From Sphingosinicella sp. CPCC 101087 (GTDB taxonomy: Bacteria; Pseudomonadota; Alphaproteobacteria; Sphingomonadales; Sphingomonadaceae), in NCBI RefSeq assembly GCF_004151485.1, contig NZ_SBFF01000005.1, positions 157,001-221,000 on the forward strand: a stretch of DNA of 64,000 nucleotides, in the 5' to 3' direction. The position numbers and the translations under genes are program-made. The notes beneath the pieces are model-generated. The model was given only the letters and a program-made list of their open reading frames with translations, did no database searches and was not told the DNA's origin. Shown in pieces: positions 1 through 64,000 of this stretch (the stretch's first letter is position 1; every line of letters starts with the position of its first letter).

Positions 1-929
1 TCGCCGCGGACGACCCGGCGGATGCCATCGAGCAGCTGCTGGCGGATCTCCGGCGTGTAGCTGCGCACGGTGAGCAGCAGCTTGACCTCGTCCGAGATGA
101 TGTTGTGCTTGGTGCCGCCCTGGAAGCTTCCCACGGTCACCACCGCCGAATCGAGCGGATTGAGCTCGCGGCTGACGAGCGTCTGCAGCGTGGTCACGAT
201 GCGGCTGGCGAGCACGATCGGATCGCGGGTCGTGTGGGGATAGGCGCCGTGGCCGCCGAGGCCCCGAACGCGAATGTCCACCGAATCGACATTGGCCAGG
301 GCCGGTCCGACCGAATAGCCGATCGTTCCGGCGGGCAGGCTGGCGGAATCGTGGAAGGCGATGGCGTGCGTAGGCTTGGGAAATCGCGTGAACAGTCCGT
401 CGTCGAGCATCGCCTTTGCGCCCTGGCCGATTTCCTCGCCGGGCTGGGCGACCATCACCAAGGTACCGGACCATTGGTCGCGCATCGCCACCAGGCGCCT
501 CGCTGCGCCGACCCAGGCGGCCATGTGGGTGTCGTGTCCGCAGGCGTGCATGACGCCGCTCTCGACCCCGGCAAGGCTGGTGGCCCTGGCCCGGCTGGCG
601 AAGGGGAGGCCGGTCTGTTCCTCGACCGGGAGGGCATCCATGTCGGCGCGCAGCATCACCACCGGCCCGTTGCCGTTGCGTAGCACGGCGACGACACCGG
701 TCTTGCCGACGCCGGTCGTCACTTCGAAGCCGAGCCGTCGCGCCTCCTCGGCGAGCAGTCCCGCCGATCGGGTCTCCTGCATGCTGAGCTCGGGATTCTG
801 GTGCAGGTCGCGATACAAGGCAATCAGGTCCGGCAGGTCCTGACCTATCGCCTGATTGAGTTCCTGAGCGAGCGCGGGGGTTGTGATCGTCGAAGCCATA
901 AGCATGAGTGCCAGCAATCTTCTCTTCAT
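1..929 (-). CDS. M20 family amidohydrolase, secreted; C-terminus cut off by window edge
   Basis: Metal-dependent amidohydrolase/carboxypeptidase of the M20 (hippurate hydrolase-like) family; such enzymes cleave N-acyl amino acids or related amides. The protein starts with a signal peptide (MKRRLLALML..., cleavage near ALA-QE at residue 21), so it is probably periplasmic. Visible family motifs are the metal-site HACGHDTH at about residues 128-135, preceded by LRADMDALPV near 93-102, and GEEIGQGA further on. The start ATG is preceded by AGGAAGG at good spacing. It lies 11 bases after the DUF4893 gene in the same direction, so the two may be co-transcribed. The C-terminal part lies outside the window. 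The family is clear but the substrate cannot be told. Confidence 0.9.
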   Translation of the reverse strand, partial: MKRRLLALMLMASTITTPALAQELNQAIGQDLPDLIALYRDLHQNPELSMQETRSAGLLAEEARRLGFEVTTGVGKTGVVAVLRNGNGPVVMLRADMDALPVEEQTGLPFASRARATSLAGVESGVMHACGHDTHMAAWVGAARRLVAMRDQWSGTLVMVAQPGEEIGQGAKAMLDDGLFTRFPKPTHAIAFHDSASLPAGTIGYSVGPALANVDSVDIRVRGLGGHGAYPHTTRDPIVLASRIVTTLQTLVSRELNPLDSAVVTVGSFQGGTKHNIISDEVKLLLTVRSYTPEIRQQLLDGIRRVVRG

Positions 930-940
930 CAAGACCTTCC

Positions 941-1660
941 TCAGCGGCCGGTGGCCGGGATCAGCTCGATCACGTCGAGCAGGGATTCGAAATGGGGATA
1001 GGGCAGGACCAGCCGCCAGCGGGTATCCCCGACCCGCTCGACCAGGCCGATCATGTCACGTTCGTCGTCGACGCCATATTCGTAGGCACGCCCCTCGTCG
1101 CCGAGCTGCAGCGTCCCGAGGAATATCATGCGCCGGTCCACATCGGCGAACAGCCTTCCGACCGGCCGCTGCGATCCGGTGAGCTTGGTGAAGCTTGTTC
1201 GCTCGCCATGGACCTCGATCCGGCAGTGGAAGGGCGGGTAGGACACATAAGCCAGCCCCTCGCCGGACCTCGCACCGATCTTGATGGTGCGGCAATCATA
1301 GTCGCCCGGTGGCGGCGCCGGTTCGGTGAGCGCGGCGTCGGGATCGAGCAAGGCTCCCTCGCGTGCAATCTCGTCCACGTGGCCGGCCGCGCGAGCTTGC
1401 TCCAGGGCATCGATCCAGGCCTGTCGCCAGTCGCGCAGCCGGCGCCGATCCTCGTCCGTCACCTCTGCCCGCCAGGCAGCCGTCAACGGATCGCAAGGAG
1501 GGGTCAGCGAAGGAGGGGGTTGCGCAGACGGCGCCAGCGATGGCTCGGCCTGCGCGGCCGCGCAGGCGGCAAAGGCGGCGGCGATCAGGATGCCGGACAT
1601 TGCGCCAGCTAAGCCGAAGCGGACGGACCGGGCAAGGGCGCAGGCCAAATCCACCCACAT
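941..1660 (-). CDS. DUF4893 domain-containing protein, exported
   Basis: Resembles the DUF4893 family of uncharacterised sphingomonad proteins of about 200-240 residues. An N-terminal hydrophobic segment (GLAGAMSGILIAAAFAACAA) followed by a Pro/Ala-rich linker suggests export, possibly with lipid attachment at the Cys in this segment. The body has the WRAEVTDEDRRRLRDWRQAW helix, several cysteines (DYDCRTIKIG, FHCRIEV) and ends in PHFESLLDVIELIPATGR. I chose the ATG at 1660; an in-frame ATG at 1600 would give a shorter signal sequence and is almost as likely. It is upstream of and probably co-transcribed with the M20 amidohydrolase. Function unknown. Confidence 0.75.
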   Translation of the reverse strand: MWVDLACALARSVRFGLAGAMSGILIAAAFAACAAAQAEPSLAPSAQPPPSLTPPCDPLTAAWRAEVTDEDRRRLRDWRQAWIDALEQARAAGHVDEIAREGALLDPDAALTEPAPPPGDYDCRTIKIGARSGEGLAYVSYPPFHCRIEVHGERTSFTKLTGSQRPVGRLFADVDRRMIFLGTLQLGDEGRAYEYGVDDERDMIGLVERVGDTRWRLVLPYPHFESLLDVIELIPATGR

Positions 1661-1750
1661 TCCTCGCTTACAGTCTCCATTGCGGCTCCGCCGATAATGC
1701 GACAGATTGAGAATCGGCCGGCGCCTGCCGGTCAGCAGGGGGAAGAAATC

Positions 1751-2221
1751 ATGTCCATCAACCGCGCATTCGCCGCAACGGCGGCTTGCATCCTTGCCTC
1801 CGTTCCGGCGGCCGCACAGGATATCAATGCCGAGCCGAATTACGGGGTCGTCAATCTCAGGGCCGGCTTCGAGCCCGACCCGCAAGTGGTGGCCGTCCGC
1901 TCGGGCGGGGAGATCAACGCCCAGTCGGTCAGCAATAGCTGCCGCGGGTTCATCTCGAGCTCGCCGGACGTCCGGCTTGTCTACACGTCCGGCACCTATC
2001 CGCTGATCATCTCGGTGCGCGCCGACGCGGACACCACCCTGGTCGTCAATGGCCCGGACGGATCCTGGTCGTGCGACGATGACGGCGGCGAGAACGGGAA
2101 CAATCCCGCGGTCCGATTCAACCGTCCCGCGAGCGGCCGGTACGAGATCTGGGTCGGCACCTACGGCAATGCCAGCCTCCAGCCCGCGCAGCTCCACATC
2201 TCCGAGGTGTCGAGCCAGTAA
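1751..2221 (+). CDS. small secreted beta-rich protein, function unknown
   Basis: A 156-residue exported protein: signal peptide MSINRAFAATAACILASVPAAAQ, then one compact domain with YGVVNLRAGFEPDP, SCRGFISSSPDVRLVY, TTLVVNGPDGSWSCDDD and RYEIWVGTYGNASLQPAQL. From memory, similar sphingomonad proteins are sometimes labelled peptidase S1, but no catalytic triad is visible here, so I do not call a protease. The DDDGGENGN acidic loop could bind a metal. The longer in-frame start at 1697 is less likely because ATG 1751 has a purine-rich ribosome site (GGGGGAAGAA) and begins exactly at a signal peptide. The two conserved cysteines probably form a disulfide. Confidence 0.7.
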   Translation: MSINRAFAATAACILASVPAAAQDINAEPNYGVVNLRAGFEPDPQVVAVRSGGEINAQSVSNSCRGFISSSPDVRLVYTSGTYPLIISVRADADTTLVVNGPDGSWSCDDDGGENGNNPAVRFNRPASGRYEIWVGTYGNASLQPAQLHISEVSSQ

Positions 2222-2236
2222 GGCGTGAAATAGGGG

Positions 2237-3019
2237 CTATTGCGCGGTCCAGCCGCCGTCCATCGACAGGTTGGCGCCGGTAATCGCCGCCGCTTCGTCC
2301 CGGCACAGGAACAGCGCCAGGCCCGCGACCTGATCGACGCTCACGAACCGCTTGGTCGGCTGGGCGGCGAGCAGGACGTCGTTCATCACCTGCTCGCGGG
2401 TGAGGCCGCGGGTGCGCATCGTGTCCGGGATCTGGTTCTCGACCAGCGGGGTCCAGACATAGCCGGGGCTGATGCAATTGGCGGTTATCCCCGCTTGGGC
2501 GACCTCCAGCGCGACCGTCTTGGTCAGCCCGGCTATTCCGTGCTTGGCCGCGACATAGGCCGACTTGTTCGGGCTGGCGACCAGGCTGTGTGCGGAGGCG
2601 GTGTTGATGATCCGGCCCCAGCCCTTTTCCTTCATCGCCGGCAGGGTCAGCCGGATGGTGTGGAAGGCGGCCGAGAGGTTTAGAGCGATCACCAGGTTCC
2701 ACTTGTCGACCGGAAAGGCGTCGACCGGCGCGACATGCTGAATGCCCGCATTGTTGACGAGTATATCCACCGGGCCGATCTCGTCGGCGGTTCGGCGGAC
2801 CAGCCGCTCGACCGCCTCGGCGTCGGTAAGGTCGGCCCCGTCATAGCCGACCTTTGTCCCGCCGCCGGCAATCTCGGCGCGGGTGGCTTCGATGGAGGCG
2901 GCATCGCCGAATCCGTTGAGCATGACGTTCGCGCCGGCGGAAGCGAGCGTCCGGGCGATGGCCAGTCCGATGCCGGACGTCGAGCCGGTGACGAGCGCCG
3001 TCTTTCCCTGTAGAAACAT
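2237..3019 (-). CDS. bdhA: 3-hydroxybutyrate dehydrogenase (SDR family)
   Basis: Cytoplasmic NAD-dependent oxidation of 3-hydroxybutyrate to acetoacetate, the exit step of polyhydroxybutyrate breakdown. It is 260 residues, the usual length. The Rossmann nucleotide loop is VTGSTSGIG near residue 10, NNAG follows at about 90, and the catalytic Ser-Tyr-Lys is in ASAHSLVASPNKSAYVAAK at about 140-158. The stretch ISPGYVWTPLVENQIPDTM and the C-terminus NLSMDGGWTAQ match the 3-hydroxybutyrate dehydrogenase subgroup rather than generic SDRs. Start ATG has AAAGG upstream. Single gene, convergent with the secreted protein. A biosynthetic counterpart (phbB) lies at 51.3 kb. Specificity is inferred from subgroup motifs. 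Confidence 0.85.
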   Translation of the reverse strand: MFLQGKTALVTGSTSGIGLAIARTLASAGANVMLNGFGDAASIEATRAEIAGGGTKVGYDGADLTDAEAVERLVRRTADEIGPVDILVNNAGIQHVAPVDAFPVDKWNLVIALNLSAAFHTIRLTLPAMKEKGWGRIINTASAHSLVASPNKSAYVAAKHGIAGLTKTVALEVAQAGITANCISPGYVWTPLVENQIPDTMRTRGLTREQVMNDVLLAAQPTKRFVSVDQVAGLALFLCRDEAAAITGANLSMDGGWTAQ

Positions 3020-3118
3020 GAACGACCTTTCAACTGAGGGTCCGACCTTTCGCGTCTCGCGGCGTCGAATGCAACCGCCGGGCGAGGCGCGCATTCGGGC
3101 TGCTGAAGGAGAGCCCTG

Positions 3119-4021
3119 ATGCGTTTCGGCAATCGAAGGACGAGCAGAAACGTCGAGAGCCGAAGCGGCGACGGCGGAGGCGGCGGGCTCGGCGGACTGG
3201 GCGGCGGCGCCGGGATGCTGCTCGGCATGGTGTTCAGCCGATTTGGGATCGGTGGAGTCGTCGTGCTGGTGCTGATCATGTTCCTCGTCGGCGGAGACCC
3301 GCTCGGGCTGAGCGGCGGGGGCCAGCAGGCGGTTGCGCCGCGGACTGGGAGCCAAGGGGCGCCCGCGGCGGCCGAAGTGTGCGAGAGCGACCCCGACCGG
3401 CGATTCCTTTGCCAGGTGCTGGCGTCCACCGAGGATCATTGGTCGCAGATGTTCACCGCGGCGGGCGCGACCTACGCGCCGCCGCGCCTCGTCTTCTATC
3501 CGGGGCGCACGCGGACCGAGTGCGGTTCCGGGCTGGCGGAAATGGGACCGTTTTACTGTCCCGCGGACCAACGCATCTATCTCGATACCAGCTTCTTCGA
3601 CGATCTTGCGCGCCGCCATGGGGCGCCCGGCGACTTTGCCCAGGCCTATGTGATCGGCCATGAGGTGGGCCACCACGTTCAGACTCTGACCGGGACCGCC
3701 AACGCCATACGACGCGCCCAATCCAGTGCGTCGGAGCGTGAGTCCAACGCCCTTCAGGTGCGAATGGAGCTGCAGGCGGATTGTTACGCCGGCGTCTGGG
3801 CGGCGCGGGAACGCAATGCCGCCATGGAGCCGGGCGACCTTGAGGAAGGAATGACCGCGGCTGCCGCGATCGGTGACGACGCACTGCAGCGCGCCGGTCA
3901 GGGCTATGTGCAGCCGGAAAGCTTCACGCACGGCAGCTCTGCCCAAAGACAGGAAGCCCTGATGCGCGGCTATCAGGGCGGCGATCCCTACGCCTGCGAC
4001 TCGTACACCACCGGAATTTGA
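3119..4021 (+). CDS. neutral zinc metallopeptidase, membrane-anchored (YpfJ/KPN_02809 family)
   Basis: 300 residues. An N-terminal Arg- and Gly-rich cytoplasmic stretch (SRSGDGGGGGLGGLGGGAGM) leads to one transmembrane helix (about residues 40-60, FGIGGVVVLVLIMFLVGG); the large domain should lie in the periplasm. The zinc-binding signature HEVGHHVQ is near residue 180, and downstream QADCYAGVWA supplies the third ligand typical of the family. The substrate of this family is not established. Divergent from the 3-hydroxybutyrate dehydrogenase gene with about 100 bases between the starts. Length and domain order are as expected; nothing is odd. Confidence 0.85.
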   Translation: MRFGNRRTSRNVESRSGDGGGGGLGGLGGGAGMLLGMVFSRFGIGGVVVLVLIMFLVGGDPLGLSGGGQQAVAPRTGSQGAPAAAEVCESDPDRRFLCQVLASTEDHWSQMFTAAGATYAPPRLVFYPGRTRTECGSGLAEMGPFYCPADQRIYLDTSFFDDLARRHGAPGDFAQAYVIGHEVGHHVQTLTGTANAIRRAQSSASERESNALQVRMELQADCYAGVWAARERNAAMEPGDLEEGMTAAAAIGDDALQRAGQGYVQPESFTHGSSAQRQEALMRGYQGGDPYACDSYTTGI

Positions 4022-4070
4022 TCGCGGCCGCGCGGGGGCGCTTGGCCGGGCGACGTACGCTTCCGGCCTG

Positions 4071-4104
4071 CCCCGGCAAATCACGACCACCACTGGAGCT
4101 CTAG
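4071..4104. repeat. half copy of the terminal motif of the 23.4-kb inverted-repeat element
   Basis: The sequence CCCCGGCAAATCACGACCAC continuing to GAGCTCTAG resembles the right arm of the element at 23363-23637 (CCCGGCCGATCACGGCCACC ... GAGCCCTAG). Only one arm is seen here, downstream of the metallopeptidase gene, so this is either a decayed copy or a shared terminal hairpin motif. Confidence 0.35.
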
Positions 4105-4165
4105 TCGTCGTCACGCCCGGCGCCTGAGGCGAATCGCTGCCCCTTGACTTAGTCGCTGCGAACCG

Positions 4166-4203
4166 TTCTCAACATGCTTGACTCTATTGAGAATGAATTG
4201 CAG
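4166..4203 (+). promoter_or_regulatory. Fur-box-like operator before the siderophore receptor
   Basis: TGAGAATGAATTGCA matches the 7-1-7 Fur pattern TGATAATnATTATCA at most of its left half and some of its right half. A wider inverted repeat TTCTCAA (4166-4172) ... TTGAGAA (4187-4193) surrounds it. Two TTGACT hexamers (4144 and 4178) could act as -35 boxes, so a repressor here would block transcription. Repression by ferric Fur is inferred from the iron-uptake genes that follow. Confidence 0.5.
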
Positions 4204-4246
4204 TAGCGTCGCAGGCGAGAAGATTGCCGGGATAAGGGGACAAATA

Positions 4247-6652
4247 GTGGATCTGGTTAGGACCCGGACGGGCGTCGCTGCGCCGGTTTTCCTGGCGCTT
4301 GGATGCGTCGGCTTCATGTCGTCGCCGGCGCTCGCCGAGGATGCGCAGACCGACGTCCAGCAACGCGGCAATCCGGACATCATCGTTACCGGGACGCTGG
4401 GCGACCCCGAGCTGGAATCGCCCAAGGCGACCGCACCACTGCTCGACACCCCGCAGACGGTTACCGTCATCAGCGATCAGACTCTTCGTCGGCAGAACCT
4501 ACTGACGCTGCGCGATGCGCTGACGACCATCCCGGGGATCACCTTCGGCGCCGGCGAGGGCGGCGGCGGCTATGGCGATTCGATCAACCTGCGCGGCTAC
4601 AGCGCCAATAACGACATCACCGTCGACGGGGTGCGGGACAGCGCCCAGTACAGCCGCACCGACCCGTTCAACCTGCAGCAGATCGAGGTCTATAACGGCG
4701 CCAATTCGGTCTTCAACGGATCGGGCTCGGTCGGCGGGACGATCAATCTTGTCTCGAAGGTCCCGCAGACGGACAATCTCACCATTCTCCAGGCGAGCGT
4801 CGGCACCGACGAATATTATCGCGGAACGGTGGACGCCAATCGCCGGCTGTCCGACTTCGTCTCGGTCCGGCTGAACGCGATGGTCCACCGCAACGACTTT
4901 CCCGGCCGGGACTTCGAGGAATATGAGCGCTGGGGCGTCGCGCCGGCGATCACCCTCGGCATCGGCGGGGCGACCAGCCTGACGCTCGCCTATCTCCACC
5001 AGGAGGACGACAATGTCCCGGTCTACGGCGTCCCCTTCTACCTGAACCAGATCAACGAGGGCCCGCTCGAGGAGGCGAACGACAGCGACTATTTCGGCTA
5101 TCGCAACCTCGACCTGCAGGAGATCACGGTCGACCGCCTGACCGCGACCTTTCACCACCAATTCGCGCCGAATGTAGCGGTCCGCAACCTCACCCGCTGG
5201 CAGCGTGTCGGCCAGTACAGCCAGACGAGCGCGCCGCAGGGGACCTTCTGCCTGTCGACCACCGGGCGGCAGCCGGTCGCCAACCCCACCGACACGGTCG
5301 GCCTTGCCTGCCCGGACGGCCTGGCGCCCGGTTTCTGGCAGCCCTCCGGCCCGCGCGGCCTGGTCCGCGATCAGGAGAATCAGCTGATCCACAACCAGAC
5401 CGATCTCACCTTCGTGTCGGGCGAGAACGGCCGCCTGCGCAACACATTGGTGGTCGGCGGATCGATGACCTGGGAGGATTATCGGATCGAGACGGCGTCG
5501 CTGCCGCGCAATGCGGACGGATCGGCGGCAACGCCGCTGCCGATCGAGAGCATCTCCAATCCCTCAGGCATCTATGCCGGCCCGATCAACTATACGGTGA
5601 CCGCCCGGTCGCGCAGCGACAGCTGGAACGCCGCCGTCTACGCGTTCGACACGCTCGAGATCGGGGAGATGTTCGAACTGAACGGCGGGGTGCGGCTCGA
5701 ACGCAACGAGGCGGACTTCCGGGTCCTGCCGCTGCCATTCTACCCGCCGGGCACCAATCCGCCGACCGGGGCCGATTTGGCGCCGCGGCGCAGCGAGGAG
5801 ACCTTGTTCTCCTACCGCCTGGGTGTGGTCTTCAAGCCGAGTCCGTCTACCAGCCTCTACGCCGCCTTTGCCAATTCGCGTACACCCTCTTCGGCCACCG
5901 TTCGCGCCGGTTGTACCAGCGGGTCCGGAGCCGGACTTGTCGACTTCTGCGACGTCGCGCCGGAGACGGCCCGCAATTACGAGATCGGCGCCAAGGCCGA
6001 CTTGTTCGGCCGCCGCCTGCAGCTCACCGCCGCGTTCTTCCGCAACGAGCGCAGCAACTTCCGCGTGCCTTCCAATGAACCGGGCGTGCCGGATCCGCAG
6101 GTGCTCGACGGCCGCTCGCGGGTGGACGGAATCGCGCTGGGCGCCACCGGCTACATCACGCCGGTCTGGTCGATCTTCGCCAACTACACCTATCTGGACT
6201 CGGAGGTGCGGCAGAGCGTTTCCGACTTCTGCCTGGTCAATCCCGGGTCGACGGACTGCGACAACAGCGTGGACCTGCCAGATCCGCAGGCCGGCGACCG
6301 GCTGATCCAGACCCCGCGCCATTCCGGCAGCCTGTTCACCACCTACCGGTTGCCGTTCGGGCTCGAGGTTGGCTACGGCCTCACCTATCAGGGCCGCTTC
6401 GCCACCCATCAGCGCAACCTGCTGCAGCGCACGCAATATTTCGCCGACGATTTCCTGATCCACCGCGCCTTTCTGGCGTACGCCTTCGGTAACGGCCTGA
6501 CCGCCCAGCTCAACGTGCAGAACTTCACCGACGAGCGCTACTTCACCGGCGTCCGCAACAATGTGAACGGCGATACCGGCCGCATCACCGGCGGCTGGGC
6601 GACGCCGGGCGAGGCGCGGTCCGCGGTGTTGAGCCTGTTCTACAGCTTCTGA
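4247..6652 (+). CDS. TonB-dependent ferric siderophore receptor (Fiu/PiuA-like)
   Basis: Outer-membrane beta-barrel receptor that imports ferric siderophore with energy from TonB. Starting at GTG 4247 gives 801 residues with a signal peptide ending SSPALA-ED; this start has AAGGGGA six bases upstream, while the TTG at 4178 and the ATG at 4193 would put the operator-like site inside the gene. The plug domain shows [16 protein letters not shown], the [19 protein letters not shown] signature of siderophore receptors, and the [15 protein letters not shown] region. The last residues LSLFYSF end in aromatic Phe, as expected for barrel assembly. The following piuC and PepSY genes point to a catecholate-type siderophore, as for Fiu and PiuA. 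The ligand is inferred from context. Confidence 0.9.
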
Positions 6653-6671
6653 GCTGCTAGGCTTCGGATCG

Positions 6672-7355
6672 ATGATGATCGCCGTCCCGGACCTGCTCAC
6701 CAAGGAGGAGGTGGCGCGCGTCCGGTCCCTCGTCGACGCCGCCGAATGGGTCGACGGGAATGCGACATCGGGGCACCAATCCGCGCTCGCCAAGCGCAAC
6801 CTGCAGCTTCCGGAGAACAGCCCGGTGGCGCGCGAGGCGGGCAAGCTGGTGCTGGACGCGCTCGGGCGGTCGGCCTTGTTCATCGCCTCGGCCCTGCCGC
6901 TCAAGATCTTCCCGCCTCTGTTCAACCGCTACGAAGGGGGCGGCGAGTTCGGCGTCCATGTCGACAACGCCGTGCGAATCCACCGCGAGAGCGAGTTCAG
7001 GGTGCGCAGCGACCTGTCGGCCACCTTGTTCCTCGCCGAGCCGGACAGCTATGAAGGCGGCGAGCTGACGGTCGAGGACAATTTCGGAGTCCATTCCGCC
7101 AAGCTCCCGGCCGGCCACCTTCTCCTCTATCCCGCCTCGAGCCTGCACCGCGTCGAGCCGGTCACGCGCGGGGCCCGCATCGCCTGCTTCTTCTGGGTGC
7201 AGTCAATGGTTCGGGACGACGCCGCGCGGACCCTCCTGTTCGATCTCGACCGGTCGATCCAGTCGATCGCCGCCGATCGAGGGCAGGACGACCGGGAGAT
7301 CATCCGTCTTACCGGGATCTACCACAACCTGCTCCGCCGCTGGGCGGACAGCTAG
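6672..7355 (+). CDS. piuC: Fe2+-dependent dioxygenase PiuC (2-oxoglutarate/prolyl-hydroxylase fold)
   Basis: Cytoplasmic PKHD-type hydroxylase of the PiuC/YbiX family, 227 residues as usual. The double-stranded beta-helix supplies the iron ligands HVD (in FGVHVDNAV, about residue 95) and a distal His in [16 protein letters not shown] (about residue 160), with the Arg that binds 2-oxoglutarate. It begins 19 bases after the receptor gene, and PiuC genes normally sit beside Fiu/PiuA-type receptors. The substrate of the family is unknown; a role in processing the imported siderophore or its receptor is inferred. Two adjacent ATG codons (6672 and 6675) could both serve as start. Confidence 0.88.
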
Positions 7356-7366
7356 AAAGAGCGTCC

Positions 7367-8515
7367 ATGGCCCGATCGACCACCCTGCGGCTGCGCGGCC
7401 TCTGGCTCCAGATCCATAAATGGATCGGCCTCATTCTGGCCGTCCTCATCATTCCCGTGTCGCTGACCGGCTCCGCTCTGGTCTGGCACGACTGGCTCGA
7501 CGAGACGCTGAACCCCGCTCGCCACGCAGTCAGCGGTCCTCCGGAGCTTTCGCCCTCGGCTTATGCGGCCGCCGCAGGCCAGGCGCTTGGGCCGGGCGAG
7601 CAGGTCATGTCGATCCGCTATGCCGAGGGGGAGGGGCCGGTCCAGGTGGTCGCGGCGAGGCCGCCGCAGCCCGGCGAGGGGCGGCCGGTCCGGACCAACG
7701 TCTGGCTCGACCCGGCCGACGGACGGGTACTCGACGTGGCGGCCAGCAACGAAGGCGCGGTTCGCTTCCTCCATGTCCTCCACGGCAGCCTTATGATTCC
7801 CGGCCTCGGCCGGCAGATCGTCGGGTGGGTGGGCGTGGCGATGCTCGTCTCGTGCCTCACCGGCCTGTGGCTATGGTGGCCGATCACGGGCAGCTGGCGG
7901 CGCGGTCTGCGCTGGAAGCGGCAGAATTCGACCAATGCCAACCTGCATCACCAGACGGGCTTCTGGATATTGCTGCCGCTGGCGATGCTCTCCTTCACCG
8001 GCGCATGGATCTCCTTCCCGGCATTTTTCGGGCAGTTCGAGGCGAGCCGGCCCAAGGGCAAGAGCAATGGAGGCGGCGCGGATCGGATGCGGGCCATGCG
8101 CGCGCGGCCGCTTGCCGATCCGCAGACCAGCCCGGACCGCGCACTCGAGCTCGCCCGCCCGCACGCCACCGGGCCCCTGGTCAGCATCGGCTGGCCGACC
8201 GACCAGGCACCGGAATGGAAGGTCGGCTTCGCCCGCGAACGCGGCGCGGCCGAGGTCGAGGTGGCCGATGCGGGCGGCGAGGTCACGCCGCCGCGGCCGC
8301 CGCGCGCCGAAACGACGGCACGGCTGATGCGGCGCTGGCACGACGGCGTCGGCATGGGCTGGCTGTGGCAGACCATCATCTTCATCGGCGGGATCATCCC
8401 GGCCGTGCTGGCGGTCACCGGCATCGTCATGTGGCTGCGCAGCCGCGGCTGGCGCGCGAAGCTGAAGCGCAAGCGGCGCGGACGCGCCGAGCCGGTCCCC
8501 CAGCCGGCGGAGTGA
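7367..8515 (+). CDS. PepSY-associated transmembrane protein (PiuB-like iron reductase)
   Basis: 382-residue inner-membrane protein. A first membrane helix with a His at its edge (LQIHKWIGLILAVLIIPVSL, about residues 14-33), a central periplasmic PepSY segment, helices at about 140-160 and 195-215, and a last helix at about 335-360 (WLWQTIIFIGGIIPAVLAV). His residues in HVLHGSL, HHQTGFW and RRWHDGVG are placed like the haem ligands of PepSY-TM reductases. It lies 11 bases after piuC and completes a receptor-hydroxylase-reductase unit. Ferric-siderophore reduction at the inner membrane is the likely role, inferred from context. The Lys/Arg-rich tail lies in the cytoplasm. Confidence 0.82.
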   Translation: MARSTTLRLRGLWLQIHKWIGLILAVLIIPVSLTGSALVWHDWLDETLNPARHAVSGPPELSPSAYAAAAGQALGPGEQVMSIRYAEGEGPVQVVAARPPQPGEGRPVRTNVWLDPADGRVLDVAASNEGAVRFLHVLHGSLMIPGLGRQIVGWVGVAMLVSCLTGLWLWWPITGSWRRGLRWKRQNSTNANLHHQTGFWILLPLAMLSFTGAWISFPAFFGQFEASRPKGKSNGGGADRMRAMRARPLADPQTSPDRALELARPHATGPLVSIGWPTDQAPEWKVGFARERGAAEVEVADAGGEVTPPRPPRAETTARLMRRWHDGVGMGWLWQTIIFIGGIIPAVLAVTGIVMWLRSRGWRAKLKRKRRGRAEPVPQPAE

Positions 8516-8529
8516 TGCCGACCAGGATG

Positions 8530-8611
8530 GTCATTGCGAAAAGCGTGGCGACGAAGCAATCCAGCGAGACTCGACCATTGCACTGGATTGCGTCGGCGCG
8601 CTCGCAATGAC
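8530..8611. repeat. palindromic intergenic repeat (REP/MITE-like hairpin)
   Basis: The ends GTCATTGCGA (8530-8539) and TCGCAATGAC (8602-8611) are perfect inverted copies, and inside them CAATCCAG (8557-8564) pairs with CTGGATTG (8583-8590). This layout matches a dispersed intergenic repeat I recognise from alphaproteobacterial genomes. It sits just after the PepSY gene and could form a 3' hairpin that stabilises or ends the iron-unit transcript. Confidence 0.7.
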
Positions 8612-8660
8612 GATTTCGTCAAAGTCGGAAGGACTGGGACGAGCTTCCATTCCCTTTTCC

Positions 8661-8773
8661 GCTCATCCTGAGTAGCCGCAAGGGTCGGCGACATGATCAG
8701 GTGCGAATTTCCCCGGTATGCCGCAGCCATGTGCGGGCACACGGGGACCTGATCATCGTATCGAAGGACGATG
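8661..8773. repeat. composite repeat: hairpin nested in a second palindromic element
   Basis: The outer arms GCTCATCCTGAG (8661) and TCGAAGGACGATG (8761-8773) look like the two ends of a common dispersed repeat whose middle is missing. Between them lies a separate inverted repeat with perfect 10-base ends ATGATCAGGT (8693-8702) and ACCTGATCAT (8747-8756), with an inner TGCCGCA/TGCGGGCA stem. The right outer arm provides the GAAGGA ribosome site for the next gene. Confidence 0.5.
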
Positions 8774-8776
8774 TAG

Positions 8777-9367
8777 GTGAGCAAGACCCCGGCCTTCTTC
8801 GCGACCGAGGCGGATTTCCGCCGCTGGCTCGCCGCCAATCACGCCGGAGCGGACGAGCTGCTGGTCGGCTTCTGGAAGAAAGGAAGCGGCAAGCCCTCGA
8901 TCGACTGGCCGCAGGCGCGCGATCAGGCCTTGTGCTTCGGCTGGATCGACGGGGTGCGCAAGTCGCTGGACGCCGACAGCTACATGATACGCTTCACGCC
9001 GCGGCGGCCCGGCAGCATCTGGAGCAAGGTGAATGTGGAGCGTTTCGAGGCGTTGAAGGCGGCGGGCCGGATGACCGAGGCGGGCGCGCGCGCCTTCGCC
9101 GGCGGCCGGGAGAATCGGAGCCATTATTCCTACGAAAGCGAACCGAGCGCGCTTTCTCCCGAGGAAACCGGCTTGTTCAGGAAGAACGCGGCAGCCTGGG
9201 CGGATTGGGAGAAGAGACCGCCCGGCTATCGCCGGATGGCGCTGCACTGGGTCACGAGCGCCAAGCGGCCGGAGACGCGGGCGCGGCGGCTCGCAACTCT
9301 GATCGAGGACAGCGAAGCGGGCCGCAAGCTCGGCGCCATCGACATCAGCCGGAAGAAACCGGGCTGA
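8777..9367 (+). CDS. YdeI/OmdA family protein
   Basis: 196-residue cytoplasmic protein of the YdeI (bacteriocin-protection) family. The family pattern is clear: FFATEADFRRWLAANH at the N-terminus, ELLVGFWKKGSGKPSIDW, the ALCFGWIDGVRKSLD block at about residues 50-65, FTPRRPGSIWSKVN, and a C-terminal helix with AKRPETRARRLATLIED. Start is GTG with GAAGGA eight bases upstream, lying inside a repeat element. The last 23 bases overlap the end of the convergent P450 gene. The biochemical function of the family is not established. Confidence 0.85.
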   Translation: MSKTPAFFATEADFRRWLAANHAGADELLVGFWKKGSGKPSIDWPQARDQALCFGWIDGVRKSLDADSYMIRFTPRRPGSIWSKVNVERFEALKAAGRMTEAGARAFAGGRENRSHYSYESEPSALSPEETGLFRKNAAAWADWEKRPPGYRRMALHWVTSAKRPETRARRLATLIEDSEAGRKLGAIDISRKKPG

Positions 9368-10721
9368 TCCGGAGCGGCAGGCCGCCGGCCGGGCGAAGCG
9401 TCACCATCCCCGACGGCCGGACCTCGCGCCCAGGAACGGGCTGGAACCGCCACCGCGCCAGCCAGTGCGCCAGCACCGTCAGGGCCTCGGCCATGGCGAA
9501 GCGGGCGCCGACGCACAGGCGCGGCCCGCCGCCGAACGGGAGATATTGGAACCGATGGCGTTCGACCCGGCCGGCGGCGAAGCGGTCCGGATCGAAAGCG
9601 TCGGGCTCGTCCCAGAGCTTGCAATGGCGATGAATGAGCCAGGGCCAGATCGAGATGAAGTCGCCGGGCGCGACCTCGGACTCGCCGATCCGGTCGGCTT
9701 CCACCGCCTGGCGGTCGAAGCGCGGGACGGGCGGATAGAGGCGCAAGGATTCCTCGAGCAGCCGGCGCAGCAGCGGCAGGCGGTCGGGCAGCTCGGGATC
9801 CTGGCTGCCGACGGCGATCGCCTTGCGCGCCTCCTGTGCCGTCTGCTCCTGCAGCTCGGCTTGCTCGGAAAGCAGGAACAAGGCCCAGGTGACCGCATTG
9901 GCCGTCGTCTCGTGCCCCGCCAGGTAGAAGGTCGCGGCATTGTCGACCGCGAGCGCCAGCGCTTCCCTGGGCTCGAATCTTTCATTGAGCGCGCGGATGA
10001 GCTTTCCGAGGAAATCGTCCGGCCCGCCGTCCGGCAGGCGATCGCGTACCACGGCGGTCAGCGTCGAGCGCAGGAATCGCTGCCCACGCCGTCCGGCGAG
10101 GCCGCGAAGGCTCAACGGGATCAGCGGAAGGCCGAGCAGCACCTGGAGCCGCGCCTCGCTCACACCTTCGAGCGCCGCGGTGATATGGGCCATCGCGGCA
10201 TCGGTGGTCAGACGCGGGTCGCCGGCGAACAAGGTGTCGGAGATCACCCGCATGGTCGTTGCGGTCGCTTCCGCGGCCATGTCGCGCACCCCGCCTCGAT
10301 CCCATCCTTCCGCCGCCGCCGAGGCGGCGCCCGCGAAGGCGGGAACCAGCGTATCGACTGCGGCCGGCGCGAAATTGGCGGCGACGATCCGGCGCTGCTC
10401 GCGCCACAGCGGCCCGTCCGAGCTCAGCAGGCCGCGTCCGATGGTCGGGACGAGCAGCTTCTTGACGAGGTCGGGTTTCACATAATTGGCGGCATTGTCG
10501 AGCAGGACGTGTTGCACCAGGTCCGGGTGCAGCGGGATATGGACATTGTGGCCGAACACGTTGCGCTTGAAATAGTCGAGCTCGAAGGCGCGTTGCGACC
10601 ACCCGTAGACGGCGGTGCGCGCCCGCTCGCCGAAGAAGCCCCGCCAGACCGGCACCGGCCCGGCAGTGCGCCGCGGAAAGGGCGGGACGTAAAGGGCGTT
10701 GCGGTTCGGCACGTCCATCAT
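9345..10721 (-). CDS. cytochrome P450
   Basis: 458-residue soluble bacterial P450 monooxygenase. All core motifs are present: the I-helix oxygen-activation motif AGHETT at about residue 270, the K-helix EESLR, the PPVPRFDRQAV meander, and the haem-binding FGGGPRLCVG with the axial Cys near residue 400. No signal peptide. No ferredoxin or reductase gene lies beside it, so electrons must come from elsewhere. GGAGCTAGGAGAC precedes the start; two ATG codons in a row are possible starts. The gene is alone, convergent with ydeI. The substrate cannot be inferred. Confidence 0.93.
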   Translation of the reverse strand: MMDVPNRNALYVPPFPRRTAGPVPVWRGFFGERARTAVYGWSQRAFELDYFKRNVFGHNVHIPLHPDLVQHVLLDNAANYVKPDLVKKLLVPTIGRGLLSSDGPLWREQRRIVAANFAPAAVDTLVPAFAGAASAAAEGWDRGGVRDMAAEATATTMRVISDTLFAGDPRLTTDAAMAHITAALEGVSEARLQVLLGLPLIPLSLRGLAGRRGQRFLRSTLTAVVRDRLPDGGPDDFLGKLIRALNERFEPREALALAVDNAATFYLAGHETTANAVTWALFLLSEQAELQEQTAQEARKAIAVGSQDPELPDRLPLLRRLLEESLRLYPPVPRFDRQAVEADRIGESEVAPGDFISIWPWLIHRHCKLWDEPDAFDPDRFAAGRVERHRFQYLPFGGGPRLCVGARFAMAEALTVLAHWLARWRFQPVPGREVRPSGMVTLRPAGGLPLRISPVSSG

Positions 10722-10837
10722 GTCTCCTAGCTCCGTGCCACGGAAAGCGCACGCAAACGAACGCGCCGCGGCCCGCCCGGGTCAATATAATCGAAGATCG
10801 TAATCCTGCCGCTCGTCGGCCGACAGGAGGGCTGGGC

Positions 10838-13800
10838 CTACTCTGCCGCCAGCAGCTTCTCGGCGCCGCCCAGATCCACGCTGACGAGGCGGCTCACGCC
10901 CTTCTCGATCATCGTCACGCCGAACAGCCGGTGCATCCGGCTCATCGTCACCGCATTGTGGGTGACGATGAGATAGCGTGTCTCGGTTTCGCCGACCATC
11001 CGGTCGAGCAGGTCGCAGAACCGCTCGATATTGGCGTCGTCCAGCGGCGCGTCGACCTCGTCGAGGACGCAGATCGGCGCCGGATTGGTGAGGAACAAGG
11101 CGAAAATCAGAGCGACCGCGGTCAGCGCCTGCTCGCCGCCCGAAAGGAGGGTGAGGGCGGAGAGGCGCTTGCCCGGCGGCTGCGCCATGATTTCGAGGCC
11201 GGCCTCCAGCGGATCGTCGGATTCGACCAGCTCGAGATGCGCCTGGCCGCCCTCGAAGAGGGTCGTGAACAGGCTGCGGAAATGGCGATCAACTTCCTGG
11301 AAGGCGGTGAGCAGGCGCGCGCGCCCCTCCCGGTTGAGGCTGCCGATCGAGCCGCGCAGGCGGTGGATGGCGACGCCCAGCTCTTCGCGCTCTGCCTGGG
11401 AGGCGGCGCGATTCTCCTCGAGCTCGGCGAGTTCGGTCTCGGCGACGAGATTGACCGGTCCGATCCGTTCGCGTTCCTGGACGTGCCGGTCGAGCCGTGC
11501 CGACTCGACCGCCACTTCGGCGATCTCCGCTTCCGCGAAGCCCAGCTTCTCGGGAAGGAGTGGCGGCGGGCATTCGAACTTCTCGCCGGAGATGCGCGCC
11601 ATCTCGGCGCGGCGGCTTTCCTGATTCTCGGCGCGAGCGGCAGCGCCGGCGCGGGCCTCCCGCGCGGCCGCAAGCGCTTCCGCGGCTTCGGCGAGGCGGG
11701 CCCCTGCCTGCCGCAATCTCTCCTCGCCGTCGCGCTCGTGCGCCGCCGCGGCCTGCGCGGCCTCGGAGGCGTCGATCGATTCGTTCGTCAAGGCTTGGAG
11801 CCGTCGCTCCAGGTCCTCCGGCGCCTCGGCTAGGCGCTGTGCCTCGGCCTCGGCCTCGGCGATCCGGCGGCCGAACGCCTCATGCCGTTTCTCGGCCTCG
11901 GCGACGCGGGTCCGCCACTCGGCCTGCTCCTGCGTGGCGGCCTCTGCGCGCTGACGATCGGCGGACACGGCGCGCGCATGGGTTGCAGCCTCGGCGCGGA
12001 CCTCGGCCAGCGCCTGCTGCGCCTTTTCGGCCGCCGCCCGAAGCTCGGCGACCCGAGTCTCGGTCACCGCCGGATCGGGCAGGGTGGCCCATAAGGATTC
12101 TGCTTCATCGAAGCTGCGGCGGGCCTCGCCGACATCGGCCTGGGCCCGCTGCGCGCGCTCCGCGAGGCCGGTGCGGCGGAGCTCCAGCCGCTCCATCTCG
12201 ACCGTCGCCGCATCTTCGTCACGATTCGCCTCGCGAATGGCGGCGGCGGCCTGCGTCTCGCTGCGTCGCGCCGCGTCGGCGGCATCGCGGGCGGCGTCCA
12301 TCGCGACGCGAGCCTGCCGGGTTCGCTCCTCGGCCGCCTCGACGGCGGCGGCGGATCGCGGCAGTGCCGCTTCTATCTCGGCGAGCCGGTTGACCCGGAT
12401 CAGGCGCTCTGCGGCGGCGGCGCCGAGGCCGGTGGCGATATAGCCGTCCCAGCGACGCAGCCGGCCTTCGCGCGTGACCAGCCGCTGGCCGACGGCCAGC
12501 AAGGCCGACCCGTCATCCCCGTCGGCGACGGCGATCTGGCGAAGCCGGCGAAGCAAAGCGGACGGCGCCTGGACACGGTCCGACAGCCTCTCGCAGCCCG
12601 GCGGAAGGTTTGGGTCGTCGTCGGCGGGCTCGGCGCCGGCCCAGCGCCGCGTGCCGTCGTCGCCCAGAGCGGCATCGAGATCGTCCCCCAGAGCGGCGGC
12701 GAGCGCCCGCTCATAGCCGGCCTCCGCCTTGACGTGATTGATGGCGCGGTCACCGCCGGAATTTTCCAGCGCCTTGACCAGGGACTTGGCTTCGGACTGC
12801 AGCGCCGCCAGCGCCGCGCGCGCGGCGGCCGCCTCGCTCTCCGCCGCATCGCGAGCGGCCGCGGCCTGCTGGCGCGAAGCTTCGGCCGCGCCGATCGCCT
12901 CGCCCGCTTGCTCGAGACGGGCCTCGGCTTCCTTGCGCCGCGTTCGCGCCGCCTCCAGCGCCTCGACGAGTGGCGCTTCGTCGCCAAGCGATCCGATTTG
13001 CTCTTCGAGCTTCCGTGCTTCGGCCTCGACGCGCGCGAGCTTCTGGCGCGCGGTCTCTAGCGCCGCTTGTGCAACCCGCGCCTCCGCCTGCTCCGCCGCC
13101 TGCACGGCCCGAGCCTTGCCGAGGGCCGATTCGGCCTCGCGAGCGGAATCCTGCAATTCGACCGTGCGAATCTCGATCGTGCCCCGTCGCCTCTCCGCAT
13201 CGGCGAGACGATTCGCGATCCCCGCCAATTCCTCGTCGAGCCGGGTGAGCGCGGCGGCCGCGTCGGCACGCAGCGCCTCCTCGCGCATCCGGTCGGCAGC
13301 GAGCGTGCTTCGCCGGTCGGCCAGCTCGTCGATGCGGCGGCGCACAGTGTCCCGTTCCGCCCGCAGCGTGGCAAGCCGGTGGCCAAGCTCGGATGCGCGC
13401 TCGCGTGCCGCTTCCGCCGCCTTGCGCTTGTCCGCCAGCTCGGTGGCGGCCTGATTCTGCCAGGCGGCGGCGGCGCGCTGCGCTTCGGCAGTCCGCTGGA
13501 CGGCCGTCTCGGCAACCTGCGCCTCCTTCTTCGCCGCTTCCGCCGCCTCTGCCGCTTCCTTCCAGCGGGCGTAGACCAGCCGGCCTTCGGCGATCCTTAT
13601 CTGTTCGGAGAGCTTGCGGTAGCGCTCGGCGGCGCGTGCCTGCCGCTTGAGCGCGGCGCCGCGCTGCTCCATGTCGGAAAGCATCTCGTCGATGCGCGTG
13701 AGATTCGTTTCCGCCGCTCGCAGCTTCTGCTCGGCGTCCTTGCGCCGGACGTGCAGCCCGGAGATCCCCGCCGCTTCCTCGAGCAGAAGGCGCCGCTCCG

Positions 13801-14275
13801 TCGGCTTGGCGGCGATCACCGCGCTGATCTTGCCCTGGCTGACCAGGGCCGGGCTGTGCGCGCCGGTGGCGGCGTCGGCGAACAGCAAGGCGACGTCCTT
13901 TGCCCGCACGTCGCGGCCGTTGACCCGATAGGCCGAGCCGGCGCCCCGCTCGATGCGGCGGGTGATCTCGACCTCGCCGGCGGGGACGCTGGCGTCGCCG
14001 CCTACGTCTTCGGCTTGCCGCTCGACGAGCATGGAAACCTCGGCGAAGTCGCGCGAAGGCCGAAGCGCCGTGCCGGCGAAGATGACGTCGTCCATGCCCG
14101 CGCCGCGCATCGACTTGGCCGAGGATTCGCCCATCACCCAGCGGATCGCCTCGAGCACGTTGGATTTGCCGCAGCCGTTCGGGCCGACGATGCCGGTCAG
14201 GCCGGGTTCGACCCTCAGCTCCGCCGGCTCGACGAAGCTCTTGAACCCGGAGAGCTTGAGACGCTTTACCTGCAC
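10838..14275 (-). CDS. smc: chromosome segregation protein SMC
   Basis: Structural maintenance of chromosomes ATPase that compacts and separates sister chromosomes, acting as a dimer with ScpA/ScpB. 1145 residues, normal for the family. Walker A GPNGCGKSN is at residues 31-39; long Ala/Glu/Arg coiled coils flank a hinge around residues 490-640 (INHVKAEAGYERALAAALGD...); the C-terminal head carries the ABC signature LLSGGEQALTA and Walker B ICVLDEVDAPLDD. Start is GTG after a G-rich stretch. It is the last gene of a dciA-thioredoxin-thioredoxin-smc group on the minus strand, 22 bases after the second thioredoxin gene. No scpA or scpB is in the window. Confidence 0.97.
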   Translation of the reverse strand: MQVKRLKLSGFKSFVEPAELRVEPGLTGIVGPNGCGKSNVLEAIRWVMGESSAKSMRGAGMDDVIFAGTALRPSRDFAEVSMLVERQAEDVGGDASVPAGEVEITRRIERGAGSAYRVNGRDVRAKDVALLFADAATGAHSPALVSQGKISAVIAAKPTERRLLLEEAAGISGLHVRRKDAEQKLRAAETNLTRIDEMLSDMEQRGAALKRQARAAERYRKLSEQIRIAEGRLVYARWKEAAEAAEAAKKEAQVAETAVQRTAEAQRAAAAWQNQAATELADKRKAAEAARERASELGHRLATLRAERDTVRRRIDELADRRSTLAADRMREEALRADAAAALTRLDEELAGIANRLADAERRRGTIEIRTVELQDSAREAESALGKARAVQAAEQAEARVAQAALETARQKLARVEAEARKLEEQIGSLGDEAPLVEALEAARTRRKEAEARLEQAGEAIGAAEASRQQAAAARDAAESEAAAARAALAALQSEAKSLVKALENSGGDRAINHVKAEAGYERALAAALGDDLDAALGDDGTRRWAGAEPADDDPNLPPGCERLSDRVQAPSALLRRLRQIAVADGDDGSALLAVGQRLVTREGRLRRWDGYIATGLGAAAAERLIRVNRLAEIEAALPRSAAAVEAAEERTRQARVAMDAARDAADAARRSETQAAAAIREANRDEDAATVEMERLELRRTGLAERAQRAQADVGEARRSFDEAESLWATLPDPAVTETRVAELRAAAEKAQQALAEVRAEAATHARAVSADRQRAEAATQEQAEWRTRVAEAEKRHEAFGRRIAEAEAEAQRLAEAPEDLERRLQALTNESIDASEAAQAAAAHERDGEERLRQAGARLAEAAEALAAAREARAGAAARAENQESRRAEMARISGEKFECPPPLLPEKLGFAEAEIAEVAVESARLDRHVQERERIGPVNLVAETELAELEENRAASQAEREELGVAIHRLRGSIGSLNREGRARLLTAFQEVDRHFRSLFTTLFEGGQAHLELVESDDPLEAGLEIMAQPPGKRLSALTLLSGGEQALTAVALIFALFLTNPAPICVLDEVDAPLDDANIERFCDLLDRMVGETETRYLIVTHNAVTMSRMHRLFGVTMIEKGVSRLVSVDLGGAEKLLAAE

Positions 14276-14297
14276 TTCGGCCCCCCCCGTCTCCCGT

Positions 14298-14999
14298 CTA
14301 GCCCGCGGCCTGGCGGATCAGCGGCTCGAGACCGCCCCAATCGTTGGCCCCGACGCGGTTACCGTTGATCAGGAAGGTGGGCGTGCCGTTGATGCCGCTC
14401 CCGCTCGCGGCGCGCGCCATCTCCCCCAGCCGTCCGAGGGCCGCTTCGTCGGTCAGGCAGGCGCGAGCCCGGTGGGCGGAGACGCCGTGGCGCACCGCGA
14501 TGTCGGTCAGTCCACCCACTTCGGCGAGTCGCGGCAGCCGCTGGTCGGGCGGGAGCGCGGATATCTGGTCCCACTGCGCCTGCGAAAGGCCCTGGATCCG
14601 GCCCATCCATTCTTCCTGGGCCGCGAGGAACTGGCCTGTGATCGGAAAGAAAAGGTCGGCACCTCCGCATCGCGCCAGCAAGGAGGCGGTGACGTCGACG
14701 CCATTGAGGACGAAGTTGCGAATCTCCAGACTTGCCCGGCCGCTGCGCACATATTGATCGATGAGTGCCGCGCCGCCGGTCCGGGAGAAATCGGCGCAAT
14801 GGGGGCAGGTCAGCGAGAGATATTCGACGACCTTCACGCGGGCGTCGGGATTGCCCATCCGAAAGCCCCCTTCCGGCGTCTGAACCACCGTGCGGGTCCA
14901 GTCGCGCTGCGCCGGTCGCTGGCTTTGCTGCGCCGGGGCGACGAAAGCGGTTGCGGCCAGGGCCGCTGCCGCCAGGAAGAAAAAGGCGTGCTTCCTCAT
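14298..14999 (-). CDS. DsbA-like thioredoxin-fold protein, periplasmic
   Basis: 233-residue exported thiol-disulfide protein. Signal peptide MRKHAFFFLAAAALAATAFVAPA, then a thioredoxin fold with active site SLTCPHC at about residue 75, a helical insert, and the cis-Pro loop NGTPTFLINGNRVG near residue 205, giving the DsbA/BdbD-like architecture. ATG 14999 is chosen because GGAGG lies seven bases upstream; upstream in-frame codons are less likely. It lies between a paralogous lipoprotein and smc, so the operon mixes export folding with chromosome functions. Its client proteins are unknown. Confidence 0.88.
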   Translation of the reverse strand: MRKHAFFFLAAAALAATAFVAPAQQSQRPAQRDWTRTVVQTPEGGFRMGNPDARVKVVEYLSLTCPHCADFSRTGGAALIDQYVRSGRASLEIRNFVLNGVDVTASLLARCGGADLFFPITGQFLAAQEEWMGRIQGLSQAQWDQISALPPDQRLPRLAEVGGLTDIAVRHGVSAHRARACLTDEAALGRLGEMARAASGSGINGTPTFLINGNRVGANDWGGLEPLIRQAAG

Positions 15000-15089
15000 G
15001 TCTCGGCCTCCACTCGGATCTTGCGGAGCCGCCCGCACGCCTTGCGCCATTGCGGCGTCAAGCCAGCGGACCGGACTCCGGCCATCCGA

Positions 15090-15842
15090 CTATCCGTCTA
15101 TCGCGGCGCGGAGCCGCCGCTCGAGTTCCGGCCATTCCGCGACGTCGGCTTTCTCGCCGTTGATCAGGAAGGTGGGCGTGCCGGTGACATTGTTCTCCTG
15201 GCTGCCGTGCCGGGTGATCTCGGCGAGCCGTTCCAGCTGGCTCGTGTCGGCGAGGCAGCTGTTGATCCGCGATTCGGGCATTCCGCGCTGCCGGAAGAAG
15301 GGCGCCAGCTCGGTGACCTCGATGATCGCTGCCGCCTGCGCGGTGGGCGCCATGTTCTGGATCTGCTGGGCACGTTCGGGCGACAGCGTCTGCAGCCGCG
15401 CCGACCATTCCTGCTGGGTCGCATAGAGCTGCTCCACCAGGCGGAAGAAGGGCGTCGGTCCCTGGCAGCGCAGCAGCATGAAGATGGCCGGATCGGACGG
15501 GAACAGCAGGAAGGGACGATATTCGTAGCTGACCTGGCCGCTGCGGACGAAGACGTTCTCGAGCGGCTGGGTCGCGTCTTCGGCGAAGACCGCGCAATGG
15601 GGGCAGGTGATCGAGGCATATTCGATCAGCTTCACCGGCGCGTCCGGATTGCCCATCCGATAGCCGCCCTCGGGCGTCTCGCTGACGACCTGGGTCCAGT
15701 CGCCATTGTTGGGCGCCGCGATCTGGGTGAGCGGGGCCGCGTCATTGGCGGCCGCGGCATTGAGATTGCCGCTTTCCTCGCCGCCGCAGCCGCTGAGGAA
15801 GAGGGTCAGCGCGACCGCGCCGGTGCTGAGCTTCGCCTTCAT
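15090..15842 (-). CDS. DsbA-like thioredoxin-fold lipoprotein
   Basis: 250 residues; a paralogue of the next gene. The lipobox LFLSGC puts a lipidated Cys at about residue 19, so it is probably membrane-tethered in the periplasm. Active site SITCPHC near residue 87, the helical region PSDPAIFMLLRCQG, and cis-Pro loop VTGTPTFLINGEKAD near residue 220. The shared block RMGNPDA before the active site shows it arose by duplication with the neighbour. It overlaps the end of dciA by four bases (ATGA), indicating translational coupling. A role in disulfide formation or isomerisation is inferred from the fold. Confidence 0.88.
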   Translation of the reverse strand: MKAKLSTGAVALTLFLSGCGGEESGNLNAAAANDAAPLTQIAAPNNGDWTQVVSETPEGGYRMGNPDAPVKLIEYASITCPHCAVFAEDATQPLENVFVRSGQVSYEYRPFLLFPSDPAIFMLLRCQGPTPFFRLVEQLYATQQEWSARLQTLSPERAQQIQNMAPTAQAAAIIEVTELAPFFRQRGMPESRINSCLADTSQLERLAEITRHGSQENNVTGTPTFLINGEKADVAEWPELERRLRAAIDG

Positions 15843-16405
15843 CTCTTTCGTTCTCCACCTATTCTGCCGACGACCGGGATCATCGTCACCACCGGCGTCA
15901 CTTCGCCGCTCGAAAGCCCGCGCGCAAGCGATTCAAGGCAAGCGCGAAGTTCCGGATCCGCCACTTCGCGCAGTGAATCGCCGAGCTCGGCCGGTATCGG
16001 TCGAAGCGACGGCTCCGGCCGTGCCCTTGCCTTTTCCGCCTGAACGATGCCTTGCCGGAACGATATGCGGTTCACCGCCGGATAGCCGAAGAAGCGATTG
16101 ACCCGCTCGACGATCGCGGGGGCGACATGCTGCATCATCGGCGCGTGCGCGCCCTCCACGACGAGGGTCAGCACGCCGCCGCTTTTTTTCCCCGGCGGGA
16201 AGCGGATCGATTCCGGGGAGGACACGACGGCGTAGCGCGGCCCCACGATCTCGCGCCAGCGGCTGACGATAGAGGACTGGACGAAGCCGAAGCGGCGGAA
16301 CGCCGCACCCCCGATCTCCGGGAGGAGCTCGGACACCTGCCGCATCCGGCGCGAACGGGCCGGCGCTGCCGCCTCTTTTTTCCGTGGACCGCCCGTTTTC
16401 GTCAC
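15839..16405 (-). CDS. dciA: DciA family replicative helicase loader (DUF721)
   Basis: DciA loads the replicative helicase DnaB in bacteria that lack DnaC/DnaI loaders. The DUF721 domain shows SSIVSRWREIVGPRYA, then GVLTLVVEGAHAPMMQHVAPAIVERVNRFFGY and the RISFRQGIV strand, matching the family core. The basic N-terminus (TKTGGPRKK...RSRRMRQ) is typical of DNA-binding tails. I prefer GTG 16405 because AAGGTG lies about eight bases upstream; ATG 16435 would add ten residues. First gene of the dciA-thioredoxins-smc group and divergent from mutY, with about 40 bases between the starts for both promoters. Confidence 0.85.
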   Translation of the reverse strand: MTKTGGPRKKEAAAPARSRRMRQVSELLPEIGGAAFRRFGFVQSSIVSRWREIVGPRYAVVSSPESIRFPPGKKSGGVLTLVVEGAHAPMMQHVAPAIVERVNRFFGYPAVNRISFRQGIVQAEKARARPEPSLRPIPAELGDSLREVADPELRACLESLARGLSSGEVTPVVTMIPVVGRIGGERKR

Positions 16406-16444
16406 GCCATTTTCACCTTGCGGCAAGCATGGCATAGCCGCCCC

Positions 16445-17446
16445 ATGCCCGTCGATGCCTGCCAGGCGCTTTTATGTTGGTATGCTGTGGATAAGCGGTC
16501 GCTGCCATGGCGGGCCGGGCCCGGAAAGGCGCCGGATCCCTATCGGGTCTGGCTGTCCGAAGTCATGCTGCAGCAGACGACGATCGCGCATGCGCGGCCC
16601 TATTTCGAGACGTTCGTCCACCGGTGGCCGACGGTCGAGGCGCTTGCCGCGGAGTCCGACGGGGAGGTCATGGCCGCCTGGGCGGGGCTCGGCTATTACG
16701 CCCGGGCGCGCAACCTGCTCGCCTGCGCGCGAATAGTGGCGGATCAGCTTGGGGGGCGCTTTCCCGAAGACGAAGCGGCGTTGAGGCGCCTTCCCGGTAT
16801 CGGCGCCTATACCGCCGCGGCGGTAGCGGCGATCGCCTTCGGCCGCCGTGCGGTGGCGGTGGACGCCAATGTCGAGCGGGTGGTCGCGCGCCTGTTCGCG
16901 GTCGAGGCGCCGCTCCCCTCCGCCCGCGCCGCAATCAGGGACCATGCCGAGCGGCTGACGCCGGAGGAAAATGCGGGCGACTTCGTCCAGGCGATGATGG
17001 AGCTCGGCCAGACCGTCTGCATGCCGCGCCGCCCCGATTGCGGACGCTGCCCGCTCACGCCCCATTGCGCCGGATACGCGGCCGGCGACCCGGGCGCCTT
17101 TCCGGTGAAGGCGCCGAAAGCCGCGCGGCCGCGCCGCGAGGGCGTCGCTTACTGGCTGGAGCATAGGGGCCGCGTGCTTCTGGTCCGGCGTCCACAGAAA
17201 GGCCTGCTCGGCGGCATGCTGGCGCTGCCGACCGACGGCGCTCCGGCCGAGGCGGCATGGCGCGAGGCGGGGGCGGTCGACCATGTCTTCACCCATTTCG
17301 CCTTGACCATGCGGCTGCTCTGCGCGGAGACCGACACGCCCGCGGAAGGGATATGGTGGCCGGTAGAGCGGATCGGCGAGGCCGGCCTGCCGACCTTGTT
17401 CGCCAAGCTGGCCGTGCGCGGCAGCGAGTGGAGGCGCGCCGCATGA
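16445..17446 (+). CDS. mutY: A/G-specific adenine DNA glycosylase MutY
   Basis: Removes adenine mispaired with 8-oxoguanine in base-excision repair. 333 residues. Catalytic Glu lies in LSEVMLQQTT (about residue 39), the helix-hairpin-helix is LPGIGAYTAAAV (about 118-129) followed by VDANVERV with the catalytic Asp, and the 4Fe-4S ligands are C-x6-C-x2-C-x5-C in CMPRRPDCGRCPLTPHC. The C-terminal NUDIX-like 8-oxoG reader (RREGVAYWLEHRGRVLLVRR) is present but short. A perfect DnaA box sequence (TGTGGATAA, 16486-16494) lies in the codons for AVDK. The end overlaps nudC by four bases (ATGA). Confidence 0.97.
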   Translation: MPVDACQALLCWYAVDKRSLPWRAGPGKAPDPYRVWLSEVMLQQTTIAHARPYFETFVHRWPTVEALAAESDGEVMAAWAGLGYYARARNLLACARIVADQLGGRFPEDEAALRRLPGIGAYTAAAVAAIAFGRRAVAVDANVERVVARLFAVEAPLPSARAAIRDHAERLTPEENAGDFVQAMMELGQTVCMPRRPDCGRCPLTPHCAGYAAGDPGAFPVKAPKAARPRREGVAYWLEHRGRVLLVRRPQKGLLGGMLALPTDGAPAEAAWREAGAVDHVFTHFALTMRLLCAETDTPAEGIWWPVERIGEAGLPTLFAKLAVRGSEWRRAA

Positions 17447-18315
17447 CAGCGCCGGGTTTCACGGGCGCCGGCATAGACCGGGCCGACCAGCTCAGGCTCG
17501 ACGAGACGGCGTTGCGGGTGCTCGCGCAGCATGAGGGCGCGAGGCTGCTGCGCCTGGCCGAGCTCGATCCGGTCCTCGACGAGGAAGGACGGCTGCTCTG
17601 GTCGCCCCTCGGCGAAGAGGCGGCCGATCTGATCTTCCTCGGAATGGACGGGGACGCGCCGTTGTTCGCGCCGCTGGTGGCGGTGGAGGCGTTCGGTCAA
17701 CGGGCCTGGAGCGTCTTTCGCTTGCTGGCGCTGATGGCCCCGCGCGACGCCGCGATCTGGGGCGCCGCGCGCAGTCTCAACGAATGGCACAATCGGCATC
17801 GATATTGCGGCATTTGCGGGGCGCCGAACGGTCCGTTCCGCGCCGGCTGGGGCAGGCGCTGCACCGGCTGCGGCGCCGAGCATTTTCCACGCGTCGACCC
17901 GGTGGTGATCATGCTCGCCGAGCATGAGGGCCGGGTGCTGGTCGCCCGCCAGCCGCAATATCCGCAAGGGCGCTACTCCGCGCTCGCCGGCTTCGTCGAA
18001 CCGGGCGAATCGATCGAGGAAGCGGTGGCGCGAGAGCTGATCGAGGAAGCGGGCACAGCGGTCGACAATGTCCGTTACGTCGCGAGCCAGCCCTGGCCCT
18101 TTCCCGGCTCGCTGATGATCGCCTGCCTCGCCGATGCGCGATCCGACGCGCTGGTGCTGGACCGCAACGAGCTGGAGGACGCGATGTGGGTCGACCGGGC
18201 CGGCGTGACGGCCGCTCTCGCGGGTGATCCGGACGCGCCCTTCCTGGCGCCGCCGCCTTTCGCCATCGCCAATACGTTGCTGCGCCGCTGGATCGAGGAA
18301 GAAGAGGGAGAATGA
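17443..18315 (+). CDS. nudC: NAD(H) pyrophosphatase / RNA-decapping NUDIX hydrolase NudC
   Basis: Hydrolyses NADH and removes NAD caps from RNA. 290 residues. A four-Cys zinc site (YCGICG ... CTGCG, about residues 122-143), the NUDIX box GFVEPGESIEEAVARELIEE near residue 180, and the NudC-specific SQPWPFPGS motif separate it from other NUDIX enzymes. The start overlaps the mutY stop (ATGA), so the two are translationally coupled, and it overlaps the next gene in the same manner. The N-terminal domain is weakly conserved as usual. Cytoplasmic. Confidence 0.95.
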   Translation: MTAPGFTGAGIDRADQLRLDETALRVLAQHEGARLLRLAELDPVLDEEGRLLWSPLGEEAADLIFLGMDGDAPLFAPLVAVEAFGQRAWSVFRLLALMAPRDAAIWGAARSLNEWHNRHRYCGICGAPNGPFRAGWGRRCTGCGAEHFPRVDPVVIMLAEHEGRVLVARQPQYPQGRYSALAGFVEPGESIEEAVARELIEEAGTAVDNVRYVASQPWPFPGSLMIACLADARSDALVLDRNELEDAMWVDRAGVTAALAGDPDAPFLAPPPFAIANTLLRRWIEEEEGE

Positions 18316-18785
18316 GAATGCGCTATCTGAGGATGGGCGTGGGCGCCGCGGCCCTGCTGCTGGCGAGCGGATGCGCGACGGCGCCGGAAGACCAGCGGGC
18401 AACCCTTGCGGTCACGCTGACCGGCGTTCAGGAGGTCCCGGGGCCGGGCGATGCGGACGGAACCGGCACGGCCGAGATCCGCGTCGATCCGCGTGCGGCG
18501 CAAGTCTGCTGGAATCTCTACGTGCGCCAGATCGATCCCGCGACAGCCGCCCACATCCATCGCGGCCCGGCGGGGACCGCGGGGCCCCCCGTCGTCACTC
18601 TGACCACCCCGGACGCGAACGGCCGCAGCGAAGGCTGCACCGTAGTCGACCAGCCGCTCGCCCGCGAGCTGGTGATGCGGTCGCACGATTTCTATGTGAA
18701 CGTCCACACCGCCTCGCATCCGGCGGGCGCCGTTCGGGGTCAGCTGCGCGGCGGAATCATCCGTCAGCAGCGCCAGCGTCGGTAG
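18312..18785 (+). CDS. CHRD domain lipoprotein
   Basis: 157 residues with lipobox LLLASGC, so a lipoprotein of the cell envelope. One CHRD domain: VTLTGVQEVPGPGDADGTG, AAQVCWNLYVRQID, AAHIHRGPAGTAGPPVV and the closing HPAGAVRGQLRG. CHRD domains occur in secreted bacterial proteins of unknown role. It overlaps nudC by four bases (ATGA), making a mutY-nudC-CHRD operon, and its 3' end overlaps a convergent small gene by 29 bases. The start may instead be the ATG six bases later. Confidence 0.85.
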   Translation: MRMRYLRMGVGAAALLLASGCATAPEDQRATLAVTLTGVQEVPGPGDADGTGTAEIRVDPRAAQVCWNLYVRQIDPATAAHIHRGPAGTAGPPVVTLTTPDANGRSEGCTVVDQPLARELVMRSHDFYVNVHTASHPAGAVRGQLRGGIIRQQRQRR

Positions 18786-19149
18786 CACCCTTTCGCCGAG
18801 GCGGCGCTTCGCTCACTTCCTCGTCTTCCGCCGGGCGGCGGGACGCCTTGCGCATGCCCTCGTCGAAGCCCTCGAGAAAGCGGCGCATGCCGTCGAGCGC
18901 CGCGGTCCGGATCGTTTCGGCCAGCCTGTCGCCGTCGATCGCCACCGTTCGGCCGGGCTCGCGCCCATTGCGCAGCGTACGCGCGACCGCCTGCGCTGCG
19001 CGCGCCTCCGCCATCGCGCCGAGCGCCGCCGCGGCGAAGCTGCGGACGACCGGACTCTCCGTCGCCTTGATCGCCTTGCGCGCCTGTTTGCGGACCTTCT
19101 TCGGGACCTTCACGCCTGCGACGCGCTTGGGGATCTTCACCTTCGCCAT
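18757..19149 (-). CDS. small basic protein, function unknown
   Basis: 130 residues, not recognised. The N-terminus is strongly basic (MAKVKIPKRVAGVKVPKKVRKQARKAIK), suggesting nucleic-acid or membrane-surface binding, then an Ala-rich helix (RSFAAAALGAMAEARAAQAVA), an amphipathic part (IRTAALDGMRRFLEGFDEGMRK) and an acidic/basic disordered tail. ATG 19149 is chosen because GGGGAGGAGA sits eight bases upstream; ATG 19155 is too close to it. The 3' end overlaps the CHRD gene on the other strand. Strong ribosome site and codon bias make it a likely real gene. Confidence 0.65.
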   Translation of the reverse strand: MAKVKIPKRVAGVKVPKKVRKQARKAIKATESPVVRSFAAAALGAMAEARAAQAVARTLRNGREPGRTVAIDGDRLAETIRTAALDGMRRFLEGFDEGMRKASRRPAEDEEVSEAPPRRKGATDAGAADG

Positions 19150-19223
19150 GTCCATTCTCCTCCCCTGCACAAGAGGGGCTCTACTGTCTTATATTGGTAA
19201 GGCAGGGCGTCTGCTTCAAGCCG

Positions 19224-19613
19224 TCACTGCACGACGATCTCGGCGCTCATCCCCAGCAGGCGGTGAAGGAAGTTGCCGCTTCGGGCGCGGTAGCGGCCGG
19301 CGGCGGGAACGAGGGCGATCACCTTTTGCTCGCCCGGCGCAACCTGCAGATGACCGTCGGCGATCAGCTCGGCATCACGGGCGCGGACATGGGCGGCTCG
19401 GAAAAAGTCGCCGGCCGAGAAGCTGTAGGTCGCCTGTCCCTGGTTCAGGAAACGCAGCCTGACCGGCCGGCCGGCCTCGAGCCGGATCGTTTTCGGCTCG
19501 AAGGCGAACGGCCGCATCAGCACCTCATATTCGCGCGCCGCCCGCCATTCCGGCTGCTGGGCAGCGGCCGGGCCGGCAAGAAGAAGCGCGAGGAGCAGGA
19601 GCACGGGACGCAT
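19224..19613 (-). CDS. cupredoxin-like periplasmic protein
   Basis: 129 residues with signal peptide MRPVLLLLALLLAGPAAAQQ. The mature part reads like a cupredoxin-fold domain: YEVLMRPFAFEPKTIRLEAG, PVRLRFLNQGQATYSFSAGDFF, then VAPGEQKVIALVPAAGRYRA and GMSAEIVVQ. The usual copper ligands are not all clear: a late His (NFLHRLLGM) and Met are present, but the early His position seems replaced (TYSFSA). It may therefore bind metal weakly or not at all. It lies 64 bases downstream of serA in the same direction but is probably unrelated in function. Confidence 0.65.
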   Translation of the reverse strand: MRPVLLLLALLLAGPAAAQQPEWRAAREYEVLMRPFAFEPKTIRLEAGRPVRLRFLNQGQATYSFSAGDFFRAAHVRARDAELIADGHLQVAPGEQKVIALVPAAGRYRARSGNFLHRLLGMSAEIVVQ

Positions 19614-19677
19614 GGTCCACGATCCTTTGCCTCATGAGCAACCTCCAGCGCTTATCACATTTCGCTGCGTTCCGATC

Positions 19678-21255
19678 CTAGAATCGCAGCGGCTTGACCT
19701 TCTTGACGCCCGGCAGCGCCTCGAGCCGCGCCACCACTTCCGGGGAGATGTGGCCGTCGACCGACACGAGCGCGACCGCCTCCCCGCCGGCTTCCCGACG
19801 GCCGAGATGGAAGGTTCCGATATTGACTCCCTTCTCCCCCAGCGCGGTGCCGAGGCTGCCGATGAAGCCTGGTCGGTCCTCGTTGACGATATAGATCATC
19901 TCGCCGTTGAGATCGGCCTCGATGGCGATGCCGAACATGTCCACAAGCCGCGGCGCCGCATTGCCGAACAGGGTGCCGGCCACCGAGCGCTCGCCGTCCG
20001 GGGTCGAGACGGCCACGCGGACCAGGGTATGGTAATCGCCCTCGCGGTCGTGGCGGACCTCACGCACGTCGAGGCCACGCTCTTTCGCCAGAAACGGCGC
20101 GTTCACCATGTTCACCGTGTCCGAATAGACTCGCATCAGCCCGGCCAGGACGGCGCCGGTGATCGGCTTCTGATTGAGCGCGGCGGCAGCACCTTCGACC
20201 TCGATCGAGACGCCGGCGATGCGCCGCCCCTCGGCCTGGCCGACCAGGGATCCCAGCTTCTCGGCCAGCTCCATGTAGGGGCGCAGCCTTGGCGCCTCCT
20301 CGGCCGAGAGCGACGGCATGTTGAGCGCATTGGTGACGCCGCCCCGCATCAGAAAGTCGGCCATCTGCTCGGCGACCTGGATTGCGACGTTCACCTGCGC
20401 CTCCGTGGTCGAGGCGCCGAGATGCGGCGTGGCGACCAGGCCGGGGACGCCAAACAAGGGGTTTGCCTTGGCCGGCTCCTCGACGAAGACGTCGAGCGCC
20501 GCTCCGGCCACATGGCCGCTCTCCAGCGCCTCCTTCAGCGCCGCTTCGTCGATCAGTCCGCCGCGGGCGCAGTTGATGATGCGCACCCCGGGCTTCGTCT
20601 TCGCCAGATTCTCGCGCGAAAGGATGTTGCGGGTCTGATCGGTCAGCGGCGTGTGCAGCGTGATGAAGTCGGCACGGGCCAGCAACTCGTCCAGGTCGAC
20701 CTTCTCGACTCCGAGGTCGACGGCCCTGTCCGGGGTCAGGAAGGGGTCGAAGGCGACCACCTTCATCCTGAGCCCCAGGGCGCGGTCGGCGACGATGGAG
20801 CCGATATTGCCGCAGCCGATCAGGCCCAGCGTCTTGCTGGTGAGCTCGACCCCCATGAAGCGGTTCTTCTCCCACTTGCCGGCCTGGGTGGAGAGGTCGG
20901 CCGCCGGAAGCTCGCGCGCCAGTGCGAACATCAGGGCGACGGCATGTTCGGCCGTCGTGATCGAATTGCCGAACGGCGTGTTCATCACCACGACCCCTCG
21001 CGCCGTGGCGGCCGGAATGTCGACATTGTCGACGCCGATACCGGCGCGGCCGATCACCTTGAGCCGGGTCGCGGCTTCCAGCACGTCGGCGGTCACCTTG
21101 GTGGCGGAGCGGACGGCGAGCCCGTCATAATCGCCGATGATCGCCTTGAGCTCGTCCTTGGACAGGCCCGGCCTCTCGTCCACCTCGACGCCGTTGGCGC
21201 GGAACACTTCGGCGGCTTTCGGATCCATCTGATCCGAGATCAGCACTTTTGGCAT
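19678..21255 (-). CDS. serA: D-3-phosphoglycerate dehydrogenase
   Basis: First step of serine synthesis: oxidises 3-phosphoglycerate with NAD. 525 residues, the long type with an extra domain. NAD loop LGLIGCGNIGSIVADRA is near residue 145; catalytic Arg in NCARGGLIDEAAL (about 233), Glu near 262 and His in PHLGASTTEAQ (about 285). An allosteric substrate-binding insert and a C-terminal ACT domain (IYIVNEDRPGFIGSLGTALG) follow, suggesting serine control. It lies 121 bases downstream of serC and probably shares its leader. Confidence 0.97.
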   Translation of the reverse strand: MPKVLISDQMDPKAAEVFRANGVEVDERPGLSKDELKAIIGDYDGLAVRSATKVTADVLEAATRLKVIGRAGIGVDNVDIPAATARGVVVMNTPFGNSITTAEHAVALMFALARELPAADLSTQAGKWEKNRFMGVELTSKTLGLIGCGNIGSIVADRALGLRMKVVAFDPFLTPDRAVDLGVEKVDLDELLARADFITLHTPLTDQTRNILSRENLAKTKPGVRIINCARGGLIDEAALKEALESGHVAGAALDVFVEEPAKANPLFGVPGLVATPHLGASTTEAQVNVAIQVAEQMADFLMRGGVTNALNMPSLSAEEAPRLRPYMELAEKLGSLVGQAEGRRIAGVSIEVEGAAAALNQKPITGAVLAGLMRVYSDTVNMVNAPFLAKERGLDVREVRHDREGDYHTLVRVAVSTPDGERSVAGTLFGNAAPRLVDMFGIAIEADLNGEMIYIVNEDRPGFIGSLGTALGEKGVNIGTFHLGRREAGGEAVALVSVDGHISPEVVARLEALPGVKKVKPLRF

Positions 21256-21376
21256 GGTGTCTTGTTCCTTGCAGCGTCCCCGGTCCTTCGCGCCGCCCGT
21301 GGCGTAGCTCGGGATGGACTTCGGCCGGAGATCCAGAATGGAATGGAGGGTGGGGTAAAGTGCGCCCGGTGGACGG

Positions 21377-22534
21377 CTAGAGTGACGAGCGGGCGCTCTC
21401 GTAGGCCCAATCGAGCCACGGTCCGAGCGCCTCTATGTCGGCGGTGTCGACTGTGGCGCCGCACCAGATGCGGATGCCGGGCGGCGCATCGCGATAGCCG
21501 GCGACGTCGAATGCCGCCTCCTCCGTTTCGAGCAGGGACGCCATCTTCTTGACCAGGACCTGCTGGCCCTCCGCGTCGCGCGTCGCCGCAACCTCGTCCG
21601 AGAAGCGCAGGCAGACGCTGGTATTGCTGCGGGTGGACGGGTCGGCGGCAAGATGCTCGATCCAGTCCGTCCGCGATACCCACTCGTCGAGCGCGGCGGC
21701 ATTGGCATCGGCGCGGGCGACCAGCGCGGAAAGGCCGCCCTGAAGCTCCGCCCATTCGAGGGCGAAGATATAGTCCTCGACCGCGAGCATCGACGGCGTG
21801 TTGATCGTCTCGCCCTTGAAGATCCCCTCGATCAGCTTACCGCTTTTGGTCATGCGGAAGATCTTCGGAAGCGGCCAGGCCGGGCTGTAGCTTTCGAGCC
21901 GCTCGACTGCGCGCGGACCGAGGATGATGACGCCATGGCCGCCCTCGCCGCCGAGCACCTTCTGCCAGCTGAAGGTGGTGACGTCGAGTTTGTCCCACGG
22001 CAGGTCCATCGCGAACGCCGCGGACGTGGCGTCGCAGATGGTCAGGCCTTCGCGAGCGTCGGAGATCCAGCCGGCATCGGGAACGCGCACGCCAGAGGTC
22101 GTGCCGTTCCAGGTGAAGACGGTGTCGGTCGCCGGGTCGACCGAGGACAGGTCGGGCAGGGCGCCGTAAGGCGCGCGAACGATGGTCGCGTCGAGCTTGA
22201 GCTGCTTGGCCACGTCGGTGACCCAGCCTTCTCCGAAGCTCTCCCAGGCGAGCATTGTCACCGGCCGGGCGCCGAGCAGACTCCACAGCGCCATCTCCAC
22301 CGCGCCCGTATCGGAGGCCGGGACGATGCCGATCCGATGGCTGGCCGGAACCTTGAGGATGTGCCGGGTCAGCTCGATCGCGTGGGCAAGGCGCGCCTTG
22401 CCGAGCTTCGACCGATGCGAACGGCCGAGCGATCCGATGGGGAGCTTGGCGGGGGTCCAGCCGGGCGGCTTCGCGCACGGACCGGATGAAAAATAAGGAC
22501 GTGCGGGTCGCACGTCCGGCTTTACATTCGTCAC
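21377..22534 (-). CDS. serC: phosphoserine aminotransferase
   Basis: PLP-dependent transfer of amino nitrogen to 3-phosphohydroxypyruvate, the second serine step. 385 residues, of the class common in alphaproteobacteria. N-terminal [18 protein letters not shown], substrate/PLP region [17 protein letters not shown], and the PLP lysine in [16 protein letters not shown] at about residue 190. Start codon is GTG with the ribosome site GAGGAGAG seven bases upstream, embedded in the last hairpin of the leader. Upstream of serA in an apparent operon. Confidence 0.96.
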
Positions 22535-22541
22535 TGTTCAA

Positions 22542-22590
22542 CTCTCCTCGCAGAGAGCACGCGCCGCGTTGGGACGGCGTGGCCCGCTGG
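22542..22590 (-). ncRNA. serC leader RNA motif (cis-regulatory, covering the serC ribosome site)
   Basis: Read on the minus strand, the 50 bases before serC fold as two hairpins: CACGCCG ... CGGCGCGTG (22581-22558) and CTCTC-TGCGAG-GAGAG (22557-22542). The second stem contains the GAGGAGAG ribosome site, so it can hide it. This is the layout described for the serC leader motif of alphaproteobacteria, found upstream of serC-serA operons with its last stem over the ribosome site. The ligand or signal of that motif is not known to me. The match is by structure and position, not by a covariance search. Confidence 0.7.
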
Positions 22591-22592
22591 CG

Positions 22593-22620
22593 TTCCTAAG
22601 GTTTCCCGGCGCGCTGTCAA
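22593..22620 (-). promoter_or_regulatory. candidate promoter of serC-serA
   Basis: On the minus strand a perfect -35 TTGACA (22620-22615) is followed after 16 bases by TAGGAA (22598-22593) as a weak -10. Transcription would begin near 22585, exactly at the 5' edge of the serC leader hairpins. Confidence 0.5.
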
Positions 22621-22704
22621 CAGGAAGCGGCCGGCAACCGTCCCGCCGCCGTTTTTCGGCGCAAGCGGCTTGACCGGCCGGCGCCCAGTCGATTCAATGA
22701 TCCC

Positions 22705-23358
22705 GTGCGGTGGGGGATAGTCTTGGGAGCGCTGGTCGTGCTGACCGCCTGTATTCCGGGCGGCGACCGGCAGCGTCCGCCGTCGTCCCGACCCGCGCCG
22801 GAAGCGCGCGCCGATTCGCGGGATCCGGCTACACGGCAATGCCATGCCGAGCTCGCCAGGAACTCGGTCGAGTTCCGGGCGCTCGAGGACCGGCGCTTCG
22901 AGAATGGCTGCTCGGCGCTGGGCGCGGTCCAGTTGCTCGAGATCGGGACTCCCGTGACCAATCTGGGCGCGATGACCTGCCCGCTCGCTCGGCAGTTCGC
23001 GCGATGGACGCGGGAGTCGGTGCAGCCGGCCGCCCGGCAGTGGCTCGGGACGACGGTGCGGCGGATCGAGACGTTCGGCACCTATGCCTGCCGCTCGGTC
23101 AACAGCCGCCCGGGCGCGCGCCTGAGCGAGCATGCTTATGCCAACGCCGTGGATGTGTCCGCTTTCCTCCTCGATGACGGGCGGCGCGTGACGGTCCAGC
23201 AAGGATGGAATGGCGGAGACGAGCGCGTCCGCCAGTTCCTGCCGGCGATCCATCAGGGCGGCTGCCGCCGGTTCAATATCGGCCTCGGCCCCGATTCGGA
23301 CGCCTACCACTATAACCACATGCATTTTGATATGGGTCGCGGCCCCTATTGCCGCTAA
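22705..23358 (+). CDS. extensin-like C-terminal domain lipoprotein
   Basis: 217 residues starting at GTG. Lipobox VVLTAC gives a lipidated Cys near residue 16. The extensin-like domain (PF06904 type) shows MTCPLARQFARW, TYACRSVNSRPGARLSEHAYANAVDVSAF and the final HYNHMHFDMGRGPYCR. The SEHA-x5-D and HxH residues resemble the zinc site of D-Ala-D-Ala carboxypeptidase/LAS-type peptidases, so a cell-wall peptidase role is possible but unproven. Six or more cysteines in the mature protein suggest disulfides. Divergent from serC with about 170 bases between. Confidence 0.85.
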   Translation: MRWGIVLGALVVLTACIPGGDRQRPPSSRPAPEARADSRDPATRQCHAELARNSVEFRALEDRRFENGCSALGAVQLLEIGTPVTNLGAMTCPLARQFARWTRESVQPAARQWLGTTVRRIETFGTYACRSVNSRPGARLSEHAYANAVDVSAFLLDDGRRVTVQQGWNGGDERVRQFLPAIHQGGCRRFNIGLGPDSDAYHYNHMHFDMGRGPYCR

Positions 23359-23362
23359 GCCC

Positions 23363-23637
23363 GGGCTCGAACTGGGTGCTGGAGGCGGTCGTCGTGACGG
23401 GTTCGATTTTGTTGTCAGGCAAGGAGCGAGGAGGGAGCGATGGTGAATCCATCGTGACCGACGTAACGACGCCGTCCGGGCGACAAAAGCCAACCCGCCG
23501 CTGCGCGGTCGGCCGGGAGAGGCGGCTGGGGGCTTCGATCGCCTTGCCCGGGCTGCCTGGCCCGGCCTTCGGCTCTCTCCTTCCCACCCGCCTTTCCCGG
23601 CCGATCACGGCCACCTCCAGAACCCAGCTCGAGCCCT
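23363..23637. repeat. nested inverted-repeat intergenic element
   Basis: The outer arms are GGGCTCGAACTGGGTGCTGG continuing to GTGAC (23363-23398) and its imperfect inverted copy ending AACCCAGCTCGAGCCC (about 23606-23637). Inside, GGTCGGCCGGGAGAGGCGG (from 23507) pairs with CCCACCCGCCTTTCCCGGCC (23583-23602). Both strands contain open frames across it but they are not convincing genes. It fills the gap between the extensin and LOG genes. It has no transposase, so it could be a non-autonomous element or a structured RNA. Confidence 0.6.
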
Positions 23638-23644
23638 AGCGGCC

Positions 23645-24529
23645 ATGTCCGACCCGATACCCCCCAAGCGCGTCTTCCATCCAGCCCGTGAGGAAGCCGA
23701 GGTCGCGGCCCAGGCGGCCGAGACTCCGCAAACCGTCAGCCCCGCCTACCGGCTTGCGTTCCAGGACATGGATTTCCTGCTGCGCGAGGATCTTCGCCCT
23801 GTCCGATTTCAGCTGGAGCTGCTCAAGCCGGAATTGCTGCTGGACGAAGCCGGAATCGCTTCCACCTTCGTCTTCTACGGATCGGCCCGGATCCCCGAGC
23901 CTGCCAAGGCCGATTCCCTGATCGAGGCGGCCTCGACGGACCACCAGCGGCGGATCGCCGAGCGGCTCAAGGCCAAGTCCAGATATTATGACGAGGCGCG
24001 CAAGCTGGCGCGGCTGGCGAGCCGGGTGACGCCTGATTCGGAAGGGCGAAAGCAGTTCGTGGTCTGCTCCGGCGGGGGACCGTCGATCATGGAAGCCGCC
24101 AATCGCGGCGCCGCCGACGAAGGGCATGAATCGATCGGCCTCAACATCGTCCTGCCTCACGAGCAGCAGCCCAACGATTATGTGACTCCGGAGCTGAGCT
24201 TCCGATTCCATTACTTCGCGCTGCGCAAGATGCACTTCCTGCTGCGCGCGCGCGCAGTAGCGGTTTTCCCCGGCGGCTTCGGCACGTTCGACGAGTCCTT
24301 CGAACTGCTCACGCTCGTCCAGACCCAGAAGATCAAGCCGATGCCGATCCTGTTCTTCGGCCGCGAATTCTGGGACCGGGTCGTCGACTTTCAGGCGCTG
24401 GTGGACGAAGGGGTGATCGCGCCGAAGGATCTCGACCTCTTCACCTTCTGTGAGACCGCGGAAGAAGCGTGGCATTGCGTCTGCCGCCACTATGCAGGCA
24501 ATGCCGACGCGCTCGGCTGCTCAGATTAA
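23645..24529 (+). CDS. LOG family protein (TIGR00730-like, lysine decarboxylase-like fold)
   Basis: 294 residues. The family motif PGGFGTFDE is at about residue 216, with the upstream nucleotide-binding SGGGPSIMEAANRGA near 141-155. These identify the LOG/YgdH-type fold; the best known members are cytokinin-activating phosphoribohydrolases and nucleotide monophosphate nucleosidases. This protein has a long N-terminal extension (about 80 residues before FVFYGSARIPEP) as in the larger bacterial subgroup, so nucleotide 5'-monophosphate cleavage is likelier than hormone production. Single gene, cytoplasmic. Confidence 0.85.
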   Translation: MSDPIPPKRVFHPAREEAEVAAQAAETPQTVSPAYRLAFQDMDFLLREDLRPVRFQLELLKPELLLDEAGIASTFVFYGSARIPEPAKADSLIEAASTDHQRRIAERLKAKSRYYDEARKLARLASRVTPDSEGRKQFVVCSGGGPSIMEAANRGAADEGHESIGLNIVLPHEQQPNDYVTPELSFRFHYFALRKMHFLLRARAVAVFPGGFGTFDESFELLTLVQTQKIKPMPILFFGREFWDRVVDFQALVDEGVIAPKDLDLFTFCETAEEAWHCVCRHYAGNADALGCSD

Positions 24530-24624
24530 GAGGACCTTCCTGCCGGGCGGCTACCGCCGATAGCTCGCAGGAGGCGGTGCTCCATCCTCCCGCCGCGACA
24601 TCCGTGCCGGCGGCTGGCCGGGGC

Positions 24625-25326
24625 TTACTGGCCCTTCTCCTGACCCTCGCGGCCCGATACGTCCGGCGCGCCAGGACCGCCGACGGTTCCCGGCGTGCGC
24701 GGCGTGGTCGCCGGATCCAGCTCGGGCTGCGGCTCCGCCATGTCGCCTTGCCCCGGCATGTCGGCCTGCTCGGCGGCAGCCTCGGCCGGTGTCTCGGCGG
24801 CAGGCGGGGCCGGGAGCGGCAGGTTGCTGCCCTGGGCGTTCAGATAAGCGAGCAGATTGGCGCGGTCTTGCGGATCGCTGAGGCCCGCGAAGGTCATCTT
24901 GGTGCCCGGCGCGAAGGTGCGCGGAGAGCGCAGCCAGTCGCTCATCGCTTCCCAGGTCCAGGTCCCGCCCTTGCTGCGCAGGGCGTCGGAATAGTTGTAG
25001 CCGGCGACGTGGCCGAGCGGCGCGCCCATCGTCCCCCACAGGTTCGGTCCGATATTGTTGGCGCCGCCCTGGTTGATCGTGTGGCAGGCGGTGCACTTGC
25101 GGAATACGGCTTCGCCGGCCGCGGCGTCAGCGGTCTGCAGGAAGGCCGCGATCGGCGGCTCGGCCTCTTCCTCGCCCGCGCCCTCCTCGACGACGCCGGC
25201 GATCGGATAGCCCATCGTTTCGGGACGCTCGGCTTTGAAATATTCGCCCGTTATCAGGCTTGCGCCCAGCAGCACGATGCCGCCCCCCAGCACCCAACCA
25301 GCAATCGTGTTGAAGCGATCGTCCAT
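24625..25326 (-). CDS. membrane-anchored cytochrome c (c2/CycM type)
   Basis: 233 residues. An N-terminal uncleaved helix (FNTIAGWVLGGGIVLLGASLI, about residues 5-25) anchors a periplasmic class I cytochrome c: haem site CTACH near residue 79, GPNLWGTMG with the conserved Pro, and axial Met in TKMTFAGL near 140. A Pro/Ala/Glu-rich tail of about 60 residues follows and is unusual in length. This type shuttles electrons between the bc1 complex and terminal oxidases. ATG 25326 is preferred, with GGAGG eleven bases upstream; the in-frame extension to 25452 lacks cytochrome character. Confidence 0.88.
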   Translation of the reverse strand: MDDRFNTIAGWVLGGGIVLLGASLITGEYFKAERPETMGYPIAGVVEEGAGEEEAEPPIAAFLQTADAAAGEAVFRKCTACHTINQGGANNIGPNLWGTMGAPLGHVAGYNYSDALRSKGGTWTWEAMSDWLRSPRTFAPGTKMTFAGLSDPQDRANLLAYLNAQGSNLPLPAPPAAETPAEAAAEQADMPGQGDMAEPQPELDPATTPRTPGTVGGPGAPDVSGREGQEKGQ

Positions 25327-25497
25327 GCCGCCAAGAACCTCCGCAGACGCGCGGCCGCGACGGCCGAGCCATGAGATGAATGGCGCCCCTTTATGCGGGC
25401 ATCGTCCGTGCCGCAAGCGGGGCTTCCCGAGAGCGGTGCGATCCGGTGACATGGGGCAAGGGCCGGGACACGGTCCGACTTATGCCCGTAATCCTCG

Positions 25498-25506
25498 TTA
25501 TCCACA
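25498..25506 (+). promoter_or_regulatory. perfect DnaA box sequence
   Basis: TTATCCACA matches the DnaA consensus exactly. It lies in the gene-free gap between the cytochrome c gene and the structured RNA candidate. A single nine-base match can occur by chance in a window this size. Confidence 0.3.
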
Positions 25507-25534
25507 GTCAGAATCCCCTTGGTGCGACTCGGTT

Positions 25535-26257
25535 TTCATGAGAGCCTTCAATCCGTGGCCGAGACGATCGACCGGCAACGGTCGAAAGCCTTCCCAGCCA
25601 CAGCCGGAGCCACGAAGCCCTCTTGTCCCACCAGGCGATGAGGGTGGGTGAGCAAAGGCAGGGCGGCTGACGAAGCCGCCGCCAGGCGGAAGCTGCGGGC
25701 TTGCCCTTTAGCGGAAGCGAAGGTGGCAGGCATCGTCAAGCACCCAGGTTCGGAACCTTCGGGTTCCGTGCCGAACAGGCAGGATCCGGGCTTCGCCCGA
25801 CCTGTCCGGCAGAAGCGGGACGAAAGTCGGCGCACTGCCACCGGCGGAATCAGGGCCCCGGCTCTGTGACGGTCGGGCAGGACCGGGCTTCGGCCCGGGA
25901 GCTGCGAAACGGCAGACCCAGGATGCAAGTCCTTGGACTGTCGGGCAGACCCAGGCCTCGGCCAGGGAGCCTGTCGTTGACGGCCTACGCTTCGGCGGAG
26001 GCTCGAGACGACAGGGTGCCGGAACCCCGGTTCCGGATCTGCCGACGGCGAACCGTCAGGGCTGGCCCTGGCGGGGAACCAGCGGGGAAACCCGAAGGAG
26101 CGTAAGCTCCCGAAGGACTCCGGAGGACGGTCCCGAGCCCCCGGCTCAGGCTCGGCCCTCGAAGAAGCCCAAAGCGGACTGCCTCGCCTCCCAGGCTTGG
26201 TGACCACCGCGAAGGGACAGTGGGGGCTGGCGGCAACGCCAGCCCCCATTTCTTTCT
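25535..26257 (+). ncRNA. candidate large structured RNA (about 700 nt), family not recognised
   Basis: No credible protein gene lies here, yet the plus strand is almost a continuous series of strong hairpins: CGACCG-GCAA-CGGTCG (25569), CCCACC/GGTGGG (25627), GGCGGC/GCCGCC (25662), GGAACC-TTCG-GGTTCC (25752), CCGGGC-TTCG-GCCCGG (25883), GCCTACGC-TTCG-GCGGAGGC (25983), CCGGAACC/GGTTCCGG (26019), GACGG-CGAA-CCGTC (26044), GGAGC-GTAA-GCTCC (26097), CCGAGCC/GGCTCGG (26133), and a terminator at the end. Stable UUCG and GNRA loops recur, and four stem-loops share a GGCAG-A-CC ... GG-A-CTG frame (from 25789, 25877, 25911, 25946). The 5' end is a guess: I saw no clear promoter. RNase P, tmRNA, SRP and 6S signatures are absent. 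Alternatively it is a long leader of the gene at 26370. Confidence 0.65.
26221..26257 (+). terminator. strong intrinsic terminator of the structured RNA
   Basis: A perfect 12-bp stem TGGGGGCTGGCG / CGCCAGCCCCCA closed by a GCAA tetraloop and followed by TTTCTTTCT. The direction of the T-tract sets transcription on the plus strand. Confidence 0.85.
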
Positions 26258-26369
26258 GCTCTCCGCACATGCGGCCTTGTTGCGTCGCCGCCTGGCCCGC
26301 GTTGCGCCAGGCGGCAGGAACGGCGCGCCGTCGCCGGCGTTGGCTTGTGAAAACCAACGGAGATGCGAA

Positions 26370-26744
26370 ATGGCGGACGGCAGGAAGGCCGCGACAGGTG
26401 GCACGGCGGGCACCGGCGCCCCTGACACCAACCCCGAGAGCGGCGGCGGCAGGACTGGGGAAGCCGCCGAAGGGGAGCGGCCGGAAGACAAGTCGACGCT
26501 CGCCGGCGGCGATGATTCGGCCGAGGCGGCGATCGGCCGGAACCCCGAAGGGAAACCGGCCGGCGCCGGCAGCTCGGCGGAGCGGAGCGGCCGTCGCACC
26601 AGCGAAGGCAAGGGGGCACTCGATTCGCCGCCGGATCCTGGCGACCCCGGGGGAATGGGGGGCGTGCGCGCGCACGCCCGCGCCATCGACGGTCGACCGC
26701 CGGGCGGAGTCAGCCCGATGGCCGAGCCGGGCGAGGAGGAATAG
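26370..26744 (+). CDS. small disordered Gly/Pro/charged protein, function unknown
   Basis: 124 residues, not recognised. No hydrophobic core: the sequence is rich in Gly, Glu, Arg, Pro and Ala (MADGRKAATGGTAGTGAPDT ... GGVSPMAEPGEEE) and likely disordered. Start ATG has GGAGA seven bases upstream. The 5' untranslated stretch contains a perfect 10-base inverted repeat GCCGCCTGGC/GCCAGGCGGC (26287-26315), and the upstream structured RNA ends 110 bases before the start. It may be a real gene controlled by that leader, or a chance frame in GC-rich DNA; the ribosome site favours a gene. Confidence 0.45.
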   Translation: MADGRKAATGGTAGTGAPDTNPESGGGRTGEAAEGERPEDKSTLAGGDDSAEAAIGRNPEGKPAGAGSSAERSGRRTSEGKGALDSPPDPGDPGGMGGVRAHARAIDGRPPGGVSPMAEPGEEE

Positions 26745-26853
26745 GCTTCGAACTTCGGTCCCGGCCGCAGACCGTGAAGTTACGGTCCCTCCTGCGCTTG
26801 ATCTCGTAATATCCACGCGCGATAGTCGGGGCGGGGCGAGGGAGGCGCCGTCT

Positions 26854-27336
26854 ATGTTCTCACGCAGCAAGCCGGCCAAGCCGGCAATGAGGCCGGCCAA
26901 GTCGGGGCCGCCGGGCCTGTCGTTCATCGGCTCCGAGGTGGTGATTAGCGGGGATCTCGCGACCACCGCGCAGGTGCATGTCGATGGGCGGGTCGATGGG
27001 TCGGTGCATTGCGCGCAGCTTTGCCAGGGCGCGACCGGCATCGTGGCCGGCGACATCGTCGCCGACGAAGCGCGGATCGCCGGGCTGGTCGAAGGGACGG
27101 TGAACGGCAAGACCGTCGTGCTCGAGGCCAGCGCCCGCATTACCGGGGATATCAGCTACGAGACGATCAGCATTGCCGCGGGAGCCCGTATCGACGGACG
27201 GCTGGCCCGGCGCGAGGCTTTGGCGGCGGGCGAAATGCTGATCGCGGCACCGGCGACCAACGGCAAGGGCGGGACTGACGGGGATGGGAGCGAATTGTTC
27301 TCGCGTCAGGATCCGCCGCGCATAGCCGCCGCTTGA
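26854..27336 (+). CDS. bactofilin family polymer-forming protein
   Basis: 160 residues. The central DUF583 bactofilin domain is a run of short beta-helix repeats: GSEVVISGDLATTAQVHVDG, VDGSVHCAQLCQGATGIVAG, IVADEARIAGLVEGTVNG, VLEASARITGDISYETISI and AAGARIDGRLARRE. Short unstructured ends (Pro/Lys-rich N-terminus SKPAKPAMRPAKSGPPG) are typical. Bactofilins form cytoskeletal filaments that place cell-wall or stalk machinery. Start ATG has GGGAGG eight bases upstream. Often next to an M23 peptidase gene, which is not seen here. Confidence 0.9.
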   Translation: MFSRSKPAKPAMRPAKSGPPGLSFIGSEVVISGDLATTAQVHVDGRVDGSVHCAQLCQGATGIVAGDIVADEARIAGLVEGTVNGKTVVLEASARITGDISYETISIAAGARIDGRLARREALAAGEMLIAAPATNGKGGTDGDGSELFSRQDPPRIAAA

Positions 27337-27539
27337 TCGACGGAGCGGCTATGGCGTTCGATGGCCAGTTCGCCTCCGGCCGCGAGCCGAATCACGCTGA
27401 GATCGCGAATCGCGTTCGCACGTCCGCCGTCTTCGGCGGAAGCATCGGCTCGGCTGCAGGCGGCGGCGCATGTGTGCTGTTTCATCGCCAACTCGATTAA
27501 GGCCGAGGTGGTGGTGAAATCGTCGCCGTCCTGACCTTT

Positions 27540-27938
27540 TTACAAGCCCCACCAGGGGAGCTTGGTGTAATAGCCTTGGACTTCCTCATAATCCTGCGGC
27601 TGCGGCCGGTCGGCCTGATCGAGGCGGAGCGTCGGCGCAGCCTCGAGCTGCTCGCGGGTAAGGTCGATCACATAGGCGTCGAGCTCGACGTCGTAGCTGA
27701 GCACCTCCCAGGGTACGGGCGTCACATTCTCGCCCAGTCCGAGGAATCCGCCGAACGACAAGACGGCATAAGCCACCCGGCCGCTCCTCTTGTCGATCAT
27801 CACGGAATGGATCGATCCGAGCCGCTGGTCCGAGCGGTTGTAGACCGGGGTTCCCTCTACCCGCCGCGATGAGACGAGTTGATGGCGGTAATCGATTGCT
27901 TCGTCCTGTGCGAGGAGAGGACGCGCTTGCTGAGACAT
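27540..27938 (-). CDS. PRC-barrel domain protein
   Basis: 132 residues, cytoplasmic. A PRC-barrel domain spans about residues 20-95: LVSSRRVEGTPVYNRSDQRLG, SIHSVMIDKRSGRVAYAVLSF, GGFLGLGENVTPVPWEVL and DAYVIDLTREQLEAAP. Such stand-alone PRC-barrel proteins are common in alphaproteobacteria and are often stress-related, but their role is not defined. The C-terminus YYTKLPWWGL is aromatic-rich. Monocistronic by spacing. Confidence 0.88.
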   Translation of the reverse strand: MSQQARPLLAQDEAIDYRHQLVSSRRVEGTPVYNRSDQRLGSIHSVMIDKRSGRVAYAVLSFGGFLGLGENVTPVPWEVLSYDVELDAYVIDLTREQLEAAPTLRLDQADRPQPQDYEEVQGYYTKLPWWGL

Positions 27939-28077
27939 GATTCGTCTCCTTTCGTGGCCCCCGATTCCTTATAGCAGATCGGTGCACGAAAGGCACGATT
28001 TCAGAAGCAAAATCCGAGGCTTCAGGGAAGCGCGCCAGACCCGCCGCAGAGGATGCGAGCGGAAGCGAATCGCGCGG

Positions 28078-28623
28078 TCAGGCGCCGGCTTCGCTGAGGA
28101 TGCGGGCGTCGGCGCCGTCCCAAACCAGTCTCAGGCCCCTCGGCAGCGCATTTCTAATCTTCGCGAGCTGTCCCGCGGACAAATGGCGATTGAGGACGTC
28201 GAACACCGCCGCGATGGCTTCGTCCGGATCGACGGGCCGGATGTCGCTCAGCTATTCGGCTACCTCGGCCGTGGCGGCGGCCTCAGTGGCGCCGAGCTTG
28301 CCCGGCGGGAGACGGATCCGCTGGCCGGCACCGGCGGCTCCAGCGGCGGAGGTGCGATCGCGGGGGAGGGTGACGTCAGTGGCGGCACCGCGGACCGCGA
28401 GAAGGATCCGGCGGTCCAAGGTTCCGGCGATGCCGGCGATGCGCTGGGGAAGGGAAAGGTCGCGGCGGCGCAAGGCCTGGCCCCGACCATCGGCGAAGGG
28501 CTCGGTACCGGCGCCGGTCGTGCCGCCGTCGGTTCCGGCACTGCGTCGGACACGGGCGATCTGGGCGGCGGCGGACGCGGCGCTCCGGGATAGTCGCGGG
28601 CATCCAACGCCATCCTGACGCAA
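28078..28623 (-). pseudogene. remnant of a DUF2267-like gene, split by an in-frame TAG
   Basis: On the minus strand the last 57 codons before the TGA at 28078 read LSDIRPVDPDEAIAAVFDVL then NRHLSAGQLAKIRNALPRGL, which fits the C-terminal half of DUF2267 proteins. There is no start codon before this segment: an in-frame TAG (28252-28254) precedes it, at a point where a Trp (TGG) or similar codon could have mutated. The same frame upstream is open for 123 codons (to an ATG at 28623), Ala/Arg-rich and poorly matching. It may be a decayed gene, or the match may be confined to a short fragment. The other strand is also open here, without a recognisable product. Confidence 0.4.
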
Positions 28624-28645
28624 GTCGGGATCTCGAATAGGTCTC

Positions 28646-28673
28646 GAAAAGGGCCTCGGCGCCGCGCCGAGGC
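28646..28673 (-). terminator. terminator downstream of purC
   Basis: On the minus strand GCCTCGGCG-CGG-CGCCGAGGC is a perfect 9-bp stem followed by CCTTTTC. It lies about 95 bases after the purC stop codon and reads in the same direction. Confidence 0.6.
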
Positions 28674-28766
28674 ATAGGCTCCGGCGGAGTGACGGCTGCG
28701 GTCCTGCCTCGGCAGCCTCGCTCCTGAGCGTCTTAGATCAACCTGCGCCCGCCAGGTCGTCCGGTC

Positions 28767-29546
28767 TCACTTTCCCCGCATCTTCCTGTGGCTGTCCAGG
28801 TCGAGCACCATGTTGGCGTCGCCTTCCTTGAGCAGGCCCAGCCGGCGCGCCACCTCCTGATAGGCCTCCGCCTCGCCGCCCAGGTCGCGCCGGAAGCGGT
28901 CCTTGTCGAGCTTCTCGCCCGAGCTCATGTCCCACAGCCGGCAGCCGTCGGGGCTGATCTCGTCCGCGAGGATGACGCGGCTGTAGTCATTCTCCCAAAG
29001 CCGGCCGAATTCGAGCTTGAAGTCGACCAGCCGGATGCCGATGCCCGCGAAAAGTCCGCACAGGAAGTCGTTGATGCGGATCGCCATGTCGGCGATATCG
29101 TTCATCTCTTCCTGGCTGGCCCAGCCGAAGCAGGCGATATGCTCGTCGGCGATCATCGGATCGCCGAGCGCGTCGTCCTTGTAATAATATTCGATGATCG
29201 TCCGCGGGAGCTGCGTGCCTTCCTCGATGCCGAGCCGCTGCGACAGCGTTCCGGCGGCGACGTTGCGCACCACGACCTCGATCGGGACGATCTCGACCTG
29301 GCGGATCAGCTGCTCGCGCATGTTGAGCCGGCGCACGAAATGGGTCGGAATCCCGATCGCCCCGAGCAGGGTGAAGATGTGCTCCGAAATCCGGTTGTTG
29401 AGCACACCCTTGCCGGAGATGGTGCCCTTCTTCTGCGCGTTGAACGCGGTGGCATCATCCTTGAAATACTGGATCAGCGTCCCCGGCTCAGGACCCTCGT
29501 AAAGGATCTTGGCCTTGCCTTCGTAGATCATGCGACGGCGGGACAT
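28767..29546 (-). CDS. purC: phosphoribosylaminoimidazole-succinocarboxamide synthase
   Basis: ATP-dependent joining of aspartate to CAIR in purine synthesis. 259 residues, standard length. SAICAR synthetase signatures are [16 protein letters not shown] at the N-terminus, [20 protein letters not shown] near residue 30, [20 protein letters not shown]-like block ([20 protein letters not shown]), [10 protein letters not shown] and [17 protein letters not shown] 29546 has GGGAGA nine bases upstream; the in-frame region further upstream lacks family similarity. No other pur gene is adjacent in the window. Confidence 0.97.
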
Positions 29547-29697
29547 GAGACTTGGTCTCCCGGCTTTCAAACAGGCGCGCCCCGAACCGGCGTCGGCTCG
29601 GCAACGCACGGACGGGGCGAAGGCGTGCGCTATACTCCAAGGGTCCCGACGGCGCAAACCCATAGCGGCCCCGAAAGGGCCGCGGCCTTGCCCGGCT

Positions 29698-30921
29698 TCA
29701 GGTGACCTTTCCGCGCACGGCGAAGCGCGGCTCGCGCCAGCTTTCGGTTTCCAGGATTCGGGCCATCCGGTCTACCGCGTGCCAAATATCCTCGAAGCCG
29801 AGATAGAGCGGTGTCAGCCCGAATCGGATGACGTCTGGCGCGCGGAAGTCGCCGATCACCTGCTCGGCGATCAGCGCCTGGCACAGCTCGAACGCGTGGG
29901 GATGACGAAAGGAGATGTGACTGCCGCGCTGGTCGGGACCGCGCGGACTGATGCAGATGAGCTCCGGGCAGCGCGCCTCGACAAGGCCGTGGAAGACGTC
30001 GAACAGGGCGATCGACTTCGCCCAGAGTCGCTCCATCGAGACACCGTCGAACGTGTCGATTCCGCTCTCGAGGGCCGCCAGGCCGAGGATCGGCGGCGTC
30101 CCCGCGAGGAAGCGGTCGATTCCCCGCGCCGGCACATAATCGTCGGTGAAGTCGAATGGAGCGGCATGGCCCATCCAGCCGCGTAGCGGTGAGACCAGCC
30201 GTTCCTGGAGATGCTCGGCGACGTAGAGGAAGGCCGGCGCGCCGGGTCCGCCGTTGAGATATTTGTAGCCGCAGCCGACCGCCAGCTCCGCTCCCGATTC
30301 GTTGAGGTGGAGCGGCACGGCGCCGACGCTGTGGCTGAGGTCCCACACGGTGAGCGCCCCGGCCGCCTTCGCCCGCCGCGTCACGGCTTCCATGTCGAAC
30401 CGCTCAGCGGTCTTGTAGTGGACATGGGTGAGCAGCAGCAGGTTGGTGTCGTCGCCGATGCGCGCCTCGACCTCTTGGCGCGCCACCACGTCCAGCCGAA
30501 GCCGCATCAGATCGGCCACCCCGCTGGCGATGTGCAGGTCGGTGTGGAAATTGCCCGATTCGGAGATCAGGGCCGGCCGATCCGACAGCCGCGCCGCCGC
30601 CGTCAGCAGTTTGAACAGGTTGACCGAGGTGGAATCGGTGACGATCACCTCATGGGGCCGGGCGCCGATCAGCGGCGCGATCTTGGCGCCGATTCGCTGC
30701 GGTGAGTCGATCCAGCCATGCACGTTCCAGCTTCGGATCAGCGACTCGCCCCATTCCTCGCGCACGACCTTTTGCTGGCGCAGGTCGGCCGCCTGGGGCA
30801 GCGGGCCGAGCGAGTTGCCGTCCAGATAGATCAGGCCGGCAGGCAGGTGGAATCGAGCGCGCAGCGGGCGCAGCGGATCGGCGGCGTCGGCCGCGACCGC
30901 TTCGGCATGTGTCAGCCCCAT
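29698..30921 (-). CDS. kynU: kynureninase
   Basis: PLP enzyme that cleaves kynurenine to anthranilate and alanine in tryptophan breakdown. 407 residues. Motifs: [12 protein letters not shown] near residue 31, the [12 protein letters not shown] region, [14 protein letters not shown] with the PLP-contacting Asp, and the PLP lysine in [12 protein letters not shown] near 232. The start overlaps the stop of the upstream hydrolase gene by one base (TGATG), so the two are co-translated. No kynA or kynB homologue is in the window. Confidence 0.95.
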
Positions 30922-31826
30922 CAGTCCATCAATCCTTCTATCTCCTCGACCGCTGCCGCCCAAGCCGACGTCTCGGGCGCGACCAGCTCGACATGGCCGG
31001 TACGGTCGATCATCCGAACGCGCACCGTGTCGCCGGCGGCGCGCATCGGTCCCGCATAAGCTTCGGCGTAAGCGGTCGGAATGATCTTGTCCTGATCGCC
31101 GTTGATCAGCACTTGGCGGGCGCCGATCGGTGCGAGGCGTGGTACCGACGTGTCTTCGAATCGGCCGCCGGTCAGCCGGCCGATCACCTCGGTGCCGCAG
31201 CCGCTGCCCGGCGCGCGCGCGGCCTCCTCGAGGTCCGGCAAGCCGCCGAGGCTGACGATGCCGGCAATCGGAAGGGGATCGCGTGTGCGTAGTGGAGAGC
31301 CTTGCGGAAGCCGCGGCCGCGCCGCCAGCCAGAGCGCGAGATGACCTCCGGCCGAATGGCCGACCGCCACGAGGCGCGTTGGGTCGAGGCGGTACCGGCC
31401 GGCATGATCGCGCAGCGCGTCCGCGGCGGCGGCGGCATCGAGGAAGGTGCCGGGATAGCCGCCGCCGGGGCGATCGACGCCGCGATAGTCGATGTTCCAA
31501 ACCGCGAAGCCGCGCCGACGCAGATCCTCGGCGATCCAGTTCATGATCGTGCGGTCGGCGATGTCGGTCTGCCAGCAGCCGCCATGCACCATCAGCACGA
31601 CCGGGTGCGGACCCTCGCCCTGCGGTAGCCACAGGTCAACGATCTGCAGCGGGTCCGTTCCATAACTGACCGTGGCGGAAGGCGTGGGCCGTGGCCGCTC
31701 GAGCAGGTCCGGCCAGGCCATCAGCCCGTCTGGTCCGCTGGCCCTGGGTTCGCCGCTCGTCGTCATCGCGCAAGCGGCTAACGCCAATGAGGCGGCAAGG
31801 GCAAGGCGATTGCGGGAGGGGCGCAT
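30921..31826 (-). CDS. alpha/beta hydrolase, probable lipoprotein; kynurenine formamidase candidate
   Basis: 301 residues of the esterase/kynurenine-formamidase (AFMID-like) alpha/beta hydrolase type. Oxyanion motif VHGGCWQ near residue 83, nucleophile GHSAGGHLALW near 157, acid in NGDQDKIIP and His in RTGHVELV. Translational coupling to kynU suggests it removes formate from N-formylkynurenine. However, the N-terminus LALAASLALAACAMTTSG looks like a signal peptide with lipobox LAAC, which would put the enzyme outside the cytoplasm, away from KynU. Either the start is further downstream (for example the Met in CAMTTSG) or the function differs. Confidence 0.8.
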   Translation of the reverse strand: MRPSRNRLALAASLALAACAMTTSGEPRASGPDGLMAWPDLLERPRPTPSATVSYGTDPLQIVDLWLPQGEGPHPVVLMVHGGCWQTDIADRTIMNWIAEDLRRRGFAVWNIDYRGVDRPGGGYPGTFLDAAAAADALRDHAGRYRLDPTRLVAVGHSAGGHLALWLAARPRLPQGSPLRTRDPLPIAGIVSLGGLPDLEEAARAPGSGCGTEVIGRLTGGRFEDTSVPRLAPIGARQVLINGDQDKIIPTAYAEAYAGPMRAAGDTVRVRMIDRTGHVELVAPETSAWAAAVEEIEGLMD

Positions 31827-31864
31827 CCGGCGGGGTTAGACCGGGGCGCCCCTTCCGCAAAGCT

Positions 31865-31972
31865 TCAGCAGCGACCTGTGCCGCGATTCCAGGGGGCGTT
31901 GAACTGGATTTCGTGCAGCTTGTGGAAGGTCAGCAGAAATGCCGCGAAAAGGCTCTCGATCTTGTCGCGCAT
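31865..31972 (-). CDS. 35-residue small protein
   Basis: A very short gene with an excellent ribosome site, GAGGAGGATATC directly before ATG. The product reads MRDKIESLFAAFLLTFHKLH then EIQFNAPWNRGTGRC. The middle is an amphipathic to hydrophobic helix and the end is Trp/Arg/Cys. It follows another small gene with a similar start (MRDEID...) by 28 bases, so they look like one transcript diverging from a LysR gene. Not recognised; a membrane-surface peptide or a peptide acting with the neighbour is possible. Confidence 0.5.
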   Translation of the reverse strand: MRDKIESLFAAFLLTFHKLHEIQFNAPWNRGTGRC

Positions 31973-32000
31973 GATATCCTCCTCGATGCGAGGCTGCCGG

Positions 32001-32195
32001 TCAGGCTGCCGTGTTGTTGAAGGTCAGTCCGGTGATAGCGAAGGCGAGCAGCAAGGCGATCAGCTGGTGGGACGACCCGTCCCAAGCCGCAAATCGAGCG
32101 GCCGCGGAGCGCAGCCCCAGCAGCGCGCGATCGATTCCTTCGGCGAAAACTTCGTGGTGGTCGGCCCAGATCCGGGCATCGATTTCGTCGCGCAT
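32001..32195 (-). CDS. 64-residue small protein with C-terminal membrane helix
   Basis: MRDEIDARIWADHHEVFAEG opens a charged amphipathic region; the C-terminus SSHQLIALLLAFAITGLTF followed by NNTAA is a plausible tail anchor. AAGGA lies eight bases before the ATG. First of two small genes that share the start MRD-I and diverge from a LysR regulator, separated from it by an operator-like palindrome. Function unknown. Confidence 0.6.
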   Translation of the reverse strand: MRDEIDARIWADHHEVFAEGIDRALLGLRSAAARFAAWDGSSHQLIALLLAFAITGLTFNNTAA

Positions 32196-32291
32196 CTTTC
32201 CAGTCCTTTCCGGTGAACGGAGGTTCCAGTGGATGCCGTGATATGTGACGCCGAACGGCCGCTCGCGCCAACGAAAGTCTCGACAAGAGAT

Positions 32292-32306
32292 ATAAGGTGA
32301 CCTTAT
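32292..32306. promoter_or_regulatory. LysR-type operator palindrome, also covering a -10 element
   Basis: ATAAGGTGACCTTAT is a perfect inverted repeat with one central base, in the T-N11-A form bound by LysR regulators. It overlaps TATAAG (32291-32296), a likely -10 box of the LysR gene, and ends ten bases before its ATG. Autorepression and control of the divergent small genes are inferred. Confidence 0.55.
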
Positions 32307-32315
32307 GAAGCGCCG

Positions 32316-33242
32316 ATGCGCCGTCTGCCGCCTTTAAGCGCCGTCCGGGTGTTCGATGCCGCCGCTCGCCATGAGAACTTCACGCAGGCCGCAGCCGAGC
32401 TCGGGATGACCCAGGCGGCGGTGAGTTATCAAATTCGCTTGTTGGAAGAACGGCTTGGGCTGCCGCTGTTCACGCGCTCGAAGGGGCGTGTGTCGTTGAC
32501 CGATGCCGGGCGGCGGATAGCGCCGCTCATCGCCTCTTCCTTCGACACGCTCGAGGAGGCCTTCTCCGGACTGGTCGCCGACGATCTGGGCCTGCTGTCG
32601 ATCAGCACCGCCCAAACTTTCGCGAGCACCTGGCTGGCGCCGCGGCTGGGCACCTTTCAGGTGCGGCATCCCGATCTGGCGGTGCGGCTCAGCACCGACA
32701 ATCGGCTGGTCGATTTCTCCACGGGCGAGTTCCACGCCGCCGTGCGGATCGGGCGCGGCGATTGGCCCGGGCTCAGATGCCATTTCCTGTTCCGCTCCCA
32801 TTTCAGCCCGATCTGCAGCGCCGAGTTCGCGGCGCGCCATCGGCTTGATCGGCCGGAGCGGCTGCTCGAAGTGCCACGGCTGGCGCCCTCCGATCCCTGG
32901 TGGCGCGACTGGCTGGCGAACGTCGGCGTGGAGGCAGGCGACGGCCCGCCGCCTCGGGGTCTGGTCCTCGACAATCAGGTGATGGAAGCGAATGCCGCCT
33001 TCGCCGGCGCCGGCATCGCGATGATGACTCCGATGTTCTGGCGACCCGAGCTGGAATCGGGCCGGCTCGTCCAACCCTTTCCCCATTTTCACCTCACCGG
33101 ATCCAGCCAGTGGCTGGTTTATCCGGAAGGTCGACGCACCCAGCCGAAGATCGTCGCCTTTCGCGAATGGCTGCTCGCCGAGGTCCGCGAAGCGGCGAAA
33201 GGCGAGCCGGCAGAGATATTCATGCCTCCGCCGGCGGGCTGA
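32316..33242 (+). CDS. LysR family transcriptional regulator (GcvA-like)
   Basis: 308 residues. N-terminal winged helix-turn-helix: LPPLSAVRVFDAAARHENFT, QAAAELGMTQAAVSYQIRLL, EERLGLPLFTRSKGRVSLTD, exactly the GcvA subgroup pattern. The C-terminal effector domain begins near residue 90 (LLSISTAQTFASTWLAPRLG). Divergent from the two small genes with a palindrome between. The effector cannot be inferred; members of this subgroup control various divergent neighbours rather than only glycine cleavage. No strong ribosome site precedes the ATG. Confidence 0.93.
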   Translation: MRRLPPLSAVRVFDAAARHENFTQAAAELGMTQAAVSYQIRLLEERLGLPLFTRSKGRVSLTDAGRRIAPLIASSFDTLEEAFSGLVADDLGLLSISTAQTFASTWLAPRLGTFQVRHPDLAVRLSTDNRLVDFSTGEFHAAVRIGRGDWPGLRCHFLFRSHFSPICSAEFAARHRLDRPERLLEVPRLAPSDPWWRDWLANVGVEAGDGPPPRGLVLDNQVMEANAAFAGAGIAMMTPMFWRPELESGRLVQPFPHFHLTGSSQWLVYPEGRRTQPKIVAFREWLLAEVREAAKGEPAEIFMPPPAG

Positions 33243-33323
33243 CTTAGGCCGATCTCCCGCGTGGGGATCGATGCCGATCAAGCGGACCTCGCCTCGCGCG
33301 ACCGGCCCTGCTAACGCTCCGCC

Positions 33324-35561
33324 ATGAGTGACGAATTCGACCAGATCGTCGAGGCGCCCTTCGACGACGCCTTGTCCCAGCGCTACCTCGTCTACGCCCT
33401 TTCGACGATCACCGCCCGCTCGCTGCCCGACCTGCGCGACGGGCTGAAGCCGGTCCACAGACGTCTCTTGTGGGCGATGCGCCTGCTGCGGCTGGATCCG
33501 GCGTCCGGCTACAAGAAGTGCGCGCGGGTCGTCGGCGACGTTATCGGCAAATATCACCCGCATGGCGACCAGTCGGTCTATGACGCCATGGTCCGGCTCG
33601 CGCAGGATTTCTCGCTCCGCTACCCTTTGGTCGACGGCCAGGGCAATTTCGGCAATGTCGACGGCGATAATGCGGCGGCGATGCGCTACACCGAGGCGCG
33701 GCTGACTCAGGCCGCCTACGACCTGATGGCGGGCCTCGACGAAGGGACGATCGACTTTCGCCCCACCTACAATGGCGAGGAGGAGGAGCCCGAGGTCTTT
33801 CCCGGCCTGTTCCCGAACCTCCTCGCCAACGGCGCCAGCGGCATCGCCGTCGGCATGGCGACCTCCATCCCGCCGCACAACGTCGCCGAGCTGATCGATG
33901 CGGCGACCCACCTGATCGACAATCCGAAGGCCGAGGATTCGGCCCTGATGGACTTCGTCGCCGGCCCGGATTTCCCGACCGGCGGCGTGATCGTCGATGG
34001 TCCGGATTCGATCGCGGCCGCCTACGCCACCGGTCGCGGCGCTTTCCGCGTGCGCGCCAAGTGGGAGATCGAGAAAGGCGCCCAGGGCATGTGGACCGCG
34101 GTCATCACCGAGATCCCCTATCAGGTGCCCAAATCGAAGCTGATCGAGCAGATCGCGGTGCTGATCACGGAAAAGAAGCTGCCAATCCTCGCCGACGTGC
34201 TGGACGAATCGGCGGGGGAGATCCGGATCGTTCTCGAACCGCGCAGCCGCACCGTGGATCCACAGCTGCTGATGGACAGCCTGTTCCGGCTGACCGACCT
34301 CGAGGTGCGCATCTCGCTCAACCTGAACGTCCTCGACGCCAATCGGACGCCGCGGGTGATGGGCCTCAAGGAGGTGCTCAGCGAATGGCTGCGCTTCCAG
34401 TTCGAGGTGCTGGTCCGTCGCGCCGAGCATCGCGTCGCGAAGATCGACGACCGGCTCGAGCTGCTCGAAGGCTATATCGTCGCCTTCCTCAACCTCGACC
34501 GCGTGATCCACATCATCCGCACGGAGGACGAGCCCAAGCCGGTGCTGATCGCGGAGTTCGCGCTCACCGATCGGCAGGCCGAAGCGATCCTCAACATGCG
34601 CTTGCGCAGCCTTCGCAAGCTGGAGGAGATGGAGCTGAGGCGCGAGCGCGACAAGCTGATCGCCGAGCGGGAGGAGCTGACGAAGCTGATCGAATCGCCG
34701 ACCCGCCAGCGCAACCGGCTAAAGAAGGATCTGGCGGCGCTGCGGGAGCGCTATGGGCCGACAACGGACCTCGGGCGCCGGCGCACCCTGATCGAGGAAG
34801 CGGGCCCGCTCCGCGAGATCCCACTCGAGGCGATGATTGAGCGCGAGCCGATCACGGTGATCATGTCCAAGCGCGGCTGGATCCGCGCGATGAAGGGCCA
34901 TGTCGAGCTGTCGAACCCGGACGCGCTGAAGTTCAAGGAAGGCGATGCACCGCAATTCTTCTTCCACGCCTTCACGACCGACAAGCTCCTGCTCGCTTCT
35001 ACTGCCGGCCGCTTCTACACGCTCGCCGCCGACAAGCTGCCGGGCGGCCGAGGCTTCGGCGAGCCGGTCAAGCTGATGGTGGACATAGAAGGCGAGGGCA
35101 ACGTGGTGGCCTTGTTCCGCGCCGCCGACGCGGAGAAGCTGCTGCTTGCCTCCTCCGACGGCCGCGGATTCGTCACGACTGCCGCTTCCGCCTTGGCCGA
35201 GACTCGCAAGGGCAAGCAGGTGATGAACCTGCGGTCGGGCGGGCAGCTCAAGGTGGTGCGGCCGCTCAAGGAAGGCGACGATTTCGTCGCGGTGATCGGC
35301 GAAAACCGCAAGATGGTCGTCTATCCGCTCAGCGAACTGCCGGAGATGGGCCGAGGCCAGGGTGTTCAGCTCCAGCGCTATCGCGACGGCGGCCTCGCCG
35401 ACGTCACCGGGTTCCGCTTCGCCGACGGCCTGTCCTGGCCGATGGGTGGGGAGAGCAAGCGTATCCGAACCGAGCCTGACATGAATCCCTGGCGAACCGC
35501 CCGCGGCGCCGCCGGGCGTATGCCGCCCATGGGCTTTCCGAAGGAAGCCCCGTTCGGCTAG
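33324..35561 (+). CDS. parC: DNA topoisomerase IV subunit A
   Basis: Cuts and passes DNA to unlink daughter chromosomes, with ParE. 745 residues. N-terminal [22 protein letters not shown] and [14 protein letters not shown], catalytic Tyr in [10 protein letters not shown] at about residue 120, and six-bladed C-terminal DNA-wrapping repeats (about residues 500-730). The quinolone-pocket segment reads [12 protein letters not shown], with Gln and Asp at the positions of E. coli ParC Ser80 and Glu84. Lacks the GyrA box, which supports ParC over GyrA. Monocistronic; parE is not in the window. Confidence 0.95.
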
Positions 35562-35642
35562 CGTTCGTTCCCGGCGGCCGTTGCGGCGATCGCCGCCCGT
35601 AACGAAATGAAGCGTTAACCCTGTTCGTTTATCGCCCTCGAC

Positions 35643-37412
35643 ATGCAAGCTGCAGGGACGCGAAGGCGAGGCCGATCGCATGCGGGGGACAGCACCGGAG
35701 ACGTGTCGCCCGCCGAGGCGATTGCGTCGGAGGTGGAGCGCCGTCTCGCCCAGTCTCGGCAGGCCTATCTCGACGCCTTGCCGATCGCGGCCGCGATTGT
35801 TTCGATCGCCGGGTCGGAGACGCTGGTGGAATGCGCCAACGAGCATTTTCGCTTCATCGCCGAATGGGATGAACGCATCGGTGACCGGCGGGCCTCCCAC
35901 GTGCCGATCCTGCGCTCGGGACCGATCGGTGCGCGGCTGGCCGACTTCATCGAGTCCGACGACCCCGCCTACCAGTTCGAGACGGCCGACGGGCGCAGCA
36001 TCGCCGGGCGGCACTTCACCGTCCGTTTCTCGCGGCTCAAGCACGCTAAGGGGCAGCCGCGTCGTCTGCTCGTCTCGCTGATCGATCGCACCGCGCAGGT
36101 CGAGACGGAGAAGAGCCTCAGGTCCGAGATGCTGCGCGACAGCCTGACCGGCCTTCCCAACCGCTTCGCCTTCAACGAACGCGTCGATGCGGTGCTTGCC
36201 GATCCCAGCTTCAGCGAAGGAAGCTTCGCCGTGCTCGCGATCGACATGACCCGGTTCAGCCGGGTCAACGAATGCATGGGTGCGATGGCGGGGGACGAGC
36301 TGCTGATCACCTTCGCGCGCCGCTTGGTGTCGGCGCTGCGGCCGACGGACATGCTGGCGCGCACCTCCGGCGACGAGTTCGGCGTTCTCATGCGGCTGGA
36401 ACGCGGGCTGTCCGATGCGCTGCGCGCCGCCGAGCGCATCAAGACGGTCCTGACCTTGCCCTTTCGCCTGTCCGAGCTGGAGATCAGGGTGGATTGCGCG
36501 ATTGGATGCGCCGTGCTCAGCCCGGGCGTGAACAGCGCCGACGAAGTGCTGCGCAACGCCCAGTTCGCGCTCAAGCGGGCGAAGCGGCTTGGGACTACCC
36601 AGGTCTACGAGCCGATCCAGGCGGCCGCCGTCCGGCGCCGGTTCAGCATCGAGACCGAATTGCGCTGCGCGATCGAGGCGGACGCGCTCACTCTGGCCTA
36701 CCAGCCGCTGATCGACCTCGACTCCGGCCGCGTCGCCGGCTTCGAAGCGCTGGCGCGCTGGTCCCATGACGGCGATGCGATCCCGCCGGCCGAGTTCATT
36801 CCGGTCGCCGAGGAATCCGGCCTCATCGTGCCGCTCGGCCGGTGGGCGCTGAACACGGCGATGCGCACGCTCAGCGAGTGGGACCGCGCCGCCGGGGCGG
36901 TGCTTCCGTTCAACATGAGCGTCAACCTATCACCGATCCAGATCAGCCGCGACGATATCGCCGCGACCGTTGTCGGAGCGCTGGCTTCGGCCGGCATCAG
37001 CGGCGACCGGCTCACCCTGGAGCTCACCGAGAGCGCCATCATCCAGGATCCCGATCGTGTCGCGAAGGCGCTCAATGCGCTGAAGAAGTCTCAGGTGCGA
37101 ATCGCGATGGACGATTTCGGCACCGGATTCACCTCGCTGGCGATGCTGCAGAAGCTGCCGATCGACCTTCTGAAGATCGATCAGACCTTTGTCGGTGGGA
37201 TGATGGCCGCCGACGATTCGACGGCGATCGTGCGGGCCATCTTGTCGCTGGCGCGCGCGCTCGGCATGGCAACGACCGCAGAGGGGATCGATTCCGAAGA
37301 CCTTGCCGAGATGCTGACCGAGCTCGGCTGCACCTACGGACAGGGCTATCACTTCTCCGCGCCGCTGCCGCCGGAAGAGGCGCTCGTTTTCGGACTGTCG
37401 CGCAACGCCTGA
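35643..37412 (+). CDS. GGDEF-EAL domain protein (cyclic di-GMP turnover)
   Basis: 589 residues. An N-terminal PAS-like domain (about 35-145, LDALPIAAAIVSIAGSETLV...), a GGDEF domain (about 165-320) whose signature is RTSGDEFGVL, i.e. SGDEF, and an EAL domain (about 340-580). EAL residues look intact: GFEALARW, MSVNLSP, LELTESA, MDDFGTGF, LLKIDQTF and TAEGID, so phosphodiesterase activity is likely. The Ser at the first GGDEF position may leave the cyclase weak or only GTP-binding. No membrane helix. The last 64 bases overlap the convergent cca gene. Confidence 0.92.
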   Translation: MQAAGTRRRGRSHAGDSTGDVSPAEAIASEVERRLAQSRQAYLDALPIAAAIVSIAGSETLVECANEHFRFIAEWDERIGDRRASHVPILRSGPIGARLADFIESDDPAYQFETADGRSIAGRHFTVRFSRLKHAKGQPRRLLVSLIDRTAQVETEKSLRSEMLRDSLTGLPNRFAFNERVDAVLADPSFSEGSFAVLAIDMTRFSRVNECMGAMAGDELLITFARRLVSALRPTDMLARTSGDEFGVLMRLERGLSDALRAAERIKTVLTLPFRLSELEIRVDCAIGCAVLSPGVNSADEVLRNAQFALKRAKRLGTTQVYEPIQAAAVRRRFSIETELRCAIEADALTLAYQPLIDLDSGRVAGFEALARWSHDGDAIPPAEFIPVAEESGLIVPLGRWALNTAMRTLSEWDRAAGAVLPFNMSVNLSPIQISRDDIAATVVGALASAGISGDRLTLELTESAIIQDPDRVAKALNALKKSQVRIAMDDFGTGFTSLAMLQKLPIDLLKIDQTFVGGMMAADDSTAIVRAILSLARALGMATTAEGIDSEDLAEMLTELGCTYGQGYHFSAPLPPEEALVFGLSRNA

Positions 37413-38581
37413 TCGACGTGCCGGCGGGCGAGATCCCTGACCTCGTCCTGGTCGGCAGGAAATCCGGAACGCGCCCATTCCCGCTCGAACGCCTGCATCA
37501 CCTGGGCGACGATCGGCCCGGGCTCGAGCCCCATGCCGATCAACTCCCCGCCGCCGATCGGAAGGCGCGGCCGGCTCCAGGCCTGCAGGGCTCTCAATCC
37601 TTCCACCGGCTCGCCGGCAAGGAGAAGGCGATCGACGGCCTCCTCGGCGCCGATCTCGTAGGCGAGCACCTCCGGCTGGTCGATCCGCCTGTCGGCCGCG
37701 CTGGACAGGCGCTTCGCCTTGTGCCTGGACAGGCGCAGCCGTGTCGCGACTGCGGCGGCAATGGCCGGATCGGCCGGCAGCAGGGCCGCCAGCCGGCGAA
37801 CCGGATCGGGGGCGATGCCCGCGGCCTGCTCTGCCCCGACCAGGGCCTCGAGCCGATTGGCGCTCTCGATCTCGGGCAGGACCGGCCGGAATATGCCCTG
37901 CTCGATCATCAGCCGCACCGTTGCGCAGGGATGGGGCAAAGCGAGCAGCTTCAACAGTTCGTCGGCAATCCGTTCGCGCGACAGGGCCATCAGATCGTTG
38001 GCGCGCGCGGCGCACGCCTCAAGCGCCGCGGCATCGGGCGCGCTCCCGCCGAAGCGGGCGTGGAAGCGGAAGAAGCGCAGGATCCTGAGATGGTCCTCGG
38101 CGATGCGGGTCAACGGATCCCCGATGAAACGCACGCACCGCGCGACGAGGTCGTCGATGCCGCCGAAATAGTCGAATATCTCACCGTCGGAAGGCGCGGC
38201 GCTCAGCGCATTGATGGTGAAGTCGCGCCGGGCGGCATCTTCTTCCCAATCCTCGGTGAAGGCGACGGTAGCCCGCCGCCCGTCCGTCGAGACGTCCCGG
38301 CGAAGTGTCGTCACCTCGACCGGGCGGCCCCCGATCACGGCGGTGACCGTGCCATGGGCCAGCCCCGTCGGCACTGCCTTGATCCCCGCGGCGCCGAGCC
38401 TTGTCATCACCTCTTCGGGCGCGAGGCGGGTGGCGAGATCGACATCGCTCACCTCCAGCTCGAGCAAGGTATCGCGCACGCAGCCTCCGACGAAGCGGGT
38501 GTGCCCGGCGTCCGCGCCGAGCGTCCGCAACAGCCGCGGCATTCCCGACCAAGTGTGCCAAGGAGCTTCGGGGAGCTTCAT
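37349..38581 (-). CDS. cca: CCA tRNA nucleotidyltransferase (class II poly A polymerase family)
   Basis: Adds or repairs the 3' CCA of tRNAs. 410 residues. Nucleotidyltransferase motif FVGGCVRDTLLELEVSDVDL carries the catalytic DxD; then RRDFTINALSA and the DPLTRIAEDHLRILRFFRFH block that reads the incoming nucleotide. Start ATG overlaps the stop of the upstream NUDIX gene by four bases (ATGA). It ends the DUF1285-NUDIX-cca operon. The encoded tRNA-Thr in this window already carries CCA, so repair may be its main job for that tRNA. Confidence 0.95.
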   Translation of the reverse strand: MKLPEAPWHTWSGMPRLLRTLGADAGHTRFVGGCVRDTLLELEVSDVDLATRLAPEEVMTRLGAAGIKAVPTGLAHGTVTAVIGGRPVEVTTLRRDVSTDGRRATVAFTEDWEEDAARRDFTINALSAAPSDGEIFDYFGGIDDLVARCVRFIGDPLTRIAEDHLRILRFFRFHARFGGSAPDAAALEACAARANDLMALSRERIADELLKLLALPHPCATVRLMIEQGIFRPVLPEIESANRLEALVGAEQAAGIAPDPVRRLAALLPADPAIAAAVATRLRLSRHKAKRLSSAADRRIDQPEVLAYEIGAEEAVDRLLLAGEPVEGLRALQAWSRPRLPIGGGELIGMGLEPGPIVAQVMQAFEREWARSGFPADQDEVRDLARRHVDQALRDSPKTSASSGGSGAEK

Positions 38582-39183
38582 GACAACTCGTTGAGCGCCA
38601 GGCGACGGCTCAGATTGACGATCATCGCCGCGGTCGCTCCCCAGATCCGACGTTCCTGCCATTCTATCTCATAATAGGATCGTGGCCGGCCACGCCACTC
38701 GGTGGTGCGAACCTGGTGGTGAGCGGGGTCGAGCAGATAGTGAAGCGGCGCCTCGAACAGAGCGGCGACCTCGCCGGGATGCGGGGTCAGTCCGAGCCCC
38801 GCCGGGACGATCCCGACCACCGGAGTCACCTCGAATCCGGTAATGGTGCGATAGCGGTCGGCAATCCCGATCACCTCGACCGCGGCGCGGTCGAGCCCGA
38901 TCTCCTCCTCCGCCTCCCGCAAGGCCGCGGCGACCGCATCGGCGTCGCCGGGATCGATCCGGCCGCCCGGAAAGCTGATCTGGCCGGGATGCTTGCGCAT
39001 CGTCTCGGGCCGAAGCGTCAGGATCACGGTCGGCTGCGGCCGGTCGACGACCGCAACCAGTACCGCGGCGGGCGTGATGCCGCGCTCCGCTTCCTCTCCC
39101 TCCAGCACGTCGCCGGCGAGCAGCTCCGGGCTGTTGCGATGCCCGCGTTCGAGCGCTGCGCGCAGGGTGGCCGCCAGGCTCAT
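38578..39183 (-). CDS. NUDIX hydrolase, CoA pyrophosphatase type
   Basis: 201 residues. NUDIX box with the CoA-pyrophosphatase form: FPGGRIDPGDADAVAAALRE then AEEEIGLDRAAVEVIG, preceded by LTLRPETMRKHPGQISFPGG, the UPF0035-type CoA motif. Cleaves CoA and its oxidised forms by family knowledge. It overlaps both neighbours by four bases (DUF1285 upstream, cca downstream), so the three are tightly coupled, an arrangement I recall as common in alphaproteobacteria. Confidence 0.9.
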   Translation of the reverse strand: MSLAATLRAALERGHRNSPELLAGDVLEGEEAERGITPAAVLVAVVDRPQPTVILTLRPETMRKHPGQISFPGGRIDPGDADAVAAALREAEEEIGLDRAAVEVIGIADRYRTITGFEVTPVVGIVPAGLGLTPHPGEVAALFEAPLHYLLDPAHHQVRTTEWRGRPRSYYEIEWQERRIWGATAAMIVNLSRRLALNELS

Positions 39184-39743
39184 TCCGGCCCATCCATCGC
39201 GAAGAACACCCCGCCGCTCCAGAGGCCGGGCGGCTCGGCTCCTTCGGCCAATGCCGATTCCGCCAACTCGTAATAGATCGGGCGGGCGATCAGGGCGTCA
39301 AGGCCGCGGCGGACCAGCAGATAGGGGCGCGGCCCTTCGGGACTCTGCTCGAATCGCAGCGGGTGGTCGGCGTCGGCGACGAGGACGTCGCCCGTGTTGA
39401 GCCGGAAGGCGAGCGAGCGCGACCGGCCGGCGCCTTCGCTTCTGACCTCCACGGCGACGAACGGCGCGTCCTCGACGTCCACGTCGAGCTTCTCGACGGG
39501 AGTCACAAGCACATGCCGCCCGTCCGGCTCGCGCCGCAGGATCGAGGCAAAAAGCCGCACCATGGCCGGACGCCCGATCGGGCTTCCTTCATGGAACCAG
39601 GTTCCGTCCCGCGCGATGCGAATGCCGCTGTGTCCGCAATGCGGCGGGTTCCAGGAGTCGACGGGCGGCAGCTTGCGCCCCTGCGCGAGCTCGGCGATGT
39701 CGCCGAAGCCGAGGCTGCTCAGGTCGGAAAGAGAAGGGGACAT
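39180..39743 (-). CDS. DUF1285 domain-containing protein
   Basis: 187 residues, the usual size of the DUF1285 family. Typical blocks: PPVDSWNPPHCGHSGIRIAR, DGTWFHEGSPIGRPAMVRLF, HVLVTPVEKLDVDVEDAPFV and YLLVRRGLDALIARPIYYEL. Structural work on the family shows a two-domain beta fold; the function is not known. First gene of a coupled DUF1285-NUDIX-cca operon. Divergent from the SDR gene with about 55 bases between. Confidence 0.92.
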   Translation of the reverse strand: MSPSLSDLSSLGFGDIAELAQGRKLPPVDSWNPPHCGHSGIRIARDGTWFHEGSPIGRPAMVRLFASILRREPDGRHVLVTPVEKLDVDVEDAPFVAVEVRSEGAGRSRSLAFRLNTGDVLVADADHPLRFEQSPEGPRPYLLVRRGLDALIARPIYYELAESALAEGAEPPGLWSGGVFFAMDGPE

Positions 39744-39799
39744 GGTTCGCGTCTAACCGGCGGCTGGCGTTGCGCAAGGGAGGCGGCTATCGCCGCTCC

Positions 39800-40552
39800 A
39801 TGCCGACCGAGCTGGAACGACCCGGAACAGCCATCGTCACCGGCGGCGCTAGGCGGATCGGGGCGGAGCTGACGCGTGCCTTGGCGCAGGATGGCTGGCA
39901 CGTGCTGATCCATTGCAATCGGTCGATCGACGAGGCACGCGCGCTCGCCGATTCGCTCGGCACGGCCAGCATCGTGCGCGCGGATCTCGCCGACCCCGAA
40001 GCGGCGGAGGCGGTGATGGCCGCGCTGGACGGCCTCCCGCCGGCGCGGCTGCTCGTCAACAATGCGTCTCGCTTCGTCTACGATGCCGCCGGCGATTTCC
40101 CGGTCGACGGCTGGGATGCGCATCTCGACGTCAATCTCCGCGCTCCGGCCTTGCTGTCCCGGGCGTTCGCGGCCCGGGTCGGCAAGGGTCCGGGCCTGAT
40201 CGTCAATCTGCTCGATGCCAAGATCGCCGCACCCAATCCGGACTTCTTCAGCTACACCGTCTCGAAGATCGGCCTCGCCGGCCTTACCGAATTGTGCGCC
40301 CGCGCCTTCGCGCCAGCCATCCGGGTGTGCGGGATTGCGCCTTCTGTGACCCTGGTATCCGGACCCCAGAGCCGCGCCAATTTCGAAGCGGTGCATGCCT
40401 TGAATGCGCTCGGTCGCGGAGTCGACGTCTCGGAGATTGTGAGCGCCCTGCGATTCATCATCGCGACGCCGACCTTCACCGGTCAAACCATCATGCTCGA
40501 CGGCGGTCAGCGATTCCTGTCGCTTCCCCGCGACGTCCAGTTTATCGGCTAG
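39800..40552 (+). CDS. short-chain dehydrogenase, pteridine-reductase-like (FolM type)
   Basis: 250 residues. Rossmann loop VTGGARRIGAELTRAL near residue 11 has the Arg-Arg pair of pteridine reductases that favours NADPH; NNASRF replaces the usual NNAG; the active site Tyr-Lys is in SYTVSKIGLAGLTEL. The C-terminus TGQTIMLDGGQRFLS ends as in FolM/PTR1. It lies 55 bases before folB in the same direction, which supports reduction of dihydrobiopterin-, dihydromonapterin- or folate-type pterins. Specificity is inferred from context. The ATG at 39800 is chosen since the family starts just before the Rossmann loop. Confidence 0.82.
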   Translation: MPTELERPGTAIVTGGARRIGAELTRALAQDGWHVLIHCNRSIDEARALADSLGTASIVRADLADPEAAEAVMAALDGLPPARLLVNNASRFVYDAAGDFPVDGWDAHLDVNLRAPALLSRAFAARVGKGPGLIVNLLDAKIAAPNPDFFSYTVSKIGLAGLTELCARAFAPAIRVCGIAPSVTLVSGPQSRANFEAVHALNALGRGVDVSEIVSALRFIIATPTFTGQTIMLDGGQRFLSLPRDVQFIG

Positions 40553-40607
40553 GACCGAATGCCTCCCGCGCCGGACGTCGCTGGTGGCCGCAACGAAAGC
40601 TAAACTG

Positions 40608-41009
40608 ATGCTCGACCATGACGCGCTTGACGGTCTCGTGCCCGAGACCCTCCGGCCGAAGACCCGCAAGATCGTGCTGGAGGACTACCAGCTCCAGATC
40701 GACATCGGCTTTCACGATTTCGAGATCGGCAATCCCCAGCGCCTGCTGCTCACCGTCGAGGTCTGGGTCGATGAGACCTCCTTCTCGACCGCGGACGCGG
40801 CGGAGAGCGCATGGAACTATGATTTCCTGCGTACCGAAGTGGCGACCCTTATCGCCGGCCGTCGCTTCAATCTCCAGGAGACCCTCGTCCGCGAAATCTA
40901 TGCGCAGGTCGCCGCCCGACCCGGCGTGACCGCGCTGCGCGTGTCGACGCGCAAGCCGGACATCTATCCCGATTGTGCGGGTGTCGGCGTCGAGCTGGCC
41001 TCCTTCTGA
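40608..41009 (+). CDS. folB: dihydroneopterin aldolase
   Basis: Folate pathway enzyme releasing glycolaldehyde from dihydroneopterin. 133 residues from ATG 40608. FolB blocks: IVLEDYQLQIDIGFHDFEIG, QRLLLTVEVWVDE, NYDFLRTEVATLI, FNLQETLVREIYAQVAA and a C-terminal RKPDIYPDCAGVGVELASF. The GTG at 40584 would add eight residues without a clear ribosome site. Follows the pteridine-reductase-like gene; together they form a small pterin unit. A strong hairpin lies 28 bases after the stop. Confidence 0.92.
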   Translation: MLDHDALDGLVPETLRPKTRKIVLEDYQLQIDIGFHDFEIGNPQRLLLTVEVWVDETSFSTADAAESAWNYDFLRTEVATLIAGRRFNLQETLVREIYAQVAARPGVTALRVSTRKPDIYPDCAGVGVELASF

Positions 41010-41037
41010 TCCGACGCGGACCCTTCATCCTGATCCG

Positions 41038-41068
41038 TGACTCGCGCGCGCGACGCGCGCGGGAGTCA
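41038..41068. terminator. strong GC-alternating hairpin after folB
   Basis: TGACTCGCGCGCGCG and CGCGCGCGGGAGTCA form a nearly perfect 15-bp stem with one mismatch around a single base. No T-tract follows, so it could act as a factor-independent pause or stabilise the folB mRNA rather than terminate. The alternating CG core could also favour left-handed DNA. Confidence 0.45.
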
Positions 41069-41070
41069 TT

Positions 41071-41118
41071 AGAGAGGGGACCGGAAGCGGCGAGAGAGAG
41101 GGGACCGGAAGCGGCGAG
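41071..41118. repeat. two exact tandem copies of a 24-base unit
   Basis: The unit AGAGAGGGGACCGGAAGCGG plus CGAG occurs twice in direct succession without a mismatch. It lies between the folB hairpin and the end of the next gene on the other strand. No function is evident; copy number may vary among strains. Confidence 0.75.
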
Positions 41119-41144
41119 CGGATCGGACAGGCGCAGAGGCAGGA

Positions 41145-41984
41145 TCAGACGGGTCGCCGGTTCCGTGTACAGGGCCCCAGCCTCTCGAGCACCAGCCGGT
41201 AGTCGGCACGAATCGCTTCCGCCTCGCCCGCGCCGGCCTCGCTCAGGCTCTCGGCGGGCAGGGTCCGCGGCAGCGTGCAGGCGAGCCGATACCAGAGCAG
41301 CGTGTTCGGATTCGGCGCCGCCGCCGCATTGTCGACCAGCTCGCCCAGCGCCACCGACCAGCGTGGTTGCTCGCCGGGCCTGCGCAGGACGCTGATCGAG
41401 ATCGGGCGGTCGTCGGCGGCGAGCAGGAAGAACTGGGTCTCGCTCTCGCCGGGCAGTGAACCCGGAACGTGGAAGGCCCGGCCGATTCCGACGATTCGGG
41501 GGGGCGCGTCGCTGGCGGCTGATTCGCGCAATATTTCACGCAGCTGCGCCGCGGTCTCGGGGCTGAACGGCAGTTGCGCGTCGGGCGCGGTCAGCCGCAG
41601 CTCGTCGGGCTCGCCGGGCGCGCGGGTCGCGAGCACCAGATACTCGGTGCCGCGCCGGATCCGCTGTCGTCTGCCACGCTCGTCATTGGGAAGGTCGACC
41701 AGATAGCGAACGCGTGGCGGGAGGCCCCCTTCGCCGCGAATCAGCGCCACGAGACTCGCCTCGATCAGAAATCGGCGATGCCCTGCGCGAACGCCGGGCG
41801 TCTCGCGTTCGGACAGCACGTCGCTGCGCTCGACACGAACGTGCGCGACGACGGGGGCCGCGAGCGCAAGATCGGCCAGATCGGCGTAGGTCATCGGTGC
41901 CGCTGAAGAAACCTGTTGCGATTCAGCGGGTTGCGACCATATTAGAATCAATGAGCAGAGGAGGCCGAGGCTGGTTGTACGCAT
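41145..41984 (-). CDS. exported protein of unknown function
   Basis: 279 residues, not recognised. A signal peptide MRTTSLGLLCSLILIWSQPA-ES precedes a domain starting MTYADLADLALAAPVVAHVR, with a beta-rich part (GHRRFLIEASLVALIRGEGG, RVRYLVDLPNDERGRRQRIR, GTEYLVLATRAPGEPDELRL) that resembles sphingomonad proteins of similar layout. The C-terminus ERLGPCTRNRRPV has a Cys that may pair with the Cys in YRLACTLPRTLP. Divergent from tonB, sharing a 230-base intergenic region. Confidence 0.7.
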   Translation of the reverse strand: MRTTSLGLLCSLILIWSQPAESQQVSSAAPMTYADLADLALAAPVVAHVRVERSDVLSERETPGVRAGHRRFLIEASLVALIRGEGGLPPRVRYLVDLPNDERGRRQRIRRGTEYLVLATRAPGEPDELRLTAPDAQLPFSPETAAQLREILRESAASDAPPRIVGIGRAFHVPGSLPGESETQFFLLAADDRPISISVLRRPGEQPRWSVALGELVDNAAAAPNPNTLLWYRLACTLPRTLPAESLSEAGAGEAEAIRADYRLVLERLGPCTRNRRPV

Positions 41985-42068
41985 GAATCTTCCTGATCGT
42001 GGAGCGAAGATGCGGTTAATGCTCCCAGCCTTAACCGCTCATTGCATGAGAAATCCATCGGCTCTGTA

Positions 42069-42113
42069 TGTGTCACAGAAGGATTGCGTCGGCCAAAGTG
42101 TCACTATAGACAC
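42069..42113 (+). promoter_or_regulatory. inverted repeats and a possible promoter before tonB
   Basis: TGTGTCACA (42069-42077) is a perfect palindrome and GTGTC-ACTATA-GACAC (42098-42113) an inverted repeat with the same TGTC core. Between them TTGCGT (42084) and TATAGA (42105) could be -35 and -10 boxes, although the 15-base spacing is short. The shared core suggests one regulator binding twice. No clear Fur box is seen here. Confidence 0.35.
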
Positions 42114-42211
42114 ACCCACCGCACCCATGGAGTTCACATGGGTGAACCCGGAAACGGACCTCGGCGATTATGCTTGGTCCGGCAGCACGAGAGAGGGAGA
42201 GTGGCTGGTTA

Positions 42212-42874
42212 ATGTCCTACGTTGATCAGAGAATGAGTACGGGCCGCGTCTGGTCGATCGTACTCGTCGCATTGCTCCATGCCCTGCTCGGCTACGCGTT
42301 CGTGACCGGCCTTGCATATAAGGTCATCAAGAACGTCCAGGAGGATATGAAGACCTTCGACGTGGAGGAGGAGCCGCCGCCCCCGCCCGAGGAGCTGCCG
42401 CCGCCCCCCGAACAGGTTGAGGTCCAGCCTCCGCCCGTGGTCGCGCCGCCGCCGATCGTCCGGACCCAGACCCCGGCCCCGCCGATCACCACTGCACCGG
42501 TCGCGCCTCCGGTCGTCATCACGCCGACGGCTCCGCCGGCCCCGCCGGCTCCGCCGGCCCCGCCGCCGCCTCCGCGTACCGTCGAACCCGCTCGCGCCCG
42601 CGCCAACTTGGCCTCCTACGTCTCCAATGACGACTATCCGGCCTCGGCGCTTCGCAATGAGGAAGAGGGAACGACCGGCTTCCGTCTCACCGTGGGACCC
42701 AATGGACGCGTGACCGAGTGCACCGTCACCTCGTCGAGCGGGTCGAGCGCGCTCGACAATGCCACCTGCCGTATCATGCGCAGCCGTGCTCGTTTCACTC
42801 CCGCGCGGAACAATCTCGGTCAGCCGACCGACGACACGGTCAGCGCGCGCATCACCTGGCGCATTGCCGAATAA
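42212..42874 (+). CDS. tonB: energy transducer TonB
   Basis: 220 residues. N-terminal inner-membrane anchor WSIVLVALLHALLGYAFVTG (His inside the helix as in TonB), then a Pro/Glu-rich periplasm-spanning segment (PPPPPEELPPPPEQ...) and the C-terminal TonB domain from about residue 140: YVSNDDYPASALRNEEEGTT, GFRLTVGPNGRVTECTVTSS. It carries proton-motive energy from ExbB/ExbD to outer-membrane receptors such as the one at 4.2 kb. First gene of tonB-exbB-exbD-exbD. Confidence 0.94.
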   Translation: MSYVDQRMSTGRVWSIVLVALLHALLGYAFVTGLAYKVIKNVQEDMKTFDVEEEPPPPPEELPPPPEQVEVQPPPVVAPPPIVRTQTPAPPITTAPVAPPVVITPTAPPAPPAPPAPPPPPRTVEPARARANLASYVSNDDYPASALRNEEEGTTGFRLTVGPNGRVTECTVTSSSGSSALDNATCRIMRSRARFTPARNNLGQPTDDTVSARITWRIAE

Positions 42875-42925
42875 ATATCTGAGTTACCTTTATCCCCAGT
42901 CTTTGCATGAGAAGGAATTGAGACA

Positions 42926-43711
42926 ATGGCAGCTCCAGCAGCACCAGCCCATGGCGGTGGTGATTTCGGTTTGGTCGGCGCTCTGCAGCAGGGCGGCGTC
43001 ATCGCATGGCTTACCTTCGCCGCTCTGGTCATCATGTCGGTTGCGTCCTGGTACGTCTTCTTCGTGAAACTCATCGATCAGCAGAAGATCATCAAGGAAG
43101 GGCGGCGCGCCCGCACGTCCTTCTGGCAGTCAGCCAATCTGCGCGAAGCGGCGAACAAGCTCGACAAGAATGGCGCCTACCGCCAGATCGTCGATGACGG
43201 AATCATCGCTCAGGAGCAGCACACCAAGCTGACCGATCCGATCGACCAGCATGACTGGATGCTCGGCTCGCTGGCGCGCAGCCAGGGCGCGATCGCGTCG
43301 AAGCTCTCCACCGGCCTGGCGCTGCTCGCCACCGTCGGCTCGACCGCTCCGTTCGTGGGTCTGTTCGGTACCGTCGTCGGCATCTACCGCGCGCTCATCA
43401 AGATCGGTGCGGCGGGACAGGCGTCGATCGACACCGTCGCCGGTCCGGTCGGCGAGGCCCTGATCATGACCGCGCTCGGCCTGATCGTGGCGGTTCCGGC
43501 CGTCATGCAGTACAACTGGCTGATGCGCCGCAACAAGGCGATCGTCGAGGAACTCGCGCGCTTCGCCAACGACGTGCACGGCTACATGATGTCGGGCGGC
43601 ACCGTTCGTCCGATGACGGCTGCGCCGGCGCGGGCTGCGGCCGGCACCACCGCCACCCGTCCCGCGGCGGGCGCCACGACCACGGGCGCAACCGCCGGTC
43701 AGAAGGCGTAA
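42926..43711 (+). CDS. exbB: biopolymer transport protein ExbB (MotA/TolQ/ExbB family)
   Basis: 261 residues, proton-channel subunit of the TonB motor. Membrane helix 1 at about residues 22-44 (GGVIAWLTFAALVIMSVASW), then a cytoplasmic loop, and two helices around 130-205 (LLATVGSTAPFVGLFGTVVG, EALIMTALGLIVAVPAVMQY) that hold the conserved Thr and Pro residues of the channel. The C-terminus is an Ala/Thr-rich tail of about 40 residues (PARAAAGTTATRPAAGATTT), longer than in E. coli. Start ATG has AAGGAA upstream. Between tonB and the first exbD. Confidence 0.93.
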   Translation: MAAPAAPAHGGGDFGLVGALQQGGVIAWLTFAALVIMSVASWYVFFVKLIDQQKIIKEGRRARTSFWQSANLREAANKLDKNGAYRQIVDDGIIAQEQHTKLTDPIDQHDWMLGSLARSQGAIASKLSTGLALLATVGSTAPFVGLFGTVVGIYRALIKIGAAGQASIDTVAGPVGEALIMTALGLIVAVPAVMQYNWLMRRNKAIVEELARFANDVHGYMMSGGTVRPMTAAPARAAAGTTATRPAAGATTTGATAGQKA

Positions 43712-43795
43712 CGGCAAGGGCGGCGGCGGAGCCGGGCTCCGCCGCCGCCGCCCGCGGCCCGATCGGCCGCTGGAAGTCAGGATAGGAATCGAAAC

Positions 43796-44284
43796 ATGGC
43801 AATGCAGGTCGGCGAATCTGGAGACGGTGAAGAAACACCGATGTCCGACATCAACACGACGCCGCTCGTCGACGTCATGCTGGTGCTTCTGATCATCTTC
43901 CTGATCGCCGTTCCCGTCGTGCTGCAGACGGTGCCAGTTCGGCTGCCGAAGGTCGAGTTCGAGGCGACCACGACCAAGCCCGAGAACGTCAACCTCTCGG
44001 TCCTGGCGAATGACGCCGGCGAATGTCAGGTCTATTGGGATCTCACCCCGCTGGATTCCGAGCAGTTGATCGACCGGGCGGTGAGCGAGCTTGAGGGCCA
44101 GATCGCGGCGCTCGGCGGGGTGGAGAACCTCACCGAGGAAAATATGCCGGAGGTGCATATCCGCGGCGACATCGACACGCCCTATCGCTGCATCGGCGGT
44201 GCCATCTTCACGATGCAGCGGGCGGGCTATGCCCGGATCGGGTTCATCTCCGAACCGGCGCCCCGTGGCGGCCGCAGGCTTTGA
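43796..44284 (+). CDS. exbD: biopolymer transport protein ExbD (first copy)
   Basis: 162 residues. Short cytoplasmic N-terminus, one membrane helix with the proton-carrying Asp in INTTPLVDVMLVLLIIFLIA (about residues 20-40), and a periplasmic domain that binds TonB. The periplasmic domain has two Cys residues (AGECQVYWD and PYRCIGGAI) absent from the second copy. The first copy of two exbD genes in the operon; in organisms with two ExbDs one may serve special substrates, as reported for Xanthomonas. Confidence 0.92.
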   Translation: MAMQVGESGDGEETPMSDINTTPLVDVMLVLLIIFLIAVPVVLQTVPVRLPKVEFEATTTKPENVNLSVLANDAGECQVYWDLTPLDSEQLIDRAVSELEGQIAALGGVENLTEENMPEVHIRGDIDTPYRCIGGAIFTMQRAGYARIGFISEPAPRGGRRL

Positions 44285-44306
44285 TCCGGATATCAGGAGT
44301 TAGACA

Positions 44307-44735
44307 ATGAGCGCAGCAACCCTCAATCCTGAACAGTCCGAACCGATGATGGACATCAACACCACGCCGCTCATCGACGTGATGCTGGTGCTGCTGATCA
44401 TGTTCATCATCACCATTCCGGTGCAGACCCATGCGGTGAAGCTGGACCTGCCGCAGAACCAGGACAATCAGACGCCGCCGCCCATCGATCCGGTCAAGAA
44501 CAAGATCGTGATCATGCCGAACGACGCGGTGCTGTGGAACGGCGCGCCGGTCAATCTGGTGACGCTGCGTCAGTATCTCGACATCACGACGACGATGACG
44601 CCGACGCCGGAGCTTCACCTCCAGCCGCACCCGGATGCGCGTTACGAGCAGGTCGACGAAGTGCTGGCCGTGGCCAAGCGCGCCAACGTCCAGGCGATGG
44701 GCTTCGTCGGCAACGAGGCTTACGCCACCTTCTGA
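44307..44735 (+). CDS. exbD: biopolymer transport protein ExbD (second copy)
   Basis: 142 residues. Membrane helix INTTPLIDVMLVLLIMFIIT keeps the essential Asp; the periplasmic part (VKLDLPQNQDNQTPPPIDPV...) is Pro-rich and lacks cysteines, so it has diverged from the first copy. Starts 22 bases after the first exbD and ends 22 bases before the operon terminator. Confidence 0.92.
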   Translation: MSAATLNPEQSEPMMDINTTPLIDVMLVLLIMFIITIPVQTHAVKLDLPQNQDNQTPPPIDPVKNKIVIMPNDAVLWNGAPVNLVTLRQYLDITTTMTPTPELHLQPHPDARYEQVDEVLAVAKRANVQAMGFVGNEAYATF

Positions 44736-44757
44736 TCGGAACGTTGGACGAGAATCC

Positions 44758-44792
44758 AAGGCGGCGGTGGCAACATCGCCGCCTTTTTCTTT
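44758..44792 (+). terminator. intrinsic terminator of tonB-exbB-exbD-exbD
   Basis: AAGGCGGCG and CGCCGCCTT form a perfect 9-bp stem around a 10-base loop, followed by TTTCTTT. It lies 22 bases after the second exbD stop. Confidence 0.9.
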
Positions 44793-44864
44793 GGCCTCCG
44801 GGACGTTGCGGAGCCGGACCGGAACGCTTACCTGACTAACACACCTGATCAGGGAGCGATCGAA

Positions 44865-45470
44865 ATGCGCACTCGTCTCTTCGCCTTGCTCGCTGCGGTG
44901 GGCGTCATGCTCTCGGCCTGCGGGATCAACTCGATTCCCACCGCCGAGGAGAATGCGAAGGCCCGCTGGGCCGACGTCCAGGCCTCCTACCAACGTCGCG
45001 CCAACCTGATTCCCAATCTCGTCGCCACCGTCCGCGGCGCGGCCGCCTCCGAAGAACGGATCCTGACCGGAGTGACGCAGGCGCGGGCCGATGCGACCAG
45101 GATCACGGTCACGCCCGACCAGCTCACCGACCCGGCCGCGATGCAGCGCTTCCAGGAAGCGCAGAGCCGCCTCAGCGCCGCCATCATACCGCTGCAGCGG
45201 CTGCAGGAGGCCTATCCGAACCTCCAAAGCCAGCAGAATTTTGCGACGCTGATGAGCCAGCTCGAAGGAACGGAGAATCGGATCACCATCGCCATCCGCG
45301 ACTATAACGAAGCCGTCCGGGCCTTTAATACGGAGATCCGCACCTTCCCCTCCGTGATCGGCGCGCGGATCATCTACGGTGCGGAGCCGATGGTTCCCTT
45401 CGAAGCGACCGTGCCCAATGCCGACGTCGCGCCGACGGTCGACTTCGATACGAACAGCGGTGCACCCTGA
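44865..45470 (+). CDS. LemA family lipoprotein
   Basis: 201 residues with lipobox VMLSAC near residue 19. LemA domain: ARWADVQASYQRRANLIPNL, VATVRGAAASEERILTGVTQ, RLQEAYPNLQSQQNFATLMS, QLEGTENRITIAIRDYNEAV. Long helices, membrane-associated. Usually encoded with TPM-domain proteins, as here. Function of the family is not settled; a role in envelope stress or signalling has been suggested. First gene of a LemA-TPM-TPM-NUDIX run. Confidence 0.92.
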   Translation: MRTRLFALLAAVGVMLSACGINSIPTAEENAKARWADVQASYQRRANLIPNLVATVRGAAASEERILTGVTQARADATRITVTPDQLTDPAAMQRFQEAQSRLSAAIIPLQRLQEAYPNLQSQQNFATLMSQLEGTENRITIAIRDYNEAVRAFNTEIRTFPSVIGARIIYGAEPMVPFEATVPNADVAPTVDFDTNSGAP

Positions 45471-45608
45471 CGGTCGATCGAACCGAATCCGCCCTGTACG
45501 CCGCCTCTGCTTCGGACGGGAGGTTGCCATGAACGGGTCCGCTCCGGCGCGCCATCTCTCCATCGCGATGTTGAACGTCCACGCGCGGCAACCTAGGCAA
45601 GGACGGTC

Positions 45609-46415
45609 ATGATCAAGCGCATCCTCGTCGCTTTCCTGCTCCTGTGCGCCGTCCCGGCCTGGGCGCAAAGCTTTCCGGAGCTGACCGGCAGGGTCGTCGA
45701 CCAGGCCGACCTGTTGCCGCCCCAGCAGGAAACCGAGCTGAGCCAGCGTCTCGAAGCGCTGGAGCAGGCGTCGACCCGCCAGTTGGTGGTGGCGACGGTG
45801 ACCAGCCTGGAAGACTATCCGATCGAGGATTACGGCTACCGCCTCGGGCGCCACTGGGGCATCGGCCAGGAGGAGGCCAATAACGGCATCATCCTGCTGG
45901 TCGCGCCCAACGAGCGGAAGGTCAGGATCGAGGTGGGCTATGGCCTCGAAGGGATCATGACCGACGCTCTGTCGAGCCGGATCATCAATGGAATTGTCCT
46001 GCCGCGCTTCCGCGAAAACGACTATCCCGGCGGAATCGTCGCGGGAGCGGATGCGATCATCCAGCAGCTCCAGGCCCCGCCGGAAGTGGCCGAGCAGCGT
46101 GCGCTGGAGGCAGCGCAGGCGCAATCGGGCGGGAAGGAGGGAGGCTCGATCCTGCCGCTCGTCTTCTGGCTCGTCGTGCTGGGTTTCATATTCGTCCCCA
46201 TGGTGGTCAGCAGCGGGTTCAGCGGCCGGAAGTATCGCGGTCGCGGTCGGCGTCGCGGCGGGCCGATTGTCATCTGGGGTCCGGGCATGGGCGGCTGGGG
46301 TGGAGGTTCATCGGGCGGCAGCGGCTGGGGCGGTGGCGGTGGCGGCTGGGGAGGCGGCGGCTTCTCGGGCGGTGGAGGATCGTTCGGAGGCGGGGGGGCG
46401 TCGGGGGGATGGTGA
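45609..46415 (+). CDS. TPM domain protein (YgcG family), Gly-rich tail
   Basis: 268 residues. Signal peptide (MIKRILVAFLLLCAVPAWAQ), TPM domain at about 25-150 (FPELTGRVVDQADLLPPQQE, QLVVATVTSLEDYPIEDYGY, WGIGQEEANNGIILLVAPNE), a membrane helix near 180-200 (LPLVFWLVVLGFIFVPMVVS), and a C-terminal run of Gly-Trp/Ser repeats. Topology: TPM domain in the periplasm, Arg-rich and Gly-rich tail in the cytoplasm. Overlaps the next gene by one base (TGATG). Confidence 0.92.
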   Translation: MIKRILVAFLLLCAVPAWAQSFPELTGRVVDQADLLPPQQETELSQRLEALEQASTRQLVVATVTSLEDYPIEDYGYRLGRHWGIGQEEANNGIILLVAPNERKVRIEVGYGLEGIMTDALSSRIINGIVLPRFRENDYPGGIVAGADAIIQQLQAPPEVAEQRALEAAQAQSGGKEGGSILPLVFWLVVLGFIFVPMVVSSGFSGRKYRGRGRRRGGPIVIWGPGMGGWGGGSSGGSGWGGGGGGWGGGGFSGGGGSFGGGGASGGW

Positions 46416-47092
46416 TGAGTTCGCTGCTGAGCGCCGAAGACCATAAGCGAGTCACCGAGGCGGTCGCCGCGGCCGAACGGGAAAGCGACGGCGAAATCGT
46501 GACCGTCGTCGCCCGCCAATCCGACGCTTATCACGACGTCGCGCTCCATTATGCGGTGCTTGCGATGCTGGTCGTGCCTGCGAAGCTCGCGCTGCTTCCG
46601 CAGGGCTGGATCGACTGGGCTTCCTCAATCGCATTCGGCTGGAACGCAGAGTTCAGCCGCGCCGCCCTCATGGTGGCCCTGTTCGTCCTGCTGACGCTCG
46701 CTTTCCTGTTCGTCCGCCTGATCCTCGCCTACCGGCCGCTGCGCATGGCGCTGACCCCGGGTCGCACCAAGACCCGCCGGGTGCATCGCCGCGCGGTGGA
46801 GCTGTTCCGGACCGGCTGTGAGCTGAAGACGCGGGGACGGACCGGCATTCTCATCTACCTGTCGCTCGCCGAGCATCGCGCCGAGATCCTGGCCGACAAG
46901 GCGATCGCCGATCAGGTCGAGCCGGAAGTCTGGGGCGAGGCGATGGCGGCCCTGGTAGACGAGGTGAAAGCGGGCCGGGCCGGCTCCGGCATGGCGAAGG
47001 CGGTGGAGCATGTCGGCGTGGTGCTGGCGCGGATACTTCCGCCCAAGCTCGGCGACACGAACGAACTTCCGGACAGGCTGGTCGAGCTGTGA
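46415..47092 (+). CDS. TPM domain membrane protein, second type
   Basis: 225 residues. N-terminal EDHKRVTEAVAAAERESDGE begins a TPM-like domain interrupted by two membrane helices (ALHYAVLAMLVVPAKLALLP and ALMVALFVLLTLAFLFVRLI, about residues 44-105), then the second half HRRAVELFRTGCELKTRGRT and GILIYLSLAEHRAEILADKA. The split domain is typical of the third member of LemA-TPM-TPM clusters. ATG 46409 is an alternative start. Its stop overlaps the NUDIX start (GTGA). Confidence 0.82.
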   Translation: MSSLLSAEDHKRVTEAVAAAERESDGEIVTVVARQSDAYHDVALHYAVLAMLVVPAKLALLPQGWIDWASSIAFGWNAEFSRAALMVALFVLLTLAFLFVRLILAYRPLRMALTPGRTKTRRVHRRAVELFRTGCELKTRGRTGILIYLSLAEHRAEILADKAIADQVEPEVWGEAMAALVDEVKAGRAGSGMAKAVEHVGVVLARILPPKLGDTNELPDRLVEL

Positions 47093-47625
47093 GCGAGGAA
47101 CCGGAGGAGCCCGAGGAGACCGTCTGGCAGGGGCGCTTCATCGCCGCCAAACGGCGCGGGAAATGGGAATATGTCTCCCGTACGCGCGGCATCACGGCCG
47201 CGGTGATCCTGGCGGTCGACGGGAGCGACGTGATCCTGGTCGAGCAATATCGCGTGCCGCTCGGCACGCGCTGCCTCGAGCTCCCCGCCGGACTGATCGG
47301 CGACGACGAGGACGGAGAGGAAGCCGAGGCCGCCGCGATCCGCGAGTTGGAGGAGGAGACCGGCTATCGGGCCGAGCGGATGGTCGATCTCGGCCGCTTC
47401 CACGCATCGCCGGGGATGTCGTCCGAGGGTTTCCATTTGATGCGGGCCGAGGGCCTGACCCGGGTCGGCGACGGCGGCGGCGTGCCTGGCGAGAATATCG
47501 TCGTCCATCGTGTGCCGCTGGCCGAAGTCGCCGCCTTTGCCGCCGCGAAGCGGGCGGAAGGCTGTGCGATGGACGTGAAGATGCTGCTGCTGCTCGCCGG
47601 CGACTATTTGAAGTTGTCGGCGTAG
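47089..47625 (+). CDS. NUDIX hydrolase (ADP-ribose pyrophosphatase-like)
   Basis: 178 residues starting at GTG, overlapping the previous stop by four bases. NUDIX box GLIGDDEDGEEAEAAAIREL then EEETGY at about residues 68-93; upstream VEQYRVPLGTRCLELPAGL is the ADP-ribose pyrophosphatase pattern, and HASPGMSSEGFHLM follows. Cleaves ADP-ribose or similar nucleotide sugars by family knowledge. Its 3' end overlaps the convergent complex I accessory gene by 22 bases. Confidence 0.88.
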   Translation: MSEEPEEPEETVWQGRFIAAKRRGKWEYVSRTRGITAAVILAVDGSDVILVEQYRVPLGTRCLELPAGLIGDDEDGEEAEAAAIRELEEETGYRAERMVDLGRFHASPGMSSEGFHLMRAEGLTRVGDGGGVPGENIVVHRVPLAEVAAFAAAKRAEGCAMDVKMLLLLAGDYLKLSA

Positions 47626-47882
47626 GCCTGGAGCTTGAGCCTGGGTGGCGTCGGCGGAACGATGTGCGCGTCGATGCCTTGGCGTTCTGCATAAGCCTGG
47701 GCCGCCTCCAGGCTCGGGAAGGTAAGCTTCACCTGCTCCTGCGTCTCGGCGCCGCCCGACCAGCCAGTCAGCGGATCGGGACGCTTGGCGCGGCCCGATT
47801 CGAACTCGAGCACCCATTCGTCGGTGCGCGCCTTCCCGGATTGCATCGCATTCTTGTATCGCTGGTAGATCCGCGCGGCCAT
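47604..47882 (-). CDS. ETC complex I subunit, NDUFS4-like accessory protein
   Basis: 92 residues from ATG 47882, which has GAGG six bases upstream. The ETC_C1_NDUFA4/NDUFS4 domain is clear: MAARIYQRYKNAMQSGKART, DEWVLEFESGRAKRPDPLTG, WSGGAETQEQVKLTFPSLEA. It is an accessory subunit of respiratory complex I found in alphaproteobacteria and mitochondria, placed at the membrane-matrix arm junction. Monocistronic, divergent from the molybdenum hydroxylase gene, far from any nuo gene in the window. Confidence 0.9.
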   Translation of the reverse strand: MAARIYQRYKNAMQSGKARTDEWVLEFESGRAKRPDPLTGWSGGAETQEQVKLTFPSLEAAQAYAERQGIDAHIVPPTPPRLKLQAYADNFK

Positions 47883-47981
47883 GATCGCCCTCATGCTGGT
47901 CGGCGCCGGGATGGCCAATTCCGTCCGGTGAATCAAGCTCCTGTCTAGCGGGTGCGGCGGAGGCTCTCTATCAGGCACGGA

Positions 47982-50210
47982 ATGGCCACAGACGGCGAGA
48001 GACCAGGGATCAGCCGCCGTACGCTGCTGATCGGCGGCGGCGCCGGCCTCGGCCTCGTCGTCGCCTGGACTTTCTGGCCGCGCAGCTACTCGCCGAATCT
48101 AAGCGTCGCTCCGGGCGAGACCCTGTTCAACGCCTTCCTCAAGATCGCCAATGACGGTCGAGTGATCGTGGCCGTGCCGCAGGCGGAGGTCGGGCAGGGA
48201 GTCTATACGAGCCTGCCGCAGATCCTCGCCGATGAACTCGGCGCCGACTGGCGCACCGTCTCCGTCGAACCGGCGCCGGTCGGACCGCTCTACGCCAATA
48301 CCCTGCTGGCCGAGGAGGCCGCGGACGCCAGCGCCTTCCCGGCGGCGCTCGGCGTCGACCGCTGGGCCGCCCGCCAATATGCATCGCGTGAGGCGCTGAT
48401 GCTGACGGCCGGTTCCTCCTCGGTGCGCGCCTTCGAGGGGCTACTGCGGGAGGCCGGGGCCGGGGCTCGCGCCCTGTTGAGCAAGGCCGCGGCCGTGCGC
48501 TGGGAGGCGAACTGGGAGGAACTGGACACCCGCGAAGGCTTCGTCTGGCGGGACACCGACCGGATCGCCTTTGCCGAGTTGGCCGAGGCCGCCGCCGAGC
48601 AGGAACTCCCGCCGGACCTGCCGATTCGGGGCGGGGTCGAGAACCGGCTGACCGGCCAACCTCTGCCCCGGCTCGACATACCGGCGAAGATCGACGGATC
48701 GGCCTTGTTCGCGGGCGACGTCAGGCTGTCGGACATGGTCCACGTCGCTCTGCGAAGCGCGCCGCGCGGCAGCCGGCGCGCGTCGATCGACCACAGTCGC
48801 GCTGAAGGCATCTGGGACGCCCTCACGGTGATCGAGAATCCGGGTTGGACCGCCGTCGCGGCGGGCAATTGGTGGGCGGCCGCCCGGGCGCTCGATGCGT
48901 TGGACCCTCAATATGACGTTCCCGTCGATTTGCCGTCGAGCGCCGACCTTACCGCCCGGATCGGAGAGGCGCTCGATTCCGGCGACGCGGACCGGATGTT
49001 CGAGACCGGCGATATCGGCCAGGCCTTTCCGGGTTCGAGCGCCGTCACCGCGCGCTACGAGGTGGGCCTTGCGCCGAGCGCTCCGATCGAGCCGCTGACC
49101 GCGACCGCCCGGCTGATCGGGGATCGGCTCGAAATCTGGGCGCCGACCCAGGCGCCCGGCCTCGCCCGCGCCGCGGCGGCCCGGGCCGCCGGGTTCGCGG
49201 AAAGCCAGGTGACGCTCTATCCAATGCTGATCGGCGGCGGCTATGGGCGCAAGCTCGAGGTCGACGCCATCGAGCAGGCGGCGATCGTCGCCGTCAAGCT
49301 GGGGCGGCCCGTCCAGCTCACATGGCCACGAATTCAGGAAATTCAGCGCGACACTTTCCGTCCACCCGCGGCGGCGCGGATGACCGCCTGGGTTGCGCCG
49401 AACGGCATTGCCGCCTGGCAGGCCCGAATCGCGGCACCTGCGACCGGCGCCGAGGTCGCGCGCCGATTACGTGCCGCAGGCAGCTTCTTCCGTCCGGACG
49501 GCGGGCCGGTGGCCGGGGCGCCGCCGCCCTACGGGATCGGCAACGTCGCCGTCGATCATGTCCCGGTCGAGACTGGTCTCGATACCGGAATCTGGCGCTC
49601 GGGCGCACACAGCTATACCTGCTTCTTCACCGAATGTTTCGTCGACGAGCTGGCGCGCGCCGCGGGCCAGGAGCCCCTGTCGTACCGGATGGCGATGCTC
49701 GGGCAGAATCCGCGGCTCGCCCGGGTGCTCCAGACCGCCACCGCCATCGGCGGCTGGGACGGCGGCCCGCCGGGCAGCGGCATGGGGATCGCCGTGCACA
49801 GCGCCTTCGGATCGTACGTCGCGACTCTCGTGGAGATCGAGATGAGTGGTGAGCAGAGGGTCCGGGTGCTGCGCGCCGTCTGTGCGGTCGATTGCGGCCG
49901 GGTGGTGAATCCCGAGATCGTCCGGCAGCAGATCGAAGGCGGCATCATCCATGGAATCTCGGCGGCCGTCGGCGATCCCGTCGAGATCGAGAACGGAATC
50001 CCGACCGCGCGCACGATCGGGGCTTACCGCCTGCCGATCCTGCGCAATTCGCCGGAGGTGACGGTGGAACTGCTCGACAGCGGGGACGAGCCCGGCGGCG
50101 TAACCGAGCTGGGCGTGCCGACAGCAGCGCCGGCCGTGGCCAACGCGCTCTTCTCGCTGACCGGGCGGCGGGTGCGCACGCTTCCCCTCCCCCTGGGAGG
50201 ACGACGGTGA
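47982..50210 (+). CDS. molybdopterin-binding aldehyde/xanthine-type dehydrogenase large subunit (IorB-like)
   Basis: 742 residues of the isoquinoline 1-oxidoreductase beta subunit type. A twin-arginine signal SRRTLLIGGGAGLGLVVAW sends the folded Mo-enzyme to the periplasm. Motifs: VPQAEVGQGVYTSLPQILAD (about residues 63-82), the substrate/Mo-site region YPMLIGGGYGRKLEVDAIEQ with its Gly-Gly loop, and VRVLRAVCAVDCGRVVNPEI near the end with GVPTAAPAVANAL. A partner 2Fe-2S subunit (IorA-like) is expected but not encoded nearby. Ends with a GTGA overlap with hemH. ATG 47982 is favoured since the Tat signal starts just after it. Confidence 0.87.
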   Translation: MATDGERPGISRRTLLIGGGAGLGLVVAWTFWPRSYSPNLSVAPGETLFNAFLKIANDGRVIVAVPQAEVGQGVYTSLPQILADELGADWRTVSVEPAPVGPLYANTLLAEEAADASAFPAALGVDRWAARQYASREALMLTAGSSSVRAFEGLLREAGAGARALLSKAAAVRWEANWEELDTREGFVWRDTDRIAFAELAEAAAEQELPPDLPIRGGVENRLTGQPLPRLDIPAKIDGSALFAGDVRLSDMVHVALRSAPRGSRRASIDHSRAEGIWDALTVIENPGWTAVAAGNWWAAARALDALDPQYDVPVDLPSSADLTARIGEALDSGDADRMFETGDIGQAFPGSSAVTARYEVGLAPSAPIEPLTATARLIGDRLEIWAPTQAPGLARAAAARAAGFAESQVTLYPMLIGGGYGRKLEVDAIEQAAIVAVKLGRPVQLTWPRIQEIQRDTFRPPAAARMTAWVAPNGIAAWQARIAAPATGAEVARRLRAAGSFFRPDGGPVAGAPPPYGIGNVAVDHVPVETGLDTGIWRSGAHSYTCFFTECFVDELARAAGQEPLSYRMAMLGQNPRLARVLQTATAIGGWDGGPPGSGMGIAVHSAFGSYVATLVEIEMSGEQRVRVLRAVCAVDCGRVVNPEIVRQQIEGGIIHGISAAVGDPVEIENGIPTARTIGAYRLPILRNSPEVTVELLDSGDEPGGVTELGVPTAAPAVANALFSLTGRRVRTLPLPLGGRR

Positions 50211-51214
50211 AGCGGCCAGCCGAGCATCCCGAAACACCGGAGGAAAAGGTCGGCGTTCTGCTGATCAACCTGGGAACCCCGAACGCGCCGGAGCCCGGAG
50301 CGGTGAAGCTGTATCTGGCCGAATTCCTTTCGGATCCGCGCGTGATCGAGATTCCGCAGCTGGTCTGGCAGCCGATCCTCAAGGGCGTCATCCTCAGGAC
50401 CAGGCCGCGCAAGTCGGCCCATGCCTACAAGCAGGTCTGGACCGAGGAAGGATCGCCGCTCGCGGCGATCACCGCGCGCCAGGCCCGCGCCCTTGCCGGC
50501 GCCTTCGGCCCCAAGGTGATCGTCGATCATGCGATGCGCTACGGCCGGCCCGCCATTTCCGAACGGATCGACGCGCTTCGCGAGGCCGGCTGCACGCGAA
50601 TCCTGCTGGCGCCGCTCTACCCGCAATATTGCGCCGCCACGACCGCGACCGCCAACGACGCCGCCTTCGCCCACCTGCGCCGGCTGCGCTGGCAGCCCGC
50701 CGTCCGGACGTTGCCGCCTTATCATGACGACGACGATTATATCGGGGCGCTGAAAGTCGCGACGGAAGAAGCGCTCGCAGCGCTCGACTTCCAGCCGGAA
50801 GCGGTGATTGCGAGCTTTCACGGCATGCCCGAGCGCACGCTCCATCTCGGCGACCCCTATCATTGCCATTGCCGCAAGACGGCGCGCCTCCTGTCCGAGG
50901 TGCTGGGCCGCGAACTCCTCGTCGCCTTCCAGTCCCGATTCGGCCGCGCCAAATGGCTGGAGCCGGCCACCGACAAGGTGCTCGCCGAGCTGCCGGCGAA
51001 GGGCGTGCGCAAGGTCGCCATTCTCGCGCCGGGCTTCGCCGCCGATTGCCTCGAGACGCTGGAGGAGCTGGCGATCCGCGGCCGCGCGACCTTCATGGAC
51101 GCCGGCGGCGAGGCCTTCGCCTATCTTCCCTGCCTGAACGACGGGGCGCCGGGCCTGGCCATGCTGCGCCGTCTGATCGGGCGCGAGCTTGAAGGATGGG
51201 TGACGCCGCAATAA
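50207..51214 (+). CDS. hemH: ferrochelatase
   Basis: Inserts Fe2+ into protoporphyrin IX, the last haem step. 335 residues starting at GTG with GGAGG six bases upstream. Signatures: VGVLLINLGTPNAPEPGAVK, AMRYGRPAISERIDAL, the active-site loop SFHGMPERTLHLGDPYHCHC with catalytic His near residue 206, and QSRFGRAKWLEPATDKVLAE. Membrane-associated by family knowledge. Translationally coupled to the upstream Mo-hydroxylase, an unusual pairing. Confidence 0.97.
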   Translation: MKRPAEHPETPEEKVGVLLINLGTPNAPEPGAVKLYLAEFLSDPRVIEIPQLVWQPILKGVILRTRPRKSAHAYKQVWTEEGSPLAAITARQARALAGAFGPKVIVDHAMRYGRPAISERIDALREAGCTRILLAPLYPQYCAATTATANDAAFAHLRRLRWQPAVRTLPPYHDDDDYIGALKVATEEALAALDFQPEAVIASFHGMPERTLHLGDPYHCHCRKTARLLSEVLGRELLVAFQSRFGRAKWLEPATDKVLAELPAKGVRKVAILAPGFAADCLETLEELAIRGRATFMDAGGEAFAYLPCLNDGAPGLAMLRRLIGRELEGWVTPQ

Positions 51215-51251
51215 GGCGCCTCGCCATAGATAATCAGAAAAGGAGAGGAAG

Positions 51252-51974
51252 ATGGCACGAGTTGCAGTCGTCACCGGGGGCACCCGCGGCATCGGGGAGG
51301 CGATCAGCGTCGCGCTCAGGGATGCGGGCGTGACCGTCGCTGCCAATTATGCGGGCAATGACGAGAAAGCGCGCGAGTTCACCGCGCGAACCGGTATCAA
51401 GGCCTACAGATGGGACGTGTCGGACTTCGACGCCTGCCAGAACGGCGTCAGGGAGATTGAAGGCGAGCTCGGGCCGGTCGACGTGTTGGTCAACAATGCC
51501 GGAATCACCCGCGACGGCACGATGAAACGGATGACGCCGGCGATGTGGAACGAGGTGATCGGCGTCAATCTGGGCGGCTGCTTCAACATGGCCAAGGCGG
51601 TCTGGAACGGCATGAACGAGCGCAAGCATGGCCGCATCGTCAATATCGGCTCGATCAACGGACAGGCCGGGCAATATGGCCAGGTCAACTATGCCGCCGC
51701 CAAATCGGGCATTCACGGCTTCACCAAGGCGCTCGCGCAGGAAGGCGCGCGCGCCGGCATCACGGTCAACGCCATCGCGCCCGGCTATATCGACACGGAG
51801 ATGGTGGCGGCGGTGCCGCCCGACGTCCTGGAGAAGATCGTCGCGCGCATCCCGGTCGGCCGGCTCGGCCACGCGGAGGAGATTGCCCGCGGCGTCGCCT
51901 TCCTCTGCTCGGAGGATGCCGGCTTCATCACCGGATCGACGCTTTCGATCAACGGCGGCCAGCATATGTATTGA
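51252..51974 (+). CDS. phbB: acetoacetyl-CoA reductase
   Basis: 240 residues. Reduces acetoacetyl-CoA to (R)-3-hydroxybutyryl-CoA for polyhydroxybutyrate. VTGGTRGIGEAISVAL near residue 7, NNAGITRDGTMKRMTPAMWN near 85, catalytic Ser/Tyr/Lys in NIGSINGQAGQYGQVNYAAA followed by KSG, and GYIDTEMVAAVPPDVLEKIV as in PhaB/PhbB. AAAGGAGAGG precedes the ATG. No phaA or phaC is adjacent. The other PHB-related gene is bdhA at 2.2 kb. Confidence 0.93.
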   Translation: MARVAVVTGGTRGIGEAISVALRDAGVTVAANYAGNDEKAREFTARTGIKAYRWDVSDFDACQNGVREIEGELGPVDVLVNNAGITRDGTMKRMTPAMWNEVIGVNLGGCFNMAKAVWNGMNERKHGRIVNIGSINGQAGQYGQVNYAAAKSGIHGFTKALAQEGARAGITVNAIAPGYIDTEMVAAVPPDVLEKIVARIPVGRLGHAEEIARGVAFLCSEDAGFITGSTLSINGGQHMY

Positions 51975-52018
51975 GCCGACCCGTCGGCCCGATTCATCGT
52001 AGCGGAAGGTGAGTCCCG

Positions 52019-52246
52019 GTGGGACCGGTAAAGCGATCGATCATGATTGCCGGCCATGCCACGTCGGTCAGCCTGGAGCCGGCCTTCTGGGACGCTTTGG
52101 GCGAGGCCGCCGCGGAGGAAGGCGTGCCGCTCAACGCGTTGGTGGCTCGGATCGATGCCGATCGCATCCGCGCGGCCGATCCGCCCAACCTGGCCAGCGC
52201 CATCCGGGTCTGGCTGTTCGAACGGTGCCGGTCGGGAAAGGGCTGA
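52019..52246 (+). CDS. ribbon-helix-helix domain protein (RHH_4)
   Basis: 75 residues starting at GTG with AAGG nine bases upstream. The family pattern is complete: KRSIMIAGHATSVSLEPAFW, DALGEAAAEEGVPLNALVAR, IDADR, then PPNLASAIRVWLFE. RHH_4 proteins are small putative DNA-binding regulators in alphaproteobacteria. Lies 44 bases after phbB in the same direction and may share its transcript. Target unknown. Confidence 0.88.
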   Translation: MGPVKRSIMIAGHATSVSLEPAFWDALGEAAAEEGVPLNALVARIDADRIRAADPPNLASAIRVWLFERCRSGKG

Positions 52247-52357
52247 CGGAGCCTGTCCGCCGAACCTCGCGACGGTTGCTCGGCAGGGAACCGGCGGCGC
52301 GAGCTTCCGTTCGGCCGGGAGCCGGCTCCGGCCCATCATGACGAAGGAAGCTCTGAC

Positions 52358-53227
52358 ATGTCCCAGATCGACGCCGCTCTCTCCGGCCAGTTCGCGATCG
52401 GCGGCGATCTCACGGTCAATCGGCTCGGCTTCGGGGCGATGCGGATCACCGGTCCCGGGATCTGGGGAGAGCCCGAAGACCGGGCCGAGGCCCTTCGGGT
52501 GCTCGCGCGCCTGCCCGGGCTCGGCGTCAACTTCATCGACACGGCCGATAGCTACGGCCCCTTCGTCAGCGAAGAGCTCATCGCCGACGCGCTCCACCCC
52601 TATGAGGGCCTGGCGATCGCCACGAAAGGCGGCCTGGTGCGGCCGGGCCTCACCGACGGCCCCTGGCCCGCGGTGGGCGATCCGAACTATCTCGGCCAAT
52701 GCGTGCGCATGAGCCTGAGGCGCCTGAAGGTCGACCGCATCGACCTTTGGCAGCTCCATCGTATCGATCCGAAGGTGCCTCGCGACGAGCAGTTCGGCGC
52801 CATTCGCGAATTCATCGACCAGGGCTTCATCCGGCATGCCGGCCTGAGCCAGGTCACGATCGAGGAGATCGAGGCGGCGAGCAGGGTCTTCCCGGTGGCG
52901 ACCGTGCAGAATCGCTACAACCTGGTCGATCGCGCCGACGAGGACGTCCTCGAATATTGCGAAGCGAACGGGATCGGGTTCATCCCCTGGTATCCGCTCG
53001 CGGCGGGCGACCTCGCCCGGCCCGGGGGCCCGGTCGACACGCTTGCGAAGGCCAAGGGGGCCACGCCCGGCCAGATCGCGCTTGCCTGGATGCTGAGGCG
53101 CAGTCCCGTCATGCTGCCGATCCCCGGCACCGGCCGGGTCGCCCATCTCGAGGAGAATGTCGCCGCCGCCGCCGTGACCCTCACCGACGGCGAATATGCC
53201 GAGCTGGATGCCGCCTCGCCGGCCTGA
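52358..53227 (+). CDS. aldo/keto reductase
   Basis: 289 residues, NADPH-dependent reductase with a TIM barrel. Tetrad residues: Asp and Tyr in [18 protein letters not shown] (about residues 57-66), Lys in [13 protein letters not shown] and His in [13 protein letters not shown]. Resembles the YdbC/PLR type acting on aldehydes or pyridoxal; the substrate is not determined. Upstream ribosome site GAAGGAAG. Last gene before the convergent glutamate dehydrogenase; the 180 bases between hold nothing recognisable. Confidence 0.92.
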
Positions 53228-53407
53228 CTCGAGACCGGTTGCCATTCGGCCGCTCCGCCGGCCGCCCGTCGTTCGTGAAGGCGCATGCAGACCAGATGGC
53301 GGCATTTTGCCAGGGCGCACTGAACAGCGCCGGCGCCAAGGCCCACGGCCGCGAAGCCGCCGCGCCTCGCCATTGCACACGTCGCACGAGAGCCCGGGGC
53401 GCGCTCT

Positions 53408-56400
53408 CTACCGCGCCAGGAGCACTCGTGCCTGCGTCGCGATCTGGGCGAGCATCGGTGCGGTGATCGTCGAGGCGGTGCGAGCGCGCTGGATAGTGTG
53501 GCGGAACTGCTGGATGCGCGGGCCCTGTTCCGCGACCCATTTGTTCACCGTCGCCTCCGGATCGGCCGCCTCGCGGCGGTCGAGGAATTCCAGCCGGAGC
53601 TGCTCGAAGTCGCGGGCGAGGCCGGCGGTCAGGAGCCGCTCCCACTGGTCGCGCGCCTCGAACTGGTTGGCCGCATGCTGTGCCCAGTCGAGACCGAGCG
53701 CCTCCCCCAGACGGGTATAGGCCTTGGTGAGCTCGATCTCGTCCACCCCGGTCTTGCGGCCGAGGCCGGCGAGGCCGATGCCGCCGTTGAGCTCGAACAG
53801 CCGGACGATGGGATCGACCAGGTCGGGCGGACCGCCCAGCTGCTCTAGCTGGGCGCGCATGCCGCTCGCCTCAGCGCGGGGCTCGGGACGAAGCAGGTCG
53901 CCGAGGGCGCCGGTGAGCTTGTCGAGACCGGGCCGCAGCCGCTCGACGATTTCGCCCGGCTTTAGGTCGGGCGACGTGCTGCGCAGCAGGTCGGCGACGT
54001 GGAACTGAAGGCCGGCGGCCGCCTGGTCGAACAAGGCGAGCCTGACCTGCTCCGGCACGTCGGCCCGGTCGAGGTCGGTCCATAGCTGCTGCATCCCGAA
54101 CAGGCGCTCGGCGGCAACGAAAGCGGCAGCCGCCTGGCCGAACGCGGCGCCTTCCTCCTCCGTCAGCGAGAAGGGCGCGATGATCCCGAGCCGGTTGACG
54201 AAACGGTTGGCGATCTTGGTCGCAATGATCTCCCGACGCAGCCGGTGACGAAGGATGGCGTCGCGCTGACGCTCCTGCATCTGAGGCGGGAAGGCGGCGA
54301 GCAGCTCCGGCTCCAGCGTCGGATCGTCGGTGAAGGCGGCGGCTTCGATCGCCGACTGGAGCCGCATCTTCGAGGTCGACAGGAGGACCGCCAGCTCGGG
54401 CCGGGTCAGGCCCTGATTCTGCTGGGCGCGCCGCAGCAGTTCCTCATTGCTCTCGAGTCCCTCGACCGCCCGGTTCAGCCGGCCGCTTTCCTCGAGGATC
54501 TCGATCACCCGGACATATTGCGGAAGCGCGCGCGCACCGCCTCGCTCGGCGATCGAAAGCGCGAGCGTCTGCAGGCGGTTGTCCTCGAGCACCAGCGCCG
54601 CGACCTCGTCGGTCATCTCGGCGAGCAGGAGGTTGCGCTCCTCGAACTCGAGCCGGCCCTCCGCCATCTCCCGATTGAGCGGGATCTTGATGTTGACCTC
54701 ATTGTCCGAGCAGTCGACGCCGGCGGAATTGTCGATGAAGTCGGTGTTGATCCGTCCGCCATGGCGCGAGAATTCGATCCGGCCGGCCTGGGTGACGGCG
54801 AGGTTTGCGCCCTCGCCGATCACCTTGGCGCGGAGCTCGGCCGCATTGATCCGGACCGAATCGTTGCCCGGATCGCCGACTTCGGCATGGCCTTCGCCCT
54901 TCGCCTTGATGTAGGTGCCGATGCCGCCGAACCAGAGCAGGTCGACAGGGCTCCTGAGGATGGCGGTGATCAGGGCGCTGGGCTCGATCTCTTCCGCTTC
55001 GATCTGGAGCAGCGCTCGCACTTCGGGACTCAGCGGAATCGATTTCTGGCTGCGCGGGAAGACGCCGCCGCCTGTCGAGATCAAAGCCTTGTCATAGTCG
55101 CTCCAGGAAGATCGCGGCAGTTCGAACAGGCGCTGGCGTTCCTTCCAGCTTGCTTCGGGGTCGGGATTGGGATCGAGGAAGATGTGCCGATGATCGAACG
55201 CGGCGACCAGCCTGATCGCCTTCGAGAGCAGCATGCCGTTGCCGAAGACGTCGCCGGACATGTCACCGACGCCGGCGACGGTGACCGGATCCGCCTGGAC
55301 GTCGATCCCCATTTCCAGGAAGTGGCGCTGCACCGAGATCCAGCCGCCGCGGGCGGTGATGCCCATCGCCTTGTGGTCGTAGCCCTGGCTCCCGCCCGAT
55401 GCGAAGGCGTCGCCGAGCCAAAAGCCCTGCGATACGGCAATATCGTTGGCGACGTCGGAGAAGGTCGCGGTTCCCTTGTCGGCGGCGACGACGAAATAGG
55501 GATCGTCGCCATCGCGCACCACGACCTGGGGCGGGTGAACGATCTTGTCGTCGACGATATTGTCGGTGACCGACAGCAGGGCGCGGATGAAGATGCGGTA
55601 GGATTCGGTGCCTTCCGCCAGCCAGGCGTCGCGATCGGCCGCGGCCGGAAGCTGCTTGGGATAGAAGCCGCCCTTCGCGCCCGTCGGGACAATGACCGCA
55701 TTCTTGACGAGCTGCGCCTTCATCAGGCCGAGGATCTCGGTGCGGAAGTCGTCGCGCCGGTCGGACCAGCGCAAGCCGCCGCGTGCGATCGGGCCGCCGC
55801 GCAGGTGGATGCCCTCCAGCCGCGGGCTGTACACCCAGATCTCGCGCCACGGCAAAGGCGCCGGCAGGCCGGGAACCTTGGCCGAATCGAGCTTGAAGGC
55901 CATCGCCTCGGCGCCGGCCGGAGCGAAGGCGTTGGTCCGCAGGACGGCCGTGATGACGCCGCGGAACAGGCGAAGGATGCGATCTTCGTCGATCGCGGCA
56001 ACCGCGGCGAGGCCCTGGTTGATCCGCTGCTCGGCCGCGCGAACCGCGGCGTCGCGATCGCCCTCGGCGGCAGGATCGTGCATCGCGTCGAACAAGGCGA
56101 TGAGGCCCTTTGTCACGTCCGGCGCGCGGCGCAGCGCGTCGACGACGGTGATCATCGAATAAGAGAGGCCGGTCTGGCGCAGATAGCGGAACCAGGCGCG
56201 GAACAGCACGACGTCGCGCGGCCCCAGCCCCGCGGAGACGATCAGCTGATTGAAGGGATCATTCTCGGCGCGCCCCTCGAGCACGGCAGCGACGGCACGC
56301 TCGACCAAGGCGGCGCGGCCGAGCACGGCCGACGCCTGGCCTCCGCCGGGTACTTCCAGGGTGAAATCCGAAATGTGCGCATAGTCGGCGACCAGCGATG

Positions 56401-58069
56401 TCGGGATTTCCTCGAGCACACGGAAGCCGAAATTCTCGAGCACCGGAACCGCCTCGGAAAGCGGGATCATCGCGGCGCAGCGATAGGTCTTGAGGTGCAG
56501 GCGATCCGGGGAGTCGCCCTCGCGGCCGAACAGGCGCACGTCCCGTGCCGCAGCGCCTGCCAGGCGATGGACCCGAACCACGTCCTGGGCTGCTTCGTCC
56601 ACGGCGGTGCGGATGCGATAGCCTTCGGGAAAGCGGGAGAGATAGGTGATGGCGAGCCGGGTGGCGCGCCCGCTGCCGACCAGCGCGCCCAGGGCCTCCT
56701 CGACCCGCGGCTCCCAGCCGAGCACCATGGCGTCCAGGCGGCGGTCCAGGTCGGCCACGTCGGGATCCGGAGTCCCCGGATCGACCGAGAGGGTGAAGCG
56801 CACGAGGGCGAGATCGCCGTCGCCGAGATCGACCGACCAATTGTTGATGCGCCCGCCCGATGCGGCCGCGATCATGTCGCCGATCGCGATCCGTCGGCGC
56901 GTGGTGAGCTCGTCGCGCGGCAGCCAGACGAAGGCGAACAGGTGGCCCTTGAGGATCGACCGGACCAGCATCAATGTCGGGCGGGGCCGGTCGGCCAGCG
57001 ACATGGCGGTGACGACCAGTTCCTTCACCGATTCGTGCGGCAAGTTGATCAGCAGGTCGTGCGGAAGCGAGGTAACCGCGTGCCGCAGCCCCTTGCCGCT
57101 ATGCCCGTTCGGATCGAATCCGAACTCGCGCTCCAGATCGGCCAGAAGGCGGCGAAGCACCGGAACGTCCTCGACCTGGGCGGTGAGGGCCTGGCTGGTC
57201 CACAGACCGGCATGGACGCCGATGCCGACGATCCTGTCGCCGTCCCGGAGCGGCACGACGACGAGGTCGAGCGGAACGCGCCGATGCACGGTGGAGCGCC
57301 GGTCGGCCTTGGCGATGAGCGGGACGGCGCCGCCCTGCTCGAAATAGCGGATCGCGCCCATGCAGCCGCCTTCGTCGGTCGGCTCGCCGGGCAGCCGGAA
57401 CAGGCCCAGCGCCGAATCGGGCGCGCCGGTCGGGCGCTCGACATGGTAGCCGAGCAGGGTCATCGCGCCGTCGGCGAACCAGCGCAGCAAGGCGGCGCCT
57501 TCCTCGTCGTCCCGAACCAGATCGGCGTCGTCGCGCATGCGCTGCTGCATCGCCCGCCAGTCGCTCACCGCGGCCCGCACGTCGGCAAGGACTCGGTGCA
57601 GCTCCGACAGAAGCTCGGCGCGGGTGCGGGCATCGGCGCGGTCGACCTCGATATACATGATCGATTCGCGCCGCTCGAGATCGGCGCAGAGCGGCTCGAC
57701 CGACTCGAGGCTGCCGTGCGAGTCACGTTGGACGCATACCACCGGGTGAAGCAGGCGATGGATGATGAGGCCGCGCGCGGCGATCGCTGCCGCGACCGAA
57801 TCCACCAGGAAGGGCATGTCGTCATTGACGATGCAGATCCGCATCCGCCGTCGCCCGAGCTGGGTGCCGGCCGATTCGAGCCGGACGATAGCCGTTCCGG
57901 AGGGGCGTCGCGCGGCGCAGGCTATGATGAACGCGGCCGCGTCGCGGCAATCCTCCTCGCCAAATCCGTCCAGTTCGCCGGGGAGGGCATCCTGGAGCAA
58001 GGCATGAGCCAGGCTGTCGCACAGCCGTTGGCGCGCGGCTTCCCCCGCAACCATGCTATCCGCTTTCAT
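53408..58069 (-). CDS. gdhB: NAD-specific glutamate dehydrogenase, large (about 180 kDa) type
   Basis: Converts glutamate to 2-oxoglutarate and ammonia with NAD. 1553 residues, typical of the large GDH class. N-terminal ACT-like regulatory part (RICIVNDDMPFLVDSVAAAI), then a long regulatory region, the catalytic core in the middle with GGPIARGGLRWSDRRDDFRT, APTGAKGGF-type VIVPTGAKGGFYPKQLP, and the NAD domain around VAGVGDMSGDVFGNGMLLSK. ATG 58069 (MKADSMVAGEAARQRL) is chosen: GGGAG lies eight to nine bases upstream, and the open frame before it has no family character. Usually allosteric and catabolic. Its opposite strand is open for over 1,400 codons, a composition effect. Confidence 0.95.
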   Translation of the reverse strand: MKADSMVAGEAARQRLCDSLAHALLQDALPGELDGFGEEDCRDAAAFIIACAARRPSGTAIVRLESAGTQLGRRRMRICIVNDDMPFLVDSVAAAIAARGLIIHRLLHPVVCVQRDSHGSLESVEPLCADLERRESIMYIEVDRADARTRAELLSELHRVLADVRAAVSDWRAMQQRMRDDADLVRDDEEGAALLRWFADGAMTLLGYHVERPTGAPDSALGLFRLPGEPTDEGGCMGAIRYFEQGGAVPLIAKADRRSTVHRRVPLDLVVVPLRDGDRIVGIGVHAGLWTSQALTAQVEDVPVLRRLLADLEREFGFDPNGHSGKGLRHAVTSLPHDLLINLPHESVKELVVTAMSLADRPRPTLMLVRSILKGHLFAFVWLPRDELTTRRRIAIGDMIAAASGGRINNWSVDLGDGDLALVRFTLSVDPGTPDPDVADLDRRLDAMVLGWEPRVEEALGALVGSGRATRLAITYLSRFPEGYRIRTAVDEAAQDVVRVHRLAGAAARDVRLFGREGDSPDRLHLKTYRCAAMIPLSEAVPVLENFGFRVLEEIPTSLVADYAHISDFTLEVPGGGQASAVLGRAALVERAVAAVLEGRAENDPFNQLIVSAGLGPRDVVLFRAWFRYLRQTGLSYSMITVVDALRRAPDVTKGLIALFDAMHDPAAEGDRDAAVRAAEQRINQGLAAVAAIDEDRILRLFRGVITAVLRTNAFAPAGAEAMAFKLDSAKVPGLPAPLPWREIWVYSPRLEGIHLRGGPIARGGLRWSDRRDDFRTEILGLMKAQLVKNAVIVPTGAKGGFYPKQLPAAADRDAWLAEGTESYRIFIRALLSVTDNIVDDKIVHPPQVVVRDGDDPYFVVAADKGTATFSDVANDIAVSQGFWLGDAFASGGSQGYDHKAMGITARGGWISVQRHFLEMGIDVQADPVTVAGVGDMSGDVFGNGMLLSKAIRLVAAFDHRHIFLDPNPDPEASWKERQRLFELPRSSWSDYDKALISTGGGVFPRSQKSIPLSPEVRALLQIEAEEIEPSALITAILRSPVDLLWFGGIGTYIKAKGEGHAEVGDPGNDSVRINAAELRAKVIGEGANLAVTQAGRIEFSRHGGRINTDFIDNSAGVDCSDNEVNIKIPLNREMAEGRLEFEERNLLLAEMTDEVAALVLEDNRLQTLALSIAERGGARALPQYVRVIEILEESGRLNRAVEGLESNEELLRRAQQNQGLTRPELAVLLSTSKMRLQSAIEAAAFTDDPTLEPELLAAFPPQMQERQRDAILRHRLRREIIATKIANRFVNRLGIIAPFSLTEEEGAAFGQAAAAFVAAERLFGMQQLWTDLDRADVPEQVRLALFDQAAAGLQFHVADLLRSTSPDLKPGEIVERLRPGLDKLTGALGDLLRPEPRAEASGMRAQLEQLGGPPDLVDPIVRLFELNGGIGLAGLGRKTGVDEIELTKAYTRLGEALGLDWAQHAANQFEARDQWERLLTAGLARDFEQLRLEFLDRREAADPEATVNKWVAEQGPRIQQFRHTIQRARTASTITAPMLAQIATQARVLLAR

Positions 58070-58124
58070 AAGGTCGGCTCCCGGGACTGGCAGGGCCGGC
58101 ACAAGGGGGCCCGCATGGGCCGGG

Positions 58125-58154
58125 CCTATAGACCCGCCTCCAGTAGCGCGGCAA
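58125..58154 (-). promoter_or_regulatory. candidate promoter of the glutamate dehydrogenase gene
   Basis: On the minus strand TTGCCG (58154-58149) and TATAGG (58130-58125) are 18 bases apart; transcription would start about 50 bases before the gene. Confidence 0.4.
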
Positions 58155-58736
58155 GGCTGCGCCCGCCCCAGCCAACGCGATTCGGCGATCCTGCCGCGCA
58201 TTCCGCACGTGCCGTGGCGCGTGCGGGCGCCCGGGCCTCCGTCATTCCGGCGAGGACGATCGTGTCGGCCGGTCAGGTGCCGGTGCCGGCAGAAGAGGGC
58301 GCGCGCCGTACACCGCTCATCGGACCGCCAGTTGCGCACCGCCTGGCGAGTGAAATTGACGAAATTGACGGTCGTTACGCGCGCGCGCCTGCGCCCGCGC
58401 GACCCCCGATGGCCGGCACTCCTTCGCAGACGACCGGACAAGTCCTTTTCACGGATCAAAGAGCCGGTCCCTCCGCCACCGGGTGCGCGAAGGGCTTCAT
58501 CATTCCGATGTCATGACAAGCGACGGCTGGATTCGCTTCGTTCCTGGGCCGCGGGGATCGCGCCGACTGGGCGAAGAGTGATTTCGCTGCCGCCGCGGTT
58601 CCGACAGTCAAGAGAACATAAACAGAACGAAAAGTCAAGGGAGGAAATTGCGGAGCGCTGCTGCGCAGGGAGCGAAGCGCCACATCCTCCTGAAAAACGT
58701 CGGCAGGCCCGGCGAAGCTCCGGACCGGGTTCGAGA
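58155..58736. other. gene-free interval with one LexA-like site
   Basis: No convincing coding region on either strand between the glutamate dehydrogenase promoter and the PAS gene. The left part is very GC-rich; the right part (58600-58650) is clearly richer in A. Two direct AAATTGACG copies lie near 58351-58368. A GAAC-N7-GAAC sequence (next entry) lies in the A-rich part. Confidence 0.5.
58614..58628. promoter_or_regulatory. LexA-box-like sequence (GTTC-N7-GTTC type)
   Basis: GAACATAAACAGAAC is the reverse complement of the alphaproteobacterial SOS operator GTTC-N7-GTTC. It lies in a gene-free A-rich stretch with TTGACT just beyond it on the minus strand. No SOS gene is adjacent, and about two such matches are expected by chance in 64 kb. 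Confidence 0.3.
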
Positions 58737-60056
58737 TCAGGCCGCGCTCTTGCGGATGGCCTGCTCGACCAGCTTCTCGTCGCTGACCGGGGCCAGGATA
58801 GCGAGCCGATCCTGGTCTCGGCGCGCGATCAGCAGGACGAAGTCGCCACTGCTCGCATCGACCGGCACGTCGACCTGCGCCAGCACCGGCGCGGTGCGAA
58901 GGCGCTCACGCACTTCCTGCCAAGGATCCGGTCGGGACGCCGGACGGCGGGCGCGGCGCTCGGCCTGAACGATGCCCTTGAGGCCGCCTTCGAAGGCGGC
59001 GAGATATTCGGCGAGCGCGCCCTGAGGCAGGCCCTCACGCTGCGCCCAGCACAAGGCGGCGGCGAATTCGGTGAGTCGGGTCTTGTCGTAGCCGGCGCCG
59101 AAGACGAGCTTCACGATCGGGGTCATCGGCGCCCGGGCCTGGACCTTCAGGCCGGCATCCGCGAGCAGGTCGGCATAGGTGTCGACGTCGCGATCGGCGG
59201 CCAGTGCGAAATCGTAAGCGAGACCCAATGCCCGGTAGAGGGCGGCGCGGCCGCGCTGCTCGGACCCGGCGGCGCGCTCGGCGGAGACGCGCGCGGCGTG
59301 GAGGCGATCGGCGAGAGCGGCGTCGGCGGGCAGCGGCAGCTGCGGATCCTCATCTTCCTCTTCCCACAGGCCGAGCGTCGGCGCGGCGTCGCGCCCGATC
59401 GGCCCCCCTGCGGGCTGCGGCTCTGCCAGCTCGGCATTGGGGCCGTCGGCCCAGACCGGGCATTCGCCGACCGACGGGGTCGCGGCGATCGCGCGGTCGA
59501 CCTCGGTTTCCAGCGCGTGCGCGGTGCCGTTGTCGGCGAGCTCCTTCCAGTTGATGACCCCGTAGATGAAGTCGATCGACTCGCCGTCGGAGGAAAGCGG
59601 CATCAAGATGCCGCGATAGAGCATATTGTGGCCGCGCTGGCCGAGGAATTCGGCCTCGAAGCCGATCGGGGCGCGGTTGGCGATGATCTGCATATAATGG
59701 TCGGTCAGGCGCGACAGCAGCGAGCGCGCCGGGACCTGGCTGATGTGGCGGATCGTCTGGTCGAGCTCGCATTCGGCGCGGAGCGCGCGGCCGAGGAAGG
59801 CGATTTCAGGGTCCTGCGGGTCGCTCGAGAAATCGAGCAGGACGCTGTGCCCGCCGAAATCCTCGATGGTGTGCGGATCGACATCGTTGATTGACGGATA
59901 GGGACGGCCGTTCAGCAGCGACACCCAATAATTGTAGGCGCGCACGTGCATCCGGCGTTCGTCTATGCCGATCTCCGGGGGCCGCTCGATGGCCGGCTCG
60001 TCGTCATGCGCCTGAGCCACGACCGCTTCGTCTTCAAATCCCCGCATGCTATCCAT
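58737..60056 (-). CDS. PAS domain protein (PAS_5-like), function unknown
   Basis: 439 residues, soluble. The N-terminal domain (about residues 35-190) fits the PAS_5 family: RAYNYWVSLLNGRPYPSIND, IEDFGGHSVLLDFSSDPQDP, EIAFLGRALRAECELDQTIR, FEAEFLGQRGHNMLYRGILM. A Pro/Glu-rich linker and a second, Ala-rich helical domain follow (from about residue 260; GRAALYRALGLAYDFALAAD), without a kinase, GGDEF or HTH output. ATG 60056 has AGGGA nine bases upstream. Alone and upstream of the gdh gene on the same strand, but separated by about 670 bases. Confidence 0.75.
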   Translation of the reverse strand: MDSMRGFEDEAVVAQAHDDEPAIERPPEIGIDERRMHVRAYNYWVSLLNGRPYPSINDVDPHTIEDFGGHSVLLDFSSDPQDPEIAFLGRALRAECELDQTIRHISQVPARSLLSRLTDHYMQIIANRAPIGFEAEFLGQRGHNMLYRGILMPLSSDGESIDFIYGVINWKELADNGTAHALETEVDRAIAATPSVGECPVWADGPNAELAEPQPAGGPIGRDAAPTLGLWEEEDEDPQLPLPADAALADRLHAARVSAERAAGSEQRGRAALYRALGLAYDFALAADRDVDTYADLLADAGLKVQARAPMTPIVKLVFGAGYDKTRLTEFAAALCWAQREGLPQGALAEYLAAFEGGLKGIVQAERRARRPASRPDPWQEVRERLRTAPVLAQVDVPVDASSGDFVLLIARRDQDRLAILAPVSDEKLVEQAIRKSAA

Positions 60057-60196
60057 ATATCGGCGTCCCTGCCGCGGCTTGTCGCGGTCGGGGAAAGTTG
60101 CACCCTTCGTGGTTGAGATATGGTTAAGCCTGGGCCCGTGCGGACCGCTTGTTTTCGGCGGCACCCGCTGATAAGGCCCGCCCTCTCCTCGGGAAT

Positions 60197-60272
60197 GCCG
60201 CTTTAGCTCAGCTGGTAGAGCACATCATTCGTAATGATGGGGTCGTGGGTTCGAGTCCCCCAAGCGGCACCA
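60197..60272 (+). tRNA. tRNA-Thr, anticodon CGT
   Basis: A 76-base cloverleaf: acceptor GCCGCTT/AAGCGGC, D-arm AGCTCAGCTGGTAGAGC, anticodon stem-loop ATCATTCGTAATGAT with anticodon CGT (reads ACG), variable loop, T-arm GTGGGTTCGAGTCCCCC-like and an encoded CCA end. A-box and T-loop GTTCGAGTC are canonical. Confidence 0.97.
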
Positions 60273-60280
60273 CTTTTACC

Positions 60281-60300
60281 AATCGCGGAAACCCGCGATT
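60281..60300 (+). terminator. hairpin just after tRNA-Thr
   Basis: AATCGCGG-AAAC-CCGCGATT is a perfect 8-bp stem nine bases after the tRNA. The T-tract is poor (TT then GG), so termination is likely but not certain. The 293 bases from here to the next gene contain no recognisable feature. Confidence 0.5.
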
Positions 60301-60593
60301 TGGTGGGGTCCCCGTAGAGGGCTCCTGAGAAATGGCTGCGTCCGGCTGGCGCCGCGGCGAAGCCTCTGTCTCTCAACGTCAGCTATGCGCCAATTGTCGC
60401 CATTAGGCGCCCAAGTTTCTGATCCTGATAGCTGCCATCCGTTCAGGTGCTCAGGCGCGTCCTGCGAATGGCCGGGCCCCGGCACTTTCCGCGCGGCAGC
60501 CATGCGGAGCTTTGAAGCGGATTGCTGCCGCTCGCCAGGACGACGGCTGTGTGGAAAAAGGAAGCTGTTGGGAGGATCGCTGCCTCGTCCTAT

Positions 60594-61598
60594 CTATTCC
60601 GGCGTGGGAAGCCTGACCGTCTCGCCCACAACATCGATCGCCAGCTTACCTCGAAGCCCACGGGAGCCTCCACCTTCGAGCAGTTCATGGGCTTCGCCGA
60701 TCCGGGCCAGCGGAAGCACCGCGCCAACGACAGGTTGGATCAGGCCGCGTTCAATGAGATTTGTCAGCGCGTCGAGTTTGCCTCGGTTCTGTCGGGTGAA
60801 GACGAAATGGTAGGCGGCGTTCTTTCCCCAAGCCTCGATCAGGTTCTGCGGCTGCGCAATGTCGACGATGCTGACCACTCGTCCAGCATCCGTGAGGGCG
60901 AGCGCGCTTCTCGTCAGGGTGTCCCCCCCGACGGTATCGAATATGACGTTCACCCCTTGCCCATTCGTCAATTCAGCCACGGCCGAGACGTAGTCATCGG
61001 AGGTGTGGTCGATGACCTCGTCCGCGCCGAGCGAACGCACGAACGCATGGTTGCTACGGCGCGCCGTCGTGATGACCCGCGCACCCATCGCCTTGGCAAG
61101 CTGGATCGCCACCGTACCCACACCGCCGGCACCACCGTGGATCAGAATGGTCTCGTGGACGGCAAGCTGGGCGCGCGTCACCAAGGCTTCCCAGACCGTG
61201 CCCCCAACCAGCGTCAGGCTGGCAGCCTCCAGATGGTTGATGTTGTGCGGCTTGCGGGCGACCAGATCGACATCGACGACGTGCTGTTCCGCATACGAAC
61301 CAGGGCCGCCGAAGATCTTCGGCGTGTAGTAAACCTCGTCGCCTAGTTCGAACTCGCTTACAGAGGCCCCCTTCTCCTCCACGACGCCCGAAACATCGTG
61401 ACCAATGATGGCGGGGAGCGGCACATAGTCGGCGTAATCACCCCGCCGGATCTGGTAGTCCAGAGGATTGAGGGCGGTGGCGTGAACGCGCACCCGGACC
61501 TGCCGAGGTCCGACGATCGGTACGGTAACATCGCGCATCTCGAAAGCGTCGAAGCCACCGAATTTGCTGAGGATGATCGCCTTCATGGTGCCAGTCAT
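60594..61598 (-). CDS. zinc-independent medium-chain alcohol dehydrogenase/quinone oxidoreductase family protein
   Basis: 334 residues. Quinone-reductase-type [23 protein letters not shown], the GroES-like part [20 protein letters not shown] with [14 protein letters not shown], and the NADPH Rossmann loop [20 protein letters not shown] near residue 150. It lacks the usual zinc-ligand cysteines, as in quinone oxidoreductases. Third gene of an operon isochorismatase-pirin-MDR, divergent from a LysR gene. The substrate is probably a small quinone or enone; inferred. Confidence 0.9.
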
Positions 61599-61615
61599 GC
61601 TCCTACCTCCGCCGG

Positions 61616-62509
61616 TCAGGACATCGCCGGTGCGGATGGAGAAGGTCCGTCCGGCAGCGGGATGAATTCGCCGTCGTCGGCGTCGGGCAGCTTCATGCGT
61701 CCCGCCTTCCAGTCCGACGCGGCCTGCTCCAAGCGATCCTTGGACGACGCGACGAAATTCCAGAAGATGAAACGCTCACCCACTGGCTCGCCGCCAAGCA
61801 CCATCACCGTGGCCGGCGCGGTTGCCCGAACGCGCGAGGCGCTGCCGCTGACCACCAGCATCCTGCCTGCACCATAAAGCCCGCCGTCCATCTCCACCTC
61901 GCCCGCCGCAACGTAGAGCGCGCGTTCGTTGTGACCCGAGGGGATCTCGGCGGTCGCGCCCGGGGCCATATCGAGATGCGCGTAGAACAGGGGCGAGTGC
62001 GTCCTGGCGCCTGCGGTCAGGCCATAGGCGCTGCCGGCGATGAGGTGGCCCTTCACCCCGCCTTCGACCCACTGCGGCAGATCATCGCCGGAATGGTGCG
62101 AAAAGGATGGCGCGATTTCCTCGAGTTCGGTCGGCAGTGCGACCCAGGCCTGGATGCCGTGGATGCGATCGCCGCTTGCCCGCGCGCGCTCCAGCCGCTC
62201 GCTGTGCGTGATGCCGCGACCGGCGACCATCCAGTTGACTTCTGCCGGCCTGATGGCTTGTTGGTATCCCAAACTGTCGCGGTGCATGATCTCGCCGGAG
62301 AACAGGTAGCTCACCGTCGACAGGCCGATGTGCGGGTGCGGGCGGACGTCGAGACTGCGGTCCGCGCCGGCTGCGATGTCCACCGGGCCCATGTGATCGA
62401 AGAAGATGAAGGGGCCGACCATGCGCCGCTTGGCGTACGGCAGCACCCGCCCAACCTCGAAACCGCCGCCGAGGTCGCGGCGCCGCTGATCAATGACCAT
62501 CTCGATCAT
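61616..62509 (-). CDS. pirin family protein
   Basis: 297 residues. Bicupin pirin: [20 protein letters not shown], the metal site [20 protein letters not shown] (His-x-His) and [20 protein letters not shown], then the conserved [20 protein letters not shown] and the C-terminal cupin [20 protein letters not shown]. Pirins with this site can act as quercetin dioxygenases or redox-sensing regulators. ATG 62509 has GAGGAGA eight bases upstream; the frame further upstream overlaps the neighbour and is not conserved. Middle gene of the operon. Confidence 0.93.
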
Positions 62510-62538
62510 GTTCGTTCTCCTCGAGTCACCCGGCTCGA

Positions 62539-63201
62539 TCAGGCGCCCGCAGTCGGCGTGTCCGGCACCGGCGTGTTGAGCAACTGCTGCTCCCACAGAT
62601 AAGCAATGCCGCTGCCGCCGAGGTGCGAAATCATGATCTCGGTCAGCTCTTCGACATGCTCGGTGCGCGCCCAGTCACGCTGCCATTCGCCGGCCAAAGC
62701 CATCCAGGTCATCATGTTCACGCCAGCCGCAATCATGCGCTGGATGGCGACCTCGTGAGACTCGACCGTAACCCCGCCCGACGCGTCGGTGATCACGGTT
62801 ACGTCCCAGCCTTCGCCGGCGGCCTGGATTGCTGGCATCGCCACGCAGACCTCGGTCCACAGGCCGGCGATGATCAGCTGCTTGCGGCCGGTCGCCTTGA
62901 CCAGGTCCACCACCTTGCGGTCCTCCCAGGTGTTCACCCAGGTGTGGTCGATCACTTCCTGATCCGGGAAAACGTCGGTGATCTGCTTGAAGAGAAGACC
63001 GCCACGCGCCGCCAGCACGCTGGTGAGGATCGTGGGGACATTGAAAGCTTTTGCCAGTTTCGCTAGCGCGGCCGTGTTGTTGACTACGGTCTGAGGATCA
63101 TGGCTGCCCAGTCCCGCAAGCTGAAAAGCCTGGTGATCGATCAGAACGAGGACCGAATCCTCAGGACGGAGAAGTGAATCGAGCCCGTTGCGGAAGGTCA
63201 T
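62539..63201 (-). CDS. isochorismatase-family hydrolase (YcaC-like)
   Basis: 220 residues. Cysteine hydrolase of the isochorismatase superfamily: Asp in VLVLIDHQAFQLAGL, Cys in AGLWTEVCVAMPAIQAAGEG near residue 118. Resembles YcaC-type proteins, whose substrate is unknown, more than nicotinamidases. First gene of the operon with pirin and MDR; starts about 145 bases from the divergent LysR gene, which probably controls it. Confidence 0.9.
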   Translation of the reverse strand: MTFRNGLDSLLRPEDSVLVLIDHQAFQLAGLGSHDPQTVVNNTAALAKLAKAFNVPTILTSVLAARGGLLFKQITDVFPDQEVIDHTWVNTWEDRKVVDLVKATGRKQLIIAGLWTEVCVAMPAIQAAGEGWDVTVITDASGGVTVESHEVAIQRMIAAGVNMMTWMALAGEWQRDWARTEHVEELTEIMISHLGGSGIAYLWEQQLLNTPVPDTPTAGA

Positions 63202-63347
63202 GAAAGTTCCTCTGCTGACGTAGGTTGAACCGGTTTGCGGGAGACACAGGTCGTTTTCGGCGTCGTCTCGGCCATCATTGCCATTCCCACTTTCGCCGGG
63301 GTAGCAGCCGTTCCCGATGTGCTGTGTCGCACGATGGGGAACGCCGG

Positions 63348-64000
63348 ATGGATATCGAGGCCTTGCGGACCTTCGTTGAGGTCGCCGATGCGGGCGGCGT
63401 CACACCCGCCGCGCGGCGGCTCGGCATATCCAAGTCGATGGTCAGCCGCCGGCTGCTGCGCCTTGAAACGGAGCTCGGAGTGCAGCTTCTATCCCGGACG
63501 ACAAGGGGGGCTGCGCTGACAGAGGCGGGGGTCACGTTCCGGGACCATGCTGCCAAGGTGTGCGTCGAAATCGACATTGCGAAGGAGGCCATCATGCCGG
63601 CCGGCGAGCTGCGCGGTCGCCTGCGCGTCGCTGCGCCGCTCTCCTTCGGCCCGACCCACTTCGCGGTGGTGCTCGCGGAACTTGCGAAGCGGCATCCGGA
63701 ACTGCACGTCCACGCCTGCTACACCGACCGCTTCGTGGACCTGATTGCGGAAGGGTTCGATTGCGCCATTCGCGTCGGCTTCCTCGCAGACTCCAACCTG
63801 GTCGCGCGGCGCATCGGGCCGATCCAGGCCCTGCTCGTGGCAAGTCCGGACTATATCGCCGAACATGGAGCGCCGGGGACGCCGGAAGAGCTCGTCACCC
63901 ACCAAGCCGTCATGCAGGGCACCGAAAGCTGGCCTTTGACGGTCGATGGCAAGGTCGTCATGGTGAAGCCGCAGGGCCGGTTCAAAGGCGATAACGGCGT
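63348..64000 (+). CDS. LysR family transcriptional regulator, C-terminus cut off by window edge
   Basis: Starts MDIEALRTFVEVADAGGVTP, AARRLGISKSMVSRRLLRLE, TELGVQLLSRTTRGAALTEA, the usual LysR wing-helix-turn-helix, followed by an effector domain of the CrgA/DhcR-type subgroup (ELRGRLRVAAPLSFGPTHFA). About 217 residues are visible. GGGGAA lies eight bases before the ATG. Divergent from the isochorismatase-pirin-MDR operon, so it is the likely activator or repressor of it; effector unknown. Confidence 0.93.
   Translation, partial: MDIEALRTFVEVADAGGVTPAARRLGISKSMVSRRLLRLETELGVQLLSRTTRGAALTEAGVTFRDHAAKVCVEIDIAKEAIMPAGELRGRLRVAAPLSFGPTHFAVVLAELAKRHPELHVHACYTDRFVDLIAEGFDCAIRVGFLADSNLVARRIGPIQALLVASPDYIAEHGAPGTPEELVTHQAVMQGTESWPLTVDGKVVMVKPQGRFKGDNG

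Follow-up and report, generated by a model that had tools for sequence, protein, structure and literature searches.

The window analyzed here is a 64,000-nucleotide stretch of DNA from Sphingosinicella sp. CPCC 101087, and positions 25480–26250 on its plus strand hold a promoter, a structured RNA of about 700 nt and a terminator, in that order. The initial annotation had the element begin at 25535, which proved too late because a conserved promoter lies upstream, from 25480. This promoter opens with three contiguous DnaA-box-like 9-mers, TTATGCCCG, TAATCCTCG and TTATCCACA (25480–25506, plus strand), which are kept in 40 aligned promoters and are predicted to bind DnaA; the third matches the DnaA box consensus. 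Behind the array come a first GANTC site (GAATC, 25511–25515), a −35-like TTGGTG on the plus strand (25519–25524), placed by its sequence and by promoter alignment, and, directly behind the −35, a second GANTC site (GACTC, 25526–25530) that matches the reverse of the GcrA motif YGAKTCK. Neither GANTC site is assigned a strand. The putative plus-strand −10 (25542–25547) is a weak match placed by spacing only, and a scan with the sigma-70 consensus returned no promoter in the region.

The whole RNA is taken to span 25550–26250 on the plus strand, with an estimated 5′ end and with the terminator as its 3′ end; all the parts that follow lie on this strand. It begins with a hairpin in which a GTGGC/GCCAC outer helix surrounds a GCAA-loop stem (25555–25601, consensus helices 1 and 2) and continues with a subfamily core domain of 30 consensus pairs (25651–25749), captured in a model called R2. 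Four hairpin modules follow. Module 1 (25778–25806) has the form GGCAG...CTGTC and is backed by consensus helices with double changes; module 2 (25877–25905), which has a UUCG loop, module 3 (25911–25942) and module 4 (25944–25975) are each backed by the consensus structure, by a tandem fold and by a sequence repeat, D1, described below. Downstream, a conserved hairpin domain, GGCGAACC...GGGGAACC (26045–26082, helices 23 and 24), is mostly invariant and has 95–100% of its alignment cells paired. The stem of a GTAA-loop hairpin (26097–26110, helix 27) is rewritten among homologues, with 5 of its 5 pairs changed on both sides and 76.5% of cells paired. The RNA closes with an intrinsic terminator, AGTG...CATT with a GCAA loop (26219–26250, helix 33), whose 12-nt arms (26221–26232 and 26237–26248) are as initially described. 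As a separate observation, two alternative pairings are available to GGGCGGCTGACGAAGCCGCC in window 25661–25749, a local hairpin or a helix with the core domain's 3′ side, which may make it a switch.

The initial annotation had also proposed that this DNA is more ordered, and richer in hairpins, than chance would give, and the measurements agree. Against 20 shuffles for each strand, 25535–26257 folds with a z-score of −8.1 on the plus and −4.85 on the minus strand. When 345-nt tiles of both strands of the window were scanned (370 tiles, 16 shuffles each, in a frame anchored on the RNA start), the plus-strand halves of the RNA ranked 1st (z −5.05) and 5th (−3.56), and their minus strands ranked 7th and 15th. 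Counting only stems of at least 4 pairs beside the loop, 14 tetraloop hairpins precede the terminator, compared with 8.3 in 200 shuffles; GNRA loops account for 3 (0.47 in the shuffles) and UUCG loops for 2 (0.04). All of the loops named at first reading were found in place (UUCG at 25758, 25889 and 25991, GCAA at 25575 and GTAA at 26102), and since only two UUCG hairpins were counted, one of the three named UUCG loops fails the stem rule. The recurring GGCAG...CUG(U)C frame was seen again in 25875–25975, which folds as three tandem hairpins (z −2.97).

Covariation among relatives, which had been suggested as a check on the structure, is present. An alignment of seven close homologues over the full transcript length (A2) has 183 consensus pairs, 44 of them changed on both sides with pairing kept, as against 20.2 ± 3.0 in shuffles (0 of 500 as high) and 8–18 such pairs when partners were slid; 91.6% of its cells are paired, compared with 31–48% when slid. 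The RNAalifold covariation term was slightly unfavourable for A2 (+1.37) and was −3.09 for A3, an alignment of copies of a second sequence class (class 2, see below) from seven genomes, in which a raw count gives 43 of 98 pairs with double changes. Because the A2 structure derives from the same alignment, the window's own centroid, made without the alignment, was tested as well: 79.2% of its cells pair in the other six rows versus 33–47% when slid by 1–2 columns, and 43 pairs are changed on both sides versus 27–31 when slid. The centroids of the six other homologues had 70.8–77.7% of cells paired. A protein-coding gene was rejected because no reading frame is kept among the homologues: 129 of the 158 gaps inside A2 have lengths not divisible by 3 and frames differ between rows, in keeping with the original remark that the stretch holds no credible gene. 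A 530-aa open frame on the minus strand (window 25548–27140) spans the RNA and is not in register across homologues; long frames are common in this GC-rich DNA.

At first reading, the element could have been either a stand-alone RNA or the leader of a gene at 26370. The terminator ends 120 nt before that ORF (26370–26744), which encodes 124 aa of low complexity, has no Pfam match and has, among the fetched loci, one weak relative, in one other genome (G005). No flank protein is common to more than 5 of the 47 loci compared; in the fetched loci of the genus, 8 genomes have a cytochrome c gene upstream and 11 have a bactofilin gene downstream (by eye, in 1.5-kb flanks). With its own terminator, a barely conserved downstream ORF and loci that differ by genus, the element is best read as a stand-alone RNA, and the leader alternative fails.

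The distribution of the RNA was followed at several depths. A DNA search with 25480–26260 gave matches in 25 of 26 same-genus genomes (its own included), several of them limited to a short piece of one end; of 34 genomes outside the genus, none matched. A sequence-only promoter model, R1, made from 40 of 45 promoters (L007, L013, L027, L034 and L068 were left out), at E≤0.001 found matches in 69 of the 298 Sphingomonadaceae genomes, spread over 23 of the 96 genera, with some matches consisting of boxes only. The other 229 had no match at this threshold, so either the family is patchy or the model is insensitive. Across the order, 54 of 296 genomes matched at E≤1e-5, all 54 within the window's family, and across the class 2 of 289 did so, namely the window's own genome and one partial match; these strict filters lose weak matches, yet some weak matches are boxes only. 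A search of named genomes for the promoter pattern gave 25 stretches, 19 of them titled Sphingomonas, Sphingosinicella, Sphingomonadaceae or Sphingomonadales and 4 from MAGs named no more closely than Alphaproteobacteria; two, in an Acetobacteraceae MAG (L080) and a Prosthecobacter MAG (L083), had nothing recognisable downstream. Among the 64 fetched loci that R1 found outside the genus, taken without preselection for CGACTC, CGANTC lies 25–70 nt after the array start in 53 (29 of 600 random window places), and a terminator passing a strict rule is present in 40 (15 of 600). Three loci that this rule failed (L172, L173 and L178) have both promoter and terminator.

For comparison across the family, 77 promoters were hand-picked among the fetched loci after a preselection for CGACTC that allowed up to 2 mismatches. 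Left out were near-duplicates (L117, L121, L132, L141, L142, L149, L151, L154, L156, L164, L171 and others), genus copies (L002, L005, L013 and L043) and loci that failed the array rule or had boxes only (L128, L134, L169, L172–L174 and L177–L182). A later check found true promoters in L128, L134, L172, L173 and L178, so the selection rule missed members. A delimited transcript, 285–1333 nt long, follows 73 of the 77 promoters; by rule L122, L133, L162 and L168 have no terminator, and a separate inspection found one in L133. The counts over these 73 transcripts are not independent, since members within a genus are related. On the plus strand they contain 111 UUCG hairpins versus about 2 in shuffles (~50-fold) and 138 GNRA hairpins versus 17–20 (~7-fold), compared with 8 (shuffled 3.6) and 9 (shuffled 10) on the minus strand. 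This excess on one strand only sets the strand of the RNA. In 39 of the 73 transcripts the RNA begins with a GNRA hairpin enclosed by an outer helix, as against 3.2 ± 1.6 and at most 7 in 100 shuffle rounds. At the other end, the same terminator form was found downstream in 35 of 36 genus copies (lengths 301–1338 nt), which were themselves found partly via terminator similarity, and it also occurs in many other genera. These terminators share the AGTG...CATT flanks, and their stem changes are compensatory (CTGGC/GCCAG, CCGGC/GCCGG, CTGGT/ACCAG, GGCGGCC/GGCCGCC and others). The constant ends of the family are thus a DnaA-box-like array, a GANTC between −35 and −10, a 5′ GNRA hairpin and the AGTG...CATT terminator. 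A second family copy is present in the window's genome (L046, G000:C23, about 285168–285690, minus strand); it has the same form of promoter and terminator as the window RNA and belongs to a different sequence class, class 2, of which six relatives likewise carry a copy. Tandem copies occur in one other genus (L140, L183, L137 and L175, in G215, G261 and G298), with promoters ~440–480 nt apart.

Between the constant ends the middle varies, and the longest members contain duplicated hairpin modules. The two-unit repeat of the window, D1, is 61 nt long (25842–25902 and 25910–25970, 70% identity). Elsewhere, a 24-nt core recurs 11 times in L033, with CTTCGG in 9 of the copies and 6 of the 10 steps measuring 38–40 nt; 174-nt units occur three times in L031 and 34-nt units five times in L032, and L037 has three units of 70 nt set 82–86 nt apart. 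Two L033 modules folded together paired with each other and not as separate UUCG hairpins (z −0.70), so the array need not consist of separate hairpins in every species. The 99-nt core (25651–25749) is confined to part of the genus: when the R2 model was used to look for a family-wide core in the window and the 64 loci, only L033 and L034 matched clearly apart from the seven genomes of the seed. The RNA has fixed ends, its own promoter and a changing middle in which capped hairpins are kept, and this suggests that the number and shape of the hairpins matter more than any one sequence.

Comparison with known RNAs points to a family not described before. The window RNA has no match in Rfam 15 at gathering score, which agrees with the earlier exclusion of RNase P, tmRNA, SRP and 6S. 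Over the window and the loci of 40 relatives, the only matches at gathering score were tRNA and the serC leader, both outside the RNA, and at E≤10 the best match (McaS) reached 23.5 bits against a gathering score of 42. The serC leader (RF00517, 44.6 bits, window 22537–22589, minus strand) lies before an ORF and is ordinary. To our knowledge, no other RNA has constant ends around a duplicating hairpin array or a promoter combining DnaA boxes with GANTC. We found no published description in the open-licence literature searched. On the comparative evidence, we consider it very highly probable that a stand-alone structured RNA some 700 nt long is encoded here, and that it belongs to a Sphingomonadaceae family, apparently undescribed, in which the ends are constant and the middle is modular. 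It would be a new family within a known kind, the large structured bacterial RNAs. The kinship with OLE, ROOL and GOLLD that had been proposed holds for size and ornate structure and does not extend to an Rfam match. Those RNAs (Rfam; PMC12286853) are large, highly structured and noncoding, with a function that is little known or unknown; the RNA described here differs from them in its promoter type, its constant ends, its duplicating hairpin array and its nearly five-fold length range.

The promoter motifs suggest how the RNA may be controlled. Within the genus, 29 of 31 promoters carry TTATCCACA without mismatch, as do 6 of 6 found by pattern and 28 of 40 from other genera, a likeness in sequence to DnaA-controlled promoters, which have DnaA boxes at the promoter. 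A GANTC lies between −35 and −10 in 31 of 31, 6 of 6 and 39 of 40, respectively, and the reversed GcrA motif form occurs at GANTC site 2 in 30, 6 and 37, both in a set preselected for CGACTC. GANTC site 1 is present in 22 of 31, 6 of 6 and only 4 of 40, and is not a family feature. Its distance from the third box is ~3 nt in 24 of the 40 aligned promoters and ~13 nt in the other 16, one helix turn apart. In Caulobacter, a GANTC lying between −10 and −35 marks promoters that are activated at one time in the cell cycle (PMC4287350), and GcrA activates at YGAKTCK (PMC7987155). The promoters described here resemble these GcrA/CcrM-dependent promoters in the GANTC between −35 and −10, which reads as YGAKTCK on the other strand (PMC7987155, PMC4287350); they differ in the phased DnaA-box array alongside, set one helix turn nearer or farther according to class, and in driving a noncoding RNA. 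We consider it likely that DnaA, through boxes phased at 9 bp, and CcrM/GcrA, through GANTC, control the promoter, such that the RNA level would follow chromosome replication and methylation state. The only other exact TTATCCACAG in the window is on the minus strand at 16485–16494, and the 500 bases around it showed no CGANTC promoter.

We propose a mechanism in three steps. The first is the stand-alone, ~700-nt structured RNA itself, with constant ends and a modular middle. In the second, a dedicated promoter would set its timing by replication and methylation, through DnaA at the boxes and CcrM/GcrA at GANTC. In the third, the RNA would act in trans, its many similar stable-loop hairpins serving as a multivalent platform for several copies of a protein, either as a sponge or as a scaffold. 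Taken loosely together, the RNA, its replication-linked control and multivalent protein binding make an account whose chances we put slightly above even. The platform by itself is more tentative, and we would place it somewhat below even; it is proposed from module duplication and fast sequence turnover, and the tandem modules of L031, L032, L033, L037 and the window speak for multivalence. Counting against the account are the weak −10, the third exact box in only 28 of 40 other-genus promoters and a subfamily core that is not common to most members. CsrB and RsmZ are sponge RNAs of a comparable build, fast-evolving arrays of similar hairpins that titrate CsrA. The protein they titrate is absent here: a search for CsrA (PF02599) found it in 0 of 60 genomes, with a control search positive in 3 of 14 well-known genomes, and a CsrA sponge was rejected because CsrA/RsmA is not encoded in the genomes searched.

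The evidence suggests that a multivalent protein-binding RNA fits best and a base-pairing RNA second. In the latter case, which we regard as unlikely though worth serious attention, the hairpins would be stabilizing spacers in a trans-acting RNA, and short stretches such as GGCAGGGYG and GACGCCTGAGC would pair with target mRNAs. GGCAGGGYG (at most 1 mismatch, nt 60–200) is found in 25 of 73 members compared with 8.2 after shuffling, often near nt 110, and GACGCCTG is found in 16 members; yet most members lack the conserved stretches, and length and module number vary far beyond what a pairing RNA would need. A precedent is CcnA of Caulobacter crescentus, an alphaproteobacterial noncoding RNA linked to replication and cell-cycle regulators that is reported to act on ctrA and gcrA (PMC8959179). 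CcnA is 182 nt long and lies within the origin next to hemE (PMC8959179), whereas the sphingomonad RNA is 285–1333 nt long and lies away from hemE. A self-assembling cage or complex like OLE, ROOL or GOLLD seems improbable: the size, the many capped stems and the modular build would suit it, but the Rfam comparison gave no match to those families and so wide a length range is hard to reconcile with one fixed assembly.

The resemblance of the promoter to the presumed chromosome origin bears on a further alternative. In Sphingomonadaceae oriC is placed upstream of hemE (PMC4741004). Upstream of hemE, L191 has TTATCCCCG-TGATCCACA in the same 9-bp phase as the RNA promoters; L190 has one such box by rule, and L189 and L192 have none (degenerate forms by eye). 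R1 matches L169 and L174 (G297 and G080) immediately ahead of a gene with a relative that adjoins hemE in 4 of 4 genomes tested, so the RNA promoters resemble the presumed origin, and because the promoter model matches there in two genomes our confidence in replication-linked control rose slightly. The distance between the RNA gene itself and hemE was computed for 18 genomes, with two lengths rounded and G155 excluded because the place there has boxes only; it is at least 102 kb in all 18, and in G191 it is ~84 kb if that contig is circular. In most of the 18 the gene lies in the origin-proximal half of the arm, although related genomes among them are not independent. To find the origin, GC skew was also sampled at 20 places in G008, where the signal was too weak to be of use. 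An origin RNA of the CcnA type beside hemE was rejected on these distances. It is very doubtful that the locus is chiefly a DNA element, a box array that titrates DnaA or acts as a secondary origin with the RNA mattering little: the array is like the boxes near hemE, and some model matches have boxes without RNA (L177 and L179–L182), but covariation and strand-specific loops indicate selection on the RNA itself, and each site has few boxes. That the RNA is a long leader, either for the gene at 26370 or for bactofilin at 26854, is scarcely tenable despite the recurrence of bactofilin in the genus, since the terminator comes first, the ORF at 26370 has so little conservation, neighbors differ in other genera and class 2 copies lie elsewhere in the same genomes.

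The large structured RNAs known from bacteria are few, and most have no assigned function. The sphingomonad RNA occurs in many genera and has clear gene ends, and its promoter motifs point to a testable circuit of DnaA, CcrM and GcrA; its nearly five-fold length range and the differences in module number among species offer natural variants for a binding-partner search. A hairpin array that duplicates between fixed ends is unusual in a structured RNA. It is possible, although we hold this only as a speculation, that the family as a whole is a replication-timed RNA, switched on by DnaA and CcrM/GcrA in step with the replication cycle, whose valence is tuned by module duplication and which captures or scaffolds a cell-cycle protein. 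If so, the cell-cycle circuit of alphaproteobacteria would have a post-transcriptional arm not yet described.
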